Below, piece after piece: positions 1 through 64,000 of a stretch of 64,000 bases of DNA. Position numbers and translations under genes: made by a program. The notes below the pieces were generated by a model. It saw only the letters and a program-made list of their open reading frames with translations, was not told where the DNA came from and ran no database searches. Each line of letters starts with the position of its first letter. The stretch's first letter is position 1. Source of the stretch: Planctomyces sp. SH-PL62 (GTDB lineage: Bacteria > Planctomycetota > Planctomycetia > Isosphaerales > Isosphaeraceae); assembly GCF_001610895.1 (NCBI RefSeq), contig NZ_CP011273.1:1674001-1738000 (forward strand). The letters run 5' to 3'.

Positions 1-1179
1 CTCCGGCTCGTCTCGTTGCTGTTCTGGCTGATCCCCCTGGGCGTCATCGGGGCCGCCGGCGCGGTGGGGTATAAACAGTACGATCAGATGCGCTCGAAGC
101 CCGAGGTGACGATCGGCCTGGTCCAGCAGATGACGCTGGGCGAGGCCGAGAAGCTCCTGAGCTCCAAGGGCTACTTGAAGTCCCGGTATCAGGCGATGAT
201 CGGCACCCGGATCGCCGGCCGCGTCGAGGAGATGCGGGTCACCGAGCGCGCGTCCGTCAAGAAGGGGGAGATCCTCGCCGTCATCGAGCACCACGACATG
301 GACGCCATGCTCCTGCAGCGCAAGGCCGCCCTCTTGAAGGCGGAGGCCGACCTGGAGGAGGCCAAGGTCGACCTCTGGGACAAGGAACGTCAGGAGAAGC
401 GGCTGGGGCGACTCTTCGAGAAGAGCATGACCCCCCAGGAAGACTACGACAAGGCCCTCGCCGCCCGCCGCGGCGCCGAGGCCCGGATCGCCGCCACCGA
501 GGCGGCCATCCAAATGACCAGGTCGAACATCGACGAGATCGAGGCCACGATCCACCACCAGATGTACCTCTACGCCCCGTTCGACGGCACCGTCGTCGAG
601 AAGCAGGGCGAGGTGGGCGAGATCATCAGCCCCATGGCGATGAGTTCGTCGCTGGGCCGTTCCGCCGTCGTCACGATCGCCGACCTGCGGAACATGGACG
701 TCGAGGCCGACATCCCCGAGGAGCAGATGTACCGGGTGACCGAAGGCCAGCCGGCCGAGATCTCCGTGACCGCCGTCCCCTCCAAGCGTTATCGGGGGCG
801 GCTTCGCCAGATCACGCCGATGGGCGACCGGACCCGGGCCACGGTGAAGGTCAAGGTCGAGATCCTCGACCCCGACGACAAGCTCTTCCCCGAGCTGGCC
901 GCCACGGTCCACTTCCTTCCCGACAAGAAGTTCGCCGAGTCCGAGGCCAGCCGGGCCTTCCTCTACGTCCCGACCGAGGCCGTCTTCCAGGAGAACGGCC
1001 ATGACTGGGTCTGGCTGATGGACCGCGACTCGCGACTCTCCCGTCGGAAGATCGAGGTCGCCAACTCGAACCGAGGCTCCACCCGCGTCGAGTCCGGCCT
1101 CCAGGCGGACGACAAGGTCGTCCTGAATCCGACGTCCGGGCTCCGCGACGGCGCCGTCGTCCGCGAGGCCGCCCGCTGA
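1..1179 (+). CDS. HlyD/MacA-type periplasmic adaptor subunit of an ABC exporter (5' partial)
   Basis: Periplasmic adaptor that would link an inner-membrane ABC exporter to an outer channel. The frame is open to base 1 (codons for LRLVS precede the first possible TTG start at 16), so the true start is probably outside the window. The protein begins with one membrane anchor ([17 protein letters not shown]). A biotinyl-lipoyl half-motif follows ([14 protein letters not shown]), then a long alpha-helical hairpin rich in Ala/Glu/Lys at about residues 80-175, the second lipoyl half ([18 protein letters not shown]), and a beta-barrel. ATPase and permease genes follow in the same direction, the usual MacAB/DevBCA order. 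The substrate cannot be told. Family call firm; 5' end unknown. Confidence 0.9.
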
Positions 1180-1288
1180 CGACCGGCCCGAAGACGCTTC
1201 CCATGGGTCAGGTCCGCCGGCCGTCACCGCCGACGTCCCAGCGCGACCGGACGGAGCAGGAATCGCTTTCTTTTTCGAGAGGACCTTC

Positions 1289-2005
1289 ATGAACGCGTCG
1301 CCGTCGATCGAGCTGCGAGGGGTCGAGAAGGAGTACCGCCGCGACGAGTTCGTCGTCCCGGTCCTCTCGGGCCTCGACCTGACCGTCGCCGAGGGCGAGT
1401 ACCTGGCGCTCATGGGCCCGTCGGGCTCGGGCAAGACCACCCTGCTGAACCTGGTGGCGGGGCTCGACGTCGCCACCAGGGGCCAGGTCGTCGTCCACGG
1501 CCAGGACCTCGGTCGGCTCTCCGAGTCCGAGATCACCCGCTGGCGGGCCAACAACGTCGGCTTCATCTTCCAGACCTACAACCTCATCCCCGTCCTCACC
1601 GCGGCCGAGAACGTCGAACTCCCGCTGTTGCTCACCAAGCTCTCCCGCAAGCGTCGCCGCGAGAACGTCGCCACGGCGCTCCGCGTGGTCGGGCTCGAAG
1701 GTCGCGAGCACCACTACCCCCGGCAACTCTCCGGCGGCCAGGAGCAGCGGGTGGCGATCGCCCGCGCCATCGTCACCGACCCCTACCTGCTCGTCGCCGA
1801 CGAGCCCACCGGCGACCTCGACCGCAACACGGCCGACGAGATCCTGGAACTCCTGGAGCAGCTCAACCGCGAGTTCCAGAAGACCATCGTCATGGTCACG
1901 CACGACCCGCTGGCCGCCCGACGCGCCGGCCGGGTCCTCCACCTCGACAAGGGTCGTCTCGTGGACGACGTGATCAACGAATCCCCGATCTCGGCGGCCT
2001 CGTGA
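1289..2005 (+). CDS. ABC transporter ATP-binding protein, LolD/MacB type
   Basis: Cytoplasmic ATPase powering the exporter encoded by its neighbours. At 238 aa it has the normal size for the LolD/MacB/FtsE group. Walker [10 protein letters not shown] lies at residues 43-51, the Q-loop in FIFQTYNL near 93-100, the signature LSGGQEQR near 147-154, Walker [13 protein letters not shown] near 167-178, and the switch His in MVTHD. The 110-base gap after the adaptor gene shows no clear terminator, so one operon is likely. The permease gene follows after one base. The ATG start is in the expected place, just before the beta-strand that opens the family ([11 protein letters not shown]). Confidence 0.95.
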
Positions 2006-2006
2006 C

Positions 2007-3200
2007 ATGAAATACCTGACCTACATCTTCCGCAACGCCCGCCGCAACCCGGTCCGCACCGGGCTGACGGTGGCGTCGATCGCGATCTCGATGTTCCTGA
2101 TGATGATCCTCACGTCGTTCTTCGCCGCCTTGCAGGAGGCGAACGCCGCGACCAAGCAGTTCAACCGGATCATCGTGATGAACGCCAACGGGTTCGCCGG
2201 CCAGCTCCCCATCGCCCGCGTCCGCCAGGTCGAGGCAATGGACGGCGTGGTCTCCGTCACCCCGTTCTCCTGGTACGGCGGCAAGTACCAGAACCAACGC
2301 GTGCTGTTCGCCCAGTTCGCCGTGGACGCCGACAAGGTCTTCGACACCCTCGACGAGTACGACGTCCCCCCCGAGCAGCTCGCCGCCTTCAAGGCCGACA
2401 AGTCCGGCGCGGTGATCGGCCCCAAGCTCGCCCGCGAGTACGGCCTCAAGATCGGCGACCCGATGCCGCTGCAGGGGGACATCTACCCCGTCGACCTCAA
2501 GCTGACCATCCAGGGGATCTACCAGGCCCCCCGAAACACCGACCAGCGCATGGTCCTGTTCCACTTCGAGTACCTCGACGATCAGCTCCGCCAGCTCGGC
2601 TCGTCGTCGGGCGGCTCGACCACCCAGCCGAGCTCCGCCGCCGGCAACGCGGGGATCCTCTTCGTGAAGTGCCGCGACGCCGCGGCGACCGCGAGCCTCT
2701 GCAAGAAGATCGACGAGGAGTACCGGAGCACCGACTTCCCCACCCGGACCCAGACCGAGGAAGCGTTCGGCCAGATGTTCTCCGAGATGATGGGGGGGCT
2801 CAAGAACGTCGTCTACTGGATCGGCACCGCCGTGGTCATCTCGCTCCTGTTCGTCTCCGGCAACGCGATGGCGATGGCGATGCGCGAGCGGACCACCGAG
2901 GTCGCGGTCCTCAAGGCCATCGGCTACGACAAGAAGCTGGTCCTCGGCATCGTGCTGGCCGAGGCGGTTCTGGTCTCCGGGCTGGGGGGTGCCGTGGGGG
3001 CCCTGGGGAGCAAGGCCCTCTTCGACTTCGTCGACATCTCGCCGTTCACCGGCGGCTTCCTACCGTTCTTCTACGTCCCCTGGTCGGTCGCGCTCACGGG
3101 GTTGGGCGTCGCGCTCTTCCTGGGCTTCGCCAGCGGCGTGGTGCCGGCGGTGATCGCCGCGAACTCGTCCGTGATCAACGGTCTCCGCAAGGTCGTCTGA
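2007..3200 (+). CDS. ABC transporter permease, FtsX/MacB family (first of two)
   Basis: Inner-membrane subunit of the exporter, 397 aa. It has the FtsX/MacB plan: an N-terminal membrane segment (GLTVASIAISMFLMMILTSF), a large extracytoplasmic domain at about residues 45-270, then three membrane segments. The family hallmark RERTTEVAVLKAIGYDKKLVLG sits just before the second pair of helices. The start ATG is one base after the ATPase stop, which suggests translational coupling. A second, different permease gene follows 7 bases downstream, so the transporter is probably a heterodimer, as in DevBCA-like systems, rather than a MacB homodimer. Confidence 0.93.
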   Translation: MKYLTYIFRNARRNPVRTGLTVASIAISMFLMMILTSFFAALQEANAATKQFNRIIVMNANGFAGQLPIARVRQVEAMDGVVSVTPFSWYGGKYQNQRVLFAQFAVDADKVFDTLDEYDVPPEQLAAFKADKSGAVIGPKLAREYGLKIGDPMPLQGDIYPVDLKLTIQGIYQAPRNTDQRMVLFHFEYLDDQLRQLGSSSGGSTTQPSSAAGNAGILFVKCRDAAATASLCKKIDEEYRSTDFPTRTQTEEAFGQMFSEMMGGLKNVVYWIGTAVVISLLFVSGNAMAMAMRERTTEVAVLKAIGYDKKLVLGIVLAEAVLVSGLGGAVGALGSKALFDFVDISPFTGGFLPFFYVPWSVALTGLGVALFLGFASGVVPAVIAANSSVINGLRKVV

Positions 3201-3207
3201 GGTCGCC

Positions 3208-4368
3208 ATGATCCCGATCAAGTACAACGTCCGCAACCTCCGCGTGCGCTGGAAGACGACCCTGATGACGGTCCTGGGGACCGCCCTGCTGGTCGCTTCC
3301 TCGTGCATCCTCTTCGGCCTGGTGGAGGGCCTGGAGCACAGCCTCAAGGTCTCGGGAGACCCGCTCGACCTGATCGTCCTGCGCAAGGGGGCGACGGCCG
3401 AGACGACCGGCGGCTTCGAATCCAAGAAGGCCGACGAGCTGCTGACGCTCAACGGCATCCTGCGCGACGGCGACGGCCCGGTCGCCGCCAAGGAGCTGCT
3501 CAACATCCCCGTGGCCGAGCGCCTCTCCGGCGCCTTCAACAACCTCATCCTCCGCGGCGTGGAGCCCGCCTCGCGGAAGCTCCGCCCCGAGTTCAAGATC
3601 GTCGCCGGCCGCGACTTCGAAAGCGGCAAGGGGGAGTGCATCGTCTCGCAAAGCCTCGCCGGGGCTTACAAGGGGGCCCAGGTCGGCGGCCAGCTCGTCT
3701 TCGGCGAGAAGGAGAAGTACCGGGTCGTCGGCCTCTTCACCGCCGGCGGCAGCTCGGCCGAGAGCGAGATCTGGGCCGACCTCAAGGACGTCGAGCGCAA
3801 CACCGGCCGCGACGGCTCCGTCTCCTGCGTCCAGATCCGCGCCGCCGGCCCCGCCGAATTCGACCAGCTCCGCAAGGAGATCGAGGACGGCGCCCAGTTC
3901 CGGCTGGCGGCCAAGCCCGAGGCCGAATACTTCGCCACCCAGTCCGACGCCAGCACCTTCTTCAAGGCGGCCGGCACCCTGATCGCCGTCCTGCTGACCT
4001 TCGGCGCCATGTTCGCCGCGGCCAACACGATGTTCTCGGCGGTCAAGTCGCGGACCCGAGAGATCGGCACGATGCGCGCCCTGGGATTCTCCCGCAGCGA
4101 CGTCCTCCTCTCGTTCCTGGGGGAATCGCTCCTGCTCTCGCTCCTGGGGGGCGGCCTCGGTCTGCTGGCGACCCTGCCGATGAGCCTGCTCTCGATCGAG
4201 ACGATGAACGGCAACACCTTCGCCTCGGTGAACATCAACTTCCGCTTCGGCTACTGGGTGATGGCCGTCGCCCTGAGCATGACCCTGGTCATGGGCCTTT
4301 TCGGCGGCATGCTCCCCGCCCTGCGAGCCGTCCGGCTGGAGGTGATCGCCGCCCTCCGCGAACTCTGA
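3208..4368 (+). CDS. ABC transporter permease, FtsX/MacB family (second of two)
   Basis: Second inner-membrane permease of the exporter, 386 aa. N-terminal membrane helix (TTLMTVLGTALLVASSCILFGL), extracytoplasmic domain to about residue 245, then three C-terminal helices. The conserved cytoplasmic coupling segment reads SRTREIGTMRALGFSRSDVLLSF. It ends nine bases before the stop of the convergent MBL gene, and no hairpin terminator is seen in that short gap. It is clearly related to the preceding permease in plan but not a near-identical copy, which fits a heterodimer. The substrate is unknown; lipid, lipoprotein or peptide export are the known options in this superfamily. Confidence 0.93.
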   Translation: MIPIKYNVRNLRVRWKTTLMTVLGTALLVASSCILFGLVEGLEHSLKVSGDPLDLIVLRKGATAETTGGFESKKADELLTLNGILRDGDGPVAAKELLNIPVAERLSGAFNNLILRGVEPASRKLRPEFKIVAGRDFESGKGECIVSQSLAGAYKGAQVGGQLVFGEKEKYRVVGLFTAGGSSAESEIWADLKDVERNTGRDGSVSCVQIRAAGPAEFDQLRKEIEDGAQFRLAAKPEAEYFATQSDASTFFKAAGTLIAVLLTFGAMFAAANTMFSAVKSRTREIGTMRALGFSRSDVLLSFLGESLLLSLLGGGLGLLATLPMSLLSIETMNGNTFASVNINFRFGYWVMAVALSMTLVMGLFGGMLPALRAVRLEVIAALREL

Positions 4369-4376
4369 CTCACGGG

Positions 4377-5039
4377 CTATCGCGCGTGCTCCAGCAGGAC
4401 GATCGTCCGCCGCGTCGGCAGCGAGGCCCGGTCGATCGCGAACTCGGCCCCGGCGATCCGCTCCACGGGATCGTCGGGGAGCCGCTCCAGGAACCGTTCG
4501 ATCGGCTGGATGTCCAGGTTGATCCTCGGCGTCTTGTAGTGCATCGGCACGACGACCCTGGGACCGATCGCGTCCAGCAGCGCGGGGATCTCGGCCAGGT
4601 CGATCGTCGGCGTCCCCCCGGCCGGCGCGAGCACCACGTCGGCCCCCCGGATCGGCTCCAGTTCCTCGGCCGACAGCCGATGCCCGAGGTCCCCCAGGAA
4701 GGCGACGTGCAGCCCCTCGGCTCGGAAATGGACGATCGCCACCTCGTCGCCCGGCTTCCGTTCGGGAGTCTCGAAGACCCGGACGGCCTCGATCCGGATC
4801 CCTCGGAAGTCCTCGCCCCCCTCGGGAAGCTCCAGCGCGCGGAAGACGTGGAACGACGGGACGATCTGGCCGAGATGGCTGTGATAGCGGTCGTTCTCGT
4901 GACTGACCACGACGACGTCGGCCGGCTCGGCGATCGGCTCGTAGCCGCCGGAGTCCGGCGAGCGGTAAGGGTCGAGGATGACCCGAACCCCCTCGGTCTC
5001 AATCAGGAACGCCGCGTGTCCGTACCACTTGATGCGCAT
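4377..5039 (-). CDS. MBL-fold metal-dependent hydrolase, UlaG/PF13483-like
   Basis: Probable cytoplasmic metallo-beta-lactamase-fold hydrolase, 220 aa, substrate unknown. It starts with the family pattern MRIKWYGHAAFLIE and shows the later metal-site strands FLGDLGH and VVVPMHYKT. The canonical HxHxDH motif is altered: the matching loop reads VSHENDRYHSH, so His and Asp are present but the spacing differs. It stands alone, convergent with the exporter operon and divergent from the GT39-like gene, with about 158 bases between the two starts. Fold call good; activity uncertain because of the changed motif. Confidence 0.85.
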   Translation of the reverse strand: MRIKWYGHAAFLIETEGVRVILDPYRSPDSGGYEPIAEPADVVVVSHENDRYHSHLGQIVPSFHVFRALELPEGGEDFRGIRIEAVRVFETPERKPGDEVAIVHFRAEGLHVAFLGDLGHRLSAEELEPIRGADVVLAPAGGTPTIDLAEIPALLDAIGPRVVVPMHYKTPRINLDIQPIERFLERLPDDPVERIAGAEFAIDRASLPTRRTIVLLEHAR

Positions 5040-5197
5040 GGCGAGGGCCTCGGAATCGGGACGGTGTGGCGCCCGGGACGCCGTCTTGCTTAGTCTAGCC
5101 GGAAGCCGACGCCCACGCGACCTGGCGCGGGGTCACAAAACCGGGCGTCGACCGTTAGTGTGGTCGAACGATCCGCACGCTGGAGCCACGCCGATTC

Positions 5198-6436
5198 GTG
5201 TCCATCCTCGACCGTCTTTCCCATCCGATTGATCCGGCCCCCTTCCTGAACCGACTGCTCGACCTGATCACGCGGCGCCCGCTCGTGGTGTGCCTCTGGC
5301 TGGGCGTCGCGCTGAGGTTGTGGGTCTATCTCCAGGGCCGCCCCTACTGGATGGACGAGGGTTCGCTCCTCGCCAATCTCCGCGAGGGGGGCATCTTCGA
5401 CCTCTCCAGCCCCCTGAAGTCCGACCAGCTCGCGCCGCCGGCCTTCCTGGCCGCCCAACGGCTCGTCACCCGCCTCCTGGGCGAATCGCCGTTTGCGACC
5501 CGACTGATCCCCCTGGCGTGCGGCCTCGGCTCGCTCTGGCTCTTTCGCGCGATCGCCCGGCGCACGCTGCCCACCTCGGCGGCCGTCGTCGCGATGTTCC
5601 TCTTCGCGGTCGGCGACGACCTCGTCTACTACGCGAACGAATTGAAGCCGTATTCGACCGACCTGGCGGTCGGGCTCCTGGTCACGCTTATCAGTCTTAA
5701 GGAGCTTCACGACCCCCCGAGCCGATCCCGCCGCGCGGGCCTTGCGGCCCTGGCCGTCGCGTCTCCCTGGATCTCGTTCGCCTCGGTCTTCGTGGTGGCC
5801 GGCTGCGGACTGGCCCTCCTCATCGACCGCCTGCGATCGCACCGCAGGGGCGAGATCGCGATGCTGCTCGCGACGGCCGCCGCCTGGGGGGCGAGCGTGC
5901 TGATCGCCCATCGTGCGTCGAGCCGACTCCTCGGCCCGGCGACGTCGATGTACGTCTTCTGGAACTTCGCGTTCCTGCCGTTCCCCCCCACCGATCGGAA
6001 ATCGCTGGCGAGGGCCGTGGGGATCGTGCTGGAGACGTTCGTCACGCCCCTGAACCTGACACCCCGGCTCCTCCCGTACGCATTCGCCCTCTTCGCCCTG
6101 GCGATGGCGATCCAGGGGGCGCGGCGCATCGCTCGCCGCGACGCCGGAACGCTGGGCGTGCTGCTCCTGCCGATGGCCCTGGCGCTCGCCGCGTCGGCCC
6201 TGCGACGCTACCCCTTCCACGGCCGCCTGATCCTCTGGCTGGCCCCGGCGTTCTTCCTGCTGATCGCCGAAGGCTTGCAGGACCTGCGCCACCGTCGCGG
6301 ACGCCTCTGGTACTCCGCCGCCCTGGCGTTCCTGCTCATCTACCCGACGTTCGACACGCTCTACGAAGCCGTGCCGCCCCACATTCGGGAATTCAACAGC
6401 CACGGCGATCTGCGCAAGAACCGGTTCATGGAATGA
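5198..6436 (+). CDS. Polytopic membrane glycosyltransferase, GT39/ArnT-like (GT-C)
   Basis: Integral membrane protein of 412 aa with about ten hydrophobic segments and the early periplasmic acidic motif YWMDEGSL, as in GT-C enzymes that use polyprenyl-phosphate sugars. A second family-like patch, YYANELKPYSTDLAVGLL, follows the second helix. The start is GTG at 5198; an earlier start is not favoured because the upstream 158 bases are a divergent intergenic region. No carbohydrate operon surrounds it, so donor and acceptor cannot be inferred. Two other large membrane proteins of a similar type occur at 24039 and 25663. Confidence 0.8.
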   Translation: MSILDRLSHPIDPAPFLNRLLDLITRRPLVVCLWLGVALRLWVYLQGRPYWMDEGSLLANLREGGIFDLSSPLKSDQLAPPAFLAAQRLVTRLLGESPFATRLIPLACGLGSLWLFRAIARRTLPTSAAVVAMFLFAVGDDLVYYANELKPYSTDLAVGLLVTLISLKELHDPPSRSRRAGLAALAVASPWISFASVFVVAGCGLALLIDRLRSHRRGEIAMLLATAAAWGASVLIAHRASSRLLGPATSMYVFWNFAFLPFPPTDRKSLARAVGIVLETFVTPLNLTPRLLPYAFALFALAMAIQGARRIARRDAGTLGVLLLPMALALAASALRRYPFHGRLILWLAPAFFLLIAEGLQDLRHRRGRLWYSAALAFLLIYPTFDTLYEAVPPHIREFNSHGDLRKNRFME

Positions 6437-6556
6437 GCCGGAGTCGAGCGAACGAGAAAAAAGAAGCGGAGCCCCGACCGATGATCGGTTCGTCCGCAAA
6501 TTTTGGGCGGGCCTGATGCAAGACGTGAGGGCGAGCGTCGCCCGGCGAAAATCAAG

Positions 6557-6645
6557 CGGAGAGGGGGGGATTCGAACCCCCGAGACGAGTTTCCCCGTCT
6601 AACGGTTTAGCAAACCGTCGCTATCGACCACTCAGCCACCTCTCC
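6557..6645 (-). tRNA. tRNA-Ser (anticodon GCT)
   Basis: Read on the minus strand, the acceptor arms GGAGAGG (6639-6645) and CCTCTCC (6558-6564) pair perfectly, with discriminator G at 6557. The D-arm TGGCTGAGTGG, an anticodon loop with GCT (plus-strand AGC at 6609-6611) closed by CGGTT/AACCG, a long variable arm GACGGGG-AAACT-CGTCTC typical of class II serine tRNA, and the T-arm GGGGG TTCGAAT CCCCC are all visible. The length is 89 bases. The terminal CCA is not encoded. Confidence 0.97.
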
Positions 6646-6691
6646 TCGATCGGCGCGACCCCCTGGTCGAGAGGGTCGATTGCGGACGTCA

Positions 6692-6720
6692 AAGCTACCA
6701 GAGCCGCGCCGTTTCGTCAA
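6692..6720 (-). promoter_or_regulatory. Likely sigma-70 promoter of tRNA-Ser
   Basis: On the minus strand TTGACG (6715-6720) is followed after 17 bases by TAGCTT (6692-6697), about 47 bases upstream of the mature tRNA 5' end. The -35 matches 5 of 6 consensus bases; the -10 is weaker. Position and spacing support it. Confidence 0.45.
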
Positions 6721-7329
6721 TGAACCCGTGCCGAACGTCGCTCGGATTGCGGCCGCTCGCGGGGTTTCGCGCGTCCGAAGCCCGCTTGCCGCTTCGTAAT
6801 CCGCCAGCGTGGCGCAGGGTCAACTTGGGGGATCGTGCGCGCCCGCCACTCGTCCGAGGGCGCGCCGGCGTTCGATAGGGCCTGACGAGGAAAAGCGCCG
6901 AACCAACCCAATTCAAGGCCCCTGATTAGAGACATGAAATCCAATCCCCGATTCAACTTGCGACCGATTGGCTCCGTTCGCGACCGGCGCGAAGGAAGCC
7001 AATTCGCCGCCGTCGCCCGTACGCTGGTCCCGCGGCCAGGCTGACGCGAACGGCTCGCGAAGGTGGACTTCGAAAAACAGACGAACGAACCCAAATCGGC
7101 AGGCGGTTTTCCAATGCAAACAACTTTCTGACAAGTCTTTACGCCCGATTGCTTCGTTTCCAGGGGCGGGCGGACGAACCAAATTTCGGGAACGGATCGC
7201 CGTTCGCACGGAGCCTCCTCGGCATTAAAATCGACTCACGATCGGACGGAGCGGGAACGGCCCGACCCGCCCTCGACAGGCACCGGACGATGGTCCGGCG
7301 CGAAGCTGGCCGACAGAGTCAGAGGACTG
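6721..7329. other. Long intergenic region without a credible gene
   Basis: About 600 bases between the tRNA promoter and the anion transporter gene. Base composition is clearly less GC-rich than the genes, the short reading frames on both strands show no domain or codon bias, and none has a convincing ribosome binding site. It holds one copy of the ATTGGCT/AGCCAAT hairpin described separately, and further partial copies of its words (for example CCGATTGCTTCG near 7145). Confidence 0.6.
6962..7006. repeat. Dispersed intergenic hairpin repeat, copy 1
   Basis: ATTGGCT at 6967-6973 pairs with AGCCAAT at 6997-7003, preceded by GACCG and followed by TCG. The same words in the same arrangement recur at 62973-63013 in another intergenic region. 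This looks like one copy of a small dispersed repeat family of the genome. Confidence 0.6.
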
Positions 7330-8565
7330 ATGACGCCCTGGAAAACCTGGATCGCGGCGACCTTGTTCGGCGGCGTCTACGCGGCCCTGGCGTTCGGACG
7401 CCTGCCGGGCTTCCGGCTGGATCGGCCCGCGATCGCGATGGTCGGGGCGGCGGCGATGCTCGGGTTCGGCGTGATGGACCTGCGCGAGGCCGCCGGGGCG
7501 GTCGACGTGGATACGATCGTCCTGCTCTTCGGGATGATGGTGCTCGCCGGCTATCTGCGCCTGGCGGGATTCGTCGACCTGGCGACCCAGGTCGTCGCGA
7601 ATCGCCGGCCGGGGCCGCTGGCGATGCTGGCCGTGGTGGTGGCGATGTCCGGCGTCCTCTCGGCCTTCCTGGTCAACGACGTCGTCTGCGTGGCCCTGAC
7701 GCCGCTGGTGCTGGAGCTTTGCCGACGCCTCCGTCGCCCCGCGATCCCCTATCTGGTGGGCCTGGCGACGGCCTCGAACGTCGGGTCGGTGGCGACGATC
7801 ACCGGCAACCCGCAGAACATCATCATCGGCTCGCTCTCCGGGATCTCATACGCCCGTTTCGCCGCCAGGCTGGCCCCGATCGCGGTCGTCGGCCTGGTGC
7901 TGACGTTCCTCGTGGTGGCGACCGTGTACCGCCGATCGCTCCGGACGCCGGACGGGCCGACGCCCCCCGCGAGACCGCCCGCGAGAATCCGCAACCATCG
8001 GGGCCTCCTGATCCGCGCCGGCCTGGTGACGCTCGGGACGGTGGCGCTCTTCTTCGCCGGGGCGCCGGTGGCGACCGCGGCCCTGATCGCGGCGGCGGTG
8101 CTCATGCTGGACCGTCTCCGCCCGGAGCGGGCGTTCGAGGCGGTCGACTGGCCCTTGCTGGTGATGTTCATGGGGCTGTTCGTGGTCGTCCACGGCTTCG
8201 AGGCCAACGTCGTCCGAAACTGGGACCTGAGTCGGATCGCCACCGAAGGCTCGCCGGTCGTCCCCGTGAGCCTGGCGGCGATCTTCCTGTCGAATTTGGT
8301 CTCAAATGTGCCTGCGGTCCTCCTGTTCAAGCCCGTCCTGGCGGTGATCGGGGATCCGGAGCAGGGGTGGCTGGCGCTCGCGATGTCGAGCACGCTGGCC
8401 GGGAACCTGACGCTGTTGGGCTCCGTGGCGAACCTGATCGTCGTCGAGTACGCCCGGCGGGACGGCCAGGAGCTGGGCTTCGTGGAGTACCTCAAGGTCG
8501 GCGTGCCTCTGACCCTCGCGACCTGCGCCGTGGGGATCGCCTGGCTCTCGCTGACCCACTACTGA
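7330..8565 (+). CDS. SLC13/ArsB-NhaD-type anion transporter (YbiR-like)
   Basis: Inner-membrane secondary transporter, 411 aa, about eleven membrane segments. It carries the two internal repeat signatures of the ion transporter superfamily: FLVNDVVCVALTPLVLELCR in the first half with TASNVGSVATITGNPQNIII, and FLSNLVSNVPAVLLFKP in the second half with STLAGNLTLLGSVANLIV. These Asn/Gly/Pro-rich re-entrant loops bind the anion or cation in CitMHS, ArsB and YbiR proteins. No arsenic genes are nearby, so arsenite is only one option; small anions or dicarboxylates are equally possible. The ATG at 7330 fits the first membrane helix. Confidence 0.88.
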   Translation: MTPWKTWIAATLFGGVYAALAFGRLPGFRLDRPAIAMVGAAAMLGFGVMDLREAAGAVDVDTIVLLFGMMVLAGYLRLAGFVDLATQVVANRRPGPLAMLAVVVAMSGVLSAFLVNDVVCVALTPLVLELCRRLRRPAIPYLVGLATASNVGSVATITGNPQNIIIGSLSGISYARFAARLAPIAVVGLVLTFLVVATVYRRSLRTPDGPTPPARPPARIRNHRGLLIRAGLVTLGTVALFFAGAPVATAALIAAAVLMLDRLRPERAFEAVDWPLLVMFMGLFVVVHGFEANVVRNWDLSRIATEGSPVVPVSLAAIFLSNLVSNVPAVLLFKPVLAVIGDPEQGWLALAMSSTLAGNLTLLGSVANLIVVEYARRDGQELGFVEYLKVGVPLTLATCAVGIAWLSLTHY

Positions 8566-8581
8566 TGGACCCGAGGGACGA

Positions 8582-9847
8582 ATGACCGAAGCCGAGACCG
8601 AGTCGACGCACGAGCCGTCTCCGAGGAGCCTCGCCTGCCTGGATGCGCTCAACTTCTTCCTCGCCGACGTGCGGGACGGACTGGGGCCGTATCTGGCGAT
8701 CTACCTGACGTCGCGACGGGGATGGGACCCCTCGCAGGTGGGGGTCGCGATGGCGGCGATGCTCCTCGGTACGATCGCCACCCAGTCGCCGGCGGGGGCC
8801 ATGATCGATCGGATCCGCTGGAAGCGGGCGGCCGTGGCGGGGGCGGCGGGCGTCGTCGCGGCCGGCTGCCTGGCCATGATCCTGTTCCAGGGCTACTACG
8901 TCGTCGTGGCGTCCCAGGCGATGATCGGGGCCGCGGCGTCCGTCTTCCCGCCGGCGATCGCGGCCCTGACGCTGGGGATCGTCGGCCACAAGCGGCTGGC
9001 GCGACGGACGGGCCGGAATGAGGCCTTCAACCACCTGGGGAATGTGGCGGCGGCGGTCCTGGCCGGCGCGGCCGGATACCTCATCGGCTACTGGTCGATC
9101 TTCTGCCTCGTCGCCCTCATGGCCGCCCTGAGCGTCGTCTCGGTCCTGGTCCTGCCGGAGTCGGACATCGACCACGACCGGGCCCGGGGATCGACCGACG
9201 GGGTCGAGGGGGGGCCGCAGGTCGAGTCGATCGCGGAGCTGTTCCAGGATCGCCGGATCCTGGCTTTCACGGCCTGCGCGGTGATGTTCCACTTCGCCAA
9301 CGCGGCGATGCTGCCCCTGGTCGGCCAGAAGGTCACGGCGGGGATGGACCGTGGGACGGCGATCTTGATGTCGGCGTGTATCATCACCGCCCAGGTGGTC
9401 ATGATCCCGGTCTCATTGGCGGCCAGCCGGCTGGCCGAGAGCTGGGGACGGAAGCCGGTTTTCGTGATCGGCTTCGCGGTGCTGCCGATCCGGGGCCTGC
9501 TCTACACTCTGACGGCCAACCCGTACCTCCTGGTCGGCATCCAGCTCCTGGACGGGATCGGGGCGGGGATCTTCGGCGTCGTCTCGGTCCTGGTCGTCGC
9601 CGACCTGACCCGGGGGACGGGCCGATTCAACCTGACGCAGGGGGTGCTGGCGACCGCGACGGCCCTCGGCGCAGCCCTGAGCAACGTCGCCTGCGGCTAC
9701 ATCGTCAAGGCGGCCGGCTTCGACGCCGGGTTCGCGACGCTCGCCGCGATCGCCGTGGGGGGGCTCGTCCTTTATGCCAGGGCCATGCCGGAGACCCGCG
9801 ACCTCGCCCCTCATGTCGGGATGAAGGCGGCCGTCGCCCCCGCGTGA
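8582..9847 (+). CDS. Major facilitator superfamily transporter
   Basis: 421 aa with twelve predicted membrane segments in two six-helix halves joined by a charged loop (about residues 195-215). The loop between helices 2 and 3 reads GAMIDRIRWKRAAV, an MFS motif A variant. The N-terminal part LNFFLADVRDGLGPYLAIYL resembles the MFS subgroup often annotated as Bug-like or PucC/YfcJ-like drug exporters. It lies 16 bases downstream of the anion transporter in the same direction, so the two are probably co-transcribed. Substrate unknown. Confidence 0.88.
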   Translation: MTEAETESTHEPSPRSLACLDALNFFLADVRDGLGPYLAIYLTSRRGWDPSQVGVAMAAMLLGTIATQSPAGAMIDRIRWKRAAVAGAAGVVAAGCLAMILFQGYYVVVASQAMIGAAASVFPPAIAALTLGIVGHKRLARRTGRNEAFNHLGNVAAAVLAGAAGYLIGYWSIFCLVALMAALSVVSVLVLPESDIDHDRARGSTDGVEGGPQVESIAELFQDRRILAFTACAVMFHFANAAMLPLVGQKVTAGMDRGTAILMSACIITAQVVMIPVSLAASRLAESWGRKPVFVIGFAVLPIRGLLYTLTANPYLLVGIQLLDGIGAGIFGVVSVLVVADLTRGTGRFNLTQGVLATATALGAALSNVACGYIVKAAGFDAGFATLAAIAVGGLVLYARAMPETRDLAPHVGMKAAVAPA

Positions 9848-9991
9848 AGGCCGGGCGGAGTCGGCTGGTGGGAACGGGGGGCGGCGAGTAACTTATGGGG
9901 CGTGCGCGGCCCCCGGAGTGGGCGGCCCTGTGAAAGTCTCTGGAGCGGGCGACGGACGCCCGCGCCCTTTGAGCCGCTGGAGTCACCACGG

Positions 9992-10978
9992 ATGATCGCG
10001 ATCACGGGAGCCGCCGGATTCATCGGTTCGAACCTCGCCCATCGGCTGTCGGCGGCGGGGAGGGAGCTGATCCTGGTCGACCACCCCCTGACGGCGGCCA
10101 CGGCGGTCAACTGGGCCGGGCTGGGCCGGTTCCGCTTCGTGCCGATGGAGCGGTTCCTCCTGGACCTGGAGCGGGGCGAGGGGAAGGCGATCGAGGCCAT
10201 CTTCCACCTGGGCGCGTGCAGCTCCACCACCGAGACCGACTGGCGGTTCCTGCTGGAGAACAACGTCGGCTACACCCGCAGCCTCTGGGAGTGGAGCGCC
10301 GCCGAGCAGCGGCCCTTCTTCTACGCGTCGAGCGCCGCGACCTACGGCGACGGCTCGAAAGGGTTCAGCGATCGAACGCCTCCGACCGAGCTGGAGCCGC
10401 TCAACCTCTACGGCAAGAGCAAGAACGACTTCGACGCCTGGGCCCTGTCCGAGATCGCCGCGGGGAATCCCCGGCCGCCGGCCTGGGCGGGCCTCAAGTT
10501 CTTCAACGTGTACGGCCCCCGCGAGATCCACAAGGGGAAGATGGCGAGCGTCGTCTGGCACGCCCGCCGTCAGGTCCTCGAGACGGGCGAGGTCCGGCTG
10601 TTCAGGTCGAACGACCCGACCTACCCCGACGGCGGCCAGCGCCGGGACTTCGTCTTCGTGGAAGACTGCATCGACCACATGCTCTGGCTCTGGGAGCACC
10701 CGGAGGCCTCGGGTATCTACAACAGCGGGACCGGGACGGCCCGGACCTTCCTGGACCTGGTCCATGCGGTCTTCGCGGCCCTCGACCGCGAGCCCCGAAT
10801 CCAGTTCATCGACATGCCCCCCGAACTCGGCCGCCAGTACCAGAACTACACGCAGGCTGATATGAGCAAGCTCCGCGACGCGGGGTTCGCCCGCCAGCCG
10901 ACGCCCCTCGAAGAAGGGGTCCGGCGGACCCTTTCCTGGGAAGACGCGCCGACGATCGCGGTCACTCCCCCAGCCTGA
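9992..10978 (+). CDS. hldD: ADP-glyceromanno-heptose 6-epimerase
   Basis: Short-chain dehydrogenase/epimerase that converts ADP-D-glycero-D-manno-heptose to the L-glycero form, a precursor of lipopolysaccharide core. The protein is 328 aa from ATG 9992, which begins directly with the Rossmann motif ITGAAGFIGSN; the 30 codons upstream in frame are not needed. The HldD features FHLGACSSTTETD, ASSAATYGDG and the catalytic LYGKSKNDFD (Tyr and Lys) are present, as is FNVYGPRE. Other heptose genes (hldE, gmhA, gmhB) are not in the window. Its last 17 bases overlap the 3' end of the convergent amylase gene. Confidence 0.93.
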   Translation: MIAITGAAGFIGSNLAHRLSAAGRELILVDHPLTAATAVNWAGLGRFRFVPMERFLLDLERGEGKAIEAIFHLGACSSTTETDWRFLLENNVGYTRSLWEWSAAEQRPFFYASSAATYGDGSKGFSDRTPPTELEPLNLYGKSKNDFDAWALSEIAAGNPRPPAWAGLKFFNVYGPREIHKGKMASVVWHARRQVLETGEVRLFRSNDPTYPDGGQRRDFVFVEDCIDHMLWLWEHPEASGIYNSGTGTARTFLDLVHAVFAALDREPRIQFIDMPPELGRQYQNYTQADMSKLRDAGFARQPTPLEEGVRRTLSWEDAPTIAVTPPA

Positions 10979-12809
10979 GGATCACGGCCGTCTCGGCGGG
11001 CGTCTCCAGCGCGGGTCCCTCGGAGCCGGGAGTCCAGCGGCCCTCGCCGTGGAGGACGACGGCCGGGCCGTTCACCAGCGTGGGGAGTCGCAAGCGGGCC
11101 GGCTTCGCCCCCCGGTTGAGGGCGACGACGACCCGCGAGCCCTCGTATTCCCGCAGGAACACATAAGCCTCGTCCGTGGCGATGAGGTTGGTGGTCTTCC
11201 CCCGCCGCAGGGCAGGCTCGGACTTCCGCAGGTGGAGCAGGGTGCGGTAAGTCTGGAACAGGCGATCCTCGTCGGGCGTCCGTCCGGCTCTCGTGAAAGC
11301 GTCGCGAGGGTCGCCGGGGAAGCCTCCCGGATAGTCCGGGCGGATCTCGGCCCCGCCGGCGAGTCCGATCTCGTCCCCCCAGGCGAGTTGGGGGATGCCG
11401 CGCGAGGTGAGCAGGAAGGCCGCCGCCAGCCGGAGTCGCGCCGGGGTCGTCCCGGGGACGCTCGCCAGCCGCGAGACGTCGTGGTTGTCCTGGAACGTCG
11501 TCAGCAACTCCGGGTGCGGGTAGAGGTGGTCGCGACGGAGCGTCTCGGCCAGGAACGACATGGGGTCCTTCCCCTTGAACACGCCGGTGATCGCGCCGTG
11601 CATCGGGAAGTCGAACAGCGACTCGACGCCGGGGTCGACCCCGTCCCAGCCCTCGCGGCCCCCCTGGAAGAACGAGAGCCGGGGGGCGTCCCAGATCATC
11701 GCCTCGCCCACCGCCCGCATCCCGGGGTGAGTCGCCCGCAGCCGTTCGGACCAGCACTTCCAGAACGTCCGATCGACGAGGGGGAACGTGTCGAGACGGA
11801 TGCCGTCGGCCTCGAACAGGGTCGTCCACCAGAGGGACTGCTGGATCGCATAGCGGGCCGCGCGGTCGTCGCGCAGGTTGAGGTCGGGAAGGATGCCCAG
11901 GAACCAGCCGTCGGTCACGCCCCGGCGGTCGGCCTCCAGGGCGTGCGGGTCGACGAGGGCCTCGTATCGGAACGTGCAAGAAGGGGGCCGGTCGAGCGGC
12001 CCGTTGAACCACGAGGCCGTCGGCGGGCGTTCTCGCCAGGGATGCTTCGGCCCGCTGAAGCCCAGGAGCTGATCCTGGACCACCTTGAGCCCCAGCGCAT
12101 GGGCCTCGTCGACAAGTGCCCGGTAATCGTCGAAGGTCCCGAAGCGGGGATTGATCGCATAGAAATCGACCGGGGCATAGCCGTGGTAATCGGCCATCTT
12201 CCGGGGTTTGCCGTCGATCACGGCGTCGAACCAGGAATCGGCGGTCCGGTAGATCGGGGTCAGCCAGAGCGTCGTGATCCCGAGGTCGACGAGCGTGGGG
12301 AGCCGTTTTCGGATCCCGGAGAAGTCGCCGCCGTGATACGCGTCCGGTCGGCCCCGGTCGAACATCCGGTCGCCCTGGGGAGCCTCGTTGTTCGCCGGGT
12401 CTCCGTCGGCGAAGCGGTCGGGCATGATCAGGTAGAGGACGTCGTCCGGCCCGAACGGCCGCGGGGACCGGGACGGTCGGGCGAGCAGCGGCCACTCGAC
12501 CCGAACGTCGCGGCCGACGGTCAGCTCGCAACGGCCGGGCTCGGCCCCGCCGGGGATCGTCACGTCCACGAACGCGGCGCGGCCGTGGGGGAGGGCGTGG
12601 ACCTTGCCGATCCGCAACGGTCCGGCGGTCGCGCGGATGGGGGCGTCGACCAGCCCCGAGCCTTCGATCAGGAGGGTGACGGTCCGGTCCTCGCCCTCGG
12701 CCCACCAGGACGGCGGGCCGACGCGGTCGACCGTCTGCCCGCGGGCCGTCGCGATCGCGGCGAGGAGGCCGGCGATCGCGACGAGCCGGGGACGGGCCGG
12801 GGACTTCAA
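10962..12809 (-). CDS. Secreted GH13 alpha-amylase family glycosidase
   Basis: 615 aa from a TTG start at 12809 whose TTGA overlaps the stop of the small gene upstream, so coupling is likely. An N-terminal signal-like helix (LVAIAGLLAAIATARG) is followed by an N-terminal beta domain at about residues 25-125, as in cyclomaltodextrinase/neopullulanase types, and then the (beta/alpha)8 barrel beginning YLIMPDRFADGD. Conserved regions visible are the nucleophile Asp in GIRLDTFP near 336, the acid Glu in VGEAMIWD near 368 and FQDNHDVSRL near 440. Region I reads DQLLGFSGPKH in place of DxVxNH. A C-terminal beta domain ends the protein. Fourth gene of the mutarotase-symporter operon. Confidence 0.92.
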   Translation of the reverse strand: MKSPARPRLVAIAGLLAAIATARGQTVDRVGPPSWWAEGEDRTVTLLIEGSGLVDAPIRATAGPLRIGKVHALPHGRAAFVDVTIPGGAEPGRCELTVGRDVRVEWPLLARPSRSPRPFGPDDVLYLIMPDRFADGDPANNEAPQGDRMFDRGRPDAYHGGDFSGIRKRLPTLVDLGITTLWLTPIYRTADSWFDAVIDGKPRKMADYHGYAPVDFYAINPRFGTFDDYRALVDEAHALGLKVVQDQLLGFSGPKHPWRERPPTASWFNGPLDRPPSCTFRYEALVDPHALEADRRGVTDGWFLGILPDLNLRDDRAARYAIQQSLWWTTLFEADGIRLDTFPLVDRTFWKCWSERLRATHPGMRAVGEAMIWDAPRLSFFQGGREGWDGVDPGVESLFDFPMHGAITGVFKGKDPMSFLAETLRRDHLYPHPELLTTFQDNHDVSRLASVPGTTPARLRLAAAFLLTSRGIPQLAWGDEIGLAGGAEIRPDYPGGFPGDPRDAFTRAGRTPDEDRLFQTYRTLLHLRKSEPALRRGKTTNLIATDEAYVFLREYEGSRVVVALNRGAKPARLRLPTLVNGPAVVLHGEGRWTPGSEGPALETPAETAVILRLGE

Positions 12810-13033
12810 AGCTCGGCCGAGGTCGAGGCGGACGCGCGGGCGCGGCGGCCGAAGTGGAACATCAGGGCGCCGAAGACGATCATCGCCAGGCCCCACCAGA
12901 GGTTCACGTTGATATCCAGGGACTTGGCGTACATCCCCGGGTTCGTGAAATGGGTCACGGCCCCGAAGCCCGTCATCAGGCCCCCCAGCGAGAGGAAGAG
13001 GAGCCCGATCGGGACGCGGATATCCAGGTTCAT
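12806..13033 (-). CDS. Small two-TM membrane protein between symporter and amylase
   Basis: 75 aa, unrecognised by name. Two membrane helices (PIGLLFLSLGGLMTGFGAV and VNLWWGLAMIVFGALMFHF) are joined by a short loop, FTNPGMYAKSLDIN, with a basic C-terminus GRRARASAS. It starts 13 bases after the symporter stop, and its own stop overlaps the TTG start of the amylase gene, so it is an operon member rather than a chance frame. A role as an accessory subunit of the symporter is a reasonable inference from position only. Confidence 0.75.
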   Translation of the reverse strand: MNLDIRVPIGLLFLSLGGLMTGFGAVTHFTNPGMYAKSLDINVNLWWGLAMIVFGALMFHFGRRARASASTSAEL

Positions 13034-13045
13034 GGCGTCGAGGCC

Positions 13046-14848
13046 TCACATGAAGATGAGATTGAGGGCCAAGGTCATCAGCAGCACCACGACGCCCAGG
13101 ACGGCGGGCCGCTTGTACCACGGGAGCTGTTCGTCGACGTCGTGCTTGGTCAGCGAGTAGACCAGGCCGACCAGCTCCTCGTCCTTGCGGGGGCGGGTGA
13201 AGAGGCTGATCACGATGGTGACCACGAAGCAGGTCGTCCAGGCCCAGATGGCCGTCCAGAAGTTCTGGGCCATCTCGTTGCGGTAGGTGTGGACCAGGTG
13301 GATCCAGCCCCCCTTGACGCTCGCCGAGGCGCCCTCCGGTAGCGTGAGGCCGTGGTGGATCGCCGCCGCCGAGATCCCCGCGACGAGCCCGTAGAACGCG
13401 CCGTTGGCCGTGGCCCGCTTCCAGAACATGCCGAGCATGAACGTCGCGAAGAGGGGGGCGTTGACGAACGCGAAGACGAGCTGGAGCAGCTCCATGATGT
13501 TGTTGAACTGGGTCGCCACGTACGCCGCGGCGATCGAGACCACCGTCCCGAAGAAGGTGGCGAAATGGCCCATCCGGAGGTAGTGCTTGTCGCTGGCTTC
13601 GGGCTTGATGTACGCCTGGTAGATGTCGAACGTCCAGACCGTGTTGAACGCCGTGATGTTGCCGGCCATGCCCGACATGAAGCTGGCCAGCAGGGCCGTC
13701 AGCCCCAGGCCGAGGATCCCGGTCGGGAAGTAGTACAGGAGCATGTTCGGGATCGCCAGGTCGTAGTCGAGCACCGGCTTGCCGTTGGTGTCGACCACGA
13801 CCTCGCCGGCGGAGTCCACCTTCGCCGGGATGATCCCCTTGCCCATCGTGTCCGCCTTGACGACCGACGCGGGGGCGCCGGGGGGCATGTCGGCCTCGGT
13901 GGGGGTCGGCAGCGCGATGGCGATGAGCCCCGGCAGGATGACCAGGAACGGGAAGAACATCTTGGGGATCGCGGCGATCAGCGGAGTCCGACGGGCCGAG
14001 GTCATCGAGTCCGCCGCCATCGCGCGCTGGACCACCAGGAAGTCCGTGCACCAGTAGCCGAACGAGAGGACGAAGCCCAGCCCCATCGCCAGCGCGAACC
14101 ACTCGACGCCCAGCGGGTTCGTCTCGGCGTTGGTCATCCCCTTCCAGGCGTGGCCGAACCCGGCGGGCGTCTTGGCGACCAGCCCGTCCCAGCCGCCGAC
14201 GTTCTTCAGGCCCAGCCAGACCAGCGGGAAGAAGCCCGCGACGATCAGGAAGAACTGGAGCACCTCGTTGTAGATCGCGCTCGTCAGCCCGCCCAGGTAG
14301 ACGTAGCCCAGCGTGATCAGGGCCGAGACGACGATGCTGAGGTGGAAGATGTAGCTCATCGGCAGGCCGAGCGCCTGCATCAAGGGGTCGAAGATGTGCA
14401 GGGTCTCGATCAGCTTGGCCATCGCGTACATCGAAATGCCGGACGACATCACGGTCATCGCCGCGAACGTGATCGCGTTCAGTCCCCGGGTCTTCTCGTC
14501 GAACCGCAGGCGGAGGTACTCCGGCACCGACCGCGCCCGCGAGCCGTAGTAGAACGGCATCATGAACAGGCCGACGAACACCATCGCCGGGATCGCCCCC
14601 AGCCAGTAGAAGTGCGAGGTCGCGATCCCGTACTTCGCCCCCGAGGCGGCCATGCCGATGACCTCCTGGGCGCCCAGGTTGGCCGAGATGAAGGCCAGGC
14701 CGGCCACCCAGGCCGGGATCGAGCGGCCCGAGAGGAAGAAGTCCGTGCTGGTCTTCATGAACCGCTTCAGCGCGAAACCGATCCCGAGCACGAAGGCGAA
14801 ATAGATCACCATGATCAAGTAATCGATCCACGCCAATGTGGTATGCAT
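13046..14848 (-). CDS. Sodium:solute symporter (SLC5/SSS family), sugar type
   Basis: Inner-membrane Na+-coupled transporter, 600 aa, with about fourteen membrane segments. SSS signatures are FFLSGRSIPAWVAGLAFI near residues 37-54, SANLGAQEVIGMAASGAKYG following it, and YVYLGGLTSAIYNEVLQ in the middle. The sequence resembles the SGLT-like sugar branch more than the proline or acyl branches. A polar loop at about residues 310-360, facing the periplasm, is longer than usual. The genes before (secreted mutarotase) and after (secreted amylase) make uptake of a hexose or a starch-derived sugar the likely role. Confidence 0.93.
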   Translation of the reverse strand: MHTTLAWIDYLIMVIYFAFVLGIGFALKRFMKTSTDFFLSGRSIPAWVAGLAFISANLGAQEVIGMAASGAKYGIATSHFYWLGAIPAMVFVGLFMMPFYYGSRARSVPEYLRLRFDEKTRGLNAITFAAMTVMSSGISMYAMAKLIETLHIFDPLMQALGLPMSYIFHLSIVVSALITLGYVYLGGLTSAIYNEVLQFFLIVAGFFPLVWLGLKNVGGWDGLVAKTPAGFGHAWKGMTNAETNPLGVEWFALAMGLGFVLSFGYWCTDFLVVQRAMAADSMTSARRTPLIAAIPKMFFPFLVILPGLIAIALPTPTEADMPPGAPASVVKADTMGKGIIPAKVDSAGEVVVDTNGKPVLDYDLAIPNMLLYYFPTGILGLGLTALLASFMSGMAGNITAFNTVWTFDIYQAYIKPEASDKHYLRMGHFATFFGTVVSIAAAYVATQFNNIMELLQLVFAFVNAPLFATFMLGMFWKRATANGAFYGLVAGISAAAIHHGLTLPEGASASVKGGWIHLVHTYRNEMAQNFWTAIWAWTTCFVVTIVISLFTRPRKDEELVGLVYSLTKHDVDEQLPWYKRPAVLGVVVLLMTLALNLIFM

Positions 14849-14990
14849 GCGTCTTTTCCTATCGCACGGACGGGGCCCGGGGCGGCCCGGCTCGCTCGGC
14901 CGATCGTCGCCGCTCGGTCGAGGTCGGGGGGCTCTCGGGACGCTTCAGACAAGGGGAGGGGGACCGACGGGGAGGCGGCGACGTCGCCAC

Positions 14991-15015
14991 GGGCCGGGCG
15001 CGAGACGCCCGGCCC
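14991..15015 (-). terminator. GC hairpin after the mutarotase gene (attenuator or terminator)
   Basis: GGGCCGGGCG (14991-15000) and CGCCCGGCCC (15006-15015) form a perfect 10-bp stem with loop CGAGA, 14 bases past the mutarotase stop on the minus strand. No T-tract follows, so it may only lower expression of the symporter or protect the 3' end of the upstream transcript. Confidence 0.45.
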
Positions 15016-15028
15016 ACGACGGCCGCAC

Positions 15029-16168
15029 TCAGCGGGTGGAGAACCGGTACGACGTGGTCTGGGTGTAGGTCTCGCCGGGCCGGAGCACCGCGTTCGGGAA
15101 GTTGGGGTGATGGATCGAGTCCGGGAAGTGCTGGGCCTCCAGGCACATCCCGTGGTGCTTCTTGTAGGCGACGCCCCCGCGGCCGACGTTCGAGCCGTCC
15201 AGGAAGTTACCGCTGTAGAACTGGACGCCGGGCTCGGTCGTCTTCATCTCCACGACGCGACCCGTCCTGGGGTCGTAGACCGTCGCCAGCGCGCCGGGCT
15301 TGCCATCGAGGACGAAGTTGTGGTCGTAGCCGCCGGGGTCGCCCGTCATCTTGGCGATCCGGGCGCCGATCGCGACCGGCTTCGTGAAGTCCAGCGGAGT
15401 CCCGCCGACGGGGACGATCTCGCCGGTCGGGATCAGGGTGTCGTCGACCGGGGTGTAGTGCGAGGCGACGAGCGTCAGCTCATGATCGAGGATCGACGCG
15501 TCCGTCTTCCCCCCCAGGTTGAAATAGGTGTGGTTCGACAGGTTCAGCGGCGTGGCCTTGTCGGTGGTCGCCTTGTAGTCGATCTTCAACTCGTCGTCCG
15601 CCGTGACGGTGAACGTGACGGCGACGGTCAGGTTCCCCGGATACCCCTCCTCGCCGTCGGGGCTGGTGTAGGTCATCTCGACCGCCGGGCCCTCGGGGCT
15701 CTCGAACGGCCGGGCCTTCCAGACGACCCGATTGAAGCCCTTCAGGCCGCCGTGGAGCGCGTTCGGGGGGTTGTTGACCGCCAGGGTGTAATCCTCGCCG
15801 TCGAGCGTGAACTTCCCCTTGGCGATGCGGTTGGCGACGCGGCCGACGGTGGCCCCGAAGTAGGGGTGCTCGCCGAGGTAGCCTTCGAGCGTGTCGAACC
15901 CGAGGGTGACGTCGTCGACCTTTCCGTCGCGGTCCGGGGCCTCGATCGAGACGATCGTCGCGCCATAAGTGGCGACCTTGACGACGATCCTCCCGTTCTT
16001 CAACGTGTAGAGTTCGACCGCCTCGCCGTCCTTCGTCTTGCCGAAGTCCATCTTGCTCAGCCCCTTGACGTCGCCGAGCGCCACGCCCGGGGCGACGATC
16101 GCCAGCGAGAGGAGACACCCCAGGAGGGGGGCGGGGAATCGCCCCGCGCCGGTAGCCAACGCATTCAT
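15029..16168 (-). CDS. galM: Exported aldose 1-epimerase (galactose mutarotase)
   Basis: 379 aa. It interconverts alpha and beta anomers of hexoses. A signal peptide (PLLGCLLSLAIVAPGVALG) makes this an exported version, unlike cytoplasmic E. coli GalM. Family residues visible: the substrate-binding stretch NNPPNALHGGLKGFNRVVW, the catalytic His in LSNHTYFNLGG, and the catalytic Glu in GMCLEAQHFPDSIHHPNFP near the C-terminus. First gene of a minus-strand set with the symporter, the small membrane protein and the amylase; 180 bases containing a strong GC hairpin separate it from the symporter, so read-through may be partial. Confidence 0.93.
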   Translation of the reverse strand: MNALATGAGRFPAPLLGCLLSLAIVAPGVALGDVKGLSKMDFGKTKDGEAVELYTLKNGRIVVKVATYGATIVSIEAPDRDGKVDDVTLGFDTLEGYLGEHPYFGATVGRVANRIAKGKFTLDGEDYTLAVNNPPNALHGGLKGFNRVVWKARPFESPEGPAVEMTYTSPDGEEGYPGNLTVAVTFTVTADDELKIDYKATTDKATPLNLSNHTYFNLGGKTDASILDHELTLVASHYTPVDDTLIPTGEIVPVGGTPLDFTKPVAIGARIAKMTGDPGGYDHNFVLDGKPGALATVYDPRTGRVVEMKTTEPGVQFYSGNFLDGSNVGRGGVAYKKHHGMCLEAQHFPDSIHHPNFPNAVLRPGETYTQTTSYRFSTR

Positions 16169-16508
16169 ACTCGGAACCTCGCCCTCCCCGGAGGGAGACC
16201 ACGACCCAGGTTCTCTGGGGTGCGACCGGCCGCGCGCCGGGACGCGTCGACCTCACGAAAGCGAGACCATCCTGACTCGCGCGAAAGCCGAAATCAACCG
16301 AGTAGCGCCCCCGAATCGGCCGGGAGAGCCGACTTGACAATTTCCCGGTTATGCTTATGTTGACGGAGCGGTCGTGGTCACCATCCAACGATGGAGCCCT
16401 GCCCGCGGGACGACCCGCACGGAAGTCGGTCGACTTCCCGTCCGGTGCGCTCGCAATGGAGAGCGAGCATGGTCTCGACGCCGAGGTTCAGCACCTCAAG
16501 GAGATGAG
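16169..16508. other. Divergent intergenic region with promoter and leader
   Basis: 340 bases between the divergent mutarotase and PEP-CTERM genes. It holds the sigma-70-like promoter listed at 16334-16361 and a transcribed leader of about 140 bases with an imperfect hairpin (ACGGAAGTC-GGTC-GACTTCCCGT near 16420). No gene-like frame is seen. Confidence 0.5.
16334..16361 (+). promoter_or_regulatory. Sigma-70-type promoter for the PEP-CTERM gene
   Basis: A perfect TTGACA at 16334-16339 is followed, 16 bases on, by TATGTT at 16356-16361. It stands out in an A+T-richer patch of an otherwise very GC-rich region and predicts a leader of about 140 bases before the ATG at 16509. Confidence 0.55.
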
Positions 16509-17141
16509 ATGACGCTTCGATTCCGATCCCTCTGGATCCCCGCCCTGCTCGCGTCCGTCCTGGCCGCCCCCGCCGTCGCCCCCGCCGGCGTGATCGTCAA
16601 CATCGACGCCCGCTACTACGGGTACGAGGGGAGCCAGAACATCCCCGCCGTCGGCGAGGCCGTCACCCCCATCAGCAACGCCCCCGACGGCCTCAACAAG
16701 GCGCTGAACCTGACCGCGGGGACCTACAAGGTCACCAACGCGTTCGGCCAGGCCACCGCCCTGTACAACGCCTTCCGGTTCAACGAGTCGACCGGCGAAT
16801 CGTGGGTCTGGAACTTCCTGATCACCAACGCCACCGACGGCGACAAGGCCGTCCTGTTCGGCGAAGGCTCGGGCCTGGGCGCGACGGCCGAGGACGTGGC
16901 CGCCCAGTCGGCGGTGGAGGACTACGTGGCCTACTTCACGCTCGCCACGAATTCCGTCCTCAACTTCGTGATCCGCGACTCCTACCTGGCCGACAACGCC
17001 GGCGGCGTTTCGCTGCTCATCCAGGAGGTCGCCCCGCTCGGCAACACCGCCGTCCCCGAGCCGACCGGCTTGGTCCTCCTCGGCGCCGGCTCGCTCCTCT
17101 CCGCGACGCTGATCTTCCGCCGCCGTCGCCTGGCGAGCTGA
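16509..17141 (+). CDS. PEP-CTERM sorting domain protein
   Basis: Exported protein of 210 aa with an N-terminal signal peptide (SLWIPALLASVLAAPAVAPAG), a beta-rich body of unknown function, and a typical C-terminal sorting signal: AVPEPTGLVLLGAGSLL followed by RRRR. Such proteins are anchored and then released by exosortase in exopolysaccharide-making bacteria; no exosortase gene is in the window. The ATG at 16509 is chosen because AAGGAG lies 6 bases upstream; the longer in-frame extension to 16374 would cover the predicted promoter leader. A strong hairpin at 17168-17205 follows. Sequence of the mature domain not recognised. Confidence 0.88.
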   Translation: MTLRFRSLWIPALLASVLAAPAVAPAGVIVNIDARYYGYEGSQNIPAVGEAVTPISNAPDGLNKALNLTAGTYKVTNAFGQATALYNAFRFNESTGESWVWNFLITNATDGDKAVLFGEGSGLGATAEDVAAQSAVEDYVAYFTLATNSVLNFVIRDSYLADNAGGVSLLIQEVAPLGNTAVPEPTGLVLLGAGSLLSATLIFRRRRLAS

Positions 17142-17167
17142 CCGCGACGCGAACTCCGCGAAATCCA

Positions 17168-17205
17168 ACGAGGCTCCGGGAGGGGACGACCCACCGGAGC
17201 CTCGT
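17168..17205. terminator. Bidirectional hairpin terminator
   Basis: ACGAGGCTCCGG (17168-17179) and CCGGAGCCTCGT (17194-17205) form a perfect 12-bp stem with a 14-base loop, between the convergent PEP-CTERM gene and the RNase Z-like gene. A short T run (GTTTC) follows on the plus strand. Confidence 0.65.
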
Positions 17206-17246
17206 CGCGTTTCAAGGCGTCGGCGACGCCGACCCGCAGCGATCGC

Positions 17247-18128
17247 TCAGAGCCAGATCTTCATGCGGGACCGCAGCGAATCGGGGAGGCGGCGGTCGAC
17301 GATCCGCTGGATGTGGTCCGGGTGGAGCCGGGTGCTGAAGTGGGAGGCGATGATCACCTCGTTCTCGAACCGATCGGCGCGGGCGATCAGGTCGTCGAGG
17401 TGCGTGTGGCCGAACTTGTGGATGACGGCCGCCCGCTCGTTGGGGGCGACGAACGTCATCTCCAGGATCAGGATCTGCGCCCGGTAGACGTCGGGGAAGC
17501 CGTCGAGCCCGGCCGGCGCGGTGTCGCCCATGTAGGCGACCTTGGGGAGCCGGATCTCCGACGAGACCTCGATTCCCGAAAGCCTCAAATCGCGGATCTG
17601 CTCGCCCGTCAGGTCGTGGAATTCCGGCTTGAGCTTTTTCCGGCGTTCCCACACCAGGAAGCCGAGCGACGGGATCGTGTGCCGGGTCGGGAAGGCCTTC
17701 ACGACCAGCTCGCGCGAGAGTTCGATCTCGTCGCCGGGCGCGACCCCCACCAGCTCGCAGGGCATCCGGCCCCGGTCCAGCCGCTGGAAGGCGCGCAGGA
17801 GCTGGTTCACGCCGTCGACGGCGTCGGTCGGCAGGTAGATCGTCGGCGGCTCCATCTTCATCAACCGGCGGCGGGCGACGAGGACGGGCAGGGCGGCGAT
17901 ATGGTCCAGGTGGGCGTGCGAGACGAACCAGTTCGGCGTGGTCATGAACGACCACGGCTGGACCCCCAGGTCGAAGCCGATCTTCAGCTCCGGCACCCGC
18001 CAGTACGTCTGGACGGCGGCCCGCGAATAGCCCTCGACCGTCAGACCCTTGTGGGACATCGAGCGCACCGGCGCATTGTCCACGGGATGATCGAGCGACT
18101 CCACATCCGATTCGATATCGACCGACAC
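17247..18128 (-). CDS. MBL-fold hydrolase, ribonuclease Z-like
   Basis: 293 aa. RNase Z-type metallo-beta-lactamase; members remove tRNA 3' trailers or act on other phosphodiesters. The zinc motif is [13 protein letters not shown] (HxHxDH), with later metal ligands in [21 protein letters not shown] and IASHFS. The GTG start at 18128 is chosen because AAGGAG lies 6 bases upstream on the minus strand; the much longer in-frame extension is a GC-rich shadow of the divergent genes. Encoded tRNA-Ser lacks CCA, so trailer cleavage is needed in this organism, but that this gene does it is inference. Confidence 0.82.
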
Positions 18129-18254
18129 CCTACTCTCCTTCGGCACGACGCGGGGGCAAGCAGACAGGCTTCTCCTGTAGTATAAGCAAACGAGGATCGG
18201 CCTGAACACGGCGGCTTGGGCCGTCGTCCCATCCACGAATCCGAGGTCCGCGTC

Positions 18255-19373
18255 ATGATCGGCCGCGTCCGCGTCTTCGGCCCCGCCTATCTCGACCGCG
18301 TCCTCCGCGCCGACGGCCGCCTGCTCGGCACGTCGTCCGGCCCCCCCCTGGATCAGAGCGTCGAGGGCCGCATCGGGTTCGGCGCGGACGGGGAGGGCGG
18401 GGATGGTTTGAGGCTCGTCGACCCGGTCGGCGCGACGATCACGATCGGCCTGCCCGACGAGTGGCCCGGCCCTCGGGGCGTCGTCGCGCTGGAAGGACCG
18501 ATCGGCGCCGAGCCCGGCTCCCGGTCGCACGTGCAGGCCAGAGACTGGAGCGACGACCTCGGGGGGATGGGCGCGGGGTTCGCCGCCGCCCTCGGTGGGG
18601 AGCTGGTCTCGGCGCTCGGGCCGGAGGACGACCCGAACAGCCGGGCCGTCGCCGGGCTGCTCGTCCGCGAAGGCGTCCAGGGCCGCCGCGTGCGGGTGGA
18701 CCGGCCGGCCGACTGGACCCTCCTGGTCTCCAGCGGCGAGCACGGGGACAAGCTCGCGGTCGGCTTCCGGGGCTGCCACGCGGCGCTGGAGATCTCGGCG
18801 CTGCGGCCGTTCCTCGGCGAAGCTTGCGGCGTGCTGGTCGCCGCCGGGCTGCCGAACCGGCTCTCGGCCGATATCCTCAAGGCGCCCGGCCCTTCGCTCC
18901 GGGTCTTCGCGCCGGCGATGCGGAACATGATCGACCGGGACTTCCCGCTGCGAGGGGCGATCGGCCCCGTCGACCTCCTCTGTTGCAACCGGGGCGAGTG
19001 GGAGGCGCTGGAGGACCGCGAGGAGGTCGCCGCGCGGCTCTCGATCCTGGTCGTGACCGACGGCGCGGCCGGGGCGAAGGCGCGATTCACCGACCCGTAT
19101 GGGGAGGCGCGCTCGGTCGCGATCCCGAGCTTTCCCAGGGCCCGGCCTCCCCGCGACACCAACCGGGCGGGGGAGGCGTTCGCCGCCTTCCTGATCGCCG
19201 CGCTGCTCGACCTGGGCTGGGACCCCGGCTCCTGCACGGCGGCCGTCGACCTGGTCCGCGCGGCGATGCTCCGGGCCTCGGCCGCGTCGGCCCTGGTGCT
19301 GGACCGGACCGCGTTCGGCTTCCCGACGGCGGCGGAGGTCGACGCCGCGATGGCGCGAGGCCTCGTCGACTGA
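18255..19373 (+). CDS. PfkB/ribokinase-family protein with a changed GAGD motif
   Basis: 372 aa with the ribokinase-like fold. The start [16 protein letters not shown] matches the first strand and gatekeeper Asp of the family. The C-terminal anion-hole motif, normally DTxGAGD, reads [18 protein letters not shown] at about residues 301-318: the GAG glycine is Arg and the catalytic Asp position is Glu (about residue 307). ATP-binding and substrate regions are otherwise weakly conserved. Either a divergent sugar/nucleoside kinase or a non-catalytic relative. ATG 18255 is preferred to upstream alternatives because it opens the first beta-strand directly. It is divergent from the RNase Z-like gene. 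Confidence 0.75.
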
Positions 19374-19454
19374 GATCGGCCCGGCGGGTACAATGCCAGG
19401 CCCCAGGCGCACCGGGCGCGGAGGGGTTCCCGGTTGGATGGAGAGGGTCGGTCG

Positions 19455-20150
19455 ATGTCGCGACGAAACCTGATGTTCGCCCTCGTGGGGCTCGTCGCCG
19501 GACTCCTCGCCGCGACGAGGGTCCCCCTGCACGCCCAGAAGCCCCCGCAAGATCCGACGGGCCAGCCGCTCCCGGCCCCGGTGGGCACCGCCGCGATCCC
19601 TCGGGCCGAGGGGAAGGTCTCGCTCCAGGACGCCCTCCTGCTCCCCTACACGTTCGACTTCGGCAAGCCGACGGCCCTCGACGCGTTCGCCAGGCGGCTT
19701 TCCGCCGATCTCGGCGGGGAAGTGGTGCTGGACATCGCCGCGCTCGATCGCCTGGAGCTCCGGAAGGAAGACACCGTCGAGCTGGAATTGAAGGGGAGCC
19801 GGCTCAAGACCGGGCTCAAGCTGGTGCTCGACCAGGTCGACCTGACCTACCGGATCATCCCGGAAGACAACCTCATGATCCTCACCGACGAGGAAGGGGC
19901 CGAGGACCCGCTGGACAAGATCTGGGCCGAGTTGGGCCACGTCCACCGCGAGGTCCACGACATCCTGGACGTCCTCGACGAGGTGCTCGCCCGCGTCGAG
20001 TCGCAGGACGACGGCCCCCAGTTGCGGCAGCCGACGATCATCGAGGAAATGCCCGGCGTCCCCGGCGCCGATCCGGCCGCGCCGGGCGTCGATCCCGTCC
20101 CGCCCGAGGAGGGTGCCGAACCGGCCCCGGTCAAGCGGCCCCGCACCTGA
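19455..20150 (+). CDS. Exported protein with STN/secretin-like domain
   Basis: 231 aa, not recognised to gene level. A signal peptide ([23 protein letters not shown]) is followed by a domain at about residues 60-150 with the pattern [23 protein letters not shown]...[25 protein letters not shown], which resembles the STN or secretin short N-terminal fold common in planctomycete exported proteins. A helical stretch ([18 protein letters not shown]) and a Pro/Ala/Glu-rich tail end it. ATG 19455 is preferred over TTG 19434. It is 81 bases downstream of the PfkB-like gene and convergent with pdxA. Confidence 0.7.
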
Positions 20151-20193
20151 TTCGACCCGGCTCCGATCGACCCGCCCCCGCTCCCTCTCCGGA

Positions 20194-21246
20194 TCAGGCC
20201 GTCGCGTGCGCCCGGTTCCAGGCGGCCATCCGGGCCGCCACGCGCACGGCCGCGATCAGGCTCGACGAGTCGGCGAGCCCTCGCCAGGCGATATCGAACG
20301 CCGTCCCGTGTGCGACGCTCGTCCGGACGATCGGCAGGCCGAGCGTGACGTTCACCCCACGCCGGAATCCGACCGTCTTGAGGGCGATGTGCCCCTGATC
20401 GTGGTACATGGCCACGATCGCGTCGAAGGTGCCGGAAAGCGCCTCGTGAAAGAGGGTGTCGTTGGGGAAGGGGCCCGACACGTCGAACCCCTCGGCCTTC
20501 GTCAGCCCGACGGCCGGGCGGATAGTCCGGATCTCCTCGTCCCCGAACAGGCCGTTCTCGCCGGCGTGGGGGTTGAGCGAGGCGACGGCGATCCGGGGCC
20601 GTCGCCCGGCGGTCAGGGGCCGAAGCGCCCGGTCCGCAAGCCGGATCTTGGACGCGACCGAGTCGACCGTGATCGCATCGAAGACGTCGCGAAGCGCCAT
20701 GTGGAGCGTGACGTGGACGACTCCCAGGCCCCGGCCCTCGCTCGGGTCCCCGGCCGCCTCCTCGGAAGGCAGATACAGCATCATCGCGTGGTCGGGGGTC
20801 CCGCAGCGGTCGGCCAGGATCTCGGTATGTCCGGGATGGTGGACGCCCGCCAGACTCAGCGATTCCTTGTTCAGCGGCAAGGTCGCGATGGCGTCGATCC
20901 GCCCGGCGAGAGCGAGATCGATGGCATGGATCAGGTAGTCGTAGGCCGCCCGCCCGGCGCGGGCGTCGATCGCTCCCGGCTCCACACCGGAGACGTCCAC
21001 GGCCCCCGGCGGCTCCAGGCAGGGCATCAGGCCGGGCGACGGATCGGCCGCCTCCGGATCGTCGATTTCGCGGACCTGGACCGAACCGCCGACGAGTTCG
21101 ACTGCGCGACGCGCGACCGCCGGACTGCCGACGACGAAGGGCCGACAGAGGGCGTGCAACGCGGGATCGCTCCAGGCTCGGGCCGCGACTTCGGGGCCGA
21201 CGCCGGCGACGTCTCCCAGGGTCATTGCGATCTTCGGGCGGTCCAT
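20194..21246 (-). CDS. pdxA: 4-hydroxythreonine-4-phosphate dehydrogenase
   Basis: NAD-dependent enzyme of the DXP-dependent pyridoxal phosphate pathway, oxidising 4-phosphohydroxy-threonine. 350 aa, normal length. PdxA hallmarks: [13 protein letters not shown] at the start, [20 protein letters not shown], the metal-binding His of [30 protein letters not shown] and [13 protein letters not shown] with the catalytic/metal His, followed by [18 protein letters not shown]. The ATG at 21246 opens the first strand. It is divergent from the radical SAM gene across 417 non-coding bases. Confidence 0.96.
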
Positions 21247-21663
21247 GACGGCGGCTCTCGGGCGTCGGGAAGGGCGGGTTCTTCGGATGGACCATTATAG
21301 ACGGTTATCGAGACGAGTCGCGAACCCTCCGACGCTTCATCCCGTCGGGGTGTCGCGCTGCAGCCTGGAGATCCTGACTTCCCAGGCTCGCGACGGCCGG
21401 GCGGGCCGCCCGGACCAGGAGGGAGAAAGGCGGGCGGCGCTGGAACTCCGCAATCGAGAGCCATATCCAACCCGCCGACCCGCCGCGTCGGCTGGTCAGC
21501 GGGCGGGGGATTGGGTTAAGATCCAGGGCTATGACCCGTCCCCGGCGAGAGCCTGGGGACGCCGGCCTACGACCTGGCTCGCGAACGATCCAATCTCCAC
21601 GCCCTTGTCGCGCGACCAACCGGTTCCGGCCATTCGACGAACACCTCGCGGGAGCCTGCGCCG
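21247..21663. other. Divergent intergenic region, no gene seen
   Basis: 417 bases between pdxA and the radical SAM gene. No frame with domain, codon bias or ribosome binding site was found, and no clear -35/-10 pair could be assigned. It probably carries promoters for both flanking genes. Confidence 0.5.
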
Positions 21664-23457
21664 ATGCTCAATCAGGAACTCAAGGATGCCGTCCTCTCCC
21701 GGATCATCCCCAAGGTTCGCACGCCCGGCCAGTACGTCGGCGGCGAGCTGAACAGCGTCGTCAAGGACCATCGCACGGTCGCCGGGACGCTCTGCATGGC
21801 GTTCCCGGACACGTATGCGCTGGGGATGAGCCACCACGGCATGCAGGTCTTCTACAGCCTGATGAACGGGCGGGGCTGGGCCTGCGAGCGGGCCTTCACT
21901 CCGTTGCCGGACTTCGAGGCCGCCCTGCGGGCCGAGGGTCTGCCGCTCTACGGCCTGGAGACCTTCACGCCGCTGAACCAGTTCGACGTGGTCGGCTTCT
22001 CGCTCCAGTACGAGATCTCGTACACGAACGTCCTGACGATGCTCGACCTGGGGGGCATCCCGCTCCACGCCGTCGACCGGACGGCCGACGACCCGCTGGT
22101 CATCGCGGGGGGGCCGGGCGGGCAGAACCCCGAGTTGCTCGCCCCCTACATCGACCTGTTCGTCATGGGCGACGGCGAGCCCAGCCTGCCGTACGTCTGC
22201 GACCAATGGCGGGAGATGAAGGATTCCGGGCTCACGCGCGAGGAGAAGCTGGCGCGGATCGTCGGCTCCGTGACCTGGGCCTACGCCCCGCGGTTCTATG
22301 AGCCGATCTACGCCGAGGACGGCACGATCGCCGAGATCCGCCGGCTCCGCGACGACGTCCCCGCCGGCATCCGCCCCTGCGTGATCCAGGACCTGGAAGG
22401 GTCGCCGCTGCCGACGAAGCCCGTCGTCCCGTTCGTCGAGACGGCCCACGACCGGATCGCCATCGAGATCATGCGCGGCTGCCCCTGGCAGTGCCGCTTC
22501 TGCCAGAGCACCGTCATCAAGCGCCCGTTGCGATACCGCACCGTCGAGACGATCGTCGCGTCGGCCCTGGAGTCGTACCGCAACACCGGCTACGACGAGA
22601 TCAGCCTGCTGTCGCTCTCCACGAGCGATTATCCCGACTTCGAGGAACTCGTCACCCGGATGAGCGAGGTCTTCACGCCCCTGGGGGTCAAGATCTCGCT
22701 CCCCAGCCTCCGGATCACCGAGACCCTCAAGAAGATCCCCGCATTGCTCCAGGAAGGACGCCGCAGCGGCCTGACCCTGGCGCCCGAGGTCGCCCGCGAC
22801 GACATGCGGACACAGATCCGCAAGCCGATCAACAACCAGGACCTCTACGACGGCTGCGCCGAGGCGTTCCGTCGGGGCTGGCGGAAGGTCAAGCTGTACT
22901 TCATGTGCGGCCTCCCCGGCGAACGCCCCGCCGACCTGGACGGGATCATCGACATGGCCGAGACCATCGCCCGGATCGGCAAGGACGTCACCGGCCGGTT
23001 CGCCGACGTCACCGCCAGCGTCTCGAACTTCGTCCCCAAGCCCCACACGCCCTATCAGTGGAACGGGATGAAGGACCGCGAATACTTCCACTGGGCCCAC
23101 AAGTACCTGCGGTCGCGGGTGCGGATGCGCTCGGTCACCGTCAAGTGCCACGACGTCGAGCGGAGCCTGCTCGAAGGCATCCTGACCCGCGGCGACCGCC
23201 GCGTCGCCGCCGCGATGGAAGAAGCCTGGCGTCGCGGGGCCCGGCTCGACGCCTGGACCGAGTACTTCAACTCCTCGCTCTGGTGGAAGACCTTCGAGGA
23301 CCTGGGGATCGACGTCCCCTCCTACAGCCAGCGCGAGCGGCCCGTCGAGGAAATCCTCCCCTGGGACCACATCCACATCAAGTACGGCCGCGACTACCTG
23401 GCGAAGGAGCAGAACCGCTCCGTCGTCCAGCTCGAAGCCATGGCCGGCGCCGTCTGA
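21664..23457 (+). CDS. B12-binding-domain radical SAM protein (TIGR03960-like)
   Basis: 597 aa. An N-terminal region resembling a degenerate cobalamin-binding fold (residues 30-230, with MAFPDTYALGMSHHGMQVFY and GGPGGQNPELLAPYIDLFVMGDGE) is followed by a radical SAM core. The Fe-S motif is EIMRGCPWQCRFCQS, matching CxxxCxxC. Later segments LSLSTSDYPDFEELV, SLPSLRITE and VKLYFMCGLPGE are typical of the uncharacterised TIGR03960 family. That family is normally followed by a TIGR03936 partner; here the next gene is a Uma2 nuclease instead. Substrate unknown. Confidence 0.88.
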   Translation: MLNQELKDAVLSRIIPKVRTPGQYVGGELNSVVKDHRTVAGTLCMAFPDTYALGMSHHGMQVFYSLMNGRGWACERAFTPLPDFEAALRAEGLPLYGLETFTPLNQFDVVGFSLQYEISYTNVLTMLDLGGIPLHAVDRTADDPLVIAGGPGGQNPELLAPYIDLFVMGDGEPSLPYVCDQWREMKDSGLTREEKLARIVGSVTWAYAPRFYEPIYAEDGTIAEIRRLRDDVPAGIRPCVIQDLEGSPLPTKPVVPFVETAHDRIAIEIMRGCPWQCRFCQSTVIKRPLRYRTVETIVASALESYRNTGYDEISLLSLSTSDYPDFEELVTRMSEVFTPLGVKISLPSLRITETLKKIPALLQEGRRSGLTLAPEVARDDMRTQIRKPINNQDLYDGCAEAFRRGWRKVKLYFMCGLPGERPADLDGIIDMAETIARIGKDVTGRFADVTASVSNFVPKPHTPYQWNGMKDREYFHWAHKYLRSRVRMRSVTVKCHDVERSLLEGILTRGDRRVAAAMEEAWRRGARLDAWTEYFNSSLWWKTFEDLGIDVPSYSQRERPVEEILPWDHIHIKYGRDYLAKEQNRSVVQLEAMAGAV

Positions 23458-23481
23458 CCGACCGGAGGAGGACGAATCGCG

Positions 23482-24042
23482 ATGGCGACCACCTCGACCC
23501 CCCGCCTGATGACCGCCGAGGAGTTCATGAAGGCCGAGCTCGGCGAGGGGCTTCATGAACTCGTCCGAGGGGAGGTCGTTCCCGTGACGCCGCCTGGTCC
23601 CGAGCATGGTTACCTCTGCTCCAATCTGGTCACCTTGCTCCATGTTTACGGGCGGCGCACGGGGCTCGGTTATTGCTTGTCGAACGACTCGGCCATCCAG
23701 ACGACACGTGGGCCCGACACGGTCCGGGGCGCCGACGTCTCCTTCTATACTGAGGCTCGCTGGCCCCGCTCCAGCCTCGGGCCGGGCTTGAGCCCGGTCC
23801 CCCCCGACCTCGTGATCGAGGTCGTCTCGCCCGGCAATCGGCGGGGCGAGTTGCTGGCGAAGGTCGCCGAGTATCTGGACGCCCGGACTCTCGTCGTCTG
23901 GCTCGTCTACCCGAAGACGCGGTCGGTCGCGATCTACCGCGACTCCGAATCGCCGCCTGTCGTCCTGGGGGCCGACGACGCGGTCGAAGGCTTGCCCGAG
24001 CTTCCCGGTTTCCGCTGCCTCGTCTCGGAAGTCTTCGCGTGA
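23482..24042 (+). CDS. Uma2 family endonuclease (DUF820)
   Basis: 186 aa. Uma2 proteins have a PD-(D/E)xK nuclease-like fold and occur in many copies in planctomycetes and cyanobacteria; their biological role is unclear. Family pattern visible: MTAEEFMK near the start, LVRGEVV, VRGADVSFYTE (Asp), PPDLVIEVVSPGNRRGELLAKVAEYLDA (Glu and Lys/Arg) and VWLVYPKTRSV. A GGAGGAGG motif lies upstream of ATG 23482. Its TGA overlaps the GTG of the next membrane gene by four bases, so the two are translated together. Confidence 0.92.
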   Translation: MATTSTPRLMTAEEFMKAELGEGLHELVRGEVVPVTPPGPEHGYLCSNLVTLLHVYGRRTGLGYCLSNDSAIQTTRGPDTVRGADVSFYTEARWPRSSLGPGLSPVPPDLVIEVVSPGNRRGELLAKVAEYLDARTLVVWLVYPKTRSVAIYRDSESPPVVLGADDAVEGLPELPGFRCLVSEVFA

Positions 24043-25646
24043 AACGACCCGCCGTCCTCCTCGTCCCGGCCCTCCTCGTCGCGATCGCCTGGAGCGTCGT
24101 CGTCCGGGTCCCGCTGATCGTGAACGCCCCCGCGCACCTGGACAGCGACCTGGCCGTCGACGGCCTGACGCTCCGCGAGGCGGTCGACGGTCACTGGCGA
24201 TGGCACTATCCCGGAACGCCCTACATGGGGACCGGGGCCGTCCTGCTGAGCTATCCGCCGGCGAAGCTTTGGGGGGCGTCGCCGGAGACGCTCGTCGTCG
24301 GCGGGACGGTCGCCTACGTCTTGCTGGTTGCAGGCGTCTTCGCGACGGCCTGGGCCGGGTTCGGTCCCCGGGTCGCGGGCTGGAGCCTCCTGCCGCTCGC
24401 CTTCGCGTCGACCGGGACGCTCTGGCTCACCGGGAGGATCACCGGCGGACACATGCTGGCCGCTTCCTGGAGCGCGGGGGCCTGGCTGATTCTGGCGTGG
24501 CTCATCCAGTGGGGAGGGCGGGGGAGGGCGCTCCTGCTGGGCCTCTGGTGCGGCCTGGGGATGTGGCACGACTCGATGTTCCTCATGACCCTGGTCGGGC
24601 TGATCCCCGCCGGACTGCTCGCCGCGTTCGTCGGGCGAGAGGGCCGGAGCGGTCGGACGACGGCCGTTTGCGGGCTCTTGCTCCTCGTCGGCTTCGCGAT
24701 CGGCGTCTCGCCCCGGCCCGTCGGGCGGGCGATCGAGCCGCACGACGCCTACAACGAGCAGTTCGCCTGGAGCCTCGATCCGGCCTTGCTCCGGGAACAC
24801 GCCCGAATCCTGTTCCTGGACTGCCTGCCGCGTCTGGTCGCCGGGCATCGCCTTCCGGGATTGGAAGCCGATCCCGACCCCGCCTTGCTGGGAGGGGGCG
24901 CGCCGGTGCAGCGGACGGGGGGACGGACCGCCGACTTCGGCTGGGTCGCGGTCGTCGCGACGGGCCTCTCCTCGGTCCTGTTCCTCGTCGCGATGGGGAT
25001 GGTCGCCGGGCGGATCGGCCTGGCCGGGACGGTCGCCGGGCGGGCGATCGCGCTGGGCCTGCTGGCCTCGTCGGCGGCGATCCTCGCGGCGTTCGTCGTG
25101 AATCGCAACATCTTCAACGCGGACAATTATCGCTATCTGGTCCTGCTCCTGATCCCCTGGACGCTGGGCCTCGGGCTGACTCTCGACGCGCTGGCGAGGC
25201 GATCGACGGGGGGGCTCGCGGCGGCCCTGGGGATCGCGTTCGCGTTCGGGCTCGCGTTCACCTGGGACGCCGCCGCGTGGTATCGTCGTCTGGGCTGGAT
25301 CGACGAGCGAGGAGCGGTCGTCCGCCGGGCGGTCGACGATCCCGCGCTCCGCTGGCTGGACGAGCATCCCGAGGTCGACGCCTTCGCGGCCGGCTACTGG
25401 GACGCGTATCGGCTGGCGTTCCTGAGCGGGCGTCCCTTGCGGGGCGTCCCCCATCCGATCTACCCGAACCGTTTCCCCGAGTGGACGTCGGCGGCGGCGG
25501 GGGGTCGGCCGACGATCCTGATCGCCCGGCCGACTCCCGAAGACCAGCGGTTCCTGCAACAGGCGCTCGGCGATGGCGGCCGGGTGCTCCACCGCGAGCG
25601 GGGGACGACGATCGCGTCCCGGCCGCACGCAGCCCAGGCCGATTGA
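24039..25646 (+). CDS. Polytopic membrane protein, possible GT-C glycosyltransferase
   Basis: 535 aa with about ten membrane segments; gene not recognised. The N-terminal part resembles GT-C enzymes: first helix VLLVPALLVAIAWSVVVRVPL, then an acidic periplasmic loop with AHLDSDLAVDGLTL. Later helices are Leu/Ala/Gly-rich. A C-terminal soluble part (from about residue 430) has the pattern ALRWLDEHPEVDAFAAGYWDAYRLAFLSG, like tails of planctomycete GT39-type proteins. The GTG start overlaps the Uma2 stop (GTGA). The 851-aa YfhO-like membrane gene follows 16 bases downstream. Likely a pair for surface glycan or lipid modification, by inference only. Confidence 0.75.
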   Translation: MKRPAVLLVPALLVAIAWSVVVRVPLIVNAPAHLDSDLAVDGLTLREAVDGHWRWHYPGTPYMGTGAVLLSYPPAKLWGASPETLVVGGTVAYVLLVAGVFATAWAGFGPRVAGWSLLPLAFASTGTLWLTGRITGGHMLAASWSAGAWLILAWLIQWGGRGRALLLGLWCGLGMWHDSMFLMTLVGLIPAGLLAAFVGREGRSGRTTAVCGLLLLVGFAIGVSPRPVGRAIEPHDAYNEQFAWSLDPALLREHARILFLDCLPRLVAGHRLPGLEADPDPALLGGGAPVQRTGGRTADFGWVAVVATGLSSVLFLVAMGMVAGRIGLAGTVAGRAIALGLLASSAAILAAFVVNRNIFNADNYRYLVLLLIPWTLGLGLTLDALARRSTGGLAAALGIAFAFGLAFTWDAAAWYRRLGWIDERGAVVRRAVDDPALRWLDEHPEVDAFAAGYWDAYRLAFLSGRPLRGVPHPIYPNRFPEWTSAAAGGRPTILIARPTPEDQRFLQQALGDGGRVLHRERGTTIASRPHAAQAD

Positions 25647-25662
25647 GCAGCGAGGACGTTTC

Positions 25663-28218
25663 GTGTCGCAACCGCAACCGGGGCCGGACGCCGTCGAGAC
25701 CGATTCGAGCTGGTTCCAGCCCCCGCGATGGAGCGTGCGCGACCTCGCGGCGCTGGCGGTCTGGACCGCCGGGCTCTGCTGGATTTTCCGGGACGCCGTC
25801 TTCTTCCGGGGGGCGTTCTTCTACTTCGACGTCACCGAGATCAACTACCCGTATCGCCACTTCTTCGCCGAGGAGCTGAAGGCCGGGCGGTTCTCGCGCT
25901 GGTGCCCCTGGCTCTACTGCGGGATGCCGCTGTTCAGCGAGAGCCAGGCGGGCTACCTGCACCCGCTCAAATACCTGCTCTATCCCTGGATGGAGACCTG
26001 GAAGGCGTTCAACCTCGACACCGTGCTCTCGATCTGGCTCGCCGGCGCGGGGACTTACGGCTGGCTCCGGCGGCACGTCGGGCCGGCGGGCGCCCTGACG
26101 GGCGCGGCCCTGTTCGGAGTCGGCGGGTTCACCTGGGCCCACCTCGTCCACACGAGCATGATCAACGCCCTGGCGAGCGTCCCGTTCGTGGTCTGGGCGC
26201 TGGAATGGTCGTGGGGCTCCGGGCGCTGGCGGGGCGTCGCGTTGGGTGCGTTCGCGCTCGCATGCCAGGTCTTCGCGGGACATCTCCAGGACGTCATCCT
26301 CTGCTCGGGGATCGTCGGTTTCTACGGCCTCTTCCGCGCGTGCACCTCGGCCACGAAGGCCGAGGCGCGGAGCGTCCTGGCGCGGACGTTCGGGCTGGTC
26401 TTCCTGGGCGTGCTGCTCTCGGCCGTCCAGTGGGTCCCCTCGAAGGAGCTGCTCGACCGCTCGCCACGCGCCGGGGGGCTGACGTACGACGAGCTGACCT
26501 ACGGATCGTGGAGCCCCGAACTCCTACCGACGCTCGTGCTCCGCGAGGCCTACGGCACCCGCGCCCGCGACACCGACTGGATGGACGGCTTCTACCCCTA
26601 CCATGAGATGAACGCCTACCTGGGCCTGCTCGGGATGGCGCTCGCCGTCGTCGGCGCGTCGGGTCAGGGTGGGCGAGACCGCTGGACCACCTGCTTCGCA
26701 CTCCTGACGATCACCGGCGGGCTGTTGATGCTCGGCCGGTTCACTTTCCTGTTCGACTACGCGAACCGGATCCCGATCGCCGGCAGCTCGCGCGAGCCGG
26801 TCCGCGTCCACCTCTGGGTTTCGCTGGGAGTCGCCGCCCTGGCGGCCGTCGGCGTGGAGCGGCTCCAACGGCCGGGGGTGGTGAGCCTGCGCGCGGCCCT
26901 TACGCTTGTGGCCCTCCTCGTCCTCGCGTCGCTCCCCATCCTCGCCTACGTCTACTCGCCCATCTGGACCGACCCCCGGCGCTGGGGGACGCCCTACCAC
27001 CTGGACCGCTACCGCTGGCTCGGTCGCGAACTGCTCGTCGGGTCGATCCGCACGGGCGTACTGACGGCGGCCGGGTTGATGATCGCGTGGAAGGCGTCGA
27101 GGACCTCACGCCCGGAGCTTCGCGCTCGGCTCGCCGCCGCGCTGCCGGTCCTCGTGCTGCTGGATCTCCTGGGAGCCCACGCGGTCGAGCCCGTGACGGT
27201 CTCCCCGGATTACTGGACCTCGCCCCCGGAGACGGTGGAGCGGCTCAAGGCCGACCCGACGTTCGTCCGCGTCTTCGGCAGCGGCGACAAGAGCGCCGGG
27301 GAGCCGGGATACGCCTCGGAGCCGATCGACTTCATGAAGATGCGCGACGCCCTCAACTGGAGCCTCCCCGCGGCCTGGGGCCTGGCCTCGGCGAAGGGAG
27401 AGACCCCGATGATCCCCCGACGCATCCTGGACTATTTCGACAACACCCGCTACAAGGCGGGAAGGTTCGACCTCGATAGCGTGAGCCACGTCGTCACGGG
27501 CCGGAGCCTGCGATCCGTGTTCGTCCCCAACGAGCCGGTCGGCGAGGCGTTCCTCCACGTCAACCCGAACGCCCGCCCCCGCGCCCGCCTGAAAGGGAGA
27601 CCGGTCTATGCGTCGAGCCGAGAGGAGGCCGTCGCGGCCCTGACCCGCCTCGGCCCGGAGCTGCTGGAGCGGCTCGTCGTCGAGGACCCCGCGCGACCGC
27701 TGGACGCCGAGGCGCAGGCCGTCGGCACGGCGAAAATCGAGGTGGACCTGCCCGAAGAGGTGGCCGTCTCGGTCGTCGCCGAAACTCCCGCCTATCTTGT
27801 CCTTGCCGATACGTTCGACCCCGGCTGGACGGCGACCGTCGACGGCATCCCCGCTCCCATCGTCCCGGCCTACGTCGCCTTCCGTGCGGTCCACCTGGAA
27901 CCGGGGACGCACCGGGTCGTCTTCCGATACGCCCCGGCGGGCTTCTCCCTGGGCCTCGCGGCGACCATTCTCGGCGGCCTGCTCGCAATCGGGCTCTTGC
28001 TTCGGCCCGGATCGACCACGACGACGGCCGATCACCGGGACCTGGCGAGGGCGAACCGCTTGAAAGCCGCCTGGCTGGCGGCCGTCGTCCTGATCGTCCT
28101 GGCTTCGATCCCGAGCTTCGAGCCGGAGGGAATCTCCATCCAGTCTCGATGGCGACGAGCCTGGCACACCTTCACCTGGGGGGCCGGGGTGGAAGCCATG
28201 CATCAAAACCGGCAATGA
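25663..28218 (+). CDS. YfhO-like polytopic membrane protein (GT-C superfamily)
   Basis: 851 aa with about twelve membrane segments and a large soluble C-terminal region at about residues 520-790. The pattern FDVTEINYPYRHFFAEE...CPWLYCGMPLFSESQAG near the start is the YfhO/GT-C hallmark (acidic first loop and GMP segment). In Bacillus YfhO helps glycosylate lipoteichoic acid; here the product is unknown. GTG 25663 is chosen because the 30 upstream in-frame codons overlap the previous gene and a GAGG motif precedes it. Same-strand pair with the 535-aa membrane gene. Confidence 0.85.
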   Translation: MSQPQPGPDAVETDSSWFQPPRWSVRDLAALAVWTAGLCWIFRDAVFFRGAFFYFDVTEINYPYRHFFAEELKAGRFSRWCPWLYCGMPLFSESQAGYLHPLKYLLYPWMETWKAFNLDTVLSIWLAGAGTYGWLRRHVGPAGALTGAALFGVGGFTWAHLVHTSMINALASVPFVVWALEWSWGSGRWRGVALGAFALACQVFAGHLQDVILCSGIVGFYGLFRACTSATKAEARSVLARTFGLVFLGVLLSAVQWVPSKELLDRSPRAGGLTYDELTYGSWSPELLPTLVLREAYGTRARDTDWMDGFYPYHEMNAYLGLLGMALAVVGASGQGGRDRWTTCFALLTITGGLLMLGRFTFLFDYANRIPIAGSSREPVRVHLWVSLGVAALAAVGVERLQRPGVVSLRAALTLVALLVLASLPILAYVYSPIWTDPRRWGTPYHLDRYRWLGRELLVGSIRTGVLTAAGLMIAWKASRTSRPELRARLAAALPVLVLLDLLGAHAVEPVTVSPDYWTSPPETVERLKADPTFVRVFGSGDKSAGEPGYASEPIDFMKMRDALNWSLPAAWGLASAKGETPMIPRRILDYFDNTRYKAGRFDLDSVSHVVTGRSLRSVFVPNEPVGEAFLHVNPNARPRARLKGRPVYASSREEAVAALTRLGPELLERLVVEDPARPLDAEAQAVGTAKIEVDLPEEVAVSVVAETPAYLVLADTFDPGWTATVDGIPAPIVPAYVAFRAVHLEPGTHRVVFRYAPAGFSLGLAATILGGLLAIGLLLRPGSTTTTADHRDLARANRLKAAWLAAVVLIVLASIPSFEPEGISIQSRWRRAWHTFTWGAGVEAMHQNRQ

Positions 28219-28416
28219 GGCGACGCCCGAAAAGGCCGAAGGCGCGGACGTCGAGGGATGGCGGAGTCGTGCGGACCGGGAGGATCGTCCCGGCCTCGGA
28301 AACCTCGGGGAAGGGATTGTAATCCGAGGCGGGTTCGCCTATGGTGGTTGACTTGAAGTGTAGAGGGTTTCACAAGATCGGCTTTCACCGCGAAGGCCGG
28401 GGTTTTGGGGCGAGCG

Positions 28417-28686
28417 ATGGCGATCACGAAGGAGAAGAAGCAGGAACTGATCGGTAATTTCAGCCGGGGTGATCAGGATACGGGCTCGCCGGAGGTGCAA
28501 ATCGCCCTCCTGACCGCCCGCATCAACGATCTCACCGACCATTTCAAGGCCCACAGCAAGGACCACGCCAGCCGGCGCGGCCTGCTGATGATGGTCTCGA
28601 AGCGATCAGGCCTCCTGAAGTATCTGCGGCTTCACGATCGGAAGAAGTACCTCGAACTGATCAGCCGCCTGGGCATCCGCAAGTAA
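28417..28686 (+). CDS. rpsO: 30S ribosomal protein S15
   Basis: 89 aa, full length. Binds 16S rRNA early in assembly of the small subunit platform. All hallmarks are present: [54 protein letters not shown] and the C-terminal [24 protein letters not shown] pattern. The ATG at 28417 is the standard start. pnp follows on the same strand, the classic rpsO-pnp order known from E. coli, here separated by 343 bases. The 198-base upstream region has a TTGACT but no matching -10 was found. Confidence 0.98.
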
Positions 28687-29029
28687 CGCGAACGGGATCG
28701 CCGCTCTGCTCTCCCGGACGACCAGCGCCATCCTGGCCTCGCAAAGGCCACGGCGGCGGTCCGGTCGCCACGACGACGACCACGGGCTGTCCGGGACGAT
28801 CCGCCTGCGACGAATTCCTCGCGGTTGCGTGCGCGTCGATCCGTCGCGATCGGCCGACTTCCCGCCCGAGACGCGGCCGACCCTCCGGGGTCCGGCCCTC
28901 TCCACCTACGTCCACGCCGCCGGCGTCCGACGCCCGCGAGGCGGGACCGGCGGCCTCGTCCGGCGACGCGGCGAGCCCTGCGTTCATCCCGACGCCCCAC
29001 GACTCCGTGTCTCATCCAGAGTACCTTGC
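28687..29029. other. rpsO-pnp intergenic region, no gene seen
   Basis: 343 bases. Frames here carry no domain pattern and are Arg/Gly/Pro-rich GC shadows. In enterobacteria the same interval holds the pnp promoter and an RNase III hairpin under PNPase autocontrol; here no clear long hairpin or promoter was identified by eye. Confidence 0.5.
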
Positions 29030-31377
29030 ATGTCTAATTCGCCATTTTCGCCCAAGGTCGTCGAGCGGACGATCGGCGACCGAACCATCAGCATCGAGAC
29101 GGGACGCTTCGCCAAGCAAGCCTCCGGCGCGGTGGTCGTCCGGCTCGGCGACACCATGACGCTGGTGACGGCGATGGCCGGCCCGGGCCGCGAGGGCCTG
29201 GACTTCTTCCCGCTGACCGTCGACTACCGCGAGAAGACCTACTCGGCCGGCAAGTTCCCCGGCGGCTTCATCAAGCGTGAAGGCCGGCCGACCACCAAGG
29301 AAATCCTCACCGCCCGCCTGATCGACCGCCCGATCCGGCCGCTCTTCCCCGAGTGGTATCGCGAGGAAGTCCAGATCCAGGCCGGCCCGATCTCGGCCGA
29401 CCGCGTGAACGACCCCGACGTCCTCTCGATCCTGGGCGCCTCGGCCTCGTTGATGCTGGCGAAGGCCCCTTCCTGGGCCCCATCGGTGCCGTCCGGCTGG
29501 CCCGCGTCGACGGCAAGCTCGTCGCGTTCCCCACCGCCGAGGAGGTCGCCGCCAGCGATCTCGACCTGATCGTCGCCAGCACGGCCAAGGCCGTCGTGAT
29601 GATCGAAGGGTTCGCCGACGAACTCCCCGAGCCCGAGATGGCCGACGCCATCATCGAAGGCCATCGGATCAACCAGGAGCTCATCGCCCTTCAGTATGAG
29701 CTGCTCGCCGCCGTCGGCCATGAGCGGACCGAGTTCCGCCCGGCCCCGCCCGACGCCCTCAAGGGCCACATCCTCGAGCACTACGGCGCCCGCATCCGCG
29801 ACGCCAAGCAGATCGTGCTCAAGCAGGAGCGGAACGCGACCGTCAAGGCGATCGTCGAGTCGATCATCGGCGACCTGATCACCGGTCACGGCGAACCGTT
29901 CGCCATCGCCCCCGGCGGCCCCGGCGAAAACGCGCATACGCCCGTCCCCGTCACCAAGGAACGCATCAAGACCGTCTTCCACGCCGTGGAAGAAGTCGTG
30001 GTCCGCGACCTGATCCTCAGCGGCAAGCGGCCCGACGGCCGCGGCCCTCGCGACCTTCGCTCGATCAAGTGCGAGGTCGGCGTCCTGCCCCGGGCCCACG
30101 GCTCCGCCATCTTCCAGCGCGGCGAGACCCAGGCCCTCGTCACCACGGTGCTCGGCACCGGGGCCGACGAGCAGCGGGTCGACGGCATCATGGACGAATT
30201 CACCAAGAAGTTCATGTTGGACTACAACATGCCGCCGTTCGCCGTCGGCGAGATCCGGCCCATCCGGGGCCCCGGCCGTCGCGAGATCGGCCACGGCGCC
30301 CTGGCCGAACGATCGGTCGCCCCGATCCTCCCCGCCCCGGCCAAGTTCCCGTACACCATCCGGGTCATCTCCGACATCCTCGAGTCCAACGGCTCCAGCT
30401 CGATGGCCTCGGTCTGCGGGGCGACCCTCAGCCTGATGGACGCCGGCGTCCCGATCAGCGACCCCGTCGGCGGGATCTCGATCGGCCTGGTCCAGGACGA
30501 CGAGACCGGCCGGCACGTCCTCCTCACCGACATCATCGGCGAGGAAGATCATTACGGCGACATGGACTTCAAGGTCGCCGGTACCCAGCGCGGCGTGACC
30601 GGCATCCAGCTCGACCTGAAGAACCAGGGGATCACCGAGGACGTCATCCGCGAGACCCTCGAGCAGGCCCACGAAGCCCGCCTCGAGATCCTTCGCGCCA
30701 TGCTCCGCTCGATCAAGCGGCCTCGCGAGGAAATCTCCACCAACGCCCCCCGGCTGATCCAGATCCAGATCAACCCGGACAAGATCGGCCTCCTCATCGG
30801 CCCCGGCGGCAAGACCATCCGCCGCCTCCAGGATGAGACGGGCGCCAAGATCGACATCGACGACAGCGGCGTCGTGACCCTCGCGAGCATCGACGCCTCC
30901 GGTGCCGAAGCCGCCCGGGACAAGATCCTGGCCATGACCGAAGGCGTGCAAGTCGGCCGGATTTACGAAGGCCGCGTCACCTCCATCAAGGAGTTCGGCG
31001 CGTTCGTAGAGATCCTGCCCGGCAAGGACGGCCTGGTCCACGTCACCGAGCTCTCCAGCGGCTACGTCACGAACGTCGCCGACGTCTGCCGCGTCGGCGA
31101 TTCGATGATGGTCAAGGTGATCGCCGTCGACGACCAGGACCGCGTCAAGCTCTCGCGCAAGGCGGCGCTGGCCGAGCGGGAACTCCCCGACGAGTTCGCG
31201 TCGAAGCCTCGCCCCGCCGGTTCGGCCGATCGCCCCCAGGGTGCCGGGCCGGGCGGACCGGGCGGACCGCCGCCGCGCCGTTCCGAAGGGGAACGTCGTC
31301 CTGAAGGGGATCGCGGCCGGGGCTACGGCGGTGGCGACCGGGGCGGTGATCGCGGCGGCCCTCGCGGCCCTCGCTGA
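29030..31377 (+). pseudogene. pnp: Polyribonucleotide nucleotidyltransferase with apparent one-base deletion
   Basis: PNPase degrades RNA 3' to 5' with phosphate. From ATG 29030 the first PH domain reads normally ([57 protein letters not shown]) up to LMLAKAP near 29469, after which this frame turns to nonsense. The other forward frame then gives the expected [17 protein letters not shown] and stays intact through the linker, the second PH domain (GRGPRDLRSIKCEVG, HGSAIFQRGETQALVT), the KH domain (IGPGGKTIRRLQDETGAKIDI), the S1 domain (GRVTSIKEFGAFVEI) and a Gly/Arg-rich tail. Restoring one base near 29469-29471 would join both parts to about 782 aa. Sequencing error or a real recent mutation; the rest shows no decay. 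Confidence 0.9.
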
Positions 31378-31413
31378 GCCTGCGGCTCGCCTTCGTCCTC
31401 ACGTACCTGATCC

Positions 31414-31445
31414 GGGGACGTTCGGGCCCCCGCCCGAACGTCCCC
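31414..31445 (+). terminator. Strong hairpin terminator after pnp
   Basis: GGGGACGTTCGGGC (31414-31427) and GCCCGAACGTCCCC (31432-31445) form a perfect 14-bp stem with a CCCC loop, 37 bases past the pnp stop, followed by TTCCTCGTC. The T-tract is weak, as is common in GC-rich genomes. Confidence 0.75.
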
Positions 31446-31509
31446 TTCCTCGTCATCCCCCTGGCGGCCCTTGATCGAACCATCGCCCGCGGATCGGCGG
31501 ATCGAGACC

Positions 31510-32361
31510 ATGGGACACCCCATCACCGGAACGGTCGTCGACTCGCCCTCGGCGCCCAAGGAACCCGCCCTGGACTCGTCCTCCGATGGACCCGCCCCCT
31601 CGGCGCTCCCTTTCGACCCCGATCTCGCCCGTCGGCTCCGCGAGCAGAACGCTCAGATCGCGCAGCTCGCCGGCGGCCTCGCCCACGAGATTCGCAACCC
31701 GCTCTCCACCCTTTCGCTCAATCTGGACCTCCTGGCCGAAGACTTCCAGGACGCCGAGACGCCCCGCGAGCGTCGGGCGGGGACCCGGATCGAGCGGCTC
31801 AAGCGCGAGGCGAGGCGGCTCCAGGACATCCTGGAGAACTTCCTCCGATTCGCGCGGCTCCAGGACCTGCGACCGACCGAGGTCGACCTGAACGCGGTCG
31901 TCGAGGAGATGTGCGACTTTTACGAGCCGCAGGCTTCGACGCGGGGCGTGGTGGTCCGCACCCACTTCGCCCCCGACATCCCGAAGACGTCGCTCGACGC
32001 CGACGCTTTCAAACAGGCGGTCCTCAACCTGATGCTCAACGCCGAACATGCGATGCCGGACGGCGGAGAGTTGATCCTCACCACCCGCCGCGACGGCCCC
32101 TGCGTCGTGCTCGACGTCATCGATACGGGCTGCGGGATGACCGAGGACGTCCGGTCGAAGATTTTCGACCCGTTCTACTCCACGAGGAAGGGGGGGAGCG
32201 GATTGGGGCTCCCCACCACGCGGAACATCATCGAGGCGCACGGCGGATCCATCGAGGTCCAGAGCGTCCCGAACCGGGGCTCGCGATTCTCGATCCGGCT
32301 CCCGACCTCCTCGCGATTTTCCCCCGACGCGGTCGATCGGTCGGATCCCGACGAGCCCTGA
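31510..32361 (+). CDS. Soluble NtrB-like histidine kinase
   Basis: 283 aa from ATG 31510 (a TTG at 31471 is possible but lies close to the terminator). No membrane helix and no PAS or HAMP domain. A short N-terminal helix leads into the DHp domain with the H-box LAGGLAHEIRNPLSTLSLN, then the HATPase: N-box LNLMLNAEHAM, G1 DVIDTGCGM, and G2 STRKGGSGLGLPTTR. A kinase lacking a sensor must be controlled by protein contacts. No response regulator is adjacent, but an NtrC-type regulator lies about 2 kb downstream on the same strand beyond two sugar-transfer genes; pairing with it is inference. Confidence 0.9.
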   Translation: MGHPITGTVVDSPSAPKEPALDSSSDGPAPSALPFDPDLARRLREQNAQIAQLAGGLAHEIRNPLSTLSLNLDLLAEDFQDAETPRERRAGTRIERLKREARRLQDILENFLRFARLQDLRPTEVDLNAVVEEMCDFYEPQASTRGVVVRTHFAPDIPKTSLDADAFKQAVLNLMLNAEHAMPDGGELILTTRRDGPCVVLDVIDTGCGMTEDVRSKIFDPFYSTRKGGSGLGLPTTRNIIEAHGGSIEVQSVPNRGSRFSIRLPTSSRFSPDAVDRSDPDEP

Positions 32362-32543
32362 GCCTCGATCGCCGTCGTCGCGTCGAAGGGCCCAAGGCCC
32401 CGAATCGGGCGGTGCCCCGTCGTTCGCTCCGAGCCCAGACTCAAGGCGGGGAAACCGCCGAATCACCTTAGATCCGCTTCATGGCCGTACACGCCGAATC
32501 CACGCCATCCGTGGGTGTACGAACTCCTCGGGAGACCGCCTCG

Positions 32544-33440
32544 ATGTCCAGCTTCTCGCCGTTCGATTTTTCGCTCCCCGAGGAAGTGGAACGGGATCTC
32601 CAGGGCTCGGAGTTCATCTACTGCACGAATCCCGGCAACGCGGGCGACTGCGTCATCGCCTGCGCGTCCCACCGGTATTTCGATCGCAAGGGATGGAAGT
32701 ACAAGGTCGTCCCGCCCAACGTCGAGCCGAGCGAGACCAACGGACGGGTCCTGGTCTACGCGGGGGGCGGCAATCTGATTGACATGTACTCGCAGGCCAG
32801 GAGCTTCCTCGCCAAGCATCTCGCCGGCGCCAAGCAGTTCATCCTGTTGCCCCACACGGTGCGGGGCAATGAAGAACTCCTCGCCTCGCTGGACGACCGA
32901 TGCACCATCATCGCGCGTGAAGAGACCTCCTATCGCCACCTGCTCCAGCACGTCACCAGGGCGAAGGTGTTCCTGGGGCACGACATGGCGTTTTCGCTGG
33001 ACGTCAAGGGCCTCCGGGAGGATGGCGCGCGGCGGTTCTGGCCCTTGTTCTCGACCAAGGATCTGGTCTGGCGAAACACCAAGCGCATGATCCGCCAGGT
33101 CAACCGGCTGGCCCAGGCGAAGGGGAACCGAAAGCTCCTGTCGTCGTTCCGGATGGACATCGAACGCACCGACGTCGCGATCCCCCCCGCCAACATCGAC
33201 GTCTCCCGGGCCTTCGCCTCCGACGACCTGATGCCGTTGAACTGCTTCGAGACGAGCTATCGTATGATCAAGTTCCTCGACGGCTTCCAGCAGATCGACA
33301 CGAATCGGCTGCACGTGGCCATCTGCGGGGCGTTGCTGGGGAAGGACGTGATCTTGCACGCCAACTCGTACAGCAAGAATGAGGATATCTACCGCCACTC
33401 CATGGCCGGGCGATTCCCCTCGGTGGTCTGGAAGGGGTGA
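32544..33440 (+). CDS. Polysaccharide pyruvyl transferase family protein
   Basis: 298 aa from ATG 32544, which has GGAG 9 bases upstream; ATG 32481 would add 21 residues without a good site. Family pattern: IYCTNPGNAGDCVIACA near the start (the GNxGD motif), VLVYAGGGNLIDMY, QFILLPHTVRG, TIIAREETSYRHL, KVFLGHDMAFSLD, and the C-terminal HVAICGALLGKDVILHANSYSKN. Members add pyruvate ketals from PEP to exopolysaccharide sugars, but many are undefined. It shares codon use a little less GC-rich than its neighbours with the GT25 gene that follows after 48 bases. Confidence 0.85.
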   Translation: MSSFSPFDFSLPEEVERDLQGSEFIYCTNPGNAGDCVIACASHRYFDRKGWKYKVVPPNVEPSETNGRVLVYAGGGNLIDMYSQARSFLAKHLAGAKQFILLPHTVRGNEELLASLDDRCTIIAREETSYRHLLQHVTRAKVFLGHDMAFSLDVKGLREDGARRFWPLFSTKDLVWRNTKRMIRQVNRLAQAKGNRKLLSSFRMDIERTDVAIPPANIDVSRAFASDDLMPLNCFETSYRMIKFLDGFQQIDTNRLHVAICGALLGKDVILHANSYSKNEDIYRHSMAGRFPSVVWKG

Positions 33441-33488
33441 GACGGTCGCGAGGCGGGATGTCCACCCAGGTTCGAGGAGAGCCCTAGT

Positions 33489-34214
33489 ATGAGCCGGTTG
33501 CTTGATCTCTTCGATCAGGTGTACGTCGTCAACCTCCCGTCGCGGGCCGATCGTCGGAAGGAGATGGCGGCGCAGCTGGAACGGGTCGGTTCCAGCCTCG
33601 TCGGTCGCAATGTGAGCCTCTTCCCGGCGATCCGCCCCGAATCAGCGGACGGCTTCCCGTCGATCGGCGCCAGGGGCTGCTTCCTCAGCCATCTGAACAT
33701 TCTTCGCGACGCGGACGCCCGGGGCCTGAATCGGATCCTGATCCTGGAAGACGATCTCGACTTCGCGCCGGACTTTCTCCAACGCGAGGGCGAGGTGGCG
33801 AGGCTCCTGGAAGACGCCGGCTGGGGCCTGTTCTACGGCGGGTACGTGCTGATCGAGCCGATCGGCTCCGCCGCCTCGGGCCCCGTCCACGCGCTGGCTT
33901 CGACGCAGGGGGTGAGGACGACGCATTTCGTGGGCTTCCAGGGGGAAGCGATCGCCGAGGTGATCACGCACCTGGAGGCCATCCTCACCCGCACACCGGG
34001 CGATCCCGAAGGGGGCCCCATGCACGTCGATGGGGCTTATTCGAGATTCCGAGCAGGCCATCCCGACTGCCGGACCTTGTTGGCTACGCCCGAGTTGGGG
34101 GATCAGCGCGCCTCGCGGACCGACATTCACGAGTTACAATGGTATGATCGGACTCCGCTGATCCGCAACCTGGTGGCGATCCTGAGGCGGGGGCGGAACA
34201 GGGAGGCGTCTTGA
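33489..34214 (+). CDS. Glycosyltransferase family 25
   Basis: 241 aa. GT25 enzymes transfer galactose or related sugars to LPS or glycoproteins. Hallmarks visible: VYVVNLPSRADRRKEM at the start, GARGCFLSHLNILRDA, the DxD-type ILILEDDLDF, and the mid-domain HFVGFQGEAI. It ends with a basic tail. Together with the preceding pyruvyl transferase-like gene it forms a two-gene surface glycan set, set between a histidine kinase and an NtrC-type regulator gene. About 200 non-coding bases follow before the regulator start. Confidence 0.88.
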   Translation: MSRLLDLFDQVYVVNLPSRADRRKEMAAQLERVGSSLVGRNVSLFPAIRPESADGFPSIGARGCFLSHLNILRDADARGLNRILILEDDLDFAPDFLQREGEVARLLEDAGWGLFYGGYVLIEPIGSAASGPVHALASTQGVRTTHFVGFQGEAIAEVITHLEAILTRTPGDPEGGPMHVDGAYSRFRAGHPDCRTLLATPELGDQRASRTDIHELQWYDRTPLIRNLVAILRRGRNREAS

Positions 34215-34421
34215 CGGCGCACGGAGCGGGGCCCAGGCCATGCGGCGGCGACCCCCGGGCCCGGCTCTCGCCATGATGCTGCTTGTCGCGGGGACCGCCG
34301 CTCGCGGCAACGGATGAGAAGGGCCGCGTCGACCGATTGGAACGGTCGCGCCCGAGCAGGATCGAACCATACCCGGCGTTTCCCCGTCTCCCCGACGCCC
34401 TGGAACCAACGAGCGAGTTTG

Positions 34422-35785
<1,364 letters not shown>

Positions 35786-35789
<4 letters not shown>

Positions 35790-36447
35790 CGCGGGGGCGA
35801 AGGGGCGAGGGCTCCCCCCGCCTCCAGGATCTCCGCCTCGCGCGCCAGGTTCGCCAGGGCCTTCGGGTCGCGCACCTGGTAGAAGTCGGTCAGGAAGACC
35901 CGGCCTCGGGCCAGCATCGGCCGCAGGAACAGGTCGAGGCGGCCCTGGCGGTAGCCGTCCTCGCCGTGGATCGGGACGTACTCGCGCCTCACCCCCTCGG
36001 CGTAGCGGACGTACTCGGCCCAGGAGGCCGCGAGGATGGAGAGGTCGACGTCCAGGAAGAGGTCGATCGCGTCGTCGCCGGTCGGCTCGTGGCGGCGCGT
36101 CGCCAGGATCATCGCCTCGGCGCGTGCGAGGATCGGCCCGGCGACGACGCCGTCGAGGAGTTGATGGAGGTCCGCCACGCTCCGGACCTCGTTATCGTCC
36201 CGCGAAGGGTCGTAGATCGCGTCGTGGAAGAACGCGGCGAGCCCGGCGGCCCCGCCGTCGCGCGACAGGGCCGGCTGGGCGTCCACCTGGTCGATCATGT
36301 ACACGATGTGGTCGACGCCGTGGTAATGGCGTTCGGCCGCGGTGTACTGCTCGACGAGGTAGTGGTCGACGACCGCCGTCCCGACCTCGGTCAGCCCGAG
36401 CCGACGCGCCAGGAGGCTCCAGGCGCGTCGGAATCGTTCGGCCGGGG

Positions 36448-36451
<4 letters not shown>
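35786..36451 (-). CDS. HD-domain predicted metal-dependent phosphohydrolase
   Basis: 221 aa, similar in pattern to the COG4339 group. Metal ligands visible: [15 protein letters not shown] (His), [10 protein letters not shown] (the HD pair) with a conserved ND-type follow-up DNEVRSVAD, and [14 protein letters not shown] (Asp). Substrate unknown; such enzymes act on phosphomonoesters or nucleotides. Its ATG overlaps the acs stop (ATGA, 36448-36451), so it is translated after acs from one message. Its end meets the end of the convergent regulator. Confidence 0.85.
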
Positions 36452-38427
<1,976 letters not shown>

Positions 38428-38508
38428 ACTCGCACGCTCCAGGATCGCTATCGACCTCGGGGAAAGGGGGGAGGGAACCCCGGATGATAAACCCCATCAG
38501 AGGTCGAG

Positions 38509-39228
38509 TCAATCGCCCGAACCCGGTCCCACGACGGCCTCGGTCGTCGCCGCCAGGAGCCTCGTCATCTCCAGCCGCTGGAGCCGGCGCGCGAGGCGTT
38601 CGAGGCCGGAGTCGCGCCGGGCGTTGGTGCAGAGGTCGATCATCGCGTACGGGTCCCAGCCGCCTGACCCGACCAGCCGCTTCGTCAGGCCGGAGTCGCC
38701 GTGGGCTTCGAGGAGGGGCCGGGCGGCCTGGGCGAGTTCGGGAAACAGGGGATGACGGCCGACGCGGCGGAACCAGTAGGAGGCGTTGCCCGCGTCGGGC
38801 TCGCGGCGGTGGGCGATCCCGTGCCAGTACGCGGAGAATCGCCGCTCGCCCAGGTCGTCGGCCTCCTGCGCCGCCTCGTGGCTGGCGTCCCAGGCGTCCA
38901 GCGCTTGCAGCAGCCCGGCCGAGAGCGCCAGCCGCTGCGGGCGCGGCGCGAGCGGGAGGAGTCCGGCGAGCGCGGCCTCCGACGCCGAGGCGAGCAGGCC
39001 GGGCCGCTCCGGCGCCCCCTGGACGAGCATAAGGCCCGGGGACTCCTCGTCGCCGAGGCCCGCGAAGGCCAGCGCGGCGACGAGATCGAGTGGGCTCACC
39101 GCGAACATCTCGGCCGGCGGTTCGCCCGCCTCCAGCCGCCGGAGCGCCTCGTCGACCGGCAGGCCGGAGGCCGACAGGACGGGGGCGCCCCCGGTGCCGA
39201 TCGCGATGCGGGGTTGGAACGGGCTCAC
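38509..39228 (-). CDS. Conserved planctomycete hypothetical protein
   Basis: 239 aa, function unknown. The C-terminal half has patterns seen in a planctomycete-wide family: FSAYWHGIAHRREPDAGNAS then YWFRRVGRHPLFPEL, with a later GWDPYAMIDLC. The first part carries a Leu-rich helical segment (LLPLAPRPQRLALSAGLLQALD). No signal peptide or membrane helix. It lies 25 bases upstream of the region ending rseP on the other side and 81 bases from acs; it may form a unit with either. No function is claimed. Confidence 0.8.
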   Translation of the reverse strand: MSPFQPRIAIGTGGAPVLSASGLPVDEALRRLEAGEPPAEMFAVSPLDLVAALAFAGLGDEESPGLMLVQGAPERPGLLASASEAALAGLLPLAPRPQRLALSAGLLQALDAWDASHEAAQEADDLGERRFSAYWHGIAHRREPDAGNASYWFRRVGRHPLFPELAQAARPLLEAHGDSGLTKRLVGSGGWDPYAMIDLCTNARRDSGLERLARRLQRLEMTRLLAATTEAVVGPGSGD

Positions 39229-39253
39229 GTCGCTCCTCCGTCCCTCGGACCGA

Positions 39254-41293
39254 TCAAAGGAAGAATTCCTTGAGCAGCCGGAAGACGTCCTGATAGGTGG
39301 CGAAGACCATGAGGCAGAGGACCATCAACAGCCCGACGTAGGTCCCGGCGATCAGGGCGGAGTCGGGCAGGGGACGGCCCCGGACCTTCTCGGCCACGAG
39401 GAAGACCATCTGGCCGCCGTCGAGCGGGGGGATGGGCAGGAAGTTGAGCACCGCGAGGTTGATGCTGATGAAGCCCAGGAAGCCCACGAACTCGCTGAAG
39501 CCCGCCTTGGCCTGCGCGTAGGCGACGCGGCTGATGAGGATCGGCCCGCCGAGGTTCGTCACGCTCACGCGTCCGGTGAACAGGCTGCGGAGGGTCGCGT
39601 ACATGACGGCGACGTTCTCGACGGTCTCATTGAGCCCTTCCCGCATGGCGTCGGCGAATCCCAGCGCCGGCAGGGTCTTGAAGGCGTCGACGAAGGCCAG
39701 GCCGCGGTCGGGGACGTACCGATCGGGAACGACCTCGGGCTGGATCGAGACGGGCTCGCTCCGGCCGTGGACCGTCAGGGAGACGGCCTGCCTGGGGAGG
39801 GACTGGATCAGGCCGAACACGAACGGCCAGGTGGTCGATCCGTCGTCGAACCGCATCGTCTGCTCGCGCGGGACGAGCCAGTTCTCGTCGCTCGGCGACG
39901 CCCCCTCCCGAGGACGCCCGCGGGTCGCGGGGATGGCGACGGCTTCGAGCACGTCGCCCGCCTTGAGGCCCGCCTTGTCCGCCGGCGAGCCGGGCGCGAC
40001 GGCCTGGACGACCGGCCGGAACGGGAAGCAGATCCCCAGGCCGGGGACCTGGAAGTCCTCGCCCGGCGAGAGCTTCATGGGGTTGAAGGTGGGGGCCGTG
40101 TCGTCGGGCGTCGCGGTGAGGGTGACGGTCTCGGGAGCCTTCTCGCCATCGGCGGTCCGCTGCACCTCGAACGTCGTCGGCGACCCCGCGCGGTCGAAGC
40201 ATTCGAGCGACAGCCGGATGGGGTCGAGGTCCTCGCTGCCGTCGACCTTCACGATCCGGTCGCCGACGCGGAACCCGGCGGCCTCGGCCGGCGAGCCCTT
40301 CTGGATGGCGCGGATCGGCTCGACGGCGAATCGGAGTCCGAGGTCGACCAGGTGGTTCGGCGGCAGGGTCGTCTTCAGGTCCGAGGGGGCGCCCTCGATC
40401 GGCTTGCCGTCGATCATCCGGGGCTGGAGGACGACGTCCAGGGGCCTGTCGCGATACTTCGTCGAGAGCTGCTGGAACTCCTCGTTGGTCGCCAGCGGCG
40501 TCGGAGTCTCTCCGGCCGGGGCCGCGGCGGTGATCGCCAGGACCTCGGCGCGGACGGGGGCGGCGGGCCAGGGGAGGGTCGCGGGGTCGGCGGTGCCGGC
40601 GGGCGCCTGATAGTCGACCACGTCGAGCGCAGCGCCGGGACGGACGCCGATGGTGGGGCGGTCGCTGGTCGCGTCGCGTCGCGGCTGGATCGGCATGTCC
40701 AGGGGGGCGTCCACGCCGGGCCGCTGGACGTGGAAGTTCACCACCTGGCCCTGGGTGCTGAGGTTCACGGCCTTCATCAGGTCCTGGAAGCCGACGTCGC
40801 GGCGGTCGTCGATGCCGATGATCTCGTCGCCCGGCCGGAGGCCCGCCTCGAAGGCCGGCGAACCGGCGAGGACCGCGCCGACCCTGGCGGAGAGCTTCTC
40901 GCGCTCCTGGCCGAAGACGTAGGCGAAGCAGAACAGGGCGAGGATCAGGTTCATGATCACGCCGGCCGAGATGATCGCCATCCGGGCGCCGACGGACTTG
41001 TTGTTGAACGCGCGAGGGTCGCTGGCGGCGGCGGCGTCGGGCGGGCCTTCGCCGGCCTCGCCCCCCTCGCCCAGCATCTTGACGAACCCCCCCAGGGGGA
41101 TCGCGGCCAGGACGTACTCGGTCTCGCCCCGCGTGAATCCGAAGATCGTCTTGCCGAAGCCGATGGAGAACTTCTCGACCTTGACCCCGTTCCACTTCGC
41201 CAGGAGGAAATGGCCGAGTTCATGGATGAAGATGACGAACCCGAGCCCGAGCGCGACCTTCGCGATGTTCCAGAGCCAGATCACGGTGTCCAA
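39254..41293 (-). CDS. rseP: RIP site-2 protease RseP-like, with three PDZ domains
   Basis: Membrane zinc protease that cuts anti-sigma factors and signal peptides within the membrane. 679 aa, longer than the usual 360-450. The zinc motif FIHELGHFLLAKW is near residue 24, the second motif FLPIPPLDGGQM near the end. Between them three PDZ-like domains are visible: AGSPAFEAGLRPGDEIIGID, QKGSPAEAAGFRVGDRIVKV and APGSPADKAGLKAGDVLEAV. The TTG at 41293 has GGAGG 7 bases upstream; an alternative GTG at 41284 would overlap the dxr stop as GTGA. Either way it overlaps dxr and is co-translated. Confidence 0.93.
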   Translation of the reverse strand: MDTVIWLWNIAKVALGLGFVIFIHELGHFLLAKWNGVKVEKFSIGFGKTIFGFTRGETEYVLAAIPLGGFVKMLGEGGEAGEGPPDAAAASDPRAFNNKSVGARMAIISAGVIMNLILALFCFAYVFGQEREKLSARVGAVLAGSPAFEAGLRPGDEIIGIDDRRDVGFQDLMKAVNLSTQGQVVNFHVQRPGVDAPLDMPIQPRRDATSDRPTIGVRPGAALDVVDYQAPAGTADPATLPWPAAPVRAEVLAITAAAPAGETPTPLATNEEFQQLSTKYRDRPLDVVLQPRMIDGKPIEGAPSDLKTTLPPNHLVDLGLRFAVEPIRAIQKGSPAEAAGFRVGDRIVKVDGSEDLDPIRLSLECFDRAGSPTTFEVQRTADGEKAPETVTLTATPDDTAPTFNPMKLSPGEDFQVPGLGICFPFRPVVQAVAPGSPADKAGLKAGDVLEAVAIPATRGRPREGASPSDENWLVPREQTMRFDDGSTTWPFVFGLIQSLPRQAVSLTVHGRSEPVSIQPEVVPDRYVPDRGLAFVDAFKTLPALGFADAMREGLNETVENVAVMYATLRSLFTGRVSVTNLGGPILISRVAYAQAKAGFSEFVGFLGFISINLAVLNFLPIPPLDGGQMVFLVAEKVRGRPLPDSALIAGTYVGLLMVLCLMVFATYQDVFRLLKEFFL

Positions 41294-42450
41294 CGTTGCA
41301 CCTCCAGGCGGGCCTTCGCGTCGACCTTCCACAACTGGTCGAGCGTCGGGCGGGGATCGTATTCGTGATGGTCGAGCGCGGCGCGACAGGCGCGGGGGAT
41401 GTCCAGGAAGCCGATCTCGCCGCCGAGGAACCGGCCGACGGCCGACTCGTTCGCGGCGTTCAGCGCCGCCCCGGCGGTCCCGCCGCGCCTCATGACCTCG
41501 TCGGCCAGGTCGAGCGCCGGGAAGGTCTCGCGGTCGGGGGGCTCGAAATGCCAGGCCGAGGGCCGGGTGAGGTCGAGCCTCGGGCCGGGGCAGGGATGGC
41601 GGTCGGGGAAGGTGAGCGCGTACTGGATCGGCAGCCGCATGTCCGGGGGCGAAAGCTGGGCGATCACGCTGCCGTCGACGAACTCGACCATCGAGTGGAT
41701 GGTGCTCTCGGGGTGGATCACGACCTCGATCTGGTCGGGCTCCAGGTCGAACAGCCAGCGGGCCTCGATGACTTCCAGGGCCTTGTTCATCAGCGTGGCC
41801 GAGTCGATCGAGATCTTGGGGCCCATGCTCCAGGTGGGATGCTTCAGGGCCATCTCGGGCGTCACGTCCCCCAGCTCCCGGCGCGTCTTGCCGCGGAAGG
41901 GGCCCCCCGAGGAGGTGAGGATCACGCGCTTGACCTCGCGGCGGTCTCCGGCGTGCAGGGCCTGGAAGATGGCCGAGTGTTCGCTGTCGACGGGGAGGAG
42001 CCGGGCGTTCCGGCGGCGGGCCAGGTCCATGACCAGCGGCCCGGCGACCACGAGGGTCTCCTTGTTCGCCAGGGCGACGGTCTTGCCCGCCTCGAGCGCC
42101 GCCCACGCCCCCTCCAGACCGGCGGCCCCGACGATCGCGTCGAGCACGCGGTCGGTCGACTCGTCCTGGACCATCCGGATGACGCCGTCGCGGCCCGAGA
42201 GGACCTCCACGTCCGTACCTCGGAGCGCCCGGCGGACCTCGGCGACGGGTTCGTCGTCGGTCATGACCACGAACCGGGGCGACGACGACCGGGCCTGATC
42301 GGCCAGCCGCCGCCAATTGGAATGCGCGCTGAGGCCGTGCGCCCGCAGCCTCGCGGGCCCTTCGCATCCGATGACGTCCAGGGCGCTGCGGCCGATCGAG
42401 CCCGTCGAGCCCAGGACCACGACGCGCGTGGTGCTATCCCCTCGCTCCAT
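41281..42450 (-). CDS. dxr: 1-deoxy-D-xylulose-5-phosphate reductoisomerase
   Basis: Makes MEP from DXP with NADPH in the non-mevalonate isoprenoid pathway. 389 aa, normal length. Motifs: VVVLGSTGSIGRSALDVI (NADPH fold), ALANKETLVVAG, the metal-binding LLPVDSEHSAIFQ, ILTSSGGPFRG, HPTWSMGPKISIDSATLMNK and HPESTIHSMVEFVDGS, then LNAANESAVGRFL. ATG 42450 is chosen because GGGAG lies just upstream; ATG 42462 adds four residues without such a site. The dxr-rseP order is common in bacteria, and the genes overlap. Confidence 0.96.
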   Translation of the reverse strand: MERGDSTTRVVVLGSTGSIGRSALDVIGCEGPARLRAHGLSAHSNWRRLADQARSSSPRFVVMTDDEPVAEVRRALRGTDVEVLSGRDGVIRMVQDESTDRVLDAIVGAAGLEGAWAALEAGKTVALANKETLVVAGPLVMDLARRRNARLLPVDSEHSAIFQALHAGDRREVKRVILTSSGGPFRGKTRRELGDVTPEMALKHPTWSMGPKISIDSATLMNKALEVIEARWLFDLEPDQIEVVIHPESTIHSMVEFVDGSVIAQLSPPDMRLPIQYALTFPDRHPCPGPRLDLTRPSAWHFEPPDRETFPALDLADEVMRRGGTAGAALNAANESAVGRFLGGEIGFLDIPRACRAALDHHEYDPRPTLDQLWKVDAKARLEVQRWTP

Positions 42451-42581
42451 CCCCACTCCCATGTCTCGCGCCGTCGCGGGCGTCCGCACAAGACGCCGAC
42501 GGCGCGACTCAAGTCGCGCCGCGCCCGATCCTTGGGCGAAACCGCACGCTCGGCCCGCCAAGCCCTCTAGCACTATAGAAA

Positions 42582-42618
42582 CTCCCCCGAGCGGCGGCAA
42601 GGCTGCCGCTCGGGGGAG
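42582..42618 (-). terminator. Intrinsic terminator of the sigma factor gene
   Basis: On the minus strand CTCCCCCGAGCGGC pairs with GCCGCTCGGGGGAG (arms 42605-42618 and 42582-42595, perfect 14 bp, 9-base loop), followed by TTTCTAT. It lies 26 bases after the sigma gene stop and separates it from dxr. Confidence 0.85.
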
Positions 42619-42644
42619 GACTCCGGGGGCGGGCCCGCGGACCG

Positions 42645-43628
42645 TCAACCGACCTCGCAGCAGGCCAGCTCGCGGCGGGCCATCTCGCGGAGCTTGCCGA
42701 GCGCGGCGTCCTGGATCTGCCGGATTCGCTCCTTGGACACGTCCAGGCACTGGCTGACCTGGCTCAGCGAGTGGCATTCGTGGCCGTCGAGGCCGTATCG
42801 GAGCTCCAGGACCAGCCGCTCGCGCGGCTTAAGCTGGCCGATCAGCACCGCCAGCCGCTGGTCGCGGTCGCGGTCGTCCACCTCGTCGGGGGGCGGGCTG
42901 CTGAGGGTTTCCAGCAGGCTCCCCCGGTCCTCGTCGCCCAGCGGGGCGTCGAGCGAGACGGCGGGACGGGTCGCCGCGTGGATGTGCCTCAGGGTCGTTT
43001 CGGCCGCCTGCGACCGGCTCCGCCCCGGCTTGCGGGCGACCCCTTCCGCCTCGTGGGAACTCTCGGCGAGCTTTTGCAGGTGCCTGGGGTTCAGCCGGAC
43101 GGGATAGACCCCGGCGGCGACGGCCCGCTGCAGGGCCTGGCGGATCCACCAGACGGCGTAAGAGGCCAGCCGAGTCGTGTTGGCCACTTCGTAGCGGTCG
43201 ATGGCCGTCAGGAGCCCGCAGAATCCCTCTTGAAGAAGGTCGGACGAGGAGAGGCCGCGATCCCGGTAGCGGCGCCCCACATGCGCGACCAGTCGCAGGT
43301 TGGCCATCGCCAGCCGGGTGCGCAGGCCGCTGTAGCGCTTCGCCAGTTCGATGAGGACGGCTTCCTCGTCGCTCGACGCGGGGCCGGCGGCCAGCAGGGA
43401 CCGGACGAATTCCTGGACGTCGAAGACGCGATCGGCTTCCGGCGCGTCCAGGCCCGGAAAGCCTCGTTCCGAAGCCCCGGCCGCCAGCAGGCGCCGCTGC
43501 TCGTCGAGTTCCATCAGGAGCCCTCGCTCCTCTTCCGGCGTCAGGACGCGGACGTCGGAGCGACCGAGGAGGGCCATGCCGGTGAGTTCGTCGTTGCGGT
43601 ATCGTTCGGCGGAGAGCATGTCCAACAT
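42645..43628 (-). CDS. RNA polymerase sigma factor, sigma-70 group 2/3
   Basis: 327 aa; lacks region 1.1, so it is an alternative or stress-type sigma rather than the housekeeping RpoD. Region 2: MANLRLVAHVGRRYRDRGLS, SSDLLQEGFCGLLTAIDRYE and RLASYAVWWIRQALQRAV (-10 recognition and melting). Region 3 is short and Arg-rich (about 195-225). Region 4: LKPRERLVLELRYGLDG and the HTH CLDVSKERIRQIQDAALGKL (-35 recognition). It ends with a clear terminator. A second start (MLSAERY) three codons on is possible. The target promoters are unknown. Confidence 0.93.
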   Translation of the reverse strand: MLDMLSAERYRNDELTGMALLGRSDVRVLTPEEERGLLMELDEQRRLLAAGASERGFPGLDAPEADRVFDVQEFVRSLLAAGPASSDEEAVLIELAKRYSGLRTRLAMANLRLVAHVGRRYRDRGLSSSDLLQEGFCGLLTAIDRYEVANTTRLASYAVWWIRQALQRAVAAGVYPVRLNPRHLQKLAESSHEAEGVARKPGRSRSQAAETTLRHIHAATRPAVSLDAPLGDEDRGSLLETLSSPPPDEVDDRDRDQRLAVLIGQLKPRERLVLELRYGLDGHECHSLSQVSQCLDVSKERIRQIQDAALGKLREMARRELACCEVG

Positions 43629-43839
43629 TCCTTTCCCGACCCGATCGGCGGGTCGCGTCGAGCCGTCGGGGCGCGGCGGTCCCTCGTCCCGTCGAGCGTC
43701 CGCGACCGGCCGGTAGGGCAGGCCGCGGGCGTGGGGGGACGGTCGCGTGCCAGGACGCGGGGGCCGGACGACGCCGGGACGCTTCCGAATCGTTAGGAAG
43801 ACGCGATATCGATGAGCAGAGCCGAGGCGGGCCGGCGGC

Positions 43840-44133
43840 TCATCTGCGATGGATCACCCGCGACCGCCGAAAAGTCGCGGATGCGGCGTCGATCGCGATC
43901 GGCGCGGGGATCGGCCGTCGCTTCGGGAAGAGAAGAATCAGGAAGGCCGAGGACACGTCGAGATGCAGGGAATTTCCCGCGAACAGGCGGCCGAATGACC
44001 GGCCCGCCTCCCGGAACGCGTCGATCCCCTCGCGGACGACCCGGCTGAGGAACTTATGAGGGCGGGACGAAGCGTTGCCGCTGAGACCCTGGACCCGGCT
44101 TCGGCGATCAGTGGTCCAACTGGGGTTTTTCAT
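43840..44133 (-). CDS. Possible small gene of 97 aa between two sigma factor genes
   Basis: No homology recognised. The case rests on a strong ribosome binding site: GGAGG lies 7 bases upstream of ATG 44133, and TATCAT just above it could be a -10. The product starts MKNPSWTTDRRSRVQG, has an amphipathic stretch REGIDAFREAGRSFGRLF, a short hydrophobic part SSAFLILLFPKRR and a basic tail. The longer in-frame extension to 44298 crosses the putative promoter and is not favoured. Could be a chance frame in a 693-base gap. Confidence 0.35.
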   Translation of the reverse strand: MKNPSWTTDRRSRVQGLSGNASSRPHKFLSRVVREGIDAFREAGRSFGRLFAGNSLHLDVSSAFLILLFPKRRPIPAPIAIDAASATFRRSRVIHRR

Positions 44134-44321
44134 GGCTCGACCTCCGTCCGTATGATAGAGAGGGAAGGGGAGTCGATCGACCGCCCTTCCAGAGCAAATA
44201 CGGTCGACGTCGCCGATCGTCACAGAAGGTCGCCCGTTTTTCTCGACGACGCGCCGCCGCGAAGTCCGACGATCCTCCCGAGTCGGCTCCGTGGTCACGA
44301 TTTACGTCAAGGAGTCGGACC

Positions 44322-45068
44322 TTGGACACCGGCGATTCGAACGCCAAGCTCTCCGAGCTGCAGACCCAGACGACCCTCCTTTACGAGGCGCAGCACGGGA
44401 CCCCGGAAGGCGCCGACCTGGCGAAGCAACTGCTGATGCTCCGCTATTCGGGGGCCGTCCACCGCTATCTGCTGAAGGCCCTGGGCGATTCCGAGGCCGC
44501 AAAGGATCTGAACCAGGAATTCTCCCTGAAGTTCCTGGAAGGGCGGTTCCGCCAGTTCGACCGCACCCGCGGCCGATTCCGCGACTACCTGAAGCGCTCG
44601 CTGCACAACCTGATGGTCGACTTCTACCGCAAGCAGAACGTCGTCTCTCAGCTCGATACGGCGTCCGGTGAGGCGATCGTCGCGACCGACGACCTGGTCG
44701 ACTTCGACGAGCAGTTCCTCCAGAGCTGGCGCAAAGACCTGATGGAGCGGGCGTCGAATGCGCTCCGGGAGCACGAGGCCAGCACCGGGCAGCCCTTCTG
44801 GGAGGTCATGAGGCTCCGGCTCCTCCACCCCCAGATGCGTTCGCCGGAGCTGGCCGAGCAGCTCGCCCAGCGCCTGGGACGGCCGATGTCCGCGGGCAAC
44901 CTCCGGCAGATCCTCCACCGCGCCCGCGACAAGTTCACCGAGTTCCTCGTCGAGGAAGTGAAGGTGTCGCTGAAGACCCCCAGCCGCGATGAGGTCGAGG
45001 AGGAACTCGCCGACCTCAAGCTGCTGGAGTTCTGCAAGCCGTCGCTCGATCGCGTGAAGTTCGACTGA
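44322..45068 (+). CDS. ECF-like sigma factor of planctomycete type
   Basis: 248 aa. TTG start at 44322 is supported by AAGGAG 7 bases upstream. Region 2 pattern: LNQEFSLKFLEGRFRQFDRTRGRFRDYLKRSLHNLMVDFYRKQ, written here as its first and last parts LNQEFSLKFLEG and RFRDYLKRSLHNLMVDFYRK, as in planctomycete ECF groups that pair with Ser/Thr kinases. Region 4 is replaced by a divergent helical part with MRSPELAEQLAQRLGRPMSA and LRQILHRARDKF, resembling the HTH. A C-terminal acidic extension follows. The next gene is convergent and not a kinase, so its usual partner is absent here. Confidence 0.85.
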   Translation: MDTGDSNAKLSELQTQTTLLYEAQHGTPEGADLAKQLLMLRYSGAVHRYLLKALGDSEAAKDLNQEFSLKFLEGRFRQFDRTRGRFRDYLKRSLHNLMVDFYRKQNVVSQLDTASGEAIVATDDLVDFDEQFLQSWRKDLMERASNALREHEASTGQPFWEVMRLRLLHPQMRSPELAEQLAQRLGRPMSAGNLRQILHRARDKFTEFLVEEVKVSLKTPSRDEVEEELADLKLLEFCKPSLDRVKFD

Positions 45069-45090
45069 GCGACGACCAAGGGGCCGGCGG

Positions 45091-46209
45091 TCAGCGAGTC
45101 TCGGCCGTCGCCGCGATCGCCTGCTCGATCGCGGGCGCGAACAGGTCGGCCATGCGCAGGAAGCCCAGGTCGGTCGGGTGCGAGCCGTCGACCGTCCCTT
45201 CGCCGTCGTCGCCGAGCTGCGGGGCTCCCTCCAGATACGAAAGCCCCTTCACCCCGTCGTCGAGCAGCCGCTGGTAGGCCGCCTTGAGCGCGGCGCGGCT
45301 CGTCTCGTTGCGGCGGCGGTGCGCCGGGACGAACGGGGAGTCGGTGTAGGAACGGTCCTCGGCCAGCAGGATCGGGACGTCCGGGCGGGCCTTGCGGATC
45401 GTCCTGACCAGCGGCTCGGTCCGCTCGGCGACCATCTCGGCGGTCATGTTCGGCAGGCAGTCGATCACGTAGGCGGCGGCGTCGATCTCGACGAGCAGGT
45501 CCGAGATGGACTGGTCCATCGTGCCGTTGCCGCTGAAGCCGAGGTTGACGACCGGGCGATCGAGCCGACGGCCGACGATCGCCGTATGGACCATGCCGGG
45601 CCGCGAGGCGCAGCCGCCGTGGGTGATCGAGGTGCCGTAGAAGACGATCGGCCGGACGCTCTCGGGCTTGCGGGGATCGGCCGGGCGGATCTCGACGCCA
45701 GTCGGGACGCCGACCTCGACGGACGAGACGCCGTTGTAAAGCGGCAGGTAGAGCAGGTACTCGCGCGTCCCCGGCTCCAGCCCCTTCACCAGGACCTTGG
45801 CGTTCGTCACCTCCGACGGCTGGCCGACGGCGACCCAACGCCAGGCGCCGGCGGCGTCTCGGGCGTAGAGGTCGACCCCGCTGACGCCGGTGGCGGGCAT
45901 GTGGGCCATCGCCAGTCGATCCTTGACGACGGTCCATCGCGCGTGGATCTCGGTCGCGTCGGTGACGAACCGGACGGCGATCCCCGCCGAATCGCGCGAG
46001 AGGTTCCAGACCGGGGGTCGGACCACCCCCTCGGCCTTCGCCGGAAGGCGGTCGAACGGTGCCTTCAGGTCGGCCTCGTTCCAGGCCCTCCCCTCCAGGG
46101 TCAGTTCGCGGACGTCGCGCCAGGCGACTTTCTCCTGGGCGACGGCGGTCGCCGCGAGGAGGGTGGAAAGGCTCAGGAACCAGAGCGGCTTCAGGTGACG
46201 ATTGAGCAT
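45091..46209 (-). CDS. Secreted SGNH/GDSL esterase with N-terminal GxDLY domain
   Basis: 372 aa. Signal peptide (PLWFLSLSTLLAATAVAQ), then a beta-rich N-terminal domain holding the motif GVSGVDLY that names the GxDLY family (PF14607), then an SGNH hydrolase domain (PF14606 type). Catalytic blocks: Ser in FYGTSITHGG, Gly/Asn in NLGFSGNGTMDQ, and the Asp-His pair in VDGSHPTDLG near the C-terminus. Likely deacylates sugars of exported glycans. Divergent from the GT2 operon across 344 bases and convergent with the ECF gene 22 bases away. Confidence 0.88.
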   Translation of the reverse strand: MLNRHLKPLWFLSLSTLLAATAVAQEKVAWRDVRELTLEGRAWNEADLKAPFDRLPAKAEGVVRPPVWNLSRDSAGIAVRFVTDATEIHARWTVVKDRLAMAHMPATGVSGVDLYARDAAGAWRWVAVGQPSEVTNAKVLVKGLEPGTREYLLYLPLYNGVSSVEVGVPTGVEIRPADPRKPESVRPIVFYGTSITHGGCASRPGMVHTAIVGRRLDRPVVNLGFSGNGTMDQSISDLLVEIDAAAYVIDCLPNMTAEMVAERTEPLVRTIRKARPDVPILLAEDRSYTDSPFVPAHRRRNETSRAALKAAYQRLLDDGVKGLSYLEGAPQLGDDGEGTVDGSHPTDLGFLRMADLFAPAIEQAIAATAETR

Positions 46210-46553
46210 CGGTTCGACTCGTCTCCGGGCAACGGGAATGGGTCTTCAGCGACGGGGCGGCCGGGCCGCCGACGACCGCGATCGTAACCCGGGCGAGGGC
46301 GCGACGCCACCGATGGACCACCCGCCTCCGCGCCGAGGTGCGGCAGGCCCGGTTGACAGGTTTCGAGGTTCCCGCTACATTCCCGCCGCACGTCGCGTCC
46401 GCAAGACGACGACGGCCGAAACGACACCCTGAACAGACATCCGGCGATTCGTCGCCCCGTCAGACGGCTGCGGTCAAGGCGCGTGCTCGGGCGATCCCAA
46501 GGATGGTGAACGCATTCCGGCACGTGTCAACTTTTGACGGGCGAGGGTGAATC
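46210..46553. other. Divergent intergenic region with promoter and short palindrome
   Basis: 344 bases between the esterase and the GT2 gene. Holds the promoter listed at 46353-46381 and, 15 bases before the GT2 ATG, the palindrome GTCAA-CTT-TTGAC (46526-46538) next to CACGTG (46521-46526). The palindrome might be an operator or a small hairpin near the ribosome site. No gene-like frame. Confidence 0.5.
46353..46381 (+). promoter_or_regulatory. Sigma-70-type promoter of the GT2-DUF362-GT4 operon
   Basis: TTGACA at 46353-46358, a 17-base spacer and TACATT at 46376-46381. Perfect -35 and optimal spacing in a GC-rich genome make chance less likely. Predicted start near 46388, leader about 165 bases. 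Confidence 0.6.
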
Positions 46554-47702
46554 ATGGACGATGTCCCCGCCGGTCCGGCGAGCGCGGGGCCGGGGAGGCC
46601 GTCGCTCTCCGTCGTCGTTCCCGTCCACAACGGGGGCGTCGACTTCGAGCGATGCCTCCTCCGGCTTCGTGGATCGACCTGGACCGACTTCGAGCTGCTC
46701 GTCGTCGACGACGGCTCCACCGACGATTCGGGGCTCCTGGCCCGCCGCCACGGGGCTGTCGTGCTACGCCACGACCGCCCGCTGGGCCCCGCCGCCGCGC
46801 GCAACCTCGGCGCGGAGCAGGCGACCGGCGACCTGATCTTCTTCCTCGACGCCGACGTGGCCGTCCACTCGGACACGATCGAGCGCGGGATGGCGCGGTT
46901 CCTGGAGGACCCGGACCTCACGGCGCTCTTCGGCTCGTACGACGACCAGCCGCTGGCGCCGGGGCTGCTCAGCCGGTTCCGCAACCTGCTGCACCATTAC
47001 GTCCACCAGCAGGGGGACTTCGTCCGCGACGCCCGGCCGGCGCACACGTTCTGGACCGGCTGCGGCATGATCCGCCGCGCGGCGTTCCAGGAGTTCGGCG
47101 GCTTCGACCCCCGCCTCTACGCCCGGCCGTCGATCGAGGACATCGAGCTGGGCTACCGCCTGACCCGCGCCGGACGCCGGATCGTCCTGGCCCGCGACGT
47201 CCAGGCGACCCACATGAAGCGCTGGACGCTGTTCGAGGTCGTCCGCACCGACATCTTTCGGCGCGGGGTGCCCTGGATGCTCCTGATCAAGCGGAGCGGA
47301 ACCGTCGAGACCGACCTCAACGTCCAGCTCGGCCAGAAGCTGTCGGTCGCCGCCACGGGGGGGCTTTTGCTGGCCTCGGCCGCGATCCCGCTCTCGTCCT
47401 GGGCGGCACCCGTCGCGCTCGCCTTCGGCGTGGGGATCGCCGGGCTCAACCGGGACCTGTATCGGTTCCTCGGCCATCGACGCGGGCCGGCCTTCGCCGC
47501 GGGCTCGTTCCCCCTGCACCTGCTCTACTTCGTCTGCTGCGGCGTCTCGGTCGTGATCGCCCTGACCCGGTGGTACGCGCTCGACCGGACGACCCGCCCG
47601 GTCGCCGAAGGCCGCATCGATCGCGGCGGTCGACCCATTCCCTCGCCGGCGTTGGGCCGGCTGGCACGGAGGCTCCAGCGATGGACGACGCGATCAAGGT
47701 AG
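46554..47702 (+). CDS. Membrane-associated glycosyltransferase family 2
   Basis: 382 aa. N-terminal GT2 domain: LSVVVPVHNGG, ELLVVDDGSTDDSG, AAARNLGAEQATGD, DxD motif FFLDADVAVH, and the acceptor region TGCGMIRRAAFQEFGGFDPR with SIEDIELGYRL (ED). The C-terminal part has two to three membrane helices (VAATGGLLLASAAIPLS, APVALAFGVGIAGL, LLYFVCCGVSVVIALT). First gene of an operon behind a good promoter; its last 22 bases overlap the DUF362 gene. Likely part of exopolysaccharide or surface glycan synthesis. Confidence 0.9.
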   Translation: MDDVPAGPASAGPGRPSLSVVVPVHNGGVDFERCLLRLRGSTWTDFELLVVDDGSTDDSGLLARRHGAVVLRHDRPLGPAAARNLGAEQATGDLIFFLDADVAVHSDTIERGMARFLEDPDLTALFGSYDDQPLAPGLLSRFRNLLHHYVHQQGDFVRDARPAHTFWTGCGMIRRAAFQEFGGFDPRLYARPSIEDIELGYRLTRAGRRIVLARDVQATHMKRWTLFEVVRTDIFRRGVPWMLLIKRSGTVETDLNVQLGQKLSVAATGGLLLASAAIPLSSWAAPVALAFGVGIAGLNRDLYRFLGHRRGPAFAAGSFPLHLLYFVCCGVSVVIALTRWYALDRTTRPVAEGRIDRGGRPIPSPALGRLARRLQRWTTRSR

Positions 47703-48805
47703 CCGTGGTCCAGGGAGACCGCCGACGCGGGGCCGTGGCGCAGGCGCTCGCCCTGATCGCCGACGACGTCCGCGCCGTCGTGCAGCCTTACGGGACCGCC
47801 GCCATCGTCCCGACGCTCGACGAGCTGGGACGCGACTGGGCCTCGACCGACCGCGACACGCTCTCGGCGACCACCGACGCCCTGCTCGCCGCCGGGGCCG
47901 ACGCGCTCGACGTCGTCGCGAGCAAGGCCGACGCCAGGCCGTCGGCCTCCCGTTGTTTCGAAAGCCTGGGCTATCTCGCCGAGACTCACGGCCGCCCCGT
48001 CGCGTATCACGACCTCGACGCCGAGCCCGACGCCTGGGCCGCCCGCGACGCGGTCGTCGGCGGCCGCACGGAAAGCCTGCGGGTCTCGTCGCGGTTCGCC
48101 GCCTCGGGCTGTCGGGTCTCGCTGGGGATCGCGCGGACGGACGAGACGTTCCGGCTCGGATTGTCCCTGCCCGCCCTGGCGGCGATCCTGCACCGCGACG
48201 ACCGCTGGGAGTTCGAACGGGCGATGCTCGCGAGGCGACTGCCGAGGCGGCTCGTCCCGGCGTGCAGCCTGCTGGAGACCTGGCGGGGCCGGCTGGCGCG
48301 GGCGTGGCTGTCGGTGCGCTCGGTCGGCGGCGGGATGCGACTGACCGGGGCCGAGCGCCGGAGCCTGGACCGGATCGAACGCGCCACCGGTCGACTCTCA
48401 GCCCTGGCGACGATCGCGCCTCCCCGGCTCAGCCTGATCGACGGCTTCTCCGGCATGCATGGCCAGGCGCCGAGGCTGGGGACGAGGCTCCGGCTGGGGA
48501 CGGTGATCGCGGGCACGGACCCGGTCGCGGTCGACGCCGTCGCCGCCGCGATCATGGGCTTCGACCCGCTGGAGGTCGCTTACCTCCGCCGTGCCCAGGC
48601 GGCCGGGCTTGGGGTATCGGACCTGGCCGCGATCACGATCGTGGGCGAGCCCTGGTCGCAGGTCCGCCGCAAGTGCCGACGCCACGCCGCCGATCGACTG
48701 CTCCGGCTCGTTTCGGGCTCGATCGGCCCCGAAGCGGGCGCCGGCCCCGGCCCGCATTTCCGCTCCCGCCGCAAGTCGAGATCGCGCCGGTCGACCCGCG
48801 CCTGA
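47681..48805 (+). CDS. DUF362 domain protein
   Basis: 374 aa. ATG 47681 has GGAGG 8 bases upstream, inside the end of the GT2 gene (22-base overlap). The C-terminal LSLIDGFSGMHGQAPRLG, VIAGTDPVAVDAVAAAIMGFDPLEVAYL and AAGLGVSDL segments are the DUF362 signature. Many DUF362 proteins carry a 4Fe-4S ferredoxin domain; no Cys clusters are seen here. Function unknown. Its place between two glycosyltransferases in one transcript suggests a link to surface glycan work, by inference only. Start region is Arg/Ala-rich, and its tail is strongly basic. Confidence 0.82.
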   Translation: MDDAIKVAVVQGDRRRGAVAQALALIADDVRAVVQPYGTAAIVPTLDELGRDWASTDRDTLSATTDALLAAGADALDVVASKADARPSASRCFESLGYLAETHGRPVAYHDLDAEPDAWAARDAVVGGRTESLRVSSRFAASGCRVSLGIARTDETFRLGLSLPALAAILHRDDRWEFERAMLARRLPRRLVPACSLLETWRGRLARAWLSVRSVGGGMRLTGAERRSLDRIERATGRLSALATIAPPRLSLIDGFSGMHGQAPRLGTRLRLGTVIAGTDPVAVDAVAAAIMGFDPLEVAYLRRAQAAGLGVSDLAAITIVGEPWSQVRRKCRRHAADRLLRLVSGSIGPEAGAGPGPHFRSRRKSRSRRSTRA

Positions 48806-48834
48806 GAGCGACCGAGCCCTGGAGCCCCCCGAAG

Positions 48835-50109
48835 ATGCGACTTGGTTTCGACGGAACCTGCCTGGCGAACCGCCGGGGATTCGGCCGGTTCGCCCGTCGC
48901 CTGCTCGCGGCCGTCGCCCCTCGCGCCGTCGATCGCGGACACGAGGTCGTCGTCGTGATCGACGGCCCCTCCGCGGCGACCGTCGAACTCCCCGAGGGAG
49001 TCGAACCGATCGTCGTGGGCGTGCGCGAATCCCCCAGCGCGGCGGCCTCGGCGCGGGGACGGCGCGGGCTGCTCGACATGCTGGCGATGGGCCGGGCCGT
49101 CTCGCGGGCGAAGCTCGACCTGATGTACTTCCCGGCCACCTACAGCTTCTACCCGGTCTGGGGCGTCCCCCGGGTCGTGGTCACGATGCACGACACGCTG
49201 ACCCTGGAACACCCGGAGTTGGTCTTCCCGACCCGTCGCGGGCGGGCCGCCTGGACGCTGAAGGAGTGGGTCGCAAGGCGTTCGTCGGACCGGATCGTGA
49301 CCGTCTCGGAGACCTCGAAGCGCTACCTGATGGATCGCCTGGGGCTGGACGCCGACCGCCTGCGGATCGTCGGCGAGGCGGCCGACCCCGCGTTCCGGCC
49401 GCTGCGCGACGAGGCCCGCGCGGACGAGGCGCTGGGGCGGTACGGCGTCCCGGCCGGGTCCCGGTTCCTGCTCTACGTCGGCGGCCTCAGCCCGCACAAG
49501 AACCTCCTGAGGCTCGTCGAGGCGTTCGCGGCAGCGACCCCGGACGACGTGCTCCTCGTCCTGACGGGCGACTTCCAGGATGTCTTCCACACACACGTCC
49601 CGGAGATCCGAGGCGCGATCGCCCGGCTGGGCCTGGAGGGCCGGGTCCTGCTGCCGGGGTTCGTCCCCGACGAGGACCTCGTCGCCCTCTACAGCCGGAC
49701 GTACGCCCTGGTCTTCCCTTCGCTCCTGGAAGGTTTCGGCCTGCCGGCGGTCGAGGCCATGGCCTGCGGCGCGCCGGTGGTCGCCAGCCGGGCGGGCTCG
49801 CTCCCCGAGGTCGTCGGCGACGCGGGACTTTTCTTCGACCCGCTCGACGTGCCCGACATGGCCGCCGCGCTCGACGCGATCCTCCGCGATCCGGACCTCC
49901 GCGACGCGCTCGCGGCCAGGGCCCTCCGACGCTCGGCTACCTTCGACTGGGACCGCTCCGCGACGGCCCTGCTCGCCTGCTTCGAAGAACTCGCCCCCCG
50001 GGGCTCCTCGTCGCGAACGACGCGTGGCGTGCGGGCGACGGGAGAGGAACTGGGGTTGAACGAAACCGCTCGGGATGCGCATCTAAACGATCGAAGGAGC
50101 CGGGAGTGA
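48835..50109 (+). CDS. Glycosyltransferase family 4 (GT-B)
   Basis: 424 aa from ATG 48835, which opens the N-terminal Rossmann half (MRLGFDGTCLANRRGFGRF). Donor-binding half: FLLYVGGLSPHKNLLRLVEAF, LVLTGDF, VLLPGFVPDEDLVALYS, and the nucleotide-sugar motif PSLLEGFGLPAVEAMACGAP (the EX7E pattern). Family members build exopolysaccharide and LPS chains from nucleotide sugars. Third gene of the GT2-DUF362-GT4 operon, 29 bases behind DUF362. A C-terminal Arg/Ser tail is not conserved. The metallophosphoesterase gene follows after 48 bases. Confidence 0.92.
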   Translation: MRLGFDGTCLANRRGFGRFARRLLAAVAPRAVDRGHEVVVVIDGPSAATVELPEGVEPIVVGVRESPSAAASARGRRGLLDMLAMGRAVSRAKLDLMYFPATYSFYPVWGVPRVVVTMHDTLTLEHPELVFPTRRGRAAWTLKEWVARRSSDRIVTVSETSKRYLMDRLGLDADRLRIVGEAADPAFRPLRDEARADEALGRYGVPAGSRFLLYVGGLSPHKNLLRLVEAFAAATPDDVLLVLTGDFQDVFHTHVPEIRGAIARLGLEGRVLLPGFVPDEDLVALYSRTYALVFPSLLEGFGLPAVEAMACGAPVVASRAGSLPEVVGDAGLFFDPLDVPDMAAALDAILRDPDLRDALAARALRRSATFDWDRSATALLACFEELAPRGSSSRTTRGVRATGEELGLNETARDAHLNDRRSRE

Positions 50110-50157
50110 AAGCCGCGCCGACCTGATCGGCCGTGAGCCAGGATCGTTGTAAACCTC

Positions 50158-51354
50158 ATGGAGTCCACCGCTTTGGTCCCAACCCTCTTGTTCTACGCGG
50201 CGTTCGCGATCGGCGAGGCGGTCTGCCTGGCCGTTGCGGTGAACGTCACGCACGGCTACCCGTGGAGGGTCCGCTGGGTCGAGAAGGCGACGCTGATCAT
50301 CCTCGCGGCCTGCGGCGTGGTCTCGTTCGAGCTGACGCGCCGCTACTGGCTCGTCCCGGTCTCGGAATGGCCCACCTTGCTGGTCGGCTTCGCCGTCGCC
50401 TGCTGCCTGGCGGCGCTCGTCGGCCTGCCGCTGGCGACGTACGCCCGGTCGCGACGCTCGCGAAGCTGGCGGGAGATCCCTCGCGAACGCCGGGACGCCC
50501 TCCAGGACGCCCCCCGTCACGAGTTCATCGGCGACGGCCCGCGCTCCTGGATGCTGAAGCTGCCGGGGAACACCTCGCTCCACCTGGAAACCCACGACTG
50601 GTCGGTGACGCTCCCCCAGCTCCCGGCCGAGATGGACGGGATCTCGATCCTCCACCTGACCGACCTGCACTTCTCGCGAGCCTACGACCGTCGCTACTTC
50701 GAGGCGGTCTGCGACGTCGCCTCCGACATGCCGGCGGACTTGGTCTTCGTGACCGGCGACCTGATCGACGACTCGGAATGCATCGAGTGGATCGCGCCCT
50801 TGCTCGAGCGCCTGCCGGGCCCGCTGGGTCGGTTCGCGATCCTCGGCAACCACGACCATCATCACGACATGGAGCGGATCGCCGCCGCCGTGGCCGACGG
50901 CGGCTTCACGGTCCTCGACGGCGAGGTCGCCACGATCGACCTGAACGGCCGCAAGCTGGCCGTCGGCGGTACGTGCGCGCCCTGGGGGCCCGACATCCCC
51001 GACGCCGCCATCCCCCCCGCCGACTTCTCGATGCTCCTGAGCCACACGCCGGACCGGGTTTACCGGGCGGCCCGCCAGGGCTGGGACTTCATCCTCTCGG
51101 GCCACAACCACGGCGGCCAGATTCGCCTCCCGGTGGTCGGGCCGATCCTCATGCCCAGCGTGTACAGCCGACGCTTCGAGCACGGCTTCTTCCGGGTCTC
51201 CCCCTCGCTGATGTACGTCAGCCAGGGGGTCGGGGCCAAGCACCCGATCCGGTACGGCTGCACGCCGGAGATCAGCCGGTTCACGCTCGTCCGCGCCGCA
51301 GCCCAGGCGCCCCGCGACCAGGCCGCGCCCCAGCGGGCCTGGGTCGGAAGGTGA
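50158..51354 (+). CDS. Membrane-anchored metallophosphoesterase, YkuE-like
   Basis: 398 aa. Three N-terminal membrane helices (LLFYAAFAIGEAVCLAVAV, ATLIILAACGVVSFEL, LLVGFAVACCLAALVGLPLA) precede a calcineurin-type phosphoesterase. Metal motifs: ILHLTDLHFS (DxH), VTGDLIDD (GD), ILGNHDHHHD (GNHD), LLSHTPD and SGHNHGGQI (GHxH). YkuE-like enzymes may act on UDP-diacylglucosamine-type lipids or phospho-compounds. It may belong to the GT2-DUF362-GT4 transcript. Confidence 0.92.
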   Translation: MESTALVPTLLFYAAFAIGEAVCLAVAVNVTHGYPWRVRWVEKATLIILAACGVVSFELTRRYWLVPVSEWPTLLVGFAVACCLAALVGLPLATYARSRRSRSWREIPRERRDALQDAPRHEFIGDGPRSWMLKLPGNTSLHLETHDWSVTLPQLPAEMDGISILHLTDLHFSRAYDRRYFEAVCDVASDMPADLVFVTGDLIDDSECIEWIAPLLERLPGPLGRFAILGNHDHHHDMERIAAAVADGGFTVLDGEVATIDLNGRKLAVGGTCAPWGPDIPDAAIPPADFSMLLSHTPDRVYRAARQGWDFILSGHNHGGQIRLPVVGPILMPSVYSRRFEHGFFRVSPSLMYVSQGVGAKHPIRYGCTPEISRFTLVRAAAQAPRDQAAPQRAWVGR

Positions 51355-51407
51355 ACGCGTCCGCCCGCCGAAGCCTCGCCCGGCCGAGCGGCTCCCGCCC
51401 CTGGGGG

Positions 51408-52166
51408 TCAGGCTTCTGGACGATGCTTCGGCGACAGCACCATCACCTCGACGGGCGCCTCGCCCTCGAAGGTGAAGCGCAAGCTGAAGTCGGGGCCGTC
51501 GTAGCGAATCCAGTCGGGGATGCGTCCGTATTGAGGATGGTCTCCCCCACCGACGGCGCTGGGCGGGCCGAGGACGCGAAGAACGTCGCACTTCGAGGAA
51601 TCGAGGGTCAGGCCGTCGACGCCCGAATTGCGCATGACCTGGAGAGCGACCGGAAAGGTGAGCGAGCGGGGCGACGCCACCCGCAGATCATGCCACGTCA
51701 CCCCCTCGGGGATGATCTCGGGACGCTCGACGTCGAAGGAGATCGGGAACCCGCGCTGGACGATCGGCCGGACTCGGGCGCGGAAGTCCTCGTAGATCAA
51801 CCAATCGGCGTCGTAGTCGTCCTGATGCTCGACGAGTCTTCTGAGGACCGGCTCGATCTCCGGCCAGAGGGGACGGATCTCGTCGGGTTCATGCTCCGAT
51901 TTGTAGTCCATCAGTGAGAGGAAACAACTTGCGGCGTCCGAATCGCCACGGGAGGCGTCGGAGGTCAGATATCCCATGTACGCCTTCAGATAGAAACCGA
52001 AGACGCGACTCGGCATGAACATCACGTCCTCCTGGTAGCGGAGGGCGTTCTCCTCGAAGAGCCGCACGGCCTCGTCGTAGGACTTCCCCTGGAAGTTCTT
52101 GTACGCCCACTCCGTGTCGAGGTCCCACGCCTCGCTCCGCCAGTCGGCTTCGGTCGGGATGTTCAT
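51408..52166 (-). CDS. Hypothetical protein with a helical-repeat-like region
   Basis: 252 aa, no recognised family. The N-terminal half looks helical and TPR-like (YDEAVRLFEENALRYQEDV, FYLKAYMGYLTS, DAASCFLSLMDY), the C-terminal half is beta-rich with LPDWIRY-like segments. No signal peptide or membrane segment. ATG 52166 is chosen; the longer frame upstream overlaps the divergent shadow of the hydrolase. It starts 20 bases from the end of the hydrolase gene on the same strand, so the two may be one unit. Confidence 0.65.
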   Translation of the reverse strand: MNIPTEADWRSEAWDLDTEWAYKNFQGKSYDEAVRLFEENALRYQEDVMFMPSRVFGFYLKAYMGYLTSDASRGDSDAASCFLSLMDYKSEHEPDEIRPLWPEIEPVLRRLVEHQDDYDADWLIYEDFRARVRPIVQRGFPISFDVERPEIIPEGVTWHDLRVASPRSLTFPVALQVMRNSGVDGLTLDSSKCDVLRVLGPPSAVGGGDHPQYGRIPDWIRYDGPDFSLRFTFEGEAPVEVMVLSPKHRPEA

Positions 52167-52186
52167 GCCGGTCGAAGTCCTTCCCG

Positions 52187-53146
52187 TCAGGGCTGCCGCG
52201 TCGGGGTCGCGGCCGGACCGGCCTTGAGGTGCTCGTCGAACCAGTCCGCGAACAGGAGCAGATCCTTGTCCAGGCCCGGCCAGCCGTGGTCGGCACCCGG
52301 ACGGACGATGAGCTTGTTCGCGACCCCGGTCTCCTTCAGCTTCGCCGCGAAGGTCTCGGACTGCTGGACCGGGACCAGGGCGTCGGCGTCGCCGTGGATG
52401 AGGAGGACCGGCGGGTCGTCGGCGGTGACGTGGGTGATCGGCGACATCGACCGGGTGATCTCCCGCAGCCTGGCCTCGTCGGTGATCGGCGCCCACATCC
52501 GCGTCGCCTCGTCGAGTTCGTGATAATCGAACGCGGCGCGGAACGGGGGCTGGTGCTGCATCGGCCGGATCATCTCCTTGCCCGCCGCGCCGAAGTTCAG
52601 AAGATCGGTCGGCGGGAAGAAGCAGGCGACGGCCGCGACCCGGCTCGATTCGCGATCGACCGGGTCCGCCGCCTCGGGATTCCCCGGCCTTCCCGCGACG
52701 CCTAGCATCAGCGAGAGATGACCGCCGGCCGACGCCCCGAAGACCCCGAGCCGATCCGGCGCGACGCCGAACTCGGACGCGTGGGCGCGGATGTAGCGCA
52801 CGGCGCGGTTCACGTCCTCGACGATCTCGTTCACCTGATATCGGGGCTGGCTGCCGTGCACCACGGCGAAGACGGTATAGCCCCGATCGAGGAACGGCGC
52901 GAGGAAGTTCGGCTGGATCATCTCGTGCGATGAGAAGAACCCGCCGCTCGCCATGAAGATCACGCCGGTCCCGTTCGCCTTGGATTTCGGCGTGAAGACG
53001 TCCATCGTGAGCGCCGAGCCGTACTTCCTCCCGTAGACGACGTCCTCCTTGCGATCATACGCCGCATCGTCGGCGCGCGCGGCCGGCGACGGGGCGAGGG
53101 CGGTCGCGAGAAGGACGGCGGAAATCAGCGATGCGCGTGGAGTCAT
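52187..53146 (-). CDS. Secreted alpha/beta hydrolase (BD-FAE/lipase-like)
   Basis: 319 aa from ATG 53146. The signal peptide is ASLISAVLLATALAPSPAARA. Hydrolase signs: VIFMASGGFFSS (oxyanion region), nucleophile Ser in LGVFGASAGGHLSLMLGV, acid Asp in LLIHGDADALVP, and His in PGADHGWPGL. Likely an esterase on plant-type or acetylated sugars. The longer frame to 53275 lacks support. Its stop is followed after 20 bases by the hypothetical gene. Confidence 0.88.
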   Translation of the reverse strand: MTPRASLISAVLLATALAPSPAARADDAAYDRKEDVVYGRKYGSALTMDVFTPKSKANGTGVIFMASGGFFSSHEMIQPNFLAPFLDRGYTVFAVVHGSQPRYQVNEIVEDVNRAVRYIRAHASEFGVAPDRLGVFGASAGGHLSLMLGVAGRPGNPEAADPVDRESSRVAAVACFFPPTDLLNFGAAGKEMIRPMQHQPPFRAAFDYHELDEATRMWAPITDEARLREITRSMSPITHVTADDPPVLLIHGDADALVPVQQSETFAAKLKETGVANKLIVRPGADHGWPGLDKDLLLFADWFDEHLKAGPAATPTRQP

Positions 53147-53314
53147 GAGCGGTCGTCTCCCGGCCTGGATCGTCGTCGAAGGTTCCATCTCGGTACGCGA
53201 GGGCGCCGACCCCAGTCCTGGGGCCTCCCGCCGGCGCGTGGCCTCCAGCATCGAGGTCGTAAGCGGGCGGGTCAAGCGCCGCGATCGGCGCCGCCTCGCG
53301 CGGGATGGGGTGAG

Positions 53315-54181
53315 TCAGTCCGCGCCGCCGGCCGAGAGCAGCGAGCTCCACGCGCCGGGGCTCACGCGCGAGTAGTAGCGGCCGTCGGCCCGGACGACTT
53401 CCAGGGGGCACTGGTAGACCTCGGAGAGCAGGTCCGAGCGCAGCACCGACTCGGGGTCTCCCTCGGCCGCGACTCGACCGTCCTGGAGCACCAGGACCCG
53501 CGAGACGGCGGGGGGAAGCTCCTCCAGGTGGTGCGTGATGAGGACCACGGTCGGCGGGTCGTCCTGATCGTGGAGCGACTGGATCGTGGCGAGGACCTGC
53601 TCGCGGGCCAGGAGGTCGAGGCCCGAGGTCGGCTCATCCAGCAGCAGCAGGCGGGGCTTGCGGACCATCGCTCGGGCCATCAGGCAGCGGATGCGTTCGC
53701 CGCTGCTCAGGTTCTGATAGGGCGTCTTCATCACCGCGCGGAGGCCGACCGTGGCCAGCAACCGCTCGGCCTCGGCGCGGATCTCTGCGGTCGCCTCGCG
53801 GTAGAGCCCGACCGTCCCGAACGCGCCGGTCTCGGCGACTTCCAGGGCCGACATCTCCGGGTCCGGCTCCGCCATCCCCGTCGGCTGGACCAGCCGCAGC
53901 GACTCGCGAAGCTCGTGGAGGTTCACCGAGCCGAACGCCTCGCCGAGCACCGACACGGTCCCTTCGGTGGGCCAGAGATAGCCCGAGACGACCCGGGTCA
54001 GCGTGCTCTTGCCGCAGCCGTTGGGGCCGAGCACCGCGACGCACGCCCCCGCAGGAACGTTCCAGTCCACGTCCTTGAGGATCCACCGCCCCTGGCGATA
54101 GACGCCGACGCCCCGCGCCCGGACGGCGAGGGATTCGGGAGTCGATTCGTCGAGGCCCTGCGGACGGGCGGCTTGATCCAT
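53315..54181 (-). CDS. Stand-alone ABC ATP-binding protein
   Basis: 288 aa. Walker A VLGPNGCGKSTL, Q-loop LRLVQPTGM, signature LSSGERIRC (one base short of the usual LSGGQ form), Walker B LLLLDEPTSGLD, switch His LITHHLEELPP. No permease gene is adjacent. The order of motifs resembles YlmA/ModF-type cytosolic ATPases. Partner unknown. ATG 54181 gives a leader of about 30 residues rich in polar residues before the ATPase fold. Confidence 0.9.
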   Translation of the reverse strand: MDQAARPQGLDESTPESLAVRARGVGVYRQGRWILKDVDWNVPAGACVAVLGPNGCGKSTLTRVVSGYLWPTEGTVSVLGEAFGSVNLHELRESLRLVQPTGMAEPDPEMSALEVAETGAFGTVGLYREATAEIRAEAERLLATVGLRAVMKTPYQNLSSGERIRCLMARAMVRKPRLLLLDEPTSGLDLLAREQVLATIQSLHDQDDPPTVVLITHHLEELPPAVSRVLVLQDGRVAAEGDPESVLRSDLLSEVYQCPLEVVRADGRYYSRVSPGAWSSLLSAGGAD

Positions 54182-54249
54182 GAGAAGGGGCTCGCTGCGG
54201 TGCGGAACGGTTCGATTCGGCGGCCGGGGGCCGACGTCGGGAAAACGAA

Positions 54250-54277
54250 CCCGCGCGCCGGACGGCCGGCGCGCGGG
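54250..54277 (-). terminator. Intrinsic terminator downstream of the Gfo/Idh gene
   Basis: A perfect 12-bp stem CCCGCGCGCCGG / CCGGCGCGCGGG (54250-54261, 54266-54277) with a 4-base loop, followed on the minus strand by TTCGTTTTC. It lies 57 bases after the oxidoreductase stop and isolates it from the ABC gene. Confidence 0.8.
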
Positions 54278-54334
54278 CTTCGAGCAAGAATTCGGCTGAG
54301 TGCGAGGAGGCCAGGGCGGGGCGGCCTCCCGAGC

Positions 54335-55465
54335 TCAGAACGTCGGGATCGTCAGCCGTTCGCCGCCCTTCATGGCGGACTCGTGGGCGCAGAGGCCGAC
54401 CATCGTCCAGTTGGCGGAGGTCTCGGCGTCCGGCAGGGGGGCGCGTTCGCCCTTCACGGCGCTCAGGAAGGCGTGGACCAGGTGCGGGTGCGAGCCGCCG
54501 TGGCCGCCGCCTTGCAGGAACGAGAGGTGGTCGGCGTCCTGGATGGCGGCCGGCTGGGTGAACCTTTGGATGCCCTCCGGGAGCAGACGCGCGTAATCCG
54601 GCACCTTCACCCGTTTGGCGATCTCGGGCTCGGCCAGCGGGGCTTCGGGGGTGCTCTTGGTGTGGATCACCGGGTCTTCGCCCTCGACCTGCTGCCACTC
54701 GAACGACTTGCGGCTGCCGGTGGCGTCGAAGCTCTCGCGATACTGCCGGGCCGTGTCGAAGAGGCTGCGGGTCACCTCGGCGACGACGTCGCTGTCCTTG
54801 ATCGTGAACGTGGCGGACTCGACCGCGAACGGGCTGTCGTACTTGGCGACAAGGTCCTCGCGGATCCGTCCCGAGCCGTGGCAGACGACGCTCTCGGCGT
54901 GCTTGCCCAGGAGCGCCAGGCAGGGGCTGACGCAGTGGGTGGCGTACCACATCGGGGGCAGGCCGGGCCAGTACTCGGGCCAGCCGTCCATGTCTTGCTG
55001 GTGGCTGCCGCGGAGAAACTGCAAGCGGCCGAGCTCGCCCTTCTCGTAGAGTTCCTTCACGAACAGGTATTCGCGGCTGTAGACGACGGTCTCCATCATC
55101 ATGTAGACCTTGCCGCTGGACCGCTGGGCCTCGACGACCTTCTTGCAGTCCTCGATGCTGGTCGCCATCGGCACCGTGCAGGCGACGTGCTTGCCGGCGT
55201 TCAGGGCCTCGATCGACATCCAGGCGTGGTCCGGGATCGGCGAGTTGATGTGGACCGCATCGATGTTCGGGTCTTTCAGAAGCTCGCGATAGTCCGTGTA
55301 GCGGCCCTTGATCCCGTACTTCTCCCCGACCTCTTCCAGCCCCTTCGGATCGCGCCGGCAGACGGCGGACATCTCGGCCCCGGGGTAATTCTGGTAGATC
55401 GGGATAAACTCGGCCCCGAAGCCGAGGCCGATGATCGCCACACGGATGGGCTTGTCGCTCGCCAT
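54335..55465 (-). CDS. Gfo/Idh/MocA family oxidoreductase, EKP motif changed
   Basis: 376 aa from ATG 55465. N-terminal NAD fold (VAIIGLGFGAEFIPIY), ALNAGKHVACTVPMATS where the usual EKP motif reads TVP, then a C-terminal substrate domain. In well-studied members the EKP Lys is catalytic, so either this subgroup uses another residue or it does not oxidise sugars in the usual way. Divergent from the next oxidoreductase over 122 bases; the longer frame upstream is not favoured. Confidence 0.9.
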   Translation of the reverse strand: MASDKPIRVAIIGLGFGAEFIPIYQNYPGAEMSAVCRRDPKGLEEVGEKYGIKGRYTDYRELLKDPNIDAVHINSPIPDHAWMSIEALNAGKHVACTVPMATSIEDCKKVVEAQRSSGKVYMMMETVVYSREYLFVKELYEKGELGRLQFLRGSHQQDMDGWPEYWPGLPPMWYATHCVSPCLALLGKHAESVVCHGSGRIREDLVAKYDSPFAVESATFTIKDSDVVAEVTRSLFDTARQYRESFDATGSRKSFEWQQVEGEDPVIHTKSTPEAPLAEPEIAKRVKVPDYARLLPEGIQRFTQPAAIQDADHLSFLQGGGHGGSHPHLVHAFLSAVKGERAPLPDAETSANWTMVGLCAHESAMKGGERLTIPTF

Positions 55466-55587
55466 CGTCGATGATCCCCTAATTGTCGTCGCGGTTCGAC
55501 CCGATCGGGAGTGGACTCCCTGCGGAGTAAGGTGCAGGATAGTGGGCCTCGAAGTCGAAGGCAAGCGTACCGCGAGGATTGATCCCG

Positions 55588-56709
55588 ATGGCCGAGTTCT
55601 CCGCATCCAAACCCGTCCGCGTGGGCTTCATCGGCCTCGGAGCCGTGACCGCGTACCACCACCTGCCGGGCCTGCTCCTGGACCCCCGAGCCAGGCTGAC
55701 GGCGATCTGCGACGCCGACCCCGCCCTCCTTGAGAAGCGCAAGGTCGAATGGGGGGTGGACCGCGCGACGACCGATCCGCTGGCCCTCTGCCGCGACGAC
55801 GCCGTCGACGCCGTGATCATCGCCACCCCCAACGACACCCACCGGCCGATCGCCGTCGCCGCCGCCGAGGCCGGCAAGCACGTCATGGCCGAGAAGCCGC
55901 TGGGCCTCAACGCCCGCGAGGTCGGCGACATGTACGAGGCCGCACGCGACGCGGGCGTCGTCCACATGACGGCCTTCACCTATCGCTTCGCCCCGGCCAT
56001 GCGCTACTTGCGAACCCTGGTGAAGTCCGGCGCGATCGGCGAGCCCCGCCACTTCCGCTCCCAACGGTTCCTCGACTGGCCCGAGACGAGCTGGGGATGG
56101 CGGCAGTACAAGGAACGCGCGGGGGCCGGCGACCTGTTCGACATGACCATCCACCGCATCGACTTCGCCATCGACCTGATCGGCCCGATCCAACGGGTCT
56201 GCGGCGCCGTCGCCCGCTTCGCCCCCCGCGACAGGACCGTCGACGGCAAGCCCTGCGAGCCCTCGAACGTCGACGACTGGTCGTCGCTCATCGGCGAGTT
56301 CGCATCGGGCGCGACCGGCGTCTGGGAGGGGACGACGCTCGCCAAGGGCTACCATCGCGACGGCTTCGGCCACGAGTGGGCCGAGATCAACGGCTCCGAG
56401 GCCTCGGTGGTCTACCGCCTCCACGAGCCCAACGTCATCCTCCTGGGCAAGACCGGCAGCGACCTCGCCCCCGTCCCCGTCCCGGACGAGTTCCTCAAGC
56501 CCGCCGGCAGCCCGCGCGACCCCGCCGACGGCGCCCCGGCCACCGTTTTCCGCTACGACCTGATGTGGGAGTTCATCTCCGCCATCGTCGAAGGCCGCCC
56601 CGCCGTCCCCGACTTCCGCGACGGCCTCAACGCCCAGATCGTCGCCGACGCCGTCCTCGACTCCCACCGCCGCCGCGCCTGGGTCGACACCCCCACCGCG
56701 ACGGCGTAA
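55588..56709 (+). CDS. Gfo/Idh/MocA family oxidoreductase
   Basis: 373 aa from ATG 55588 (the in-frame TTG at 55579 is closer to GAGG but adds three residues). NAD fold VGFIGLGAVTAYHHLPG, canonical EAGKHVMAEKPLGLNAREV with EKP, then FRSQRFLD and a substrate domain with DMTIHRIDFAIDLIG. Probably oxidises or reduces a sugar or inositol. Divergent from its paralog at 54335. The A+T-rich islet begins right after its stop. Confidence 0.92.
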   Translation: MAEFSASKPVRVGFIGLGAVTAYHHLPGLLLDPRARLTAICDADPALLEKRKVEWGVDRATTDPLALCRDDAVDAVIIATPNDTHRPIAVAAAEAGKHVMAEKPLGLNAREVGDMYEAARDAGVVHMTAFTYRFAPAMRYLRTLVKSGAIGEPRHFRSQRFLDWPETSWGWRQYKERAGAGDLFDMTIHRIDFAIDLIGPIQRVCGAVARFAPRDRTVDGKPCEPSNVDDWSSLIGEFASGATGVWEGTTLAKGYHRDGFGHEWAEINGSEASVVYRLHEPNVILLGKTGSDLAPVPVPDEFLKPAGSPRDPADGAPATVFRYDLMWEFISAIVEGRPAVPDFRDGLNAQIVADAVLDSHRRRAWVDTPTATA

Positions 56710-56841
56710 GGATATTCCAAGCGTAGTCACAACACCAAGCCTGCACAGAACGGAATCACACCATCCAAACAAGAACGCAATCACAGCCCAACCGTTGAAC
56801 TGCTCGAAATTCAAAACCAAAGCTGGGAGGACTCAATCAGA

Positions 56842-57795
56842 ATGCGAGACAACCAGGATCCACCAGACAATGAGAAGTTCCCGCGAGTTCAGTTTATCGA
56901 ATACTGGCACAGCTTGGCCCAGGAGATACTAGAGGCACGCGTCAAGTCGCGGTTGATACACGCGACAACTAATATTGACGCCTCTGGAGATGAGATCGAG
57001 GAGGCCGTCAGGTCTGCGATCAGGCGAAAATTGCCATTGAGATTTCATATTGGACATGGACATATCGTCGACAACAGAGGAAACGTAAGCCCTCAGTACG
57101 ACATAATTATCTCCGACAGAGACAGCCACCCAATTCTCTTCGAAACCCAGAATGGAACGACATATTATACTTACGAGTCAGTCTACGCGATCGGAGAAAT
57201 TAAATCCACATACTACAACGCAAAAAAGGAGATACAAAAATTCTGCGACAACATTCGCGGCATGAGATCAAGACTCTGGCGCCCTCGAGTGCCGTTCCAC
57301 GATTCGCTTTCGGGCGAACGACTTAAAGCGGCTACTCGGAATACCGTAGGAATAGGCTACTACGACGTCACGGCCTTTTACGGGAACCCGCTTTTCACCT
57401 TCATGTTTTTTGTGAATGCTAACGACTTCTCACCCAGTCAAGTCGCAAGCCTATACAACTTGACACCCTTGAGCGAGCTTCCCAATGTGGTCTGTCTTCT
57501 TAGCGAGGGATTGATACTAAATACATACTATTTTAAAAGAGATGACGGCACAGCACTTCCAGTACACATTAATAGTATTCCCGAGTTTATCAACACAGCG
57601 CCATCGCCTAACGTGGGATATGCATGGTTGCTCGCGAAAATCGGGAAGGCGCCACATCGAGCTGGAGGAAACTTATCAATGTTTATGCACAATCTATTCG
57701 CTCACCTTATCAGCTGCAAGCTTTCAAAACCAAATCTTACGCACTACACATTAAACACGATGCCCGACCACGAGTATGAAGGAATCAGCGATTAG
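56842..57795 (+). CDS. DUF6602-like, PD-(D/E)xK-type putative nuclease in an A+T-rich islet
   Basis: 317 aa. Pattern of the DUF6602 family: EIEEAVRSAIRRKLPLRFHI then GHGHIVDNRGNVSPQYDIII, SDRDSHPILF and YESVYAIGEIKS. The Asp of QYDIII (residue 87), Glu119 and Lys121 of GEIKS fit a PD-(D/E)xK nuclease core; this is inference from the pattern. Composition is unlike all neighbours: 22 of 60 bases in 57181-57240 are G or C, and AGA, ATA and TTA codons are used. GGAGG lies 9-10 bases before ATG 56842. The islet spans about 56710-57800, between an oxidoreductase and a two-component operon, with no transposase. Probably acquired laterally; defence role possible but unproven. Confidence 0.75.
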   Translation: MRDNQDPPDNEKFPRVQFIEYWHSLAQEILEARVKSRLIHATTNIDASGDEIEEAVRSAIRRKLPLRFHIGHGHIVDNRGNVSPQYDIIISDRDSHPILFETQNGTTYYTYESVYAIGEIKSTYYNAKKEIQKFCDNIRGMRSRLWRPRVPFHDSLSGERLKAATRNTVGIGYYDVTAFYGNPLFTFMFFVNANDFSPSQVASLYNLTPLSELPNVVCLLSEGLILNTYYFKRDDGTALPVHINSIPEFINTAPSPNVGYAWLLAKIGKAPHRAGGNLSMFMHNLFAHLISCKLSKPNLTHYTLNTMPDHEYEGISD

Positions 57796-57809
57796 TTCAT
57801 CGCGATTCA

Positions 57810-59255
57810 ATGATGAACGGTTCCATACGTCGCCAGATCCTGATCCCGATCGTCGCGATCCAGACGGCCTCGATTGCCGCGATCACGGCGGCGGCGGTCG
57901 GGCTGGCGGCGTGGCGGAGCGAGCGGCAGAGCGTGGCGCGGTTGGCGGGGGTGATCGAGGTGCTGGAGCGGTCGACGTTCCCACTGAGTTCCCAGGTTCT
58001 GGCGCGGATGCACGGGCTTTCGGAGGCCCATTTCGTCGTCCAGGACGCGAGCGGGAGGCCGGTCGCGTCCAGCGAGGAAGAACTGGCCCGGCGCGCGCCC
58101 GACGGCCGCGCCGTCTCGGAGTTTCGGCCCAATTCGCGGTCGTGGCGGCAGTGGCCGACGCTCTCGCTCTCCGGCCGGACGTACTACGCGGCGAAGCTTC
58201 CCGCCGCCGCGTCGAGCGCCGGGCCGGGCGCGACGCTCCTGGTCCTCTATCCCGAATCGAGCTGGCGGGCCGCCCTCTGGGACGTCGCCGCCGCGCCGAT
58301 CGCGCTGGGGCTCGCCGCAATCGCGCTCACGGCGCAGGCGACCCGCTGGTTCGCCGATCGGATCGGCCGCCGGGTGAATCGCCTTCGCGGACAGGTCGCG
58401 CGGATCGCCGACGGCGATTTCCAGGAGATCGAGCCGGGTGAGGGGCGGGACGAGGTCGGCGACCTGATCCAGTCGGTCAACCAGATGAGCCGGCAGCTCC
58501 GCGACATGCGGCGCACCATCGCCCAGGCCGAGCGCACGCAGCTCCTCGCGCAGCTCGCGGCCGGCTTCGCGCACCAGCTTCGCAACACGCTCACCGGCGC
58601 CCGGCTCGGCGTCCAGCTCCACGCCAAACGCTGCGGCGCGTCGGTGAGCGACTCCAGCTTGAAGGTCGCCGTGAGGCAGCTCGAACTGGCCGAGGAGCAG
58701 GTGCGCGGGCTTTTGACGCTGGGGCGTCTCGAACAGCGGCCCGACCGCCCCTGCGATCTGGTCGCCTTGCTTCGCGACGTGGCGTCGCTCCTCGACGCCA
58801 CGAGCCGACACGCCAGGGTAAGCCTCGACCTGCGGACGCCCGACGCCCCGGTGGTCGCCAGGCTCGACGAGCCGAGCCTCCGCGCGGCGGTGCTGAATCT
58901 GACCTGGAACGCACTCGAAGCGGCCGGGCCGGGGGGCCGGGTGCGGTTCCAGTTGATTGCGGACGCGGATCCGATCATGATCGAGGTCGGCGACGACGGC
59001 CCCGGCCCGCCCCCCGAACTCGGAGCGGCGATCTTCGACCCGTTCGTGACGGGCAAGCCCGAGGGCGTGGGCCTCGGCCTGGCCCTGGCGCGACGGGTGG
59101 CCGAGTCGCATCGCGGCGGCCTGGCCTGGCGTCGCGAGGACGGCTGGACGTGGTTCCGGCTGACCCTGCCGCGCGGCGTCGCGGAGGCCGAGACCGAGCC
59201 CGAAGCCGAGACGGAGACGGACCCCGCCCATGAGCCGCGTCCTGATCGTGGATGA
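57810..59255 (+). CDS. Membrane sensor histidine kinase with HAMP domain
   Basis: 481 aa from ATG 57810 (57813 also possible). Two membrane helices (LIPIVAIQTASIAAITAAAV near 11-30 and APIALGLAAIALTAQA near 162-177) flank a periplasmic sensor region; HAMP at about 178-230 (VNRLRGQVARIADGDFQEI). H-box Ala-Gly-Phe-Ala-His-Gln with His255, then HATPase: LNLTWNALEAA, GDDGPGPP, GVGLGLALARR. Starts 14 bases after the A+T-rich gene's stop, so its native promoter may have been replaced. Overlaps the regulator by 26 bases. Confidence 0.92.
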   Translation: MMNGSIRRQILIPIVAIQTASIAAITAAAVGLAAWRSERQSVARLAGVIEVLERSTFPLSSQVLARMHGLSEAHFVVQDASGRPVASSEEELARRAPDGRAVSEFRPNSRSWRQWPTLSLSGRTYYAAKLPAAASSAGPGATLLVLYPESSWRAALWDVAAAPIALGLAAIALTAQATRWFADRIGRRVNRLRGQVARIADGDFQEIEPGEGRDEVGDLIQSVNQMSRQLRDMRRTIAQAERTQLLAQLAAGFAHQLRNTLTGARLGVQLHAKRCGASVSDSSLKVAVRQLELAEEQVRGLLTLGRLEQRPDRPCDLVALLRDVASLLDATSRHARVSLDLRTPDAPVVARLDEPSLRAAVLNLTWNALEAAGPGGRVRFQLIADADPIMIEVGDDGPGPPPELGAAIFDPFVTGKPEGVGLGLALARRVAESHRGGLAWRREDGWTWFRLTLPRGVAEAETEPEAETETDPAHEPRPDRG

Positions 59256-60627
59256 CGAGGCCAGCATCTGCTGGGCGTTCGGCGAGTACCTGGGCGACCT
59301 CGGCCATGAGGTCGCCGTCGCCTCGACCGCCGAGGAGGGGCTCGAAGCCGCGCGCCAGGGTCCGTTCGACGCGGTGGTCCTCGACGTCCGCCTGCCGGGG
59401 CTGGACGGCCTCTCGGCGATGTCCGCGTTCCGCGACCGCCTGGGCGCGGCCCCCATCGTGATCATCACCGCCTTCGGCAGCCTGGATACCGCCGTCCGGG
59501 CGATGGAGGCCGGGGCGTTCGACTATCTCGTCAAGCCCTTCGATCTCGATCAGGCCGGCGCGGTCGTCCAGCGGGCGCTGGAGTCTGGCGGGGCCGCGAT
59601 CGGCGGGGCGAAGGGGGGCCACGTCGGACCCGGCCCCGGGCTGGTCGGCTCGTCGCCGCCGATGCAGGCCCTGTTCAAGCAGATCGCCCTGGTCGCCGCG
59701 ACCGACGTCCCGGTCCTCATCACCGGCGAGAGCGGCACGGGCAAGGAACTCGTCGCCCGCGCGATCCACCAGAACAGCCCGCGACGCTCCCGCACCTTCC
59801 TCCCCGTCTGCCTCGCCGCGCTCAGCCCGGGACTCGTCGAGGGCGAGCTGTTCGGCCACATGCGGGGCTCGTTCACCGGCGCGAGCCAGGACCGCAAGGG
59901 GCTGCTGGAGCTGGCCGCCGGCGGCACCGTGCTGCTGGACGAGATCGGCGACGTCCCGCTGGGCATGCAGGTCAAGCTCCTGCGGGCGATCGAGCACCGC
60001 GAGGTCGCCCCCGTCGGCGACGCCCGGCCGCGTCCCATCGACGTGCGTTTCCTCGCCGCCACCAACCGCCCGCTCCCCAGACTCATGGCCGACGGGTTGT
60101 TCCGCGAGGACCTGTTCTTCCGCCTCAGCGTCTTCCCCATCCACATCCCTCCCCTGCGGGATCGGCTCGGCGACGTCCCCGAACTGGCCAGATTCTTCCT
60201 GAAACAGGTCGACCCGCACCAGGACGGGGCCGCCGCCCTCCGGGACGACACGCTCGCCGAGTTGGTGCGGCGGCCCTGGGTGGGGAACGTCCGCGAGCTG
60301 CGAAACGCCATCGAGCGCGCGGCGATCGTCGCGAGGGGGGGGCCGATCCTCCCGGAGCACCTCCCCGCCGCCATCGCCTCGCCGGGACCCGACGGGGCCG
60401 GGGGCGACGGCCTCGACGCCTCCATCGCCCGCTGGACCGAGGCGGCCCTCGACGCCGCGCCCGACGAGTCGGACTCCCTCTACGACCGTTTCCTCGCCCA
60501 GGTCGAGCCCCCCATGCTCCGGGCCGTCCTCCGCCGCGAGTCGAACAACAAGGCCCTCGCCTCGCAGCGGATCGGGATCCATCGGTCCACGCTCCGCCAG
60601 AAGCTCCGCAAGTACGGACTGGAATGA
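59230..60627 (+). CDS. NtrC-type response regulator with GSFTGA in place of GAFTGA
   Basis: 465 aa. Receiver: DDE at 8-10, Asp52 phosphoacceptor in VVLDVRLPG, ITAFGS, VKPFD. AAA+: Walker [11 protein letters not shown] near 165-174, the sigma-54 contact loop GSFTGA at 213-218 in place of the usual GAFTGA, Walker B VLLDEIGDVP, and FLAATNRPLP. C-terminal Fis-like HTH (KALASQRIGIHRSTLRQKLR). Co-translated with the upstream kinase, and its stop overlaps the SGNH start (ATGA). Confidence 0.93.
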   Translation: MSRVLIVDDEASICWAFGEYLGDLGHEVAVASTAEEGLEAARQGPFDAVVLDVRLPGLDGLSAMSAFRDRLGAAPIVIITAFGSLDTAVRAMEAGAFDYLVKPFDLDQAGAVVQRALESGGAAIGGAKGGHVGPGPGLVGSSPPMQALFKQIALVAATDVPVLITGESGTGKELVARAIHQNSPRRSRTFLPVCLAALSPGLVEGELFGHMRGSFTGASQDRKGLLELAAGGTVLLDEIGDVPLGMQVKLLRAIEHREVAPVGDARPRPIDVRFLAATNRPLPRLMADGLFREDLFFRLSVFPIHIPPLRDRLGDVPELARFFLKQVDPHQDGAAALRDDTLAELVRRPWVGNVRELRNAIERAAIVARGGPILPEHLPAAIASPGPDGAGGDGLDASIARWTEAALDAAPDESDSLYDRFLAQVEPPMLRAVLRRESNNKALASQRIGIHRSTLRQKLRKYGLE

Positions 60628-62483
60628 CCCCGCCACCGCCCGAGGATCTGATGGACCCGACCGCTCGCGAGGCCGACGCCGCCCCCAAGCTGATCTCCCG
60701 CCGGGCGCTCCTGACTCTCGCGATCCTGACGCCGGTCCTCGCGGGCCTGGTTCTGGCGGGGATTTACGGCGCCTTCTACGTCGTCGACCGCACCCCGAAA
60801 TGGGTCTACTGGGCGATCGGGCTACGCTTCCTCCAGGGGGTCGACGTCGCTTACGGGATCGCGGTCGTCGGGGCGGTCGGCGGCCTCGGCTGGGTTTTGG
60901 TGCGGGCGCGAGCCGTGGGGAGCGGAGCGCCGAGGCGGGCCGTGATGTTCCGCGTCGCACTCCTTTGCGGCACGACCCTGGCGGGGGTCCTGGTGCTTGA
61001 AGCGGCGTCGGCGGTGATCCTCGTGAGGCAACGGCGAGAGTCGGTCCTCCCCGCCGGCGGATGGACCGCGGCCCTCAACGAAGCGGCGGTGGCGAGGAAG
61101 CTGCCGAACACCGTCGACGAGGTGGAATTGCCCACGACCTTCCCGGAACAGGACGACCGGGTGAGCATCGCCGTCGTCGGCGAGTCGAGCGCGGCGGGCG
61201 TCCCCTACACGAACTGGCTGTCGATCGGCTCCGTGGTCGCCTGGGGCCTGGAGCGCGCGATCCCCGGTCGGACGTTCCGGCACGAGGTGATGGCCCGGTC
61301 CGGGGACACGCTGGAGCGGCAGCACAGGCACCTCGCGGACCTCCACCACCGGCCGGACGTCCTGATCGTCTACTGCGGACACAACGAGTTCTCGGCGCGG
61401 ATTCCGCTCTCGCGCGACCGGACCTATTACAACGACGACGAGAAGCCGGCCAGGGCGGCCGTGCTCGCGGAGAAGGCCGTCGCCTGGTCCTTCCTCCACG
61501 CGCTGGTGCAGCGGAACATCCAAAAATGCCGGATCGCGATCCCGCCCCCGGACAACGGACATCGCGACCTCGTCGACGCCCCGGCCTATTCTCCCGAAGA
61601 GTATGATCTCGTCCTGAACGACTTTCGCAACCGGCTCGAAGCCATCGCCACTTATGCGGAGAAGCTCGGCGCGATCCTCGTCCTGGTGTCCCCGCCGGGG
61701 AACGATTCCGGCTACGATCCCAATCGGTCGTTCCTCCCGCCCGAGACGCCGAGGGCCGAGCGGCGGGCGATCGCGAGCGAGTTCCTCTCCGCGAAGGGGC
61801 TCGAGACGTCCGACCCCTCGGCGTCCGTCGCGGCCTATCGCGACCTCCTGGAGCGCGCGCCGGGCTTCGCGGCGGCTCGCTGGCGGCTCTCCCGGTTGCT
61901 GGCGGATCGCGGCGACAAGGCCGAGGCGTACGAGCAGGCCGTCGCCGCTCGCGACCTCGACGGCTACCCCCAGCGCTGCCTGACCGAATTCCAGGACGCC
62001 TATCGCGAGACGGCCCGGCGGCACGACGCGATCCTCGTGGACGGCCAGGCTTACTTCCACGCCCTCAGCCCCGACGGCCTCCTCGACGAGCGGCTGTTCC
62101 ACGACGCGATGCACCCCTCGTACCGGGGGCACCTTGCGCTGGCGCAGGCCGTGCTCCGCGGCCTCCACGCCCGCCGTGCCTTCGGCTGGGCGGCCGACGC
62201 CCCCGCACCGGTCGTCGACCCGGTCGAGGCCGCCCAGCACTTCAAGATCGACGCGGAGGCGTGGCGCTATCTCTGCCTCTGGGGGATGATGTCGTATGAG
62301 ATCACCGGCCCGGCCTCCTACGACCCGACCGTCCGTCTCCTGATGCAGGAGACCTTCGCCCGCGCCGCCGCCTCCATCAAGAAGGGCGTCCCCGCCGCCG
62401 ACGTCGGCCTCCCCAACATCGGCCGCATGGAGCCGATCCCGCTGGTCCCGTTCGGCGGTCCGTCCGCCGAAGCGACTCCCTGA
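60624..62483 (+). CDS. Membrane-anchored SGNH/GDSL hydrolase with TPR-like insert
   Basis: 619 aa. Three N-terminal membrane segments (LLTLAILTPVLAGLVLAGIYG, AYGIAVVGAVGGLGWVLV, FRVALLCGTTLAGVLVLEA) lead to an SGNH domain: IAVVGESSAAGVPY (Ser), CGHNEFSA (Asn), and the Asp-His block HDAMHPSYRGHLAL. A short TPR-like stretch (ERAPGFAAARWRLSRLLADR, EAYEQAVAARDL) sits between Asn and Asp-His blocks. Third gene of the kinase-regulator operon, so a sugar or lipid acyl-modifying activity seems under the control of that two-component pair. Confidence 0.85.
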   Translation: MTPPPPEDLMDPTAREADAAPKLISRRALLTLAILTPVLAGLVLAGIYGAFYVVDRTPKWVYWAIGLRFLQGVDVAYGIAVVGAVGGLGWVLVRARAVGSGAPRRAVMFRVALLCGTTLAGVLVLEAASAVILVRQRRESVLPAGGWTAALNEAAVARKLPNTVDEVELPTTFPEQDDRVSIAVVGESSAAGVPYTNWLSIGSVVAWGLERAIPGRTFRHEVMARSGDTLERQHRHLADLHHRPDVLIVYCGHNEFSARIPLSRDRTYYNDDEKPARAAVLAEKAVAWSFLHALVQRNIQKCRIAIPPPDNGHRDLVDAPAYSPEEYDLVLNDFRNRLEAIATYAEKLGAILVLVSPPGNDSGYDPNRSFLPPETPRAERRAIASEFLSAKGLETSDPSASVAAYRDLLERAPGFAAARWRLSRLLADRGDKAEAYEQAVAARDLDGYPQRCLTEFQDAYRETARRHDAILVDGQAYFHALSPDGLLDERLFHDAMHPSYRGHLALAQAVLRGLHARRAFGWAADAPAPVVDPVEAAQHFKIDAEAWRYLCLWGMMSYEITGPASYDPTVRLLMQETFARAAASIKKGVPAADVGLPNIGRMEPIPLVPFGGPSAEATP

Positions 62484-62757
62484 GAGTCTGTCCCGAACGT
62501 GTGCCGCGGCCCGATCGCCGTCCTTCCCCCCCTGGCCGGGGGAAGGTGGCCCGAAGGGCCGGATGGGGGGGGACGAGCGACTTGCCGCTCGGAGTTCCAG
62601 GGGCCGTCCCGGGGCCGTCGGCCCGGGCGGGAGGCCCCGAAATCCGAAACTCGGCCGCGGGCGTCCCCCCCTCATCTGACGCCTTCGGCGTCTGTCTTCC
62701 CCCGCCGGGGGGGAGGACCGTTCCAGCTCGCCTTTCGCCCTGATGGGACAGGCTCTG
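62482..62757. mobile_element. MITE-like palindromic element with terminal inverted repeats
   Basis: Left end GAGAGTCTGTCCC (62482-62494) and the reverse complement of GGGACAGGCTCTG (62745-62757) match at 11 of 13 bases. Inside are mirrored arms: left CCTTCCCCC-GGGGGAAGG (62522-62546) then GGCCC-GAA-GGGCC (62548-62560) and a G-run; right a C-run, GACGCC-TTC-GGCGTC (62678-62692), then CTTCCCCC-GGGGG. No coding frame. It looks like a non-autonomous element inserted at the SGNH stop codon. No transposase or certain target duplication was identified. Confidence 0.55.
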
Positions 62758-62899
62758 AGCTTCTCCCTCGCGCATCCTGGTGCATCATCCAGATAGGGAG
62801 CGTTGCGCCCGGTGGGTCCACCCTCCGTCCGGTCCGCCGCAAAGGACGGCCGTCGACCACGACCTAGCGACCCGACGGCCCCACGCCGCGACATCGCGA

Positions 62900-63030
62900 G
62901 AACCGCCGATCGAAGCCAATTCCGGACCCAGAAATCCCATTCCTAAATTATTTCCAGCAAGCAATTTACGTCCGATTGGCTTGATTCCTGGTGCGAACGA
63001 GCGAAGCCAATCGAAGCCAAATTCCGCGGG
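62900..63030. repeat. Dispersed intergenic hairpin repeat, copy 2
   Basis: CGATTGGCTT (62973-62982) and AAGCCAATCG (63004-63013) form a perfect 10-bp inverted repeat. CGAAGCCAATTCCG near 62912 and CGAAGCCAAATTCCG near 63012 are direct near-repeats. The A+T content is high. Same words and layout as at 6962-7006, so this is a family of dispersed repeats. No gene is seen between the MITE-like element and 63046. Confidence 0.65.
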
Positions 63031-63045
63031 GTTATCGGTGGGGCG

Positions 63046-64000
63046 TCAGATCGGCACGACGACGGTGCCGCTCAGGCGATCGTGGGGGCCTCGGCTGGGG
63101 AAGAGGAGGGCGATGACCAGATAGATCGCCATCAGCAAGAGCCCCGCGAGCCAGACCGACCAGGCGGTCACGACCGATTCGGGGGAGACGTGCTGCACCC
63201 ACTGCGAGCTCGCCATGAGGGCCGACGGGATCGCCCAGACCAGGAAGGCGCGCAGTCCGCACGCCAGCCGGCCGGCGGCGCGGCCGTCCCGGCCGATCAG
63301 GGCCAGTCCCGCGAGCGGATAGCTGAGCCCCCCTCGCAGGACCATCGCGCCGAGCGTCCAGGCGATTGGGACGGCGGTCAGCACCGCCAGGTCATACGGG
63401 ATCAGGTTGGGCTCGAAGTCCGGGCAGGTCAACACCATCAGCACCAGCAGGCCCGGCGACAGGAAGAAGGTCTGGATGAGGAGCTGCAGGGCCCTCCTTC
63501 CGGTGCTGACCTCGGTGGGGCGTTCCGCCGCGGCGATCAGGTCGGCCCGAAGGTCGGCGAGCCGGGCGTACGGGGACCGATGGCCGGTCAAACGGTCGAG
63601 GAGCACCCCGGCGCGCTCGGGAACGGCCGCGCAGATCCTCCCGCTCGATCCGGCGTGGCGCCGGTTCCGGCCCCCGAGCGGGAGCCGGCGGGGCGTCCGG
63701 TCCTCACCGGTCGCGAGCCTCGCGACGTCCCTCAGGAAGACGAAGGCCCGGGCCTCCTCGGGGTCTTGAGAGCCGACCCCGGAGTCGGTCGGCGGGGGGG
63801 GGGGAGGGGGAGGCGGCTCGTCGTCCGGCTCGCCCCAGGCCAGGGGGTCGACGAGTTGGGCGCGGCCGTCGTCGTCGACCCAGACGAGGTCGACCGAGAG
63901 CCTGGAGGGAAAGGTGCCGTCGAGCCGCGCAGCCTCGAGCTCCTCGGCGAGATCGGTCAGGAGCGGCAGGACGTCGGCCCAGGGGAGCCCGCCCGATGCG
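63046..64000 (-). CDS. C-terminal part of probable kinase-RDD membrane protein (5' partial)
   Basis: 318 codons in the window; the minus frame stays open to base 64000, far beyond the GTG at 63606, so the gene continues outside. The upstream part, read from 64000, shows WADVLPLLTDLAEELEAARL and LVWVDDDGRAQLVDPL, resembling the end of planctomycete ABC1- or Ser/Thr-kinase-like domains. A proline-rich linker of eight Pro, coded by a G run of 11 and following G-rich DNA (63794-63813), is next. The C-terminal region has about four membrane segments and GGLSYPLAGLALIGRDGRAAGRL with GPHDRLSGTVVV, an RDD-like pattern. The kinase part is an inference. Confidence 0.65.
   Translation of the reverse strand, partial: ASGGLPWADVLPLLTDLAEELEAARLDGTFPSRLSVDLVWVDDDGRAQLVDPLAWGEPDDEPPPPPPPPPTDSGVGSQDPEEARAFVFLRDVARLATGEDRTPRRLPLGGRNRRHAGSSGRICAAVPERAGVLLDRLTGHRSPYARLADLRADLIAAAERPTEVSTGRRALQLLIQTFFLSPGLLVLMVLTCPDFEPNLIPYDLAVLTAVPIAWTLGAMVLRGGLSYPLAGLALIGRDGRAAGRLACGLRAFLVWAIPSALMASSQWVQHVSPESVVTAWSVWLAGLLLMAIYLVIALLFPSRGPHDRLSGTVVVPI

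Follow-up and report, generated by a model that had tools for sequence, protein, structure and literature searches.

A solitary DUF6602 gene with a predicted NucC-type nuclease fold in an AT-rich islet of Planctomyces sp. SH-PL62

The locus

The window, which is the whole stretch of 64,000 nucleotides analysed here (contig NZ_CP011273.1, positions 1,674,001 to 1,738,000 of the forward strand), carries at 56842..57795 on the forward strand an intact frame of 317 amino acids with an ATG start. This frame, called the window gene below, encodes a DUF6602 protein that is predicted to be a PD-(D/E)xK nuclease of NucC fold. A ribosome-binding-like GGGAGGA (56825..56831, forward strand) was read by eye 10 bases 5' of the ATG. 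The gene lies in an AT-rich islet (56710..57809), recognised by G+C and by comparison with congeners, and the islet is set between two conserved genes of the forward strand, a GFO/IDH/MocA oxidoreductase on the left (55579..56709) and a histidine kinase on the right (57810..59255), the right-hand operon also containing a sigma-54 response regulator (59230..60627, forward strand). Gene calls were simple longest-ORF picks. The families of the flanking genes confirm the place given in the initial annotation, between an oxidoreductase and a two-component operon, and no transposase or toxin-antitoxin gene adjoins the window gene, in agreement with its description there as solitary.

The window gene has a G+C of 0.471 (47.1%), about 9 standard deviations below the mean of the 1216 other 954-bp segments of the 64 kb (mean 0.694, sd 0.024, minimum 0.618), so that the A+T-rich islet described earlier is confirmed as an observation. 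The count of 22 G or C among the 60 bases of 57181-57240 was found as claimed, and the AGA, ATA and TTA codons that had been pointed out, present 6, 6 and 2 times, set the gene apart from three nearby genes, the corresponding counts being 0/0/0 in the oxidoreductase, 0/1/0 in the histidine kinase and 2/0/0 in the regulator. Promoter and terminator scans around the gene found no more than in shuffles, and the repeats around the islet were short pairs only, probably due to chance.

Domain, fold and catalytic residues

The Pfam profile DUF6602 (PF20247) matches residues 41-142 of the window protein (E 2.1e-25, 89.1 bits against a cut-off of 27), which bears out the family proposed earlier, and the window gene is the only DUF6602 match in its genome. 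In PADLOC, a CRISPR-associated PD_DExK profile matches the protein at 4.2e-23 and the NucC profiles match it at E 1.1e-18 and 2.3e-16. A PHROGs family of unknown function matches at 2.3e-5, and a search with the NCBIfam profiles gave no match to the protein. When the PDB was searched by sequence with E up to 10, five of the six entries listed were NucC, the best at 3.8e-10. No aligned homologue exceeds 29% identity over the full length.

An AlphaFold model built from 22 sequences reached a mean pLDDT of 73.7 and a pTM of 0.75, with low confidence in the stretches 160-180, 231-234, 237-269 and 310-317. All 14 Foldseek matches of this model at E <= 0.001 were NucC chains. VIA-align superposed the model, over its residues 12-308, on E. 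coli NucC with Z 22.9 and an rmsd of 3.7 for 237 residues, while the best fold other than NucC was the restriction enzyme BbvCI at Z 10.6, and the list of solved structures below NucC consists largely of restriction endonucleases. The predicted fold thus matches both NucC and restriction enzymes and supports the PD-(D/E)xK core that had been read from the pattern of residues. G49, E53, S83, Q85, D87, E119 and K121 do not vary across the 22 aligned rows, the window protein included. The codons of four of them, all on the forward strand, are those of the acidic residue E53 (56998..57000), of the candidate metal ligands D87 (57100..57102) and E119 (57196..57198), and of the candidate catalytic lysine K121 (57202..57204). 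The last three, which the initial annotation had already put forward as candidates, align with positions 73, 104 and 106 of NucC, which we take to be its catalytic residues. Since the model matches NucC, it follows that D87, E119 and K121 should cluster in space, and the superposition and the alignment with these three positions speak against a predicted structure in which they lie apart.

The nuclease reading of the initial annotation was partly supported: DUF6602 membership, the PD-(D/E)xK core, the three candidate residues, foreign composition, solitary place and patchy presence were all upheld, but the homology to NucC over almost the full length had been missed. Because of this homology the fold of the window protein is already known; DUF6602 moreover takes in NucC effectors with a cyclase or Cas10 alongside as well as genes of restriction-modification operons.

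Gate-region motif, ligand pocket and clade

The homologue list comprised 57 rows including the window protein, after L028 (the window gene itself), L024 (the same protein as L065) and L035, L041 and L042 (frame not recovered) had been left out. A motif [SA]-[VI]-R-x-L-x-R-T-S shortly after ExK is present in 10 of the 57 rows. The tree used 49 of them, leaving out L048, L049 and L050 (short, fused or weak) and L032, L043, L045, L047 and L080 (no motif anchor); in it the 10 motif rows form one clade with support 99/95 and the window protein falls outside, a position to be read with care, as its branch is long (2.26). At the motif place the window protein has G-M-R-S-R-L-W-R-P-R, with P-R instead of T-S. 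By alignment, the counterpart of the L-x-R-T-S gate-region motif of the NucC clade is L145-H153 (57274..57300, forward strand), and the L-x-R is kept. The rows nearest to the window protein in the tree are L051, L053, L056, L062, L068 and L074, with weak grouping (87/84) and 21-25% identity to it; A116, G118, E119 and K121 are invariant in 7 of 7 rows.

The pocket and the motif were compared in an alignment of 12 motif proteins, the window protein with seven near rows, and 12 others. On this alignment, on which the equivalences depend, R53 of NucC is kept as R67, while S95 stands for Y81 and K293 for T225/226. Of the NucC-clade rows (n = 12), 11 have Y where the window protein has S95, and all 12 have T where it has K293. 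In work ascribed to Lau et al. in 2020, R53, Y81, T226 and the gate loop of NucC are said to contact cA3. As given in an excerpt of PMC10419184, NucC trimers, once cAAA is bound in an allosteric pocket, join in pairs to form the hexamers that cleave DNA, and excerpts of PMC10952713 and PMC7854544 tie NucC to CBASS and type III CRISPR.

Presence among relatives and history of the junction

Of the 392 genomes sampled in the phylum, 30 have a match to the DUF6602 profile (29 above cut-off), and of 397 genomes of the class, 27 match the profile made for the window protein's group. Within the family, the protein search matched 2 of 45 genomes, namely the window's own and G001, which holds a broken start only; the group profile added a shortened DUF6602 piece in G014, a genome of another genus (L152, 3683-4057), with a 125-residue frame and a G+C of 0.51 against 0.63 around it. 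A weak match was seen in G098. Presence is thus patchy, with an intact gene in 1 of 45 family genomes.

The oxidoreductase and the kinase meet across the junction in five of the six genomes of the genus, and in G004 a different gene precedes the kinase. The spot is variable, because the spacer differs in each genus genome that holds the junction. It contains a DUF1559 gene in G002, a short ORF in G003, a Uma2 gene, which is a putative restriction endonuclease, in G005 (L020, 6811-7458; spacer G+C 0.648), and in G001 the AT-rich (0.474) start of a relative of the window gene, 43 residues at 50% identity. IS-like DNA cuts off this DUF6602 gene of G001 at the same junction (L016, 6071-7905); within it, a 155-residue ORF of unknown kind is enclosed by two copies of a 76-base sequence that are 82% alike, and an IS4/5-type transposase is spread over more than one frame. 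The other four of the five congeners gave no match to the window gene. On the comparison of relatives that the initial annotation had proposed, the same gene with the same composition at the same place was therefore not seen in all relatives, one congener holding a broken copy. An insertion into this genome only was considered and rejected, the AT-rich start of a relative lying at the same spot in G001.

Over 37 codons, the synonymous divergence between the window gene and the G001 fragment is 1.6 (resampled 0.65-3.4, with 111 of 500 resamples undefined), and that of the flanking genes is lower, at 0.26-0.47. The third-position identity of the fragment, 0.41, is not below that of the lowest of 242 flank windows (0.38), and for this reason synonymous divergence is not decisive between vertical descent and repeated insertion at the junction. 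The dN/dS over the same 37 codons is about 0.25, with a wide error (omega 0.10-0.79, 111 of 500 resamples undefined).

Among viral contigs, the single window protein found 0 matches and an alignment query found three relatives; relatives occur in 23 plasmid records, and none was found in phage records. The DUF6602 genes L070, L071 and L072 lie in contigs of a viral collection, and the neighbours of L071 and L072 are phage tail-like by eye. Two genomes of the phylum hold three (L086-L088, G250) and four (L114-L117, G236) DUF6602 matches each, most of the frames exceeding 370 residues.

Cyclase and Cas10 genes

Among 83 distinct DUF6602 ORFs with flanks, a count that left out L085 (on the same contig as L065), L110 and L113 (no DUF6602 hit) and the window gene, a cyclase-like gene or Cas10 lay within 3 kb of 11 of the 12 motif ORFs and of 0 of the 71 non-motif ORFs (Fisher p 7e-13, the rows being related). 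The three cyclase queries were taken from L058, L076 and L077, so that three of the 11 matches are of a query to itself. The query from L076 has a nucleotidyltransferase annotation but no Pfam family at 1e-5; it is the one query that matched at L076 and L081, where the cyclase is therefore putative. By Pfam, the neighbour of L058 is Cas10-like. The twelfth motif ORF, L083, has a short CdnC-like ORF nearby (E 6e-19) that fell under the 80-residue cut, and it was counted as a motif ORF without cyclase. Two non-motif genes have a gene of nucleotidyltransferase fold in their surroundings, RlaP one gene away from L144 and a Polbeta-type gene about 4 kb from L062.

A test with the SMODS profile, which does not share the self-match weakness of the cyclase queries, was run over 53 DUF6602-bearing genomes. 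It rang in all five genomes with motif genes (G158, G351, G380, G525 and G530), each time on the same contig as DUF6602, within 5 kb in four of them and at about 14.5 kb in G380. It also rang in 3 of the 48 remaining genomes (G322 weakly, G418 and G556), always on another contig; the division by motif in this test covers the genomes other than G488, G634, G734 and G014, the piece in the last being too short to tell.

In the window's genome there was no match to the SMODS profile (controls rang in 3 of 14 genomes), to Csm1 and Cmr2 (controls rang in 7 and 4 of 14 genomes), or in a CdnC-like search run without a positive control; a cyclase unlike those behind these profiles and queries may have escaped detection. 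There is no CD-NTase gene beside the window gene, whose neighbours are the oxidoreductase and the two-component operon. A nuclease acting on its own, as the initial annotation had suggested, fits the missing cyclase.

Two arrangements at motif genes were seen apart from these counts. On a linear Rhodococcus plasmid (L075, 664-9046), SIR2, CdnC-like, ThiF, Mov34/JAB and NucC-motif genes follow one another, an arrangement suggestive of CBASS in which NucC is the effector. In a Defluviitaleaceae bin (L058, 7941-16203), a NucC-motif gene lies directly 5' of the Cas10-like gene, with further genes that look by eye like CRISPR type III.

Restriction genes and other neighbours

Restriction-modification genes were found at or near at least eight of the 71 non-motif ORFs. 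The partner counts are lower bounds and refer to the 25 commonest of 117 Pfam families. The neighbour families were drawn from 79 proteins, namely 74 of the 98 listed flanking ORFs and five next-but-one genes, with none from L134-L151. The order in L061 is HsdM-HsdS-DUF6602-HsdR, and likewise in L054, where HsdM was named by eye; in both, the DUF6602 gene lies within 14 bases of, or overlaps, hsdS and hsdR. Furthermore, the DUF6602 gene of L066 adjoins HsdS and that of L105 is one gene from HsdR, while Eco57I/MmeI-type enzymes lie beside L065, L136 and L148 and at one gene's distance from L115. The restriction count does not include L092, which matched the type IIG query weakly. SNF2/helicase genes adjoin L104 and L108, an nSTAND NTPase adjoins L107, and three neighbours in the neighbour-family count have nSTAND_NTPase5.

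Most of the 71 non-motif ORFs have neighbours that were not recognised as defence genes. L060 follows argininosuccinate synthase, L109 precedes a prolyl oligopeptidase and L094 follows a dehydrogenase E1 gene. Around the six nearest rows, the cyclase and restriction queries gave no match in the flanks covered, those of L051 and L053 being cut short on one side by the end of the contig. A Hypoth_Ymh gene that matches PD-Lambda-3_B of PADLOC comes next after L051, an integrase after L056 and an IS1595 transposase after L062, and a SIR2-TIR gene lies about 5 kb from L062; L053 stands between a piece of RecG and arginyl-tRNA synthetase, which is not a defence island. No restriction gene lies beside the window gene, and no HsdM-like gene stood out in its genome, where one weak N6_Mtase match reached 28.6 bits.

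Three further loci were noted for their gene order. L134 (7152-8893) holds a tandem pair of DUF6602 genes, the second of which has Q-V-K for the usual E-x-K; judged by these residues, its protein may be an inactive partner. In L136 (1-8274), an Eco57I/MmeI-type enzyme, a DUF6602 gene, an unknown gene and a helicase follow in a row that may be an undescribed restriction-type system. In L108 (3051-12150), an SNF2-type helicase, a DUF6602 gene and the gene of a 1798-residue protein are closely packed in one direction.

Interpretation

The best explanation, which we put forward tentatively, is that the window gene encodes a horizontally spread, single-gene defence nuclease that has the NucC fold and is not switched by cA3. 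The foreign composition, the patchy presence, the NucC fold over nearly the full length and the intact conserved catalytic residues were computed, as was the absence of the RTS motif and of two pocket residues, and no cyclase was detected beside the gene or in the genome; the activity, trigger and role of the protein are what we infer. The product would be a NucC-fold PD-(D/E)xK double-strand DNA endonuclease whose gene would spread horizontally and singly, and it would guard the cell against phages or other invading DNA with no partner gene alongside. It would probably assemble as NucC does, from trimer to hexamer, and cut DNA with D87, E119 and K121. The nuclease would be silent until infection and would then be released by a trigger other than cA3, which could be another ligand, a phage protein or the invading DNA itself; the benefit to the host would be defence. 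Also in favour are the joint occurrence of the motif with a cyclase-like gene or Cas10 and the defence genes near some relatives, namely restriction, SNF2/helicase and nSTAND genes, the SIR2-TIR gene near L062 and the PD-Lambda-3_B match after L051. On the other side stand the weak grouping with the six nearest rows, the long branch of the window protein, its low identity to homologues, the low-confidence stretches of the model, the nucleotidyltransferase-fold genes near L144 and L062, the surroundings of L053 and of most of the 71 non-motif ORFs, and the decay of the copies in G001 and G014.

The chief rival, in our view unlikely, is that the protein is the accessory nuclease of a restriction-modification system, orphaned by staying behind or being carried along without its partners. 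The relatives between HsdS and HsdR (L054, L061), beside HsdS (L066) and near HsdR (L105), those by Eco57I/MmeI-type enzymes (L065, L136, L148, and one gene off in L115) and the restriction endonucleases that largely make up the solved-structure list below NucC all point that way. However, the genome has no evident HsdM-like gene beyond the single N6_Mtase match of 28.6 bits, no restriction gene lies beside the window gene, and restriction queries had no match at the six nearest rows. The gene could also be transient cargo of a phage or other element without present function, as would accord with its foreign composition, the broken copy at the same place in G001, the shortened piece in G014 and the relatives in three viral contigs and 23 plasmid records; yet the 317-codon frame is intact, all conserved catalytic residues are present and the dN/dS against the G001 fragment is about 0.25 (37 codons, wide error, omega 0.10-0.79), and we hold this to be quite unlikely.

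Decidedly unlikely, by our estimate, is that the protein is nonetheless a NucC effector gated by cA3, the messenger coming from a divergent cyclase of the genome or from a cyclase of an invader or other element. The RTS motif and the equivalents of Y81 and T225/226 are absent, SMODS, CdnC-like, Csm1 and Cmr2 searches had no match in the genome, and no cyclase query matched within 3 kb of any of the 71 non-motif ORFs, but the PADLOC NucC profiles do match (E 1.1e-18, 2.3e-16), the whole fold is that of NucC, and the protein retains R67, the R53 equivalent, as well as L-x-R in the gate region. That it is a nuclease of housekeeping or repair with no part in defence is scarcely probable at all, because the presence is too patchy, with the profile in 30 of 392 phylum genomes and an intact gene in 1 of 45 family genomes. 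The ordinary neighbours at L053, L060, L109 and L094 are in its favour, and we know of no conserved DUF6602 copy with a knock-out repair phenotype.

Beyond the single-gene defence nuclease proposed for this locus, a wider reading, possible but doubtful, is that the NucC fold has a large cyclase-free side, consisting of self-sensing single-gene immune nucleases, the window protein being one example, and that CBASS and type III CRISPR would have recruited one branch of it. Such a nuclease would carry its own sensor, its gate and three-fold pocket being remodelled for another ligand or the invading DNA being recognised directly, so that no CD-NTase or Cas10 would be needed. Solitary DUF6602 genes can be counted as parts of CBASS or CRISPR despite having neither motif nor cyclase, because the NucC profiles of PADLOC match a protein such as that of the window; the short motif after ExK separated the cyclase-neighboured ORFs from the rest among the 83 ORFs. 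If the solitary form works alone, it would be a one-gene defence, and finding its switch would show how NucC came under second-messenger control. A search of an open-access literature collection for DUF6602 or PF20247 found no paper, and the excerpts of PMC10952713, PMC7854544 and PMC8682760 describe no solitary form of NucC.

Comparison with known systems

The window protein resembles NucC (PDB 6p7p, 6q1h, 7zgv) in its predicted fold over residues 12-308 (Z 22.9, 18% identity), in the D, E and K at the catalytic positions and in the R53 equivalent. It differs from NucC in the lack of the RTS gate-region motif and of the Y81 and T225/226 equivalents, in having no cyclase alongside and none found in its genome, in its place outside the NucC clade, and in its greater length, with a low-confidence insert near 231-269. 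The DUF6602 genes of type I restriction operons (L054, L061) share the Pfam domain and the conserved catalytic residues, but they are situated between hsdS and hsdR, whereas no hsd gene lies beside the window gene. The nearest-row DUF6602 genes are likewise free of cyclase or restriction query matches around them, but their identity to the window protein is 21-25%, their grouping with it is weak, and L051, L056 and L062 are followed by Hypoth_Ymh, integrase and transposase genes, respectively. Uma2 (PF05685), a putative restriction endonuclease family, is of PD-(D/E)xK type too and occupies the same intergenic spot in the congener G005, but it belongs to another family than the window gene, and the spacer there has a G+C of 0.648.
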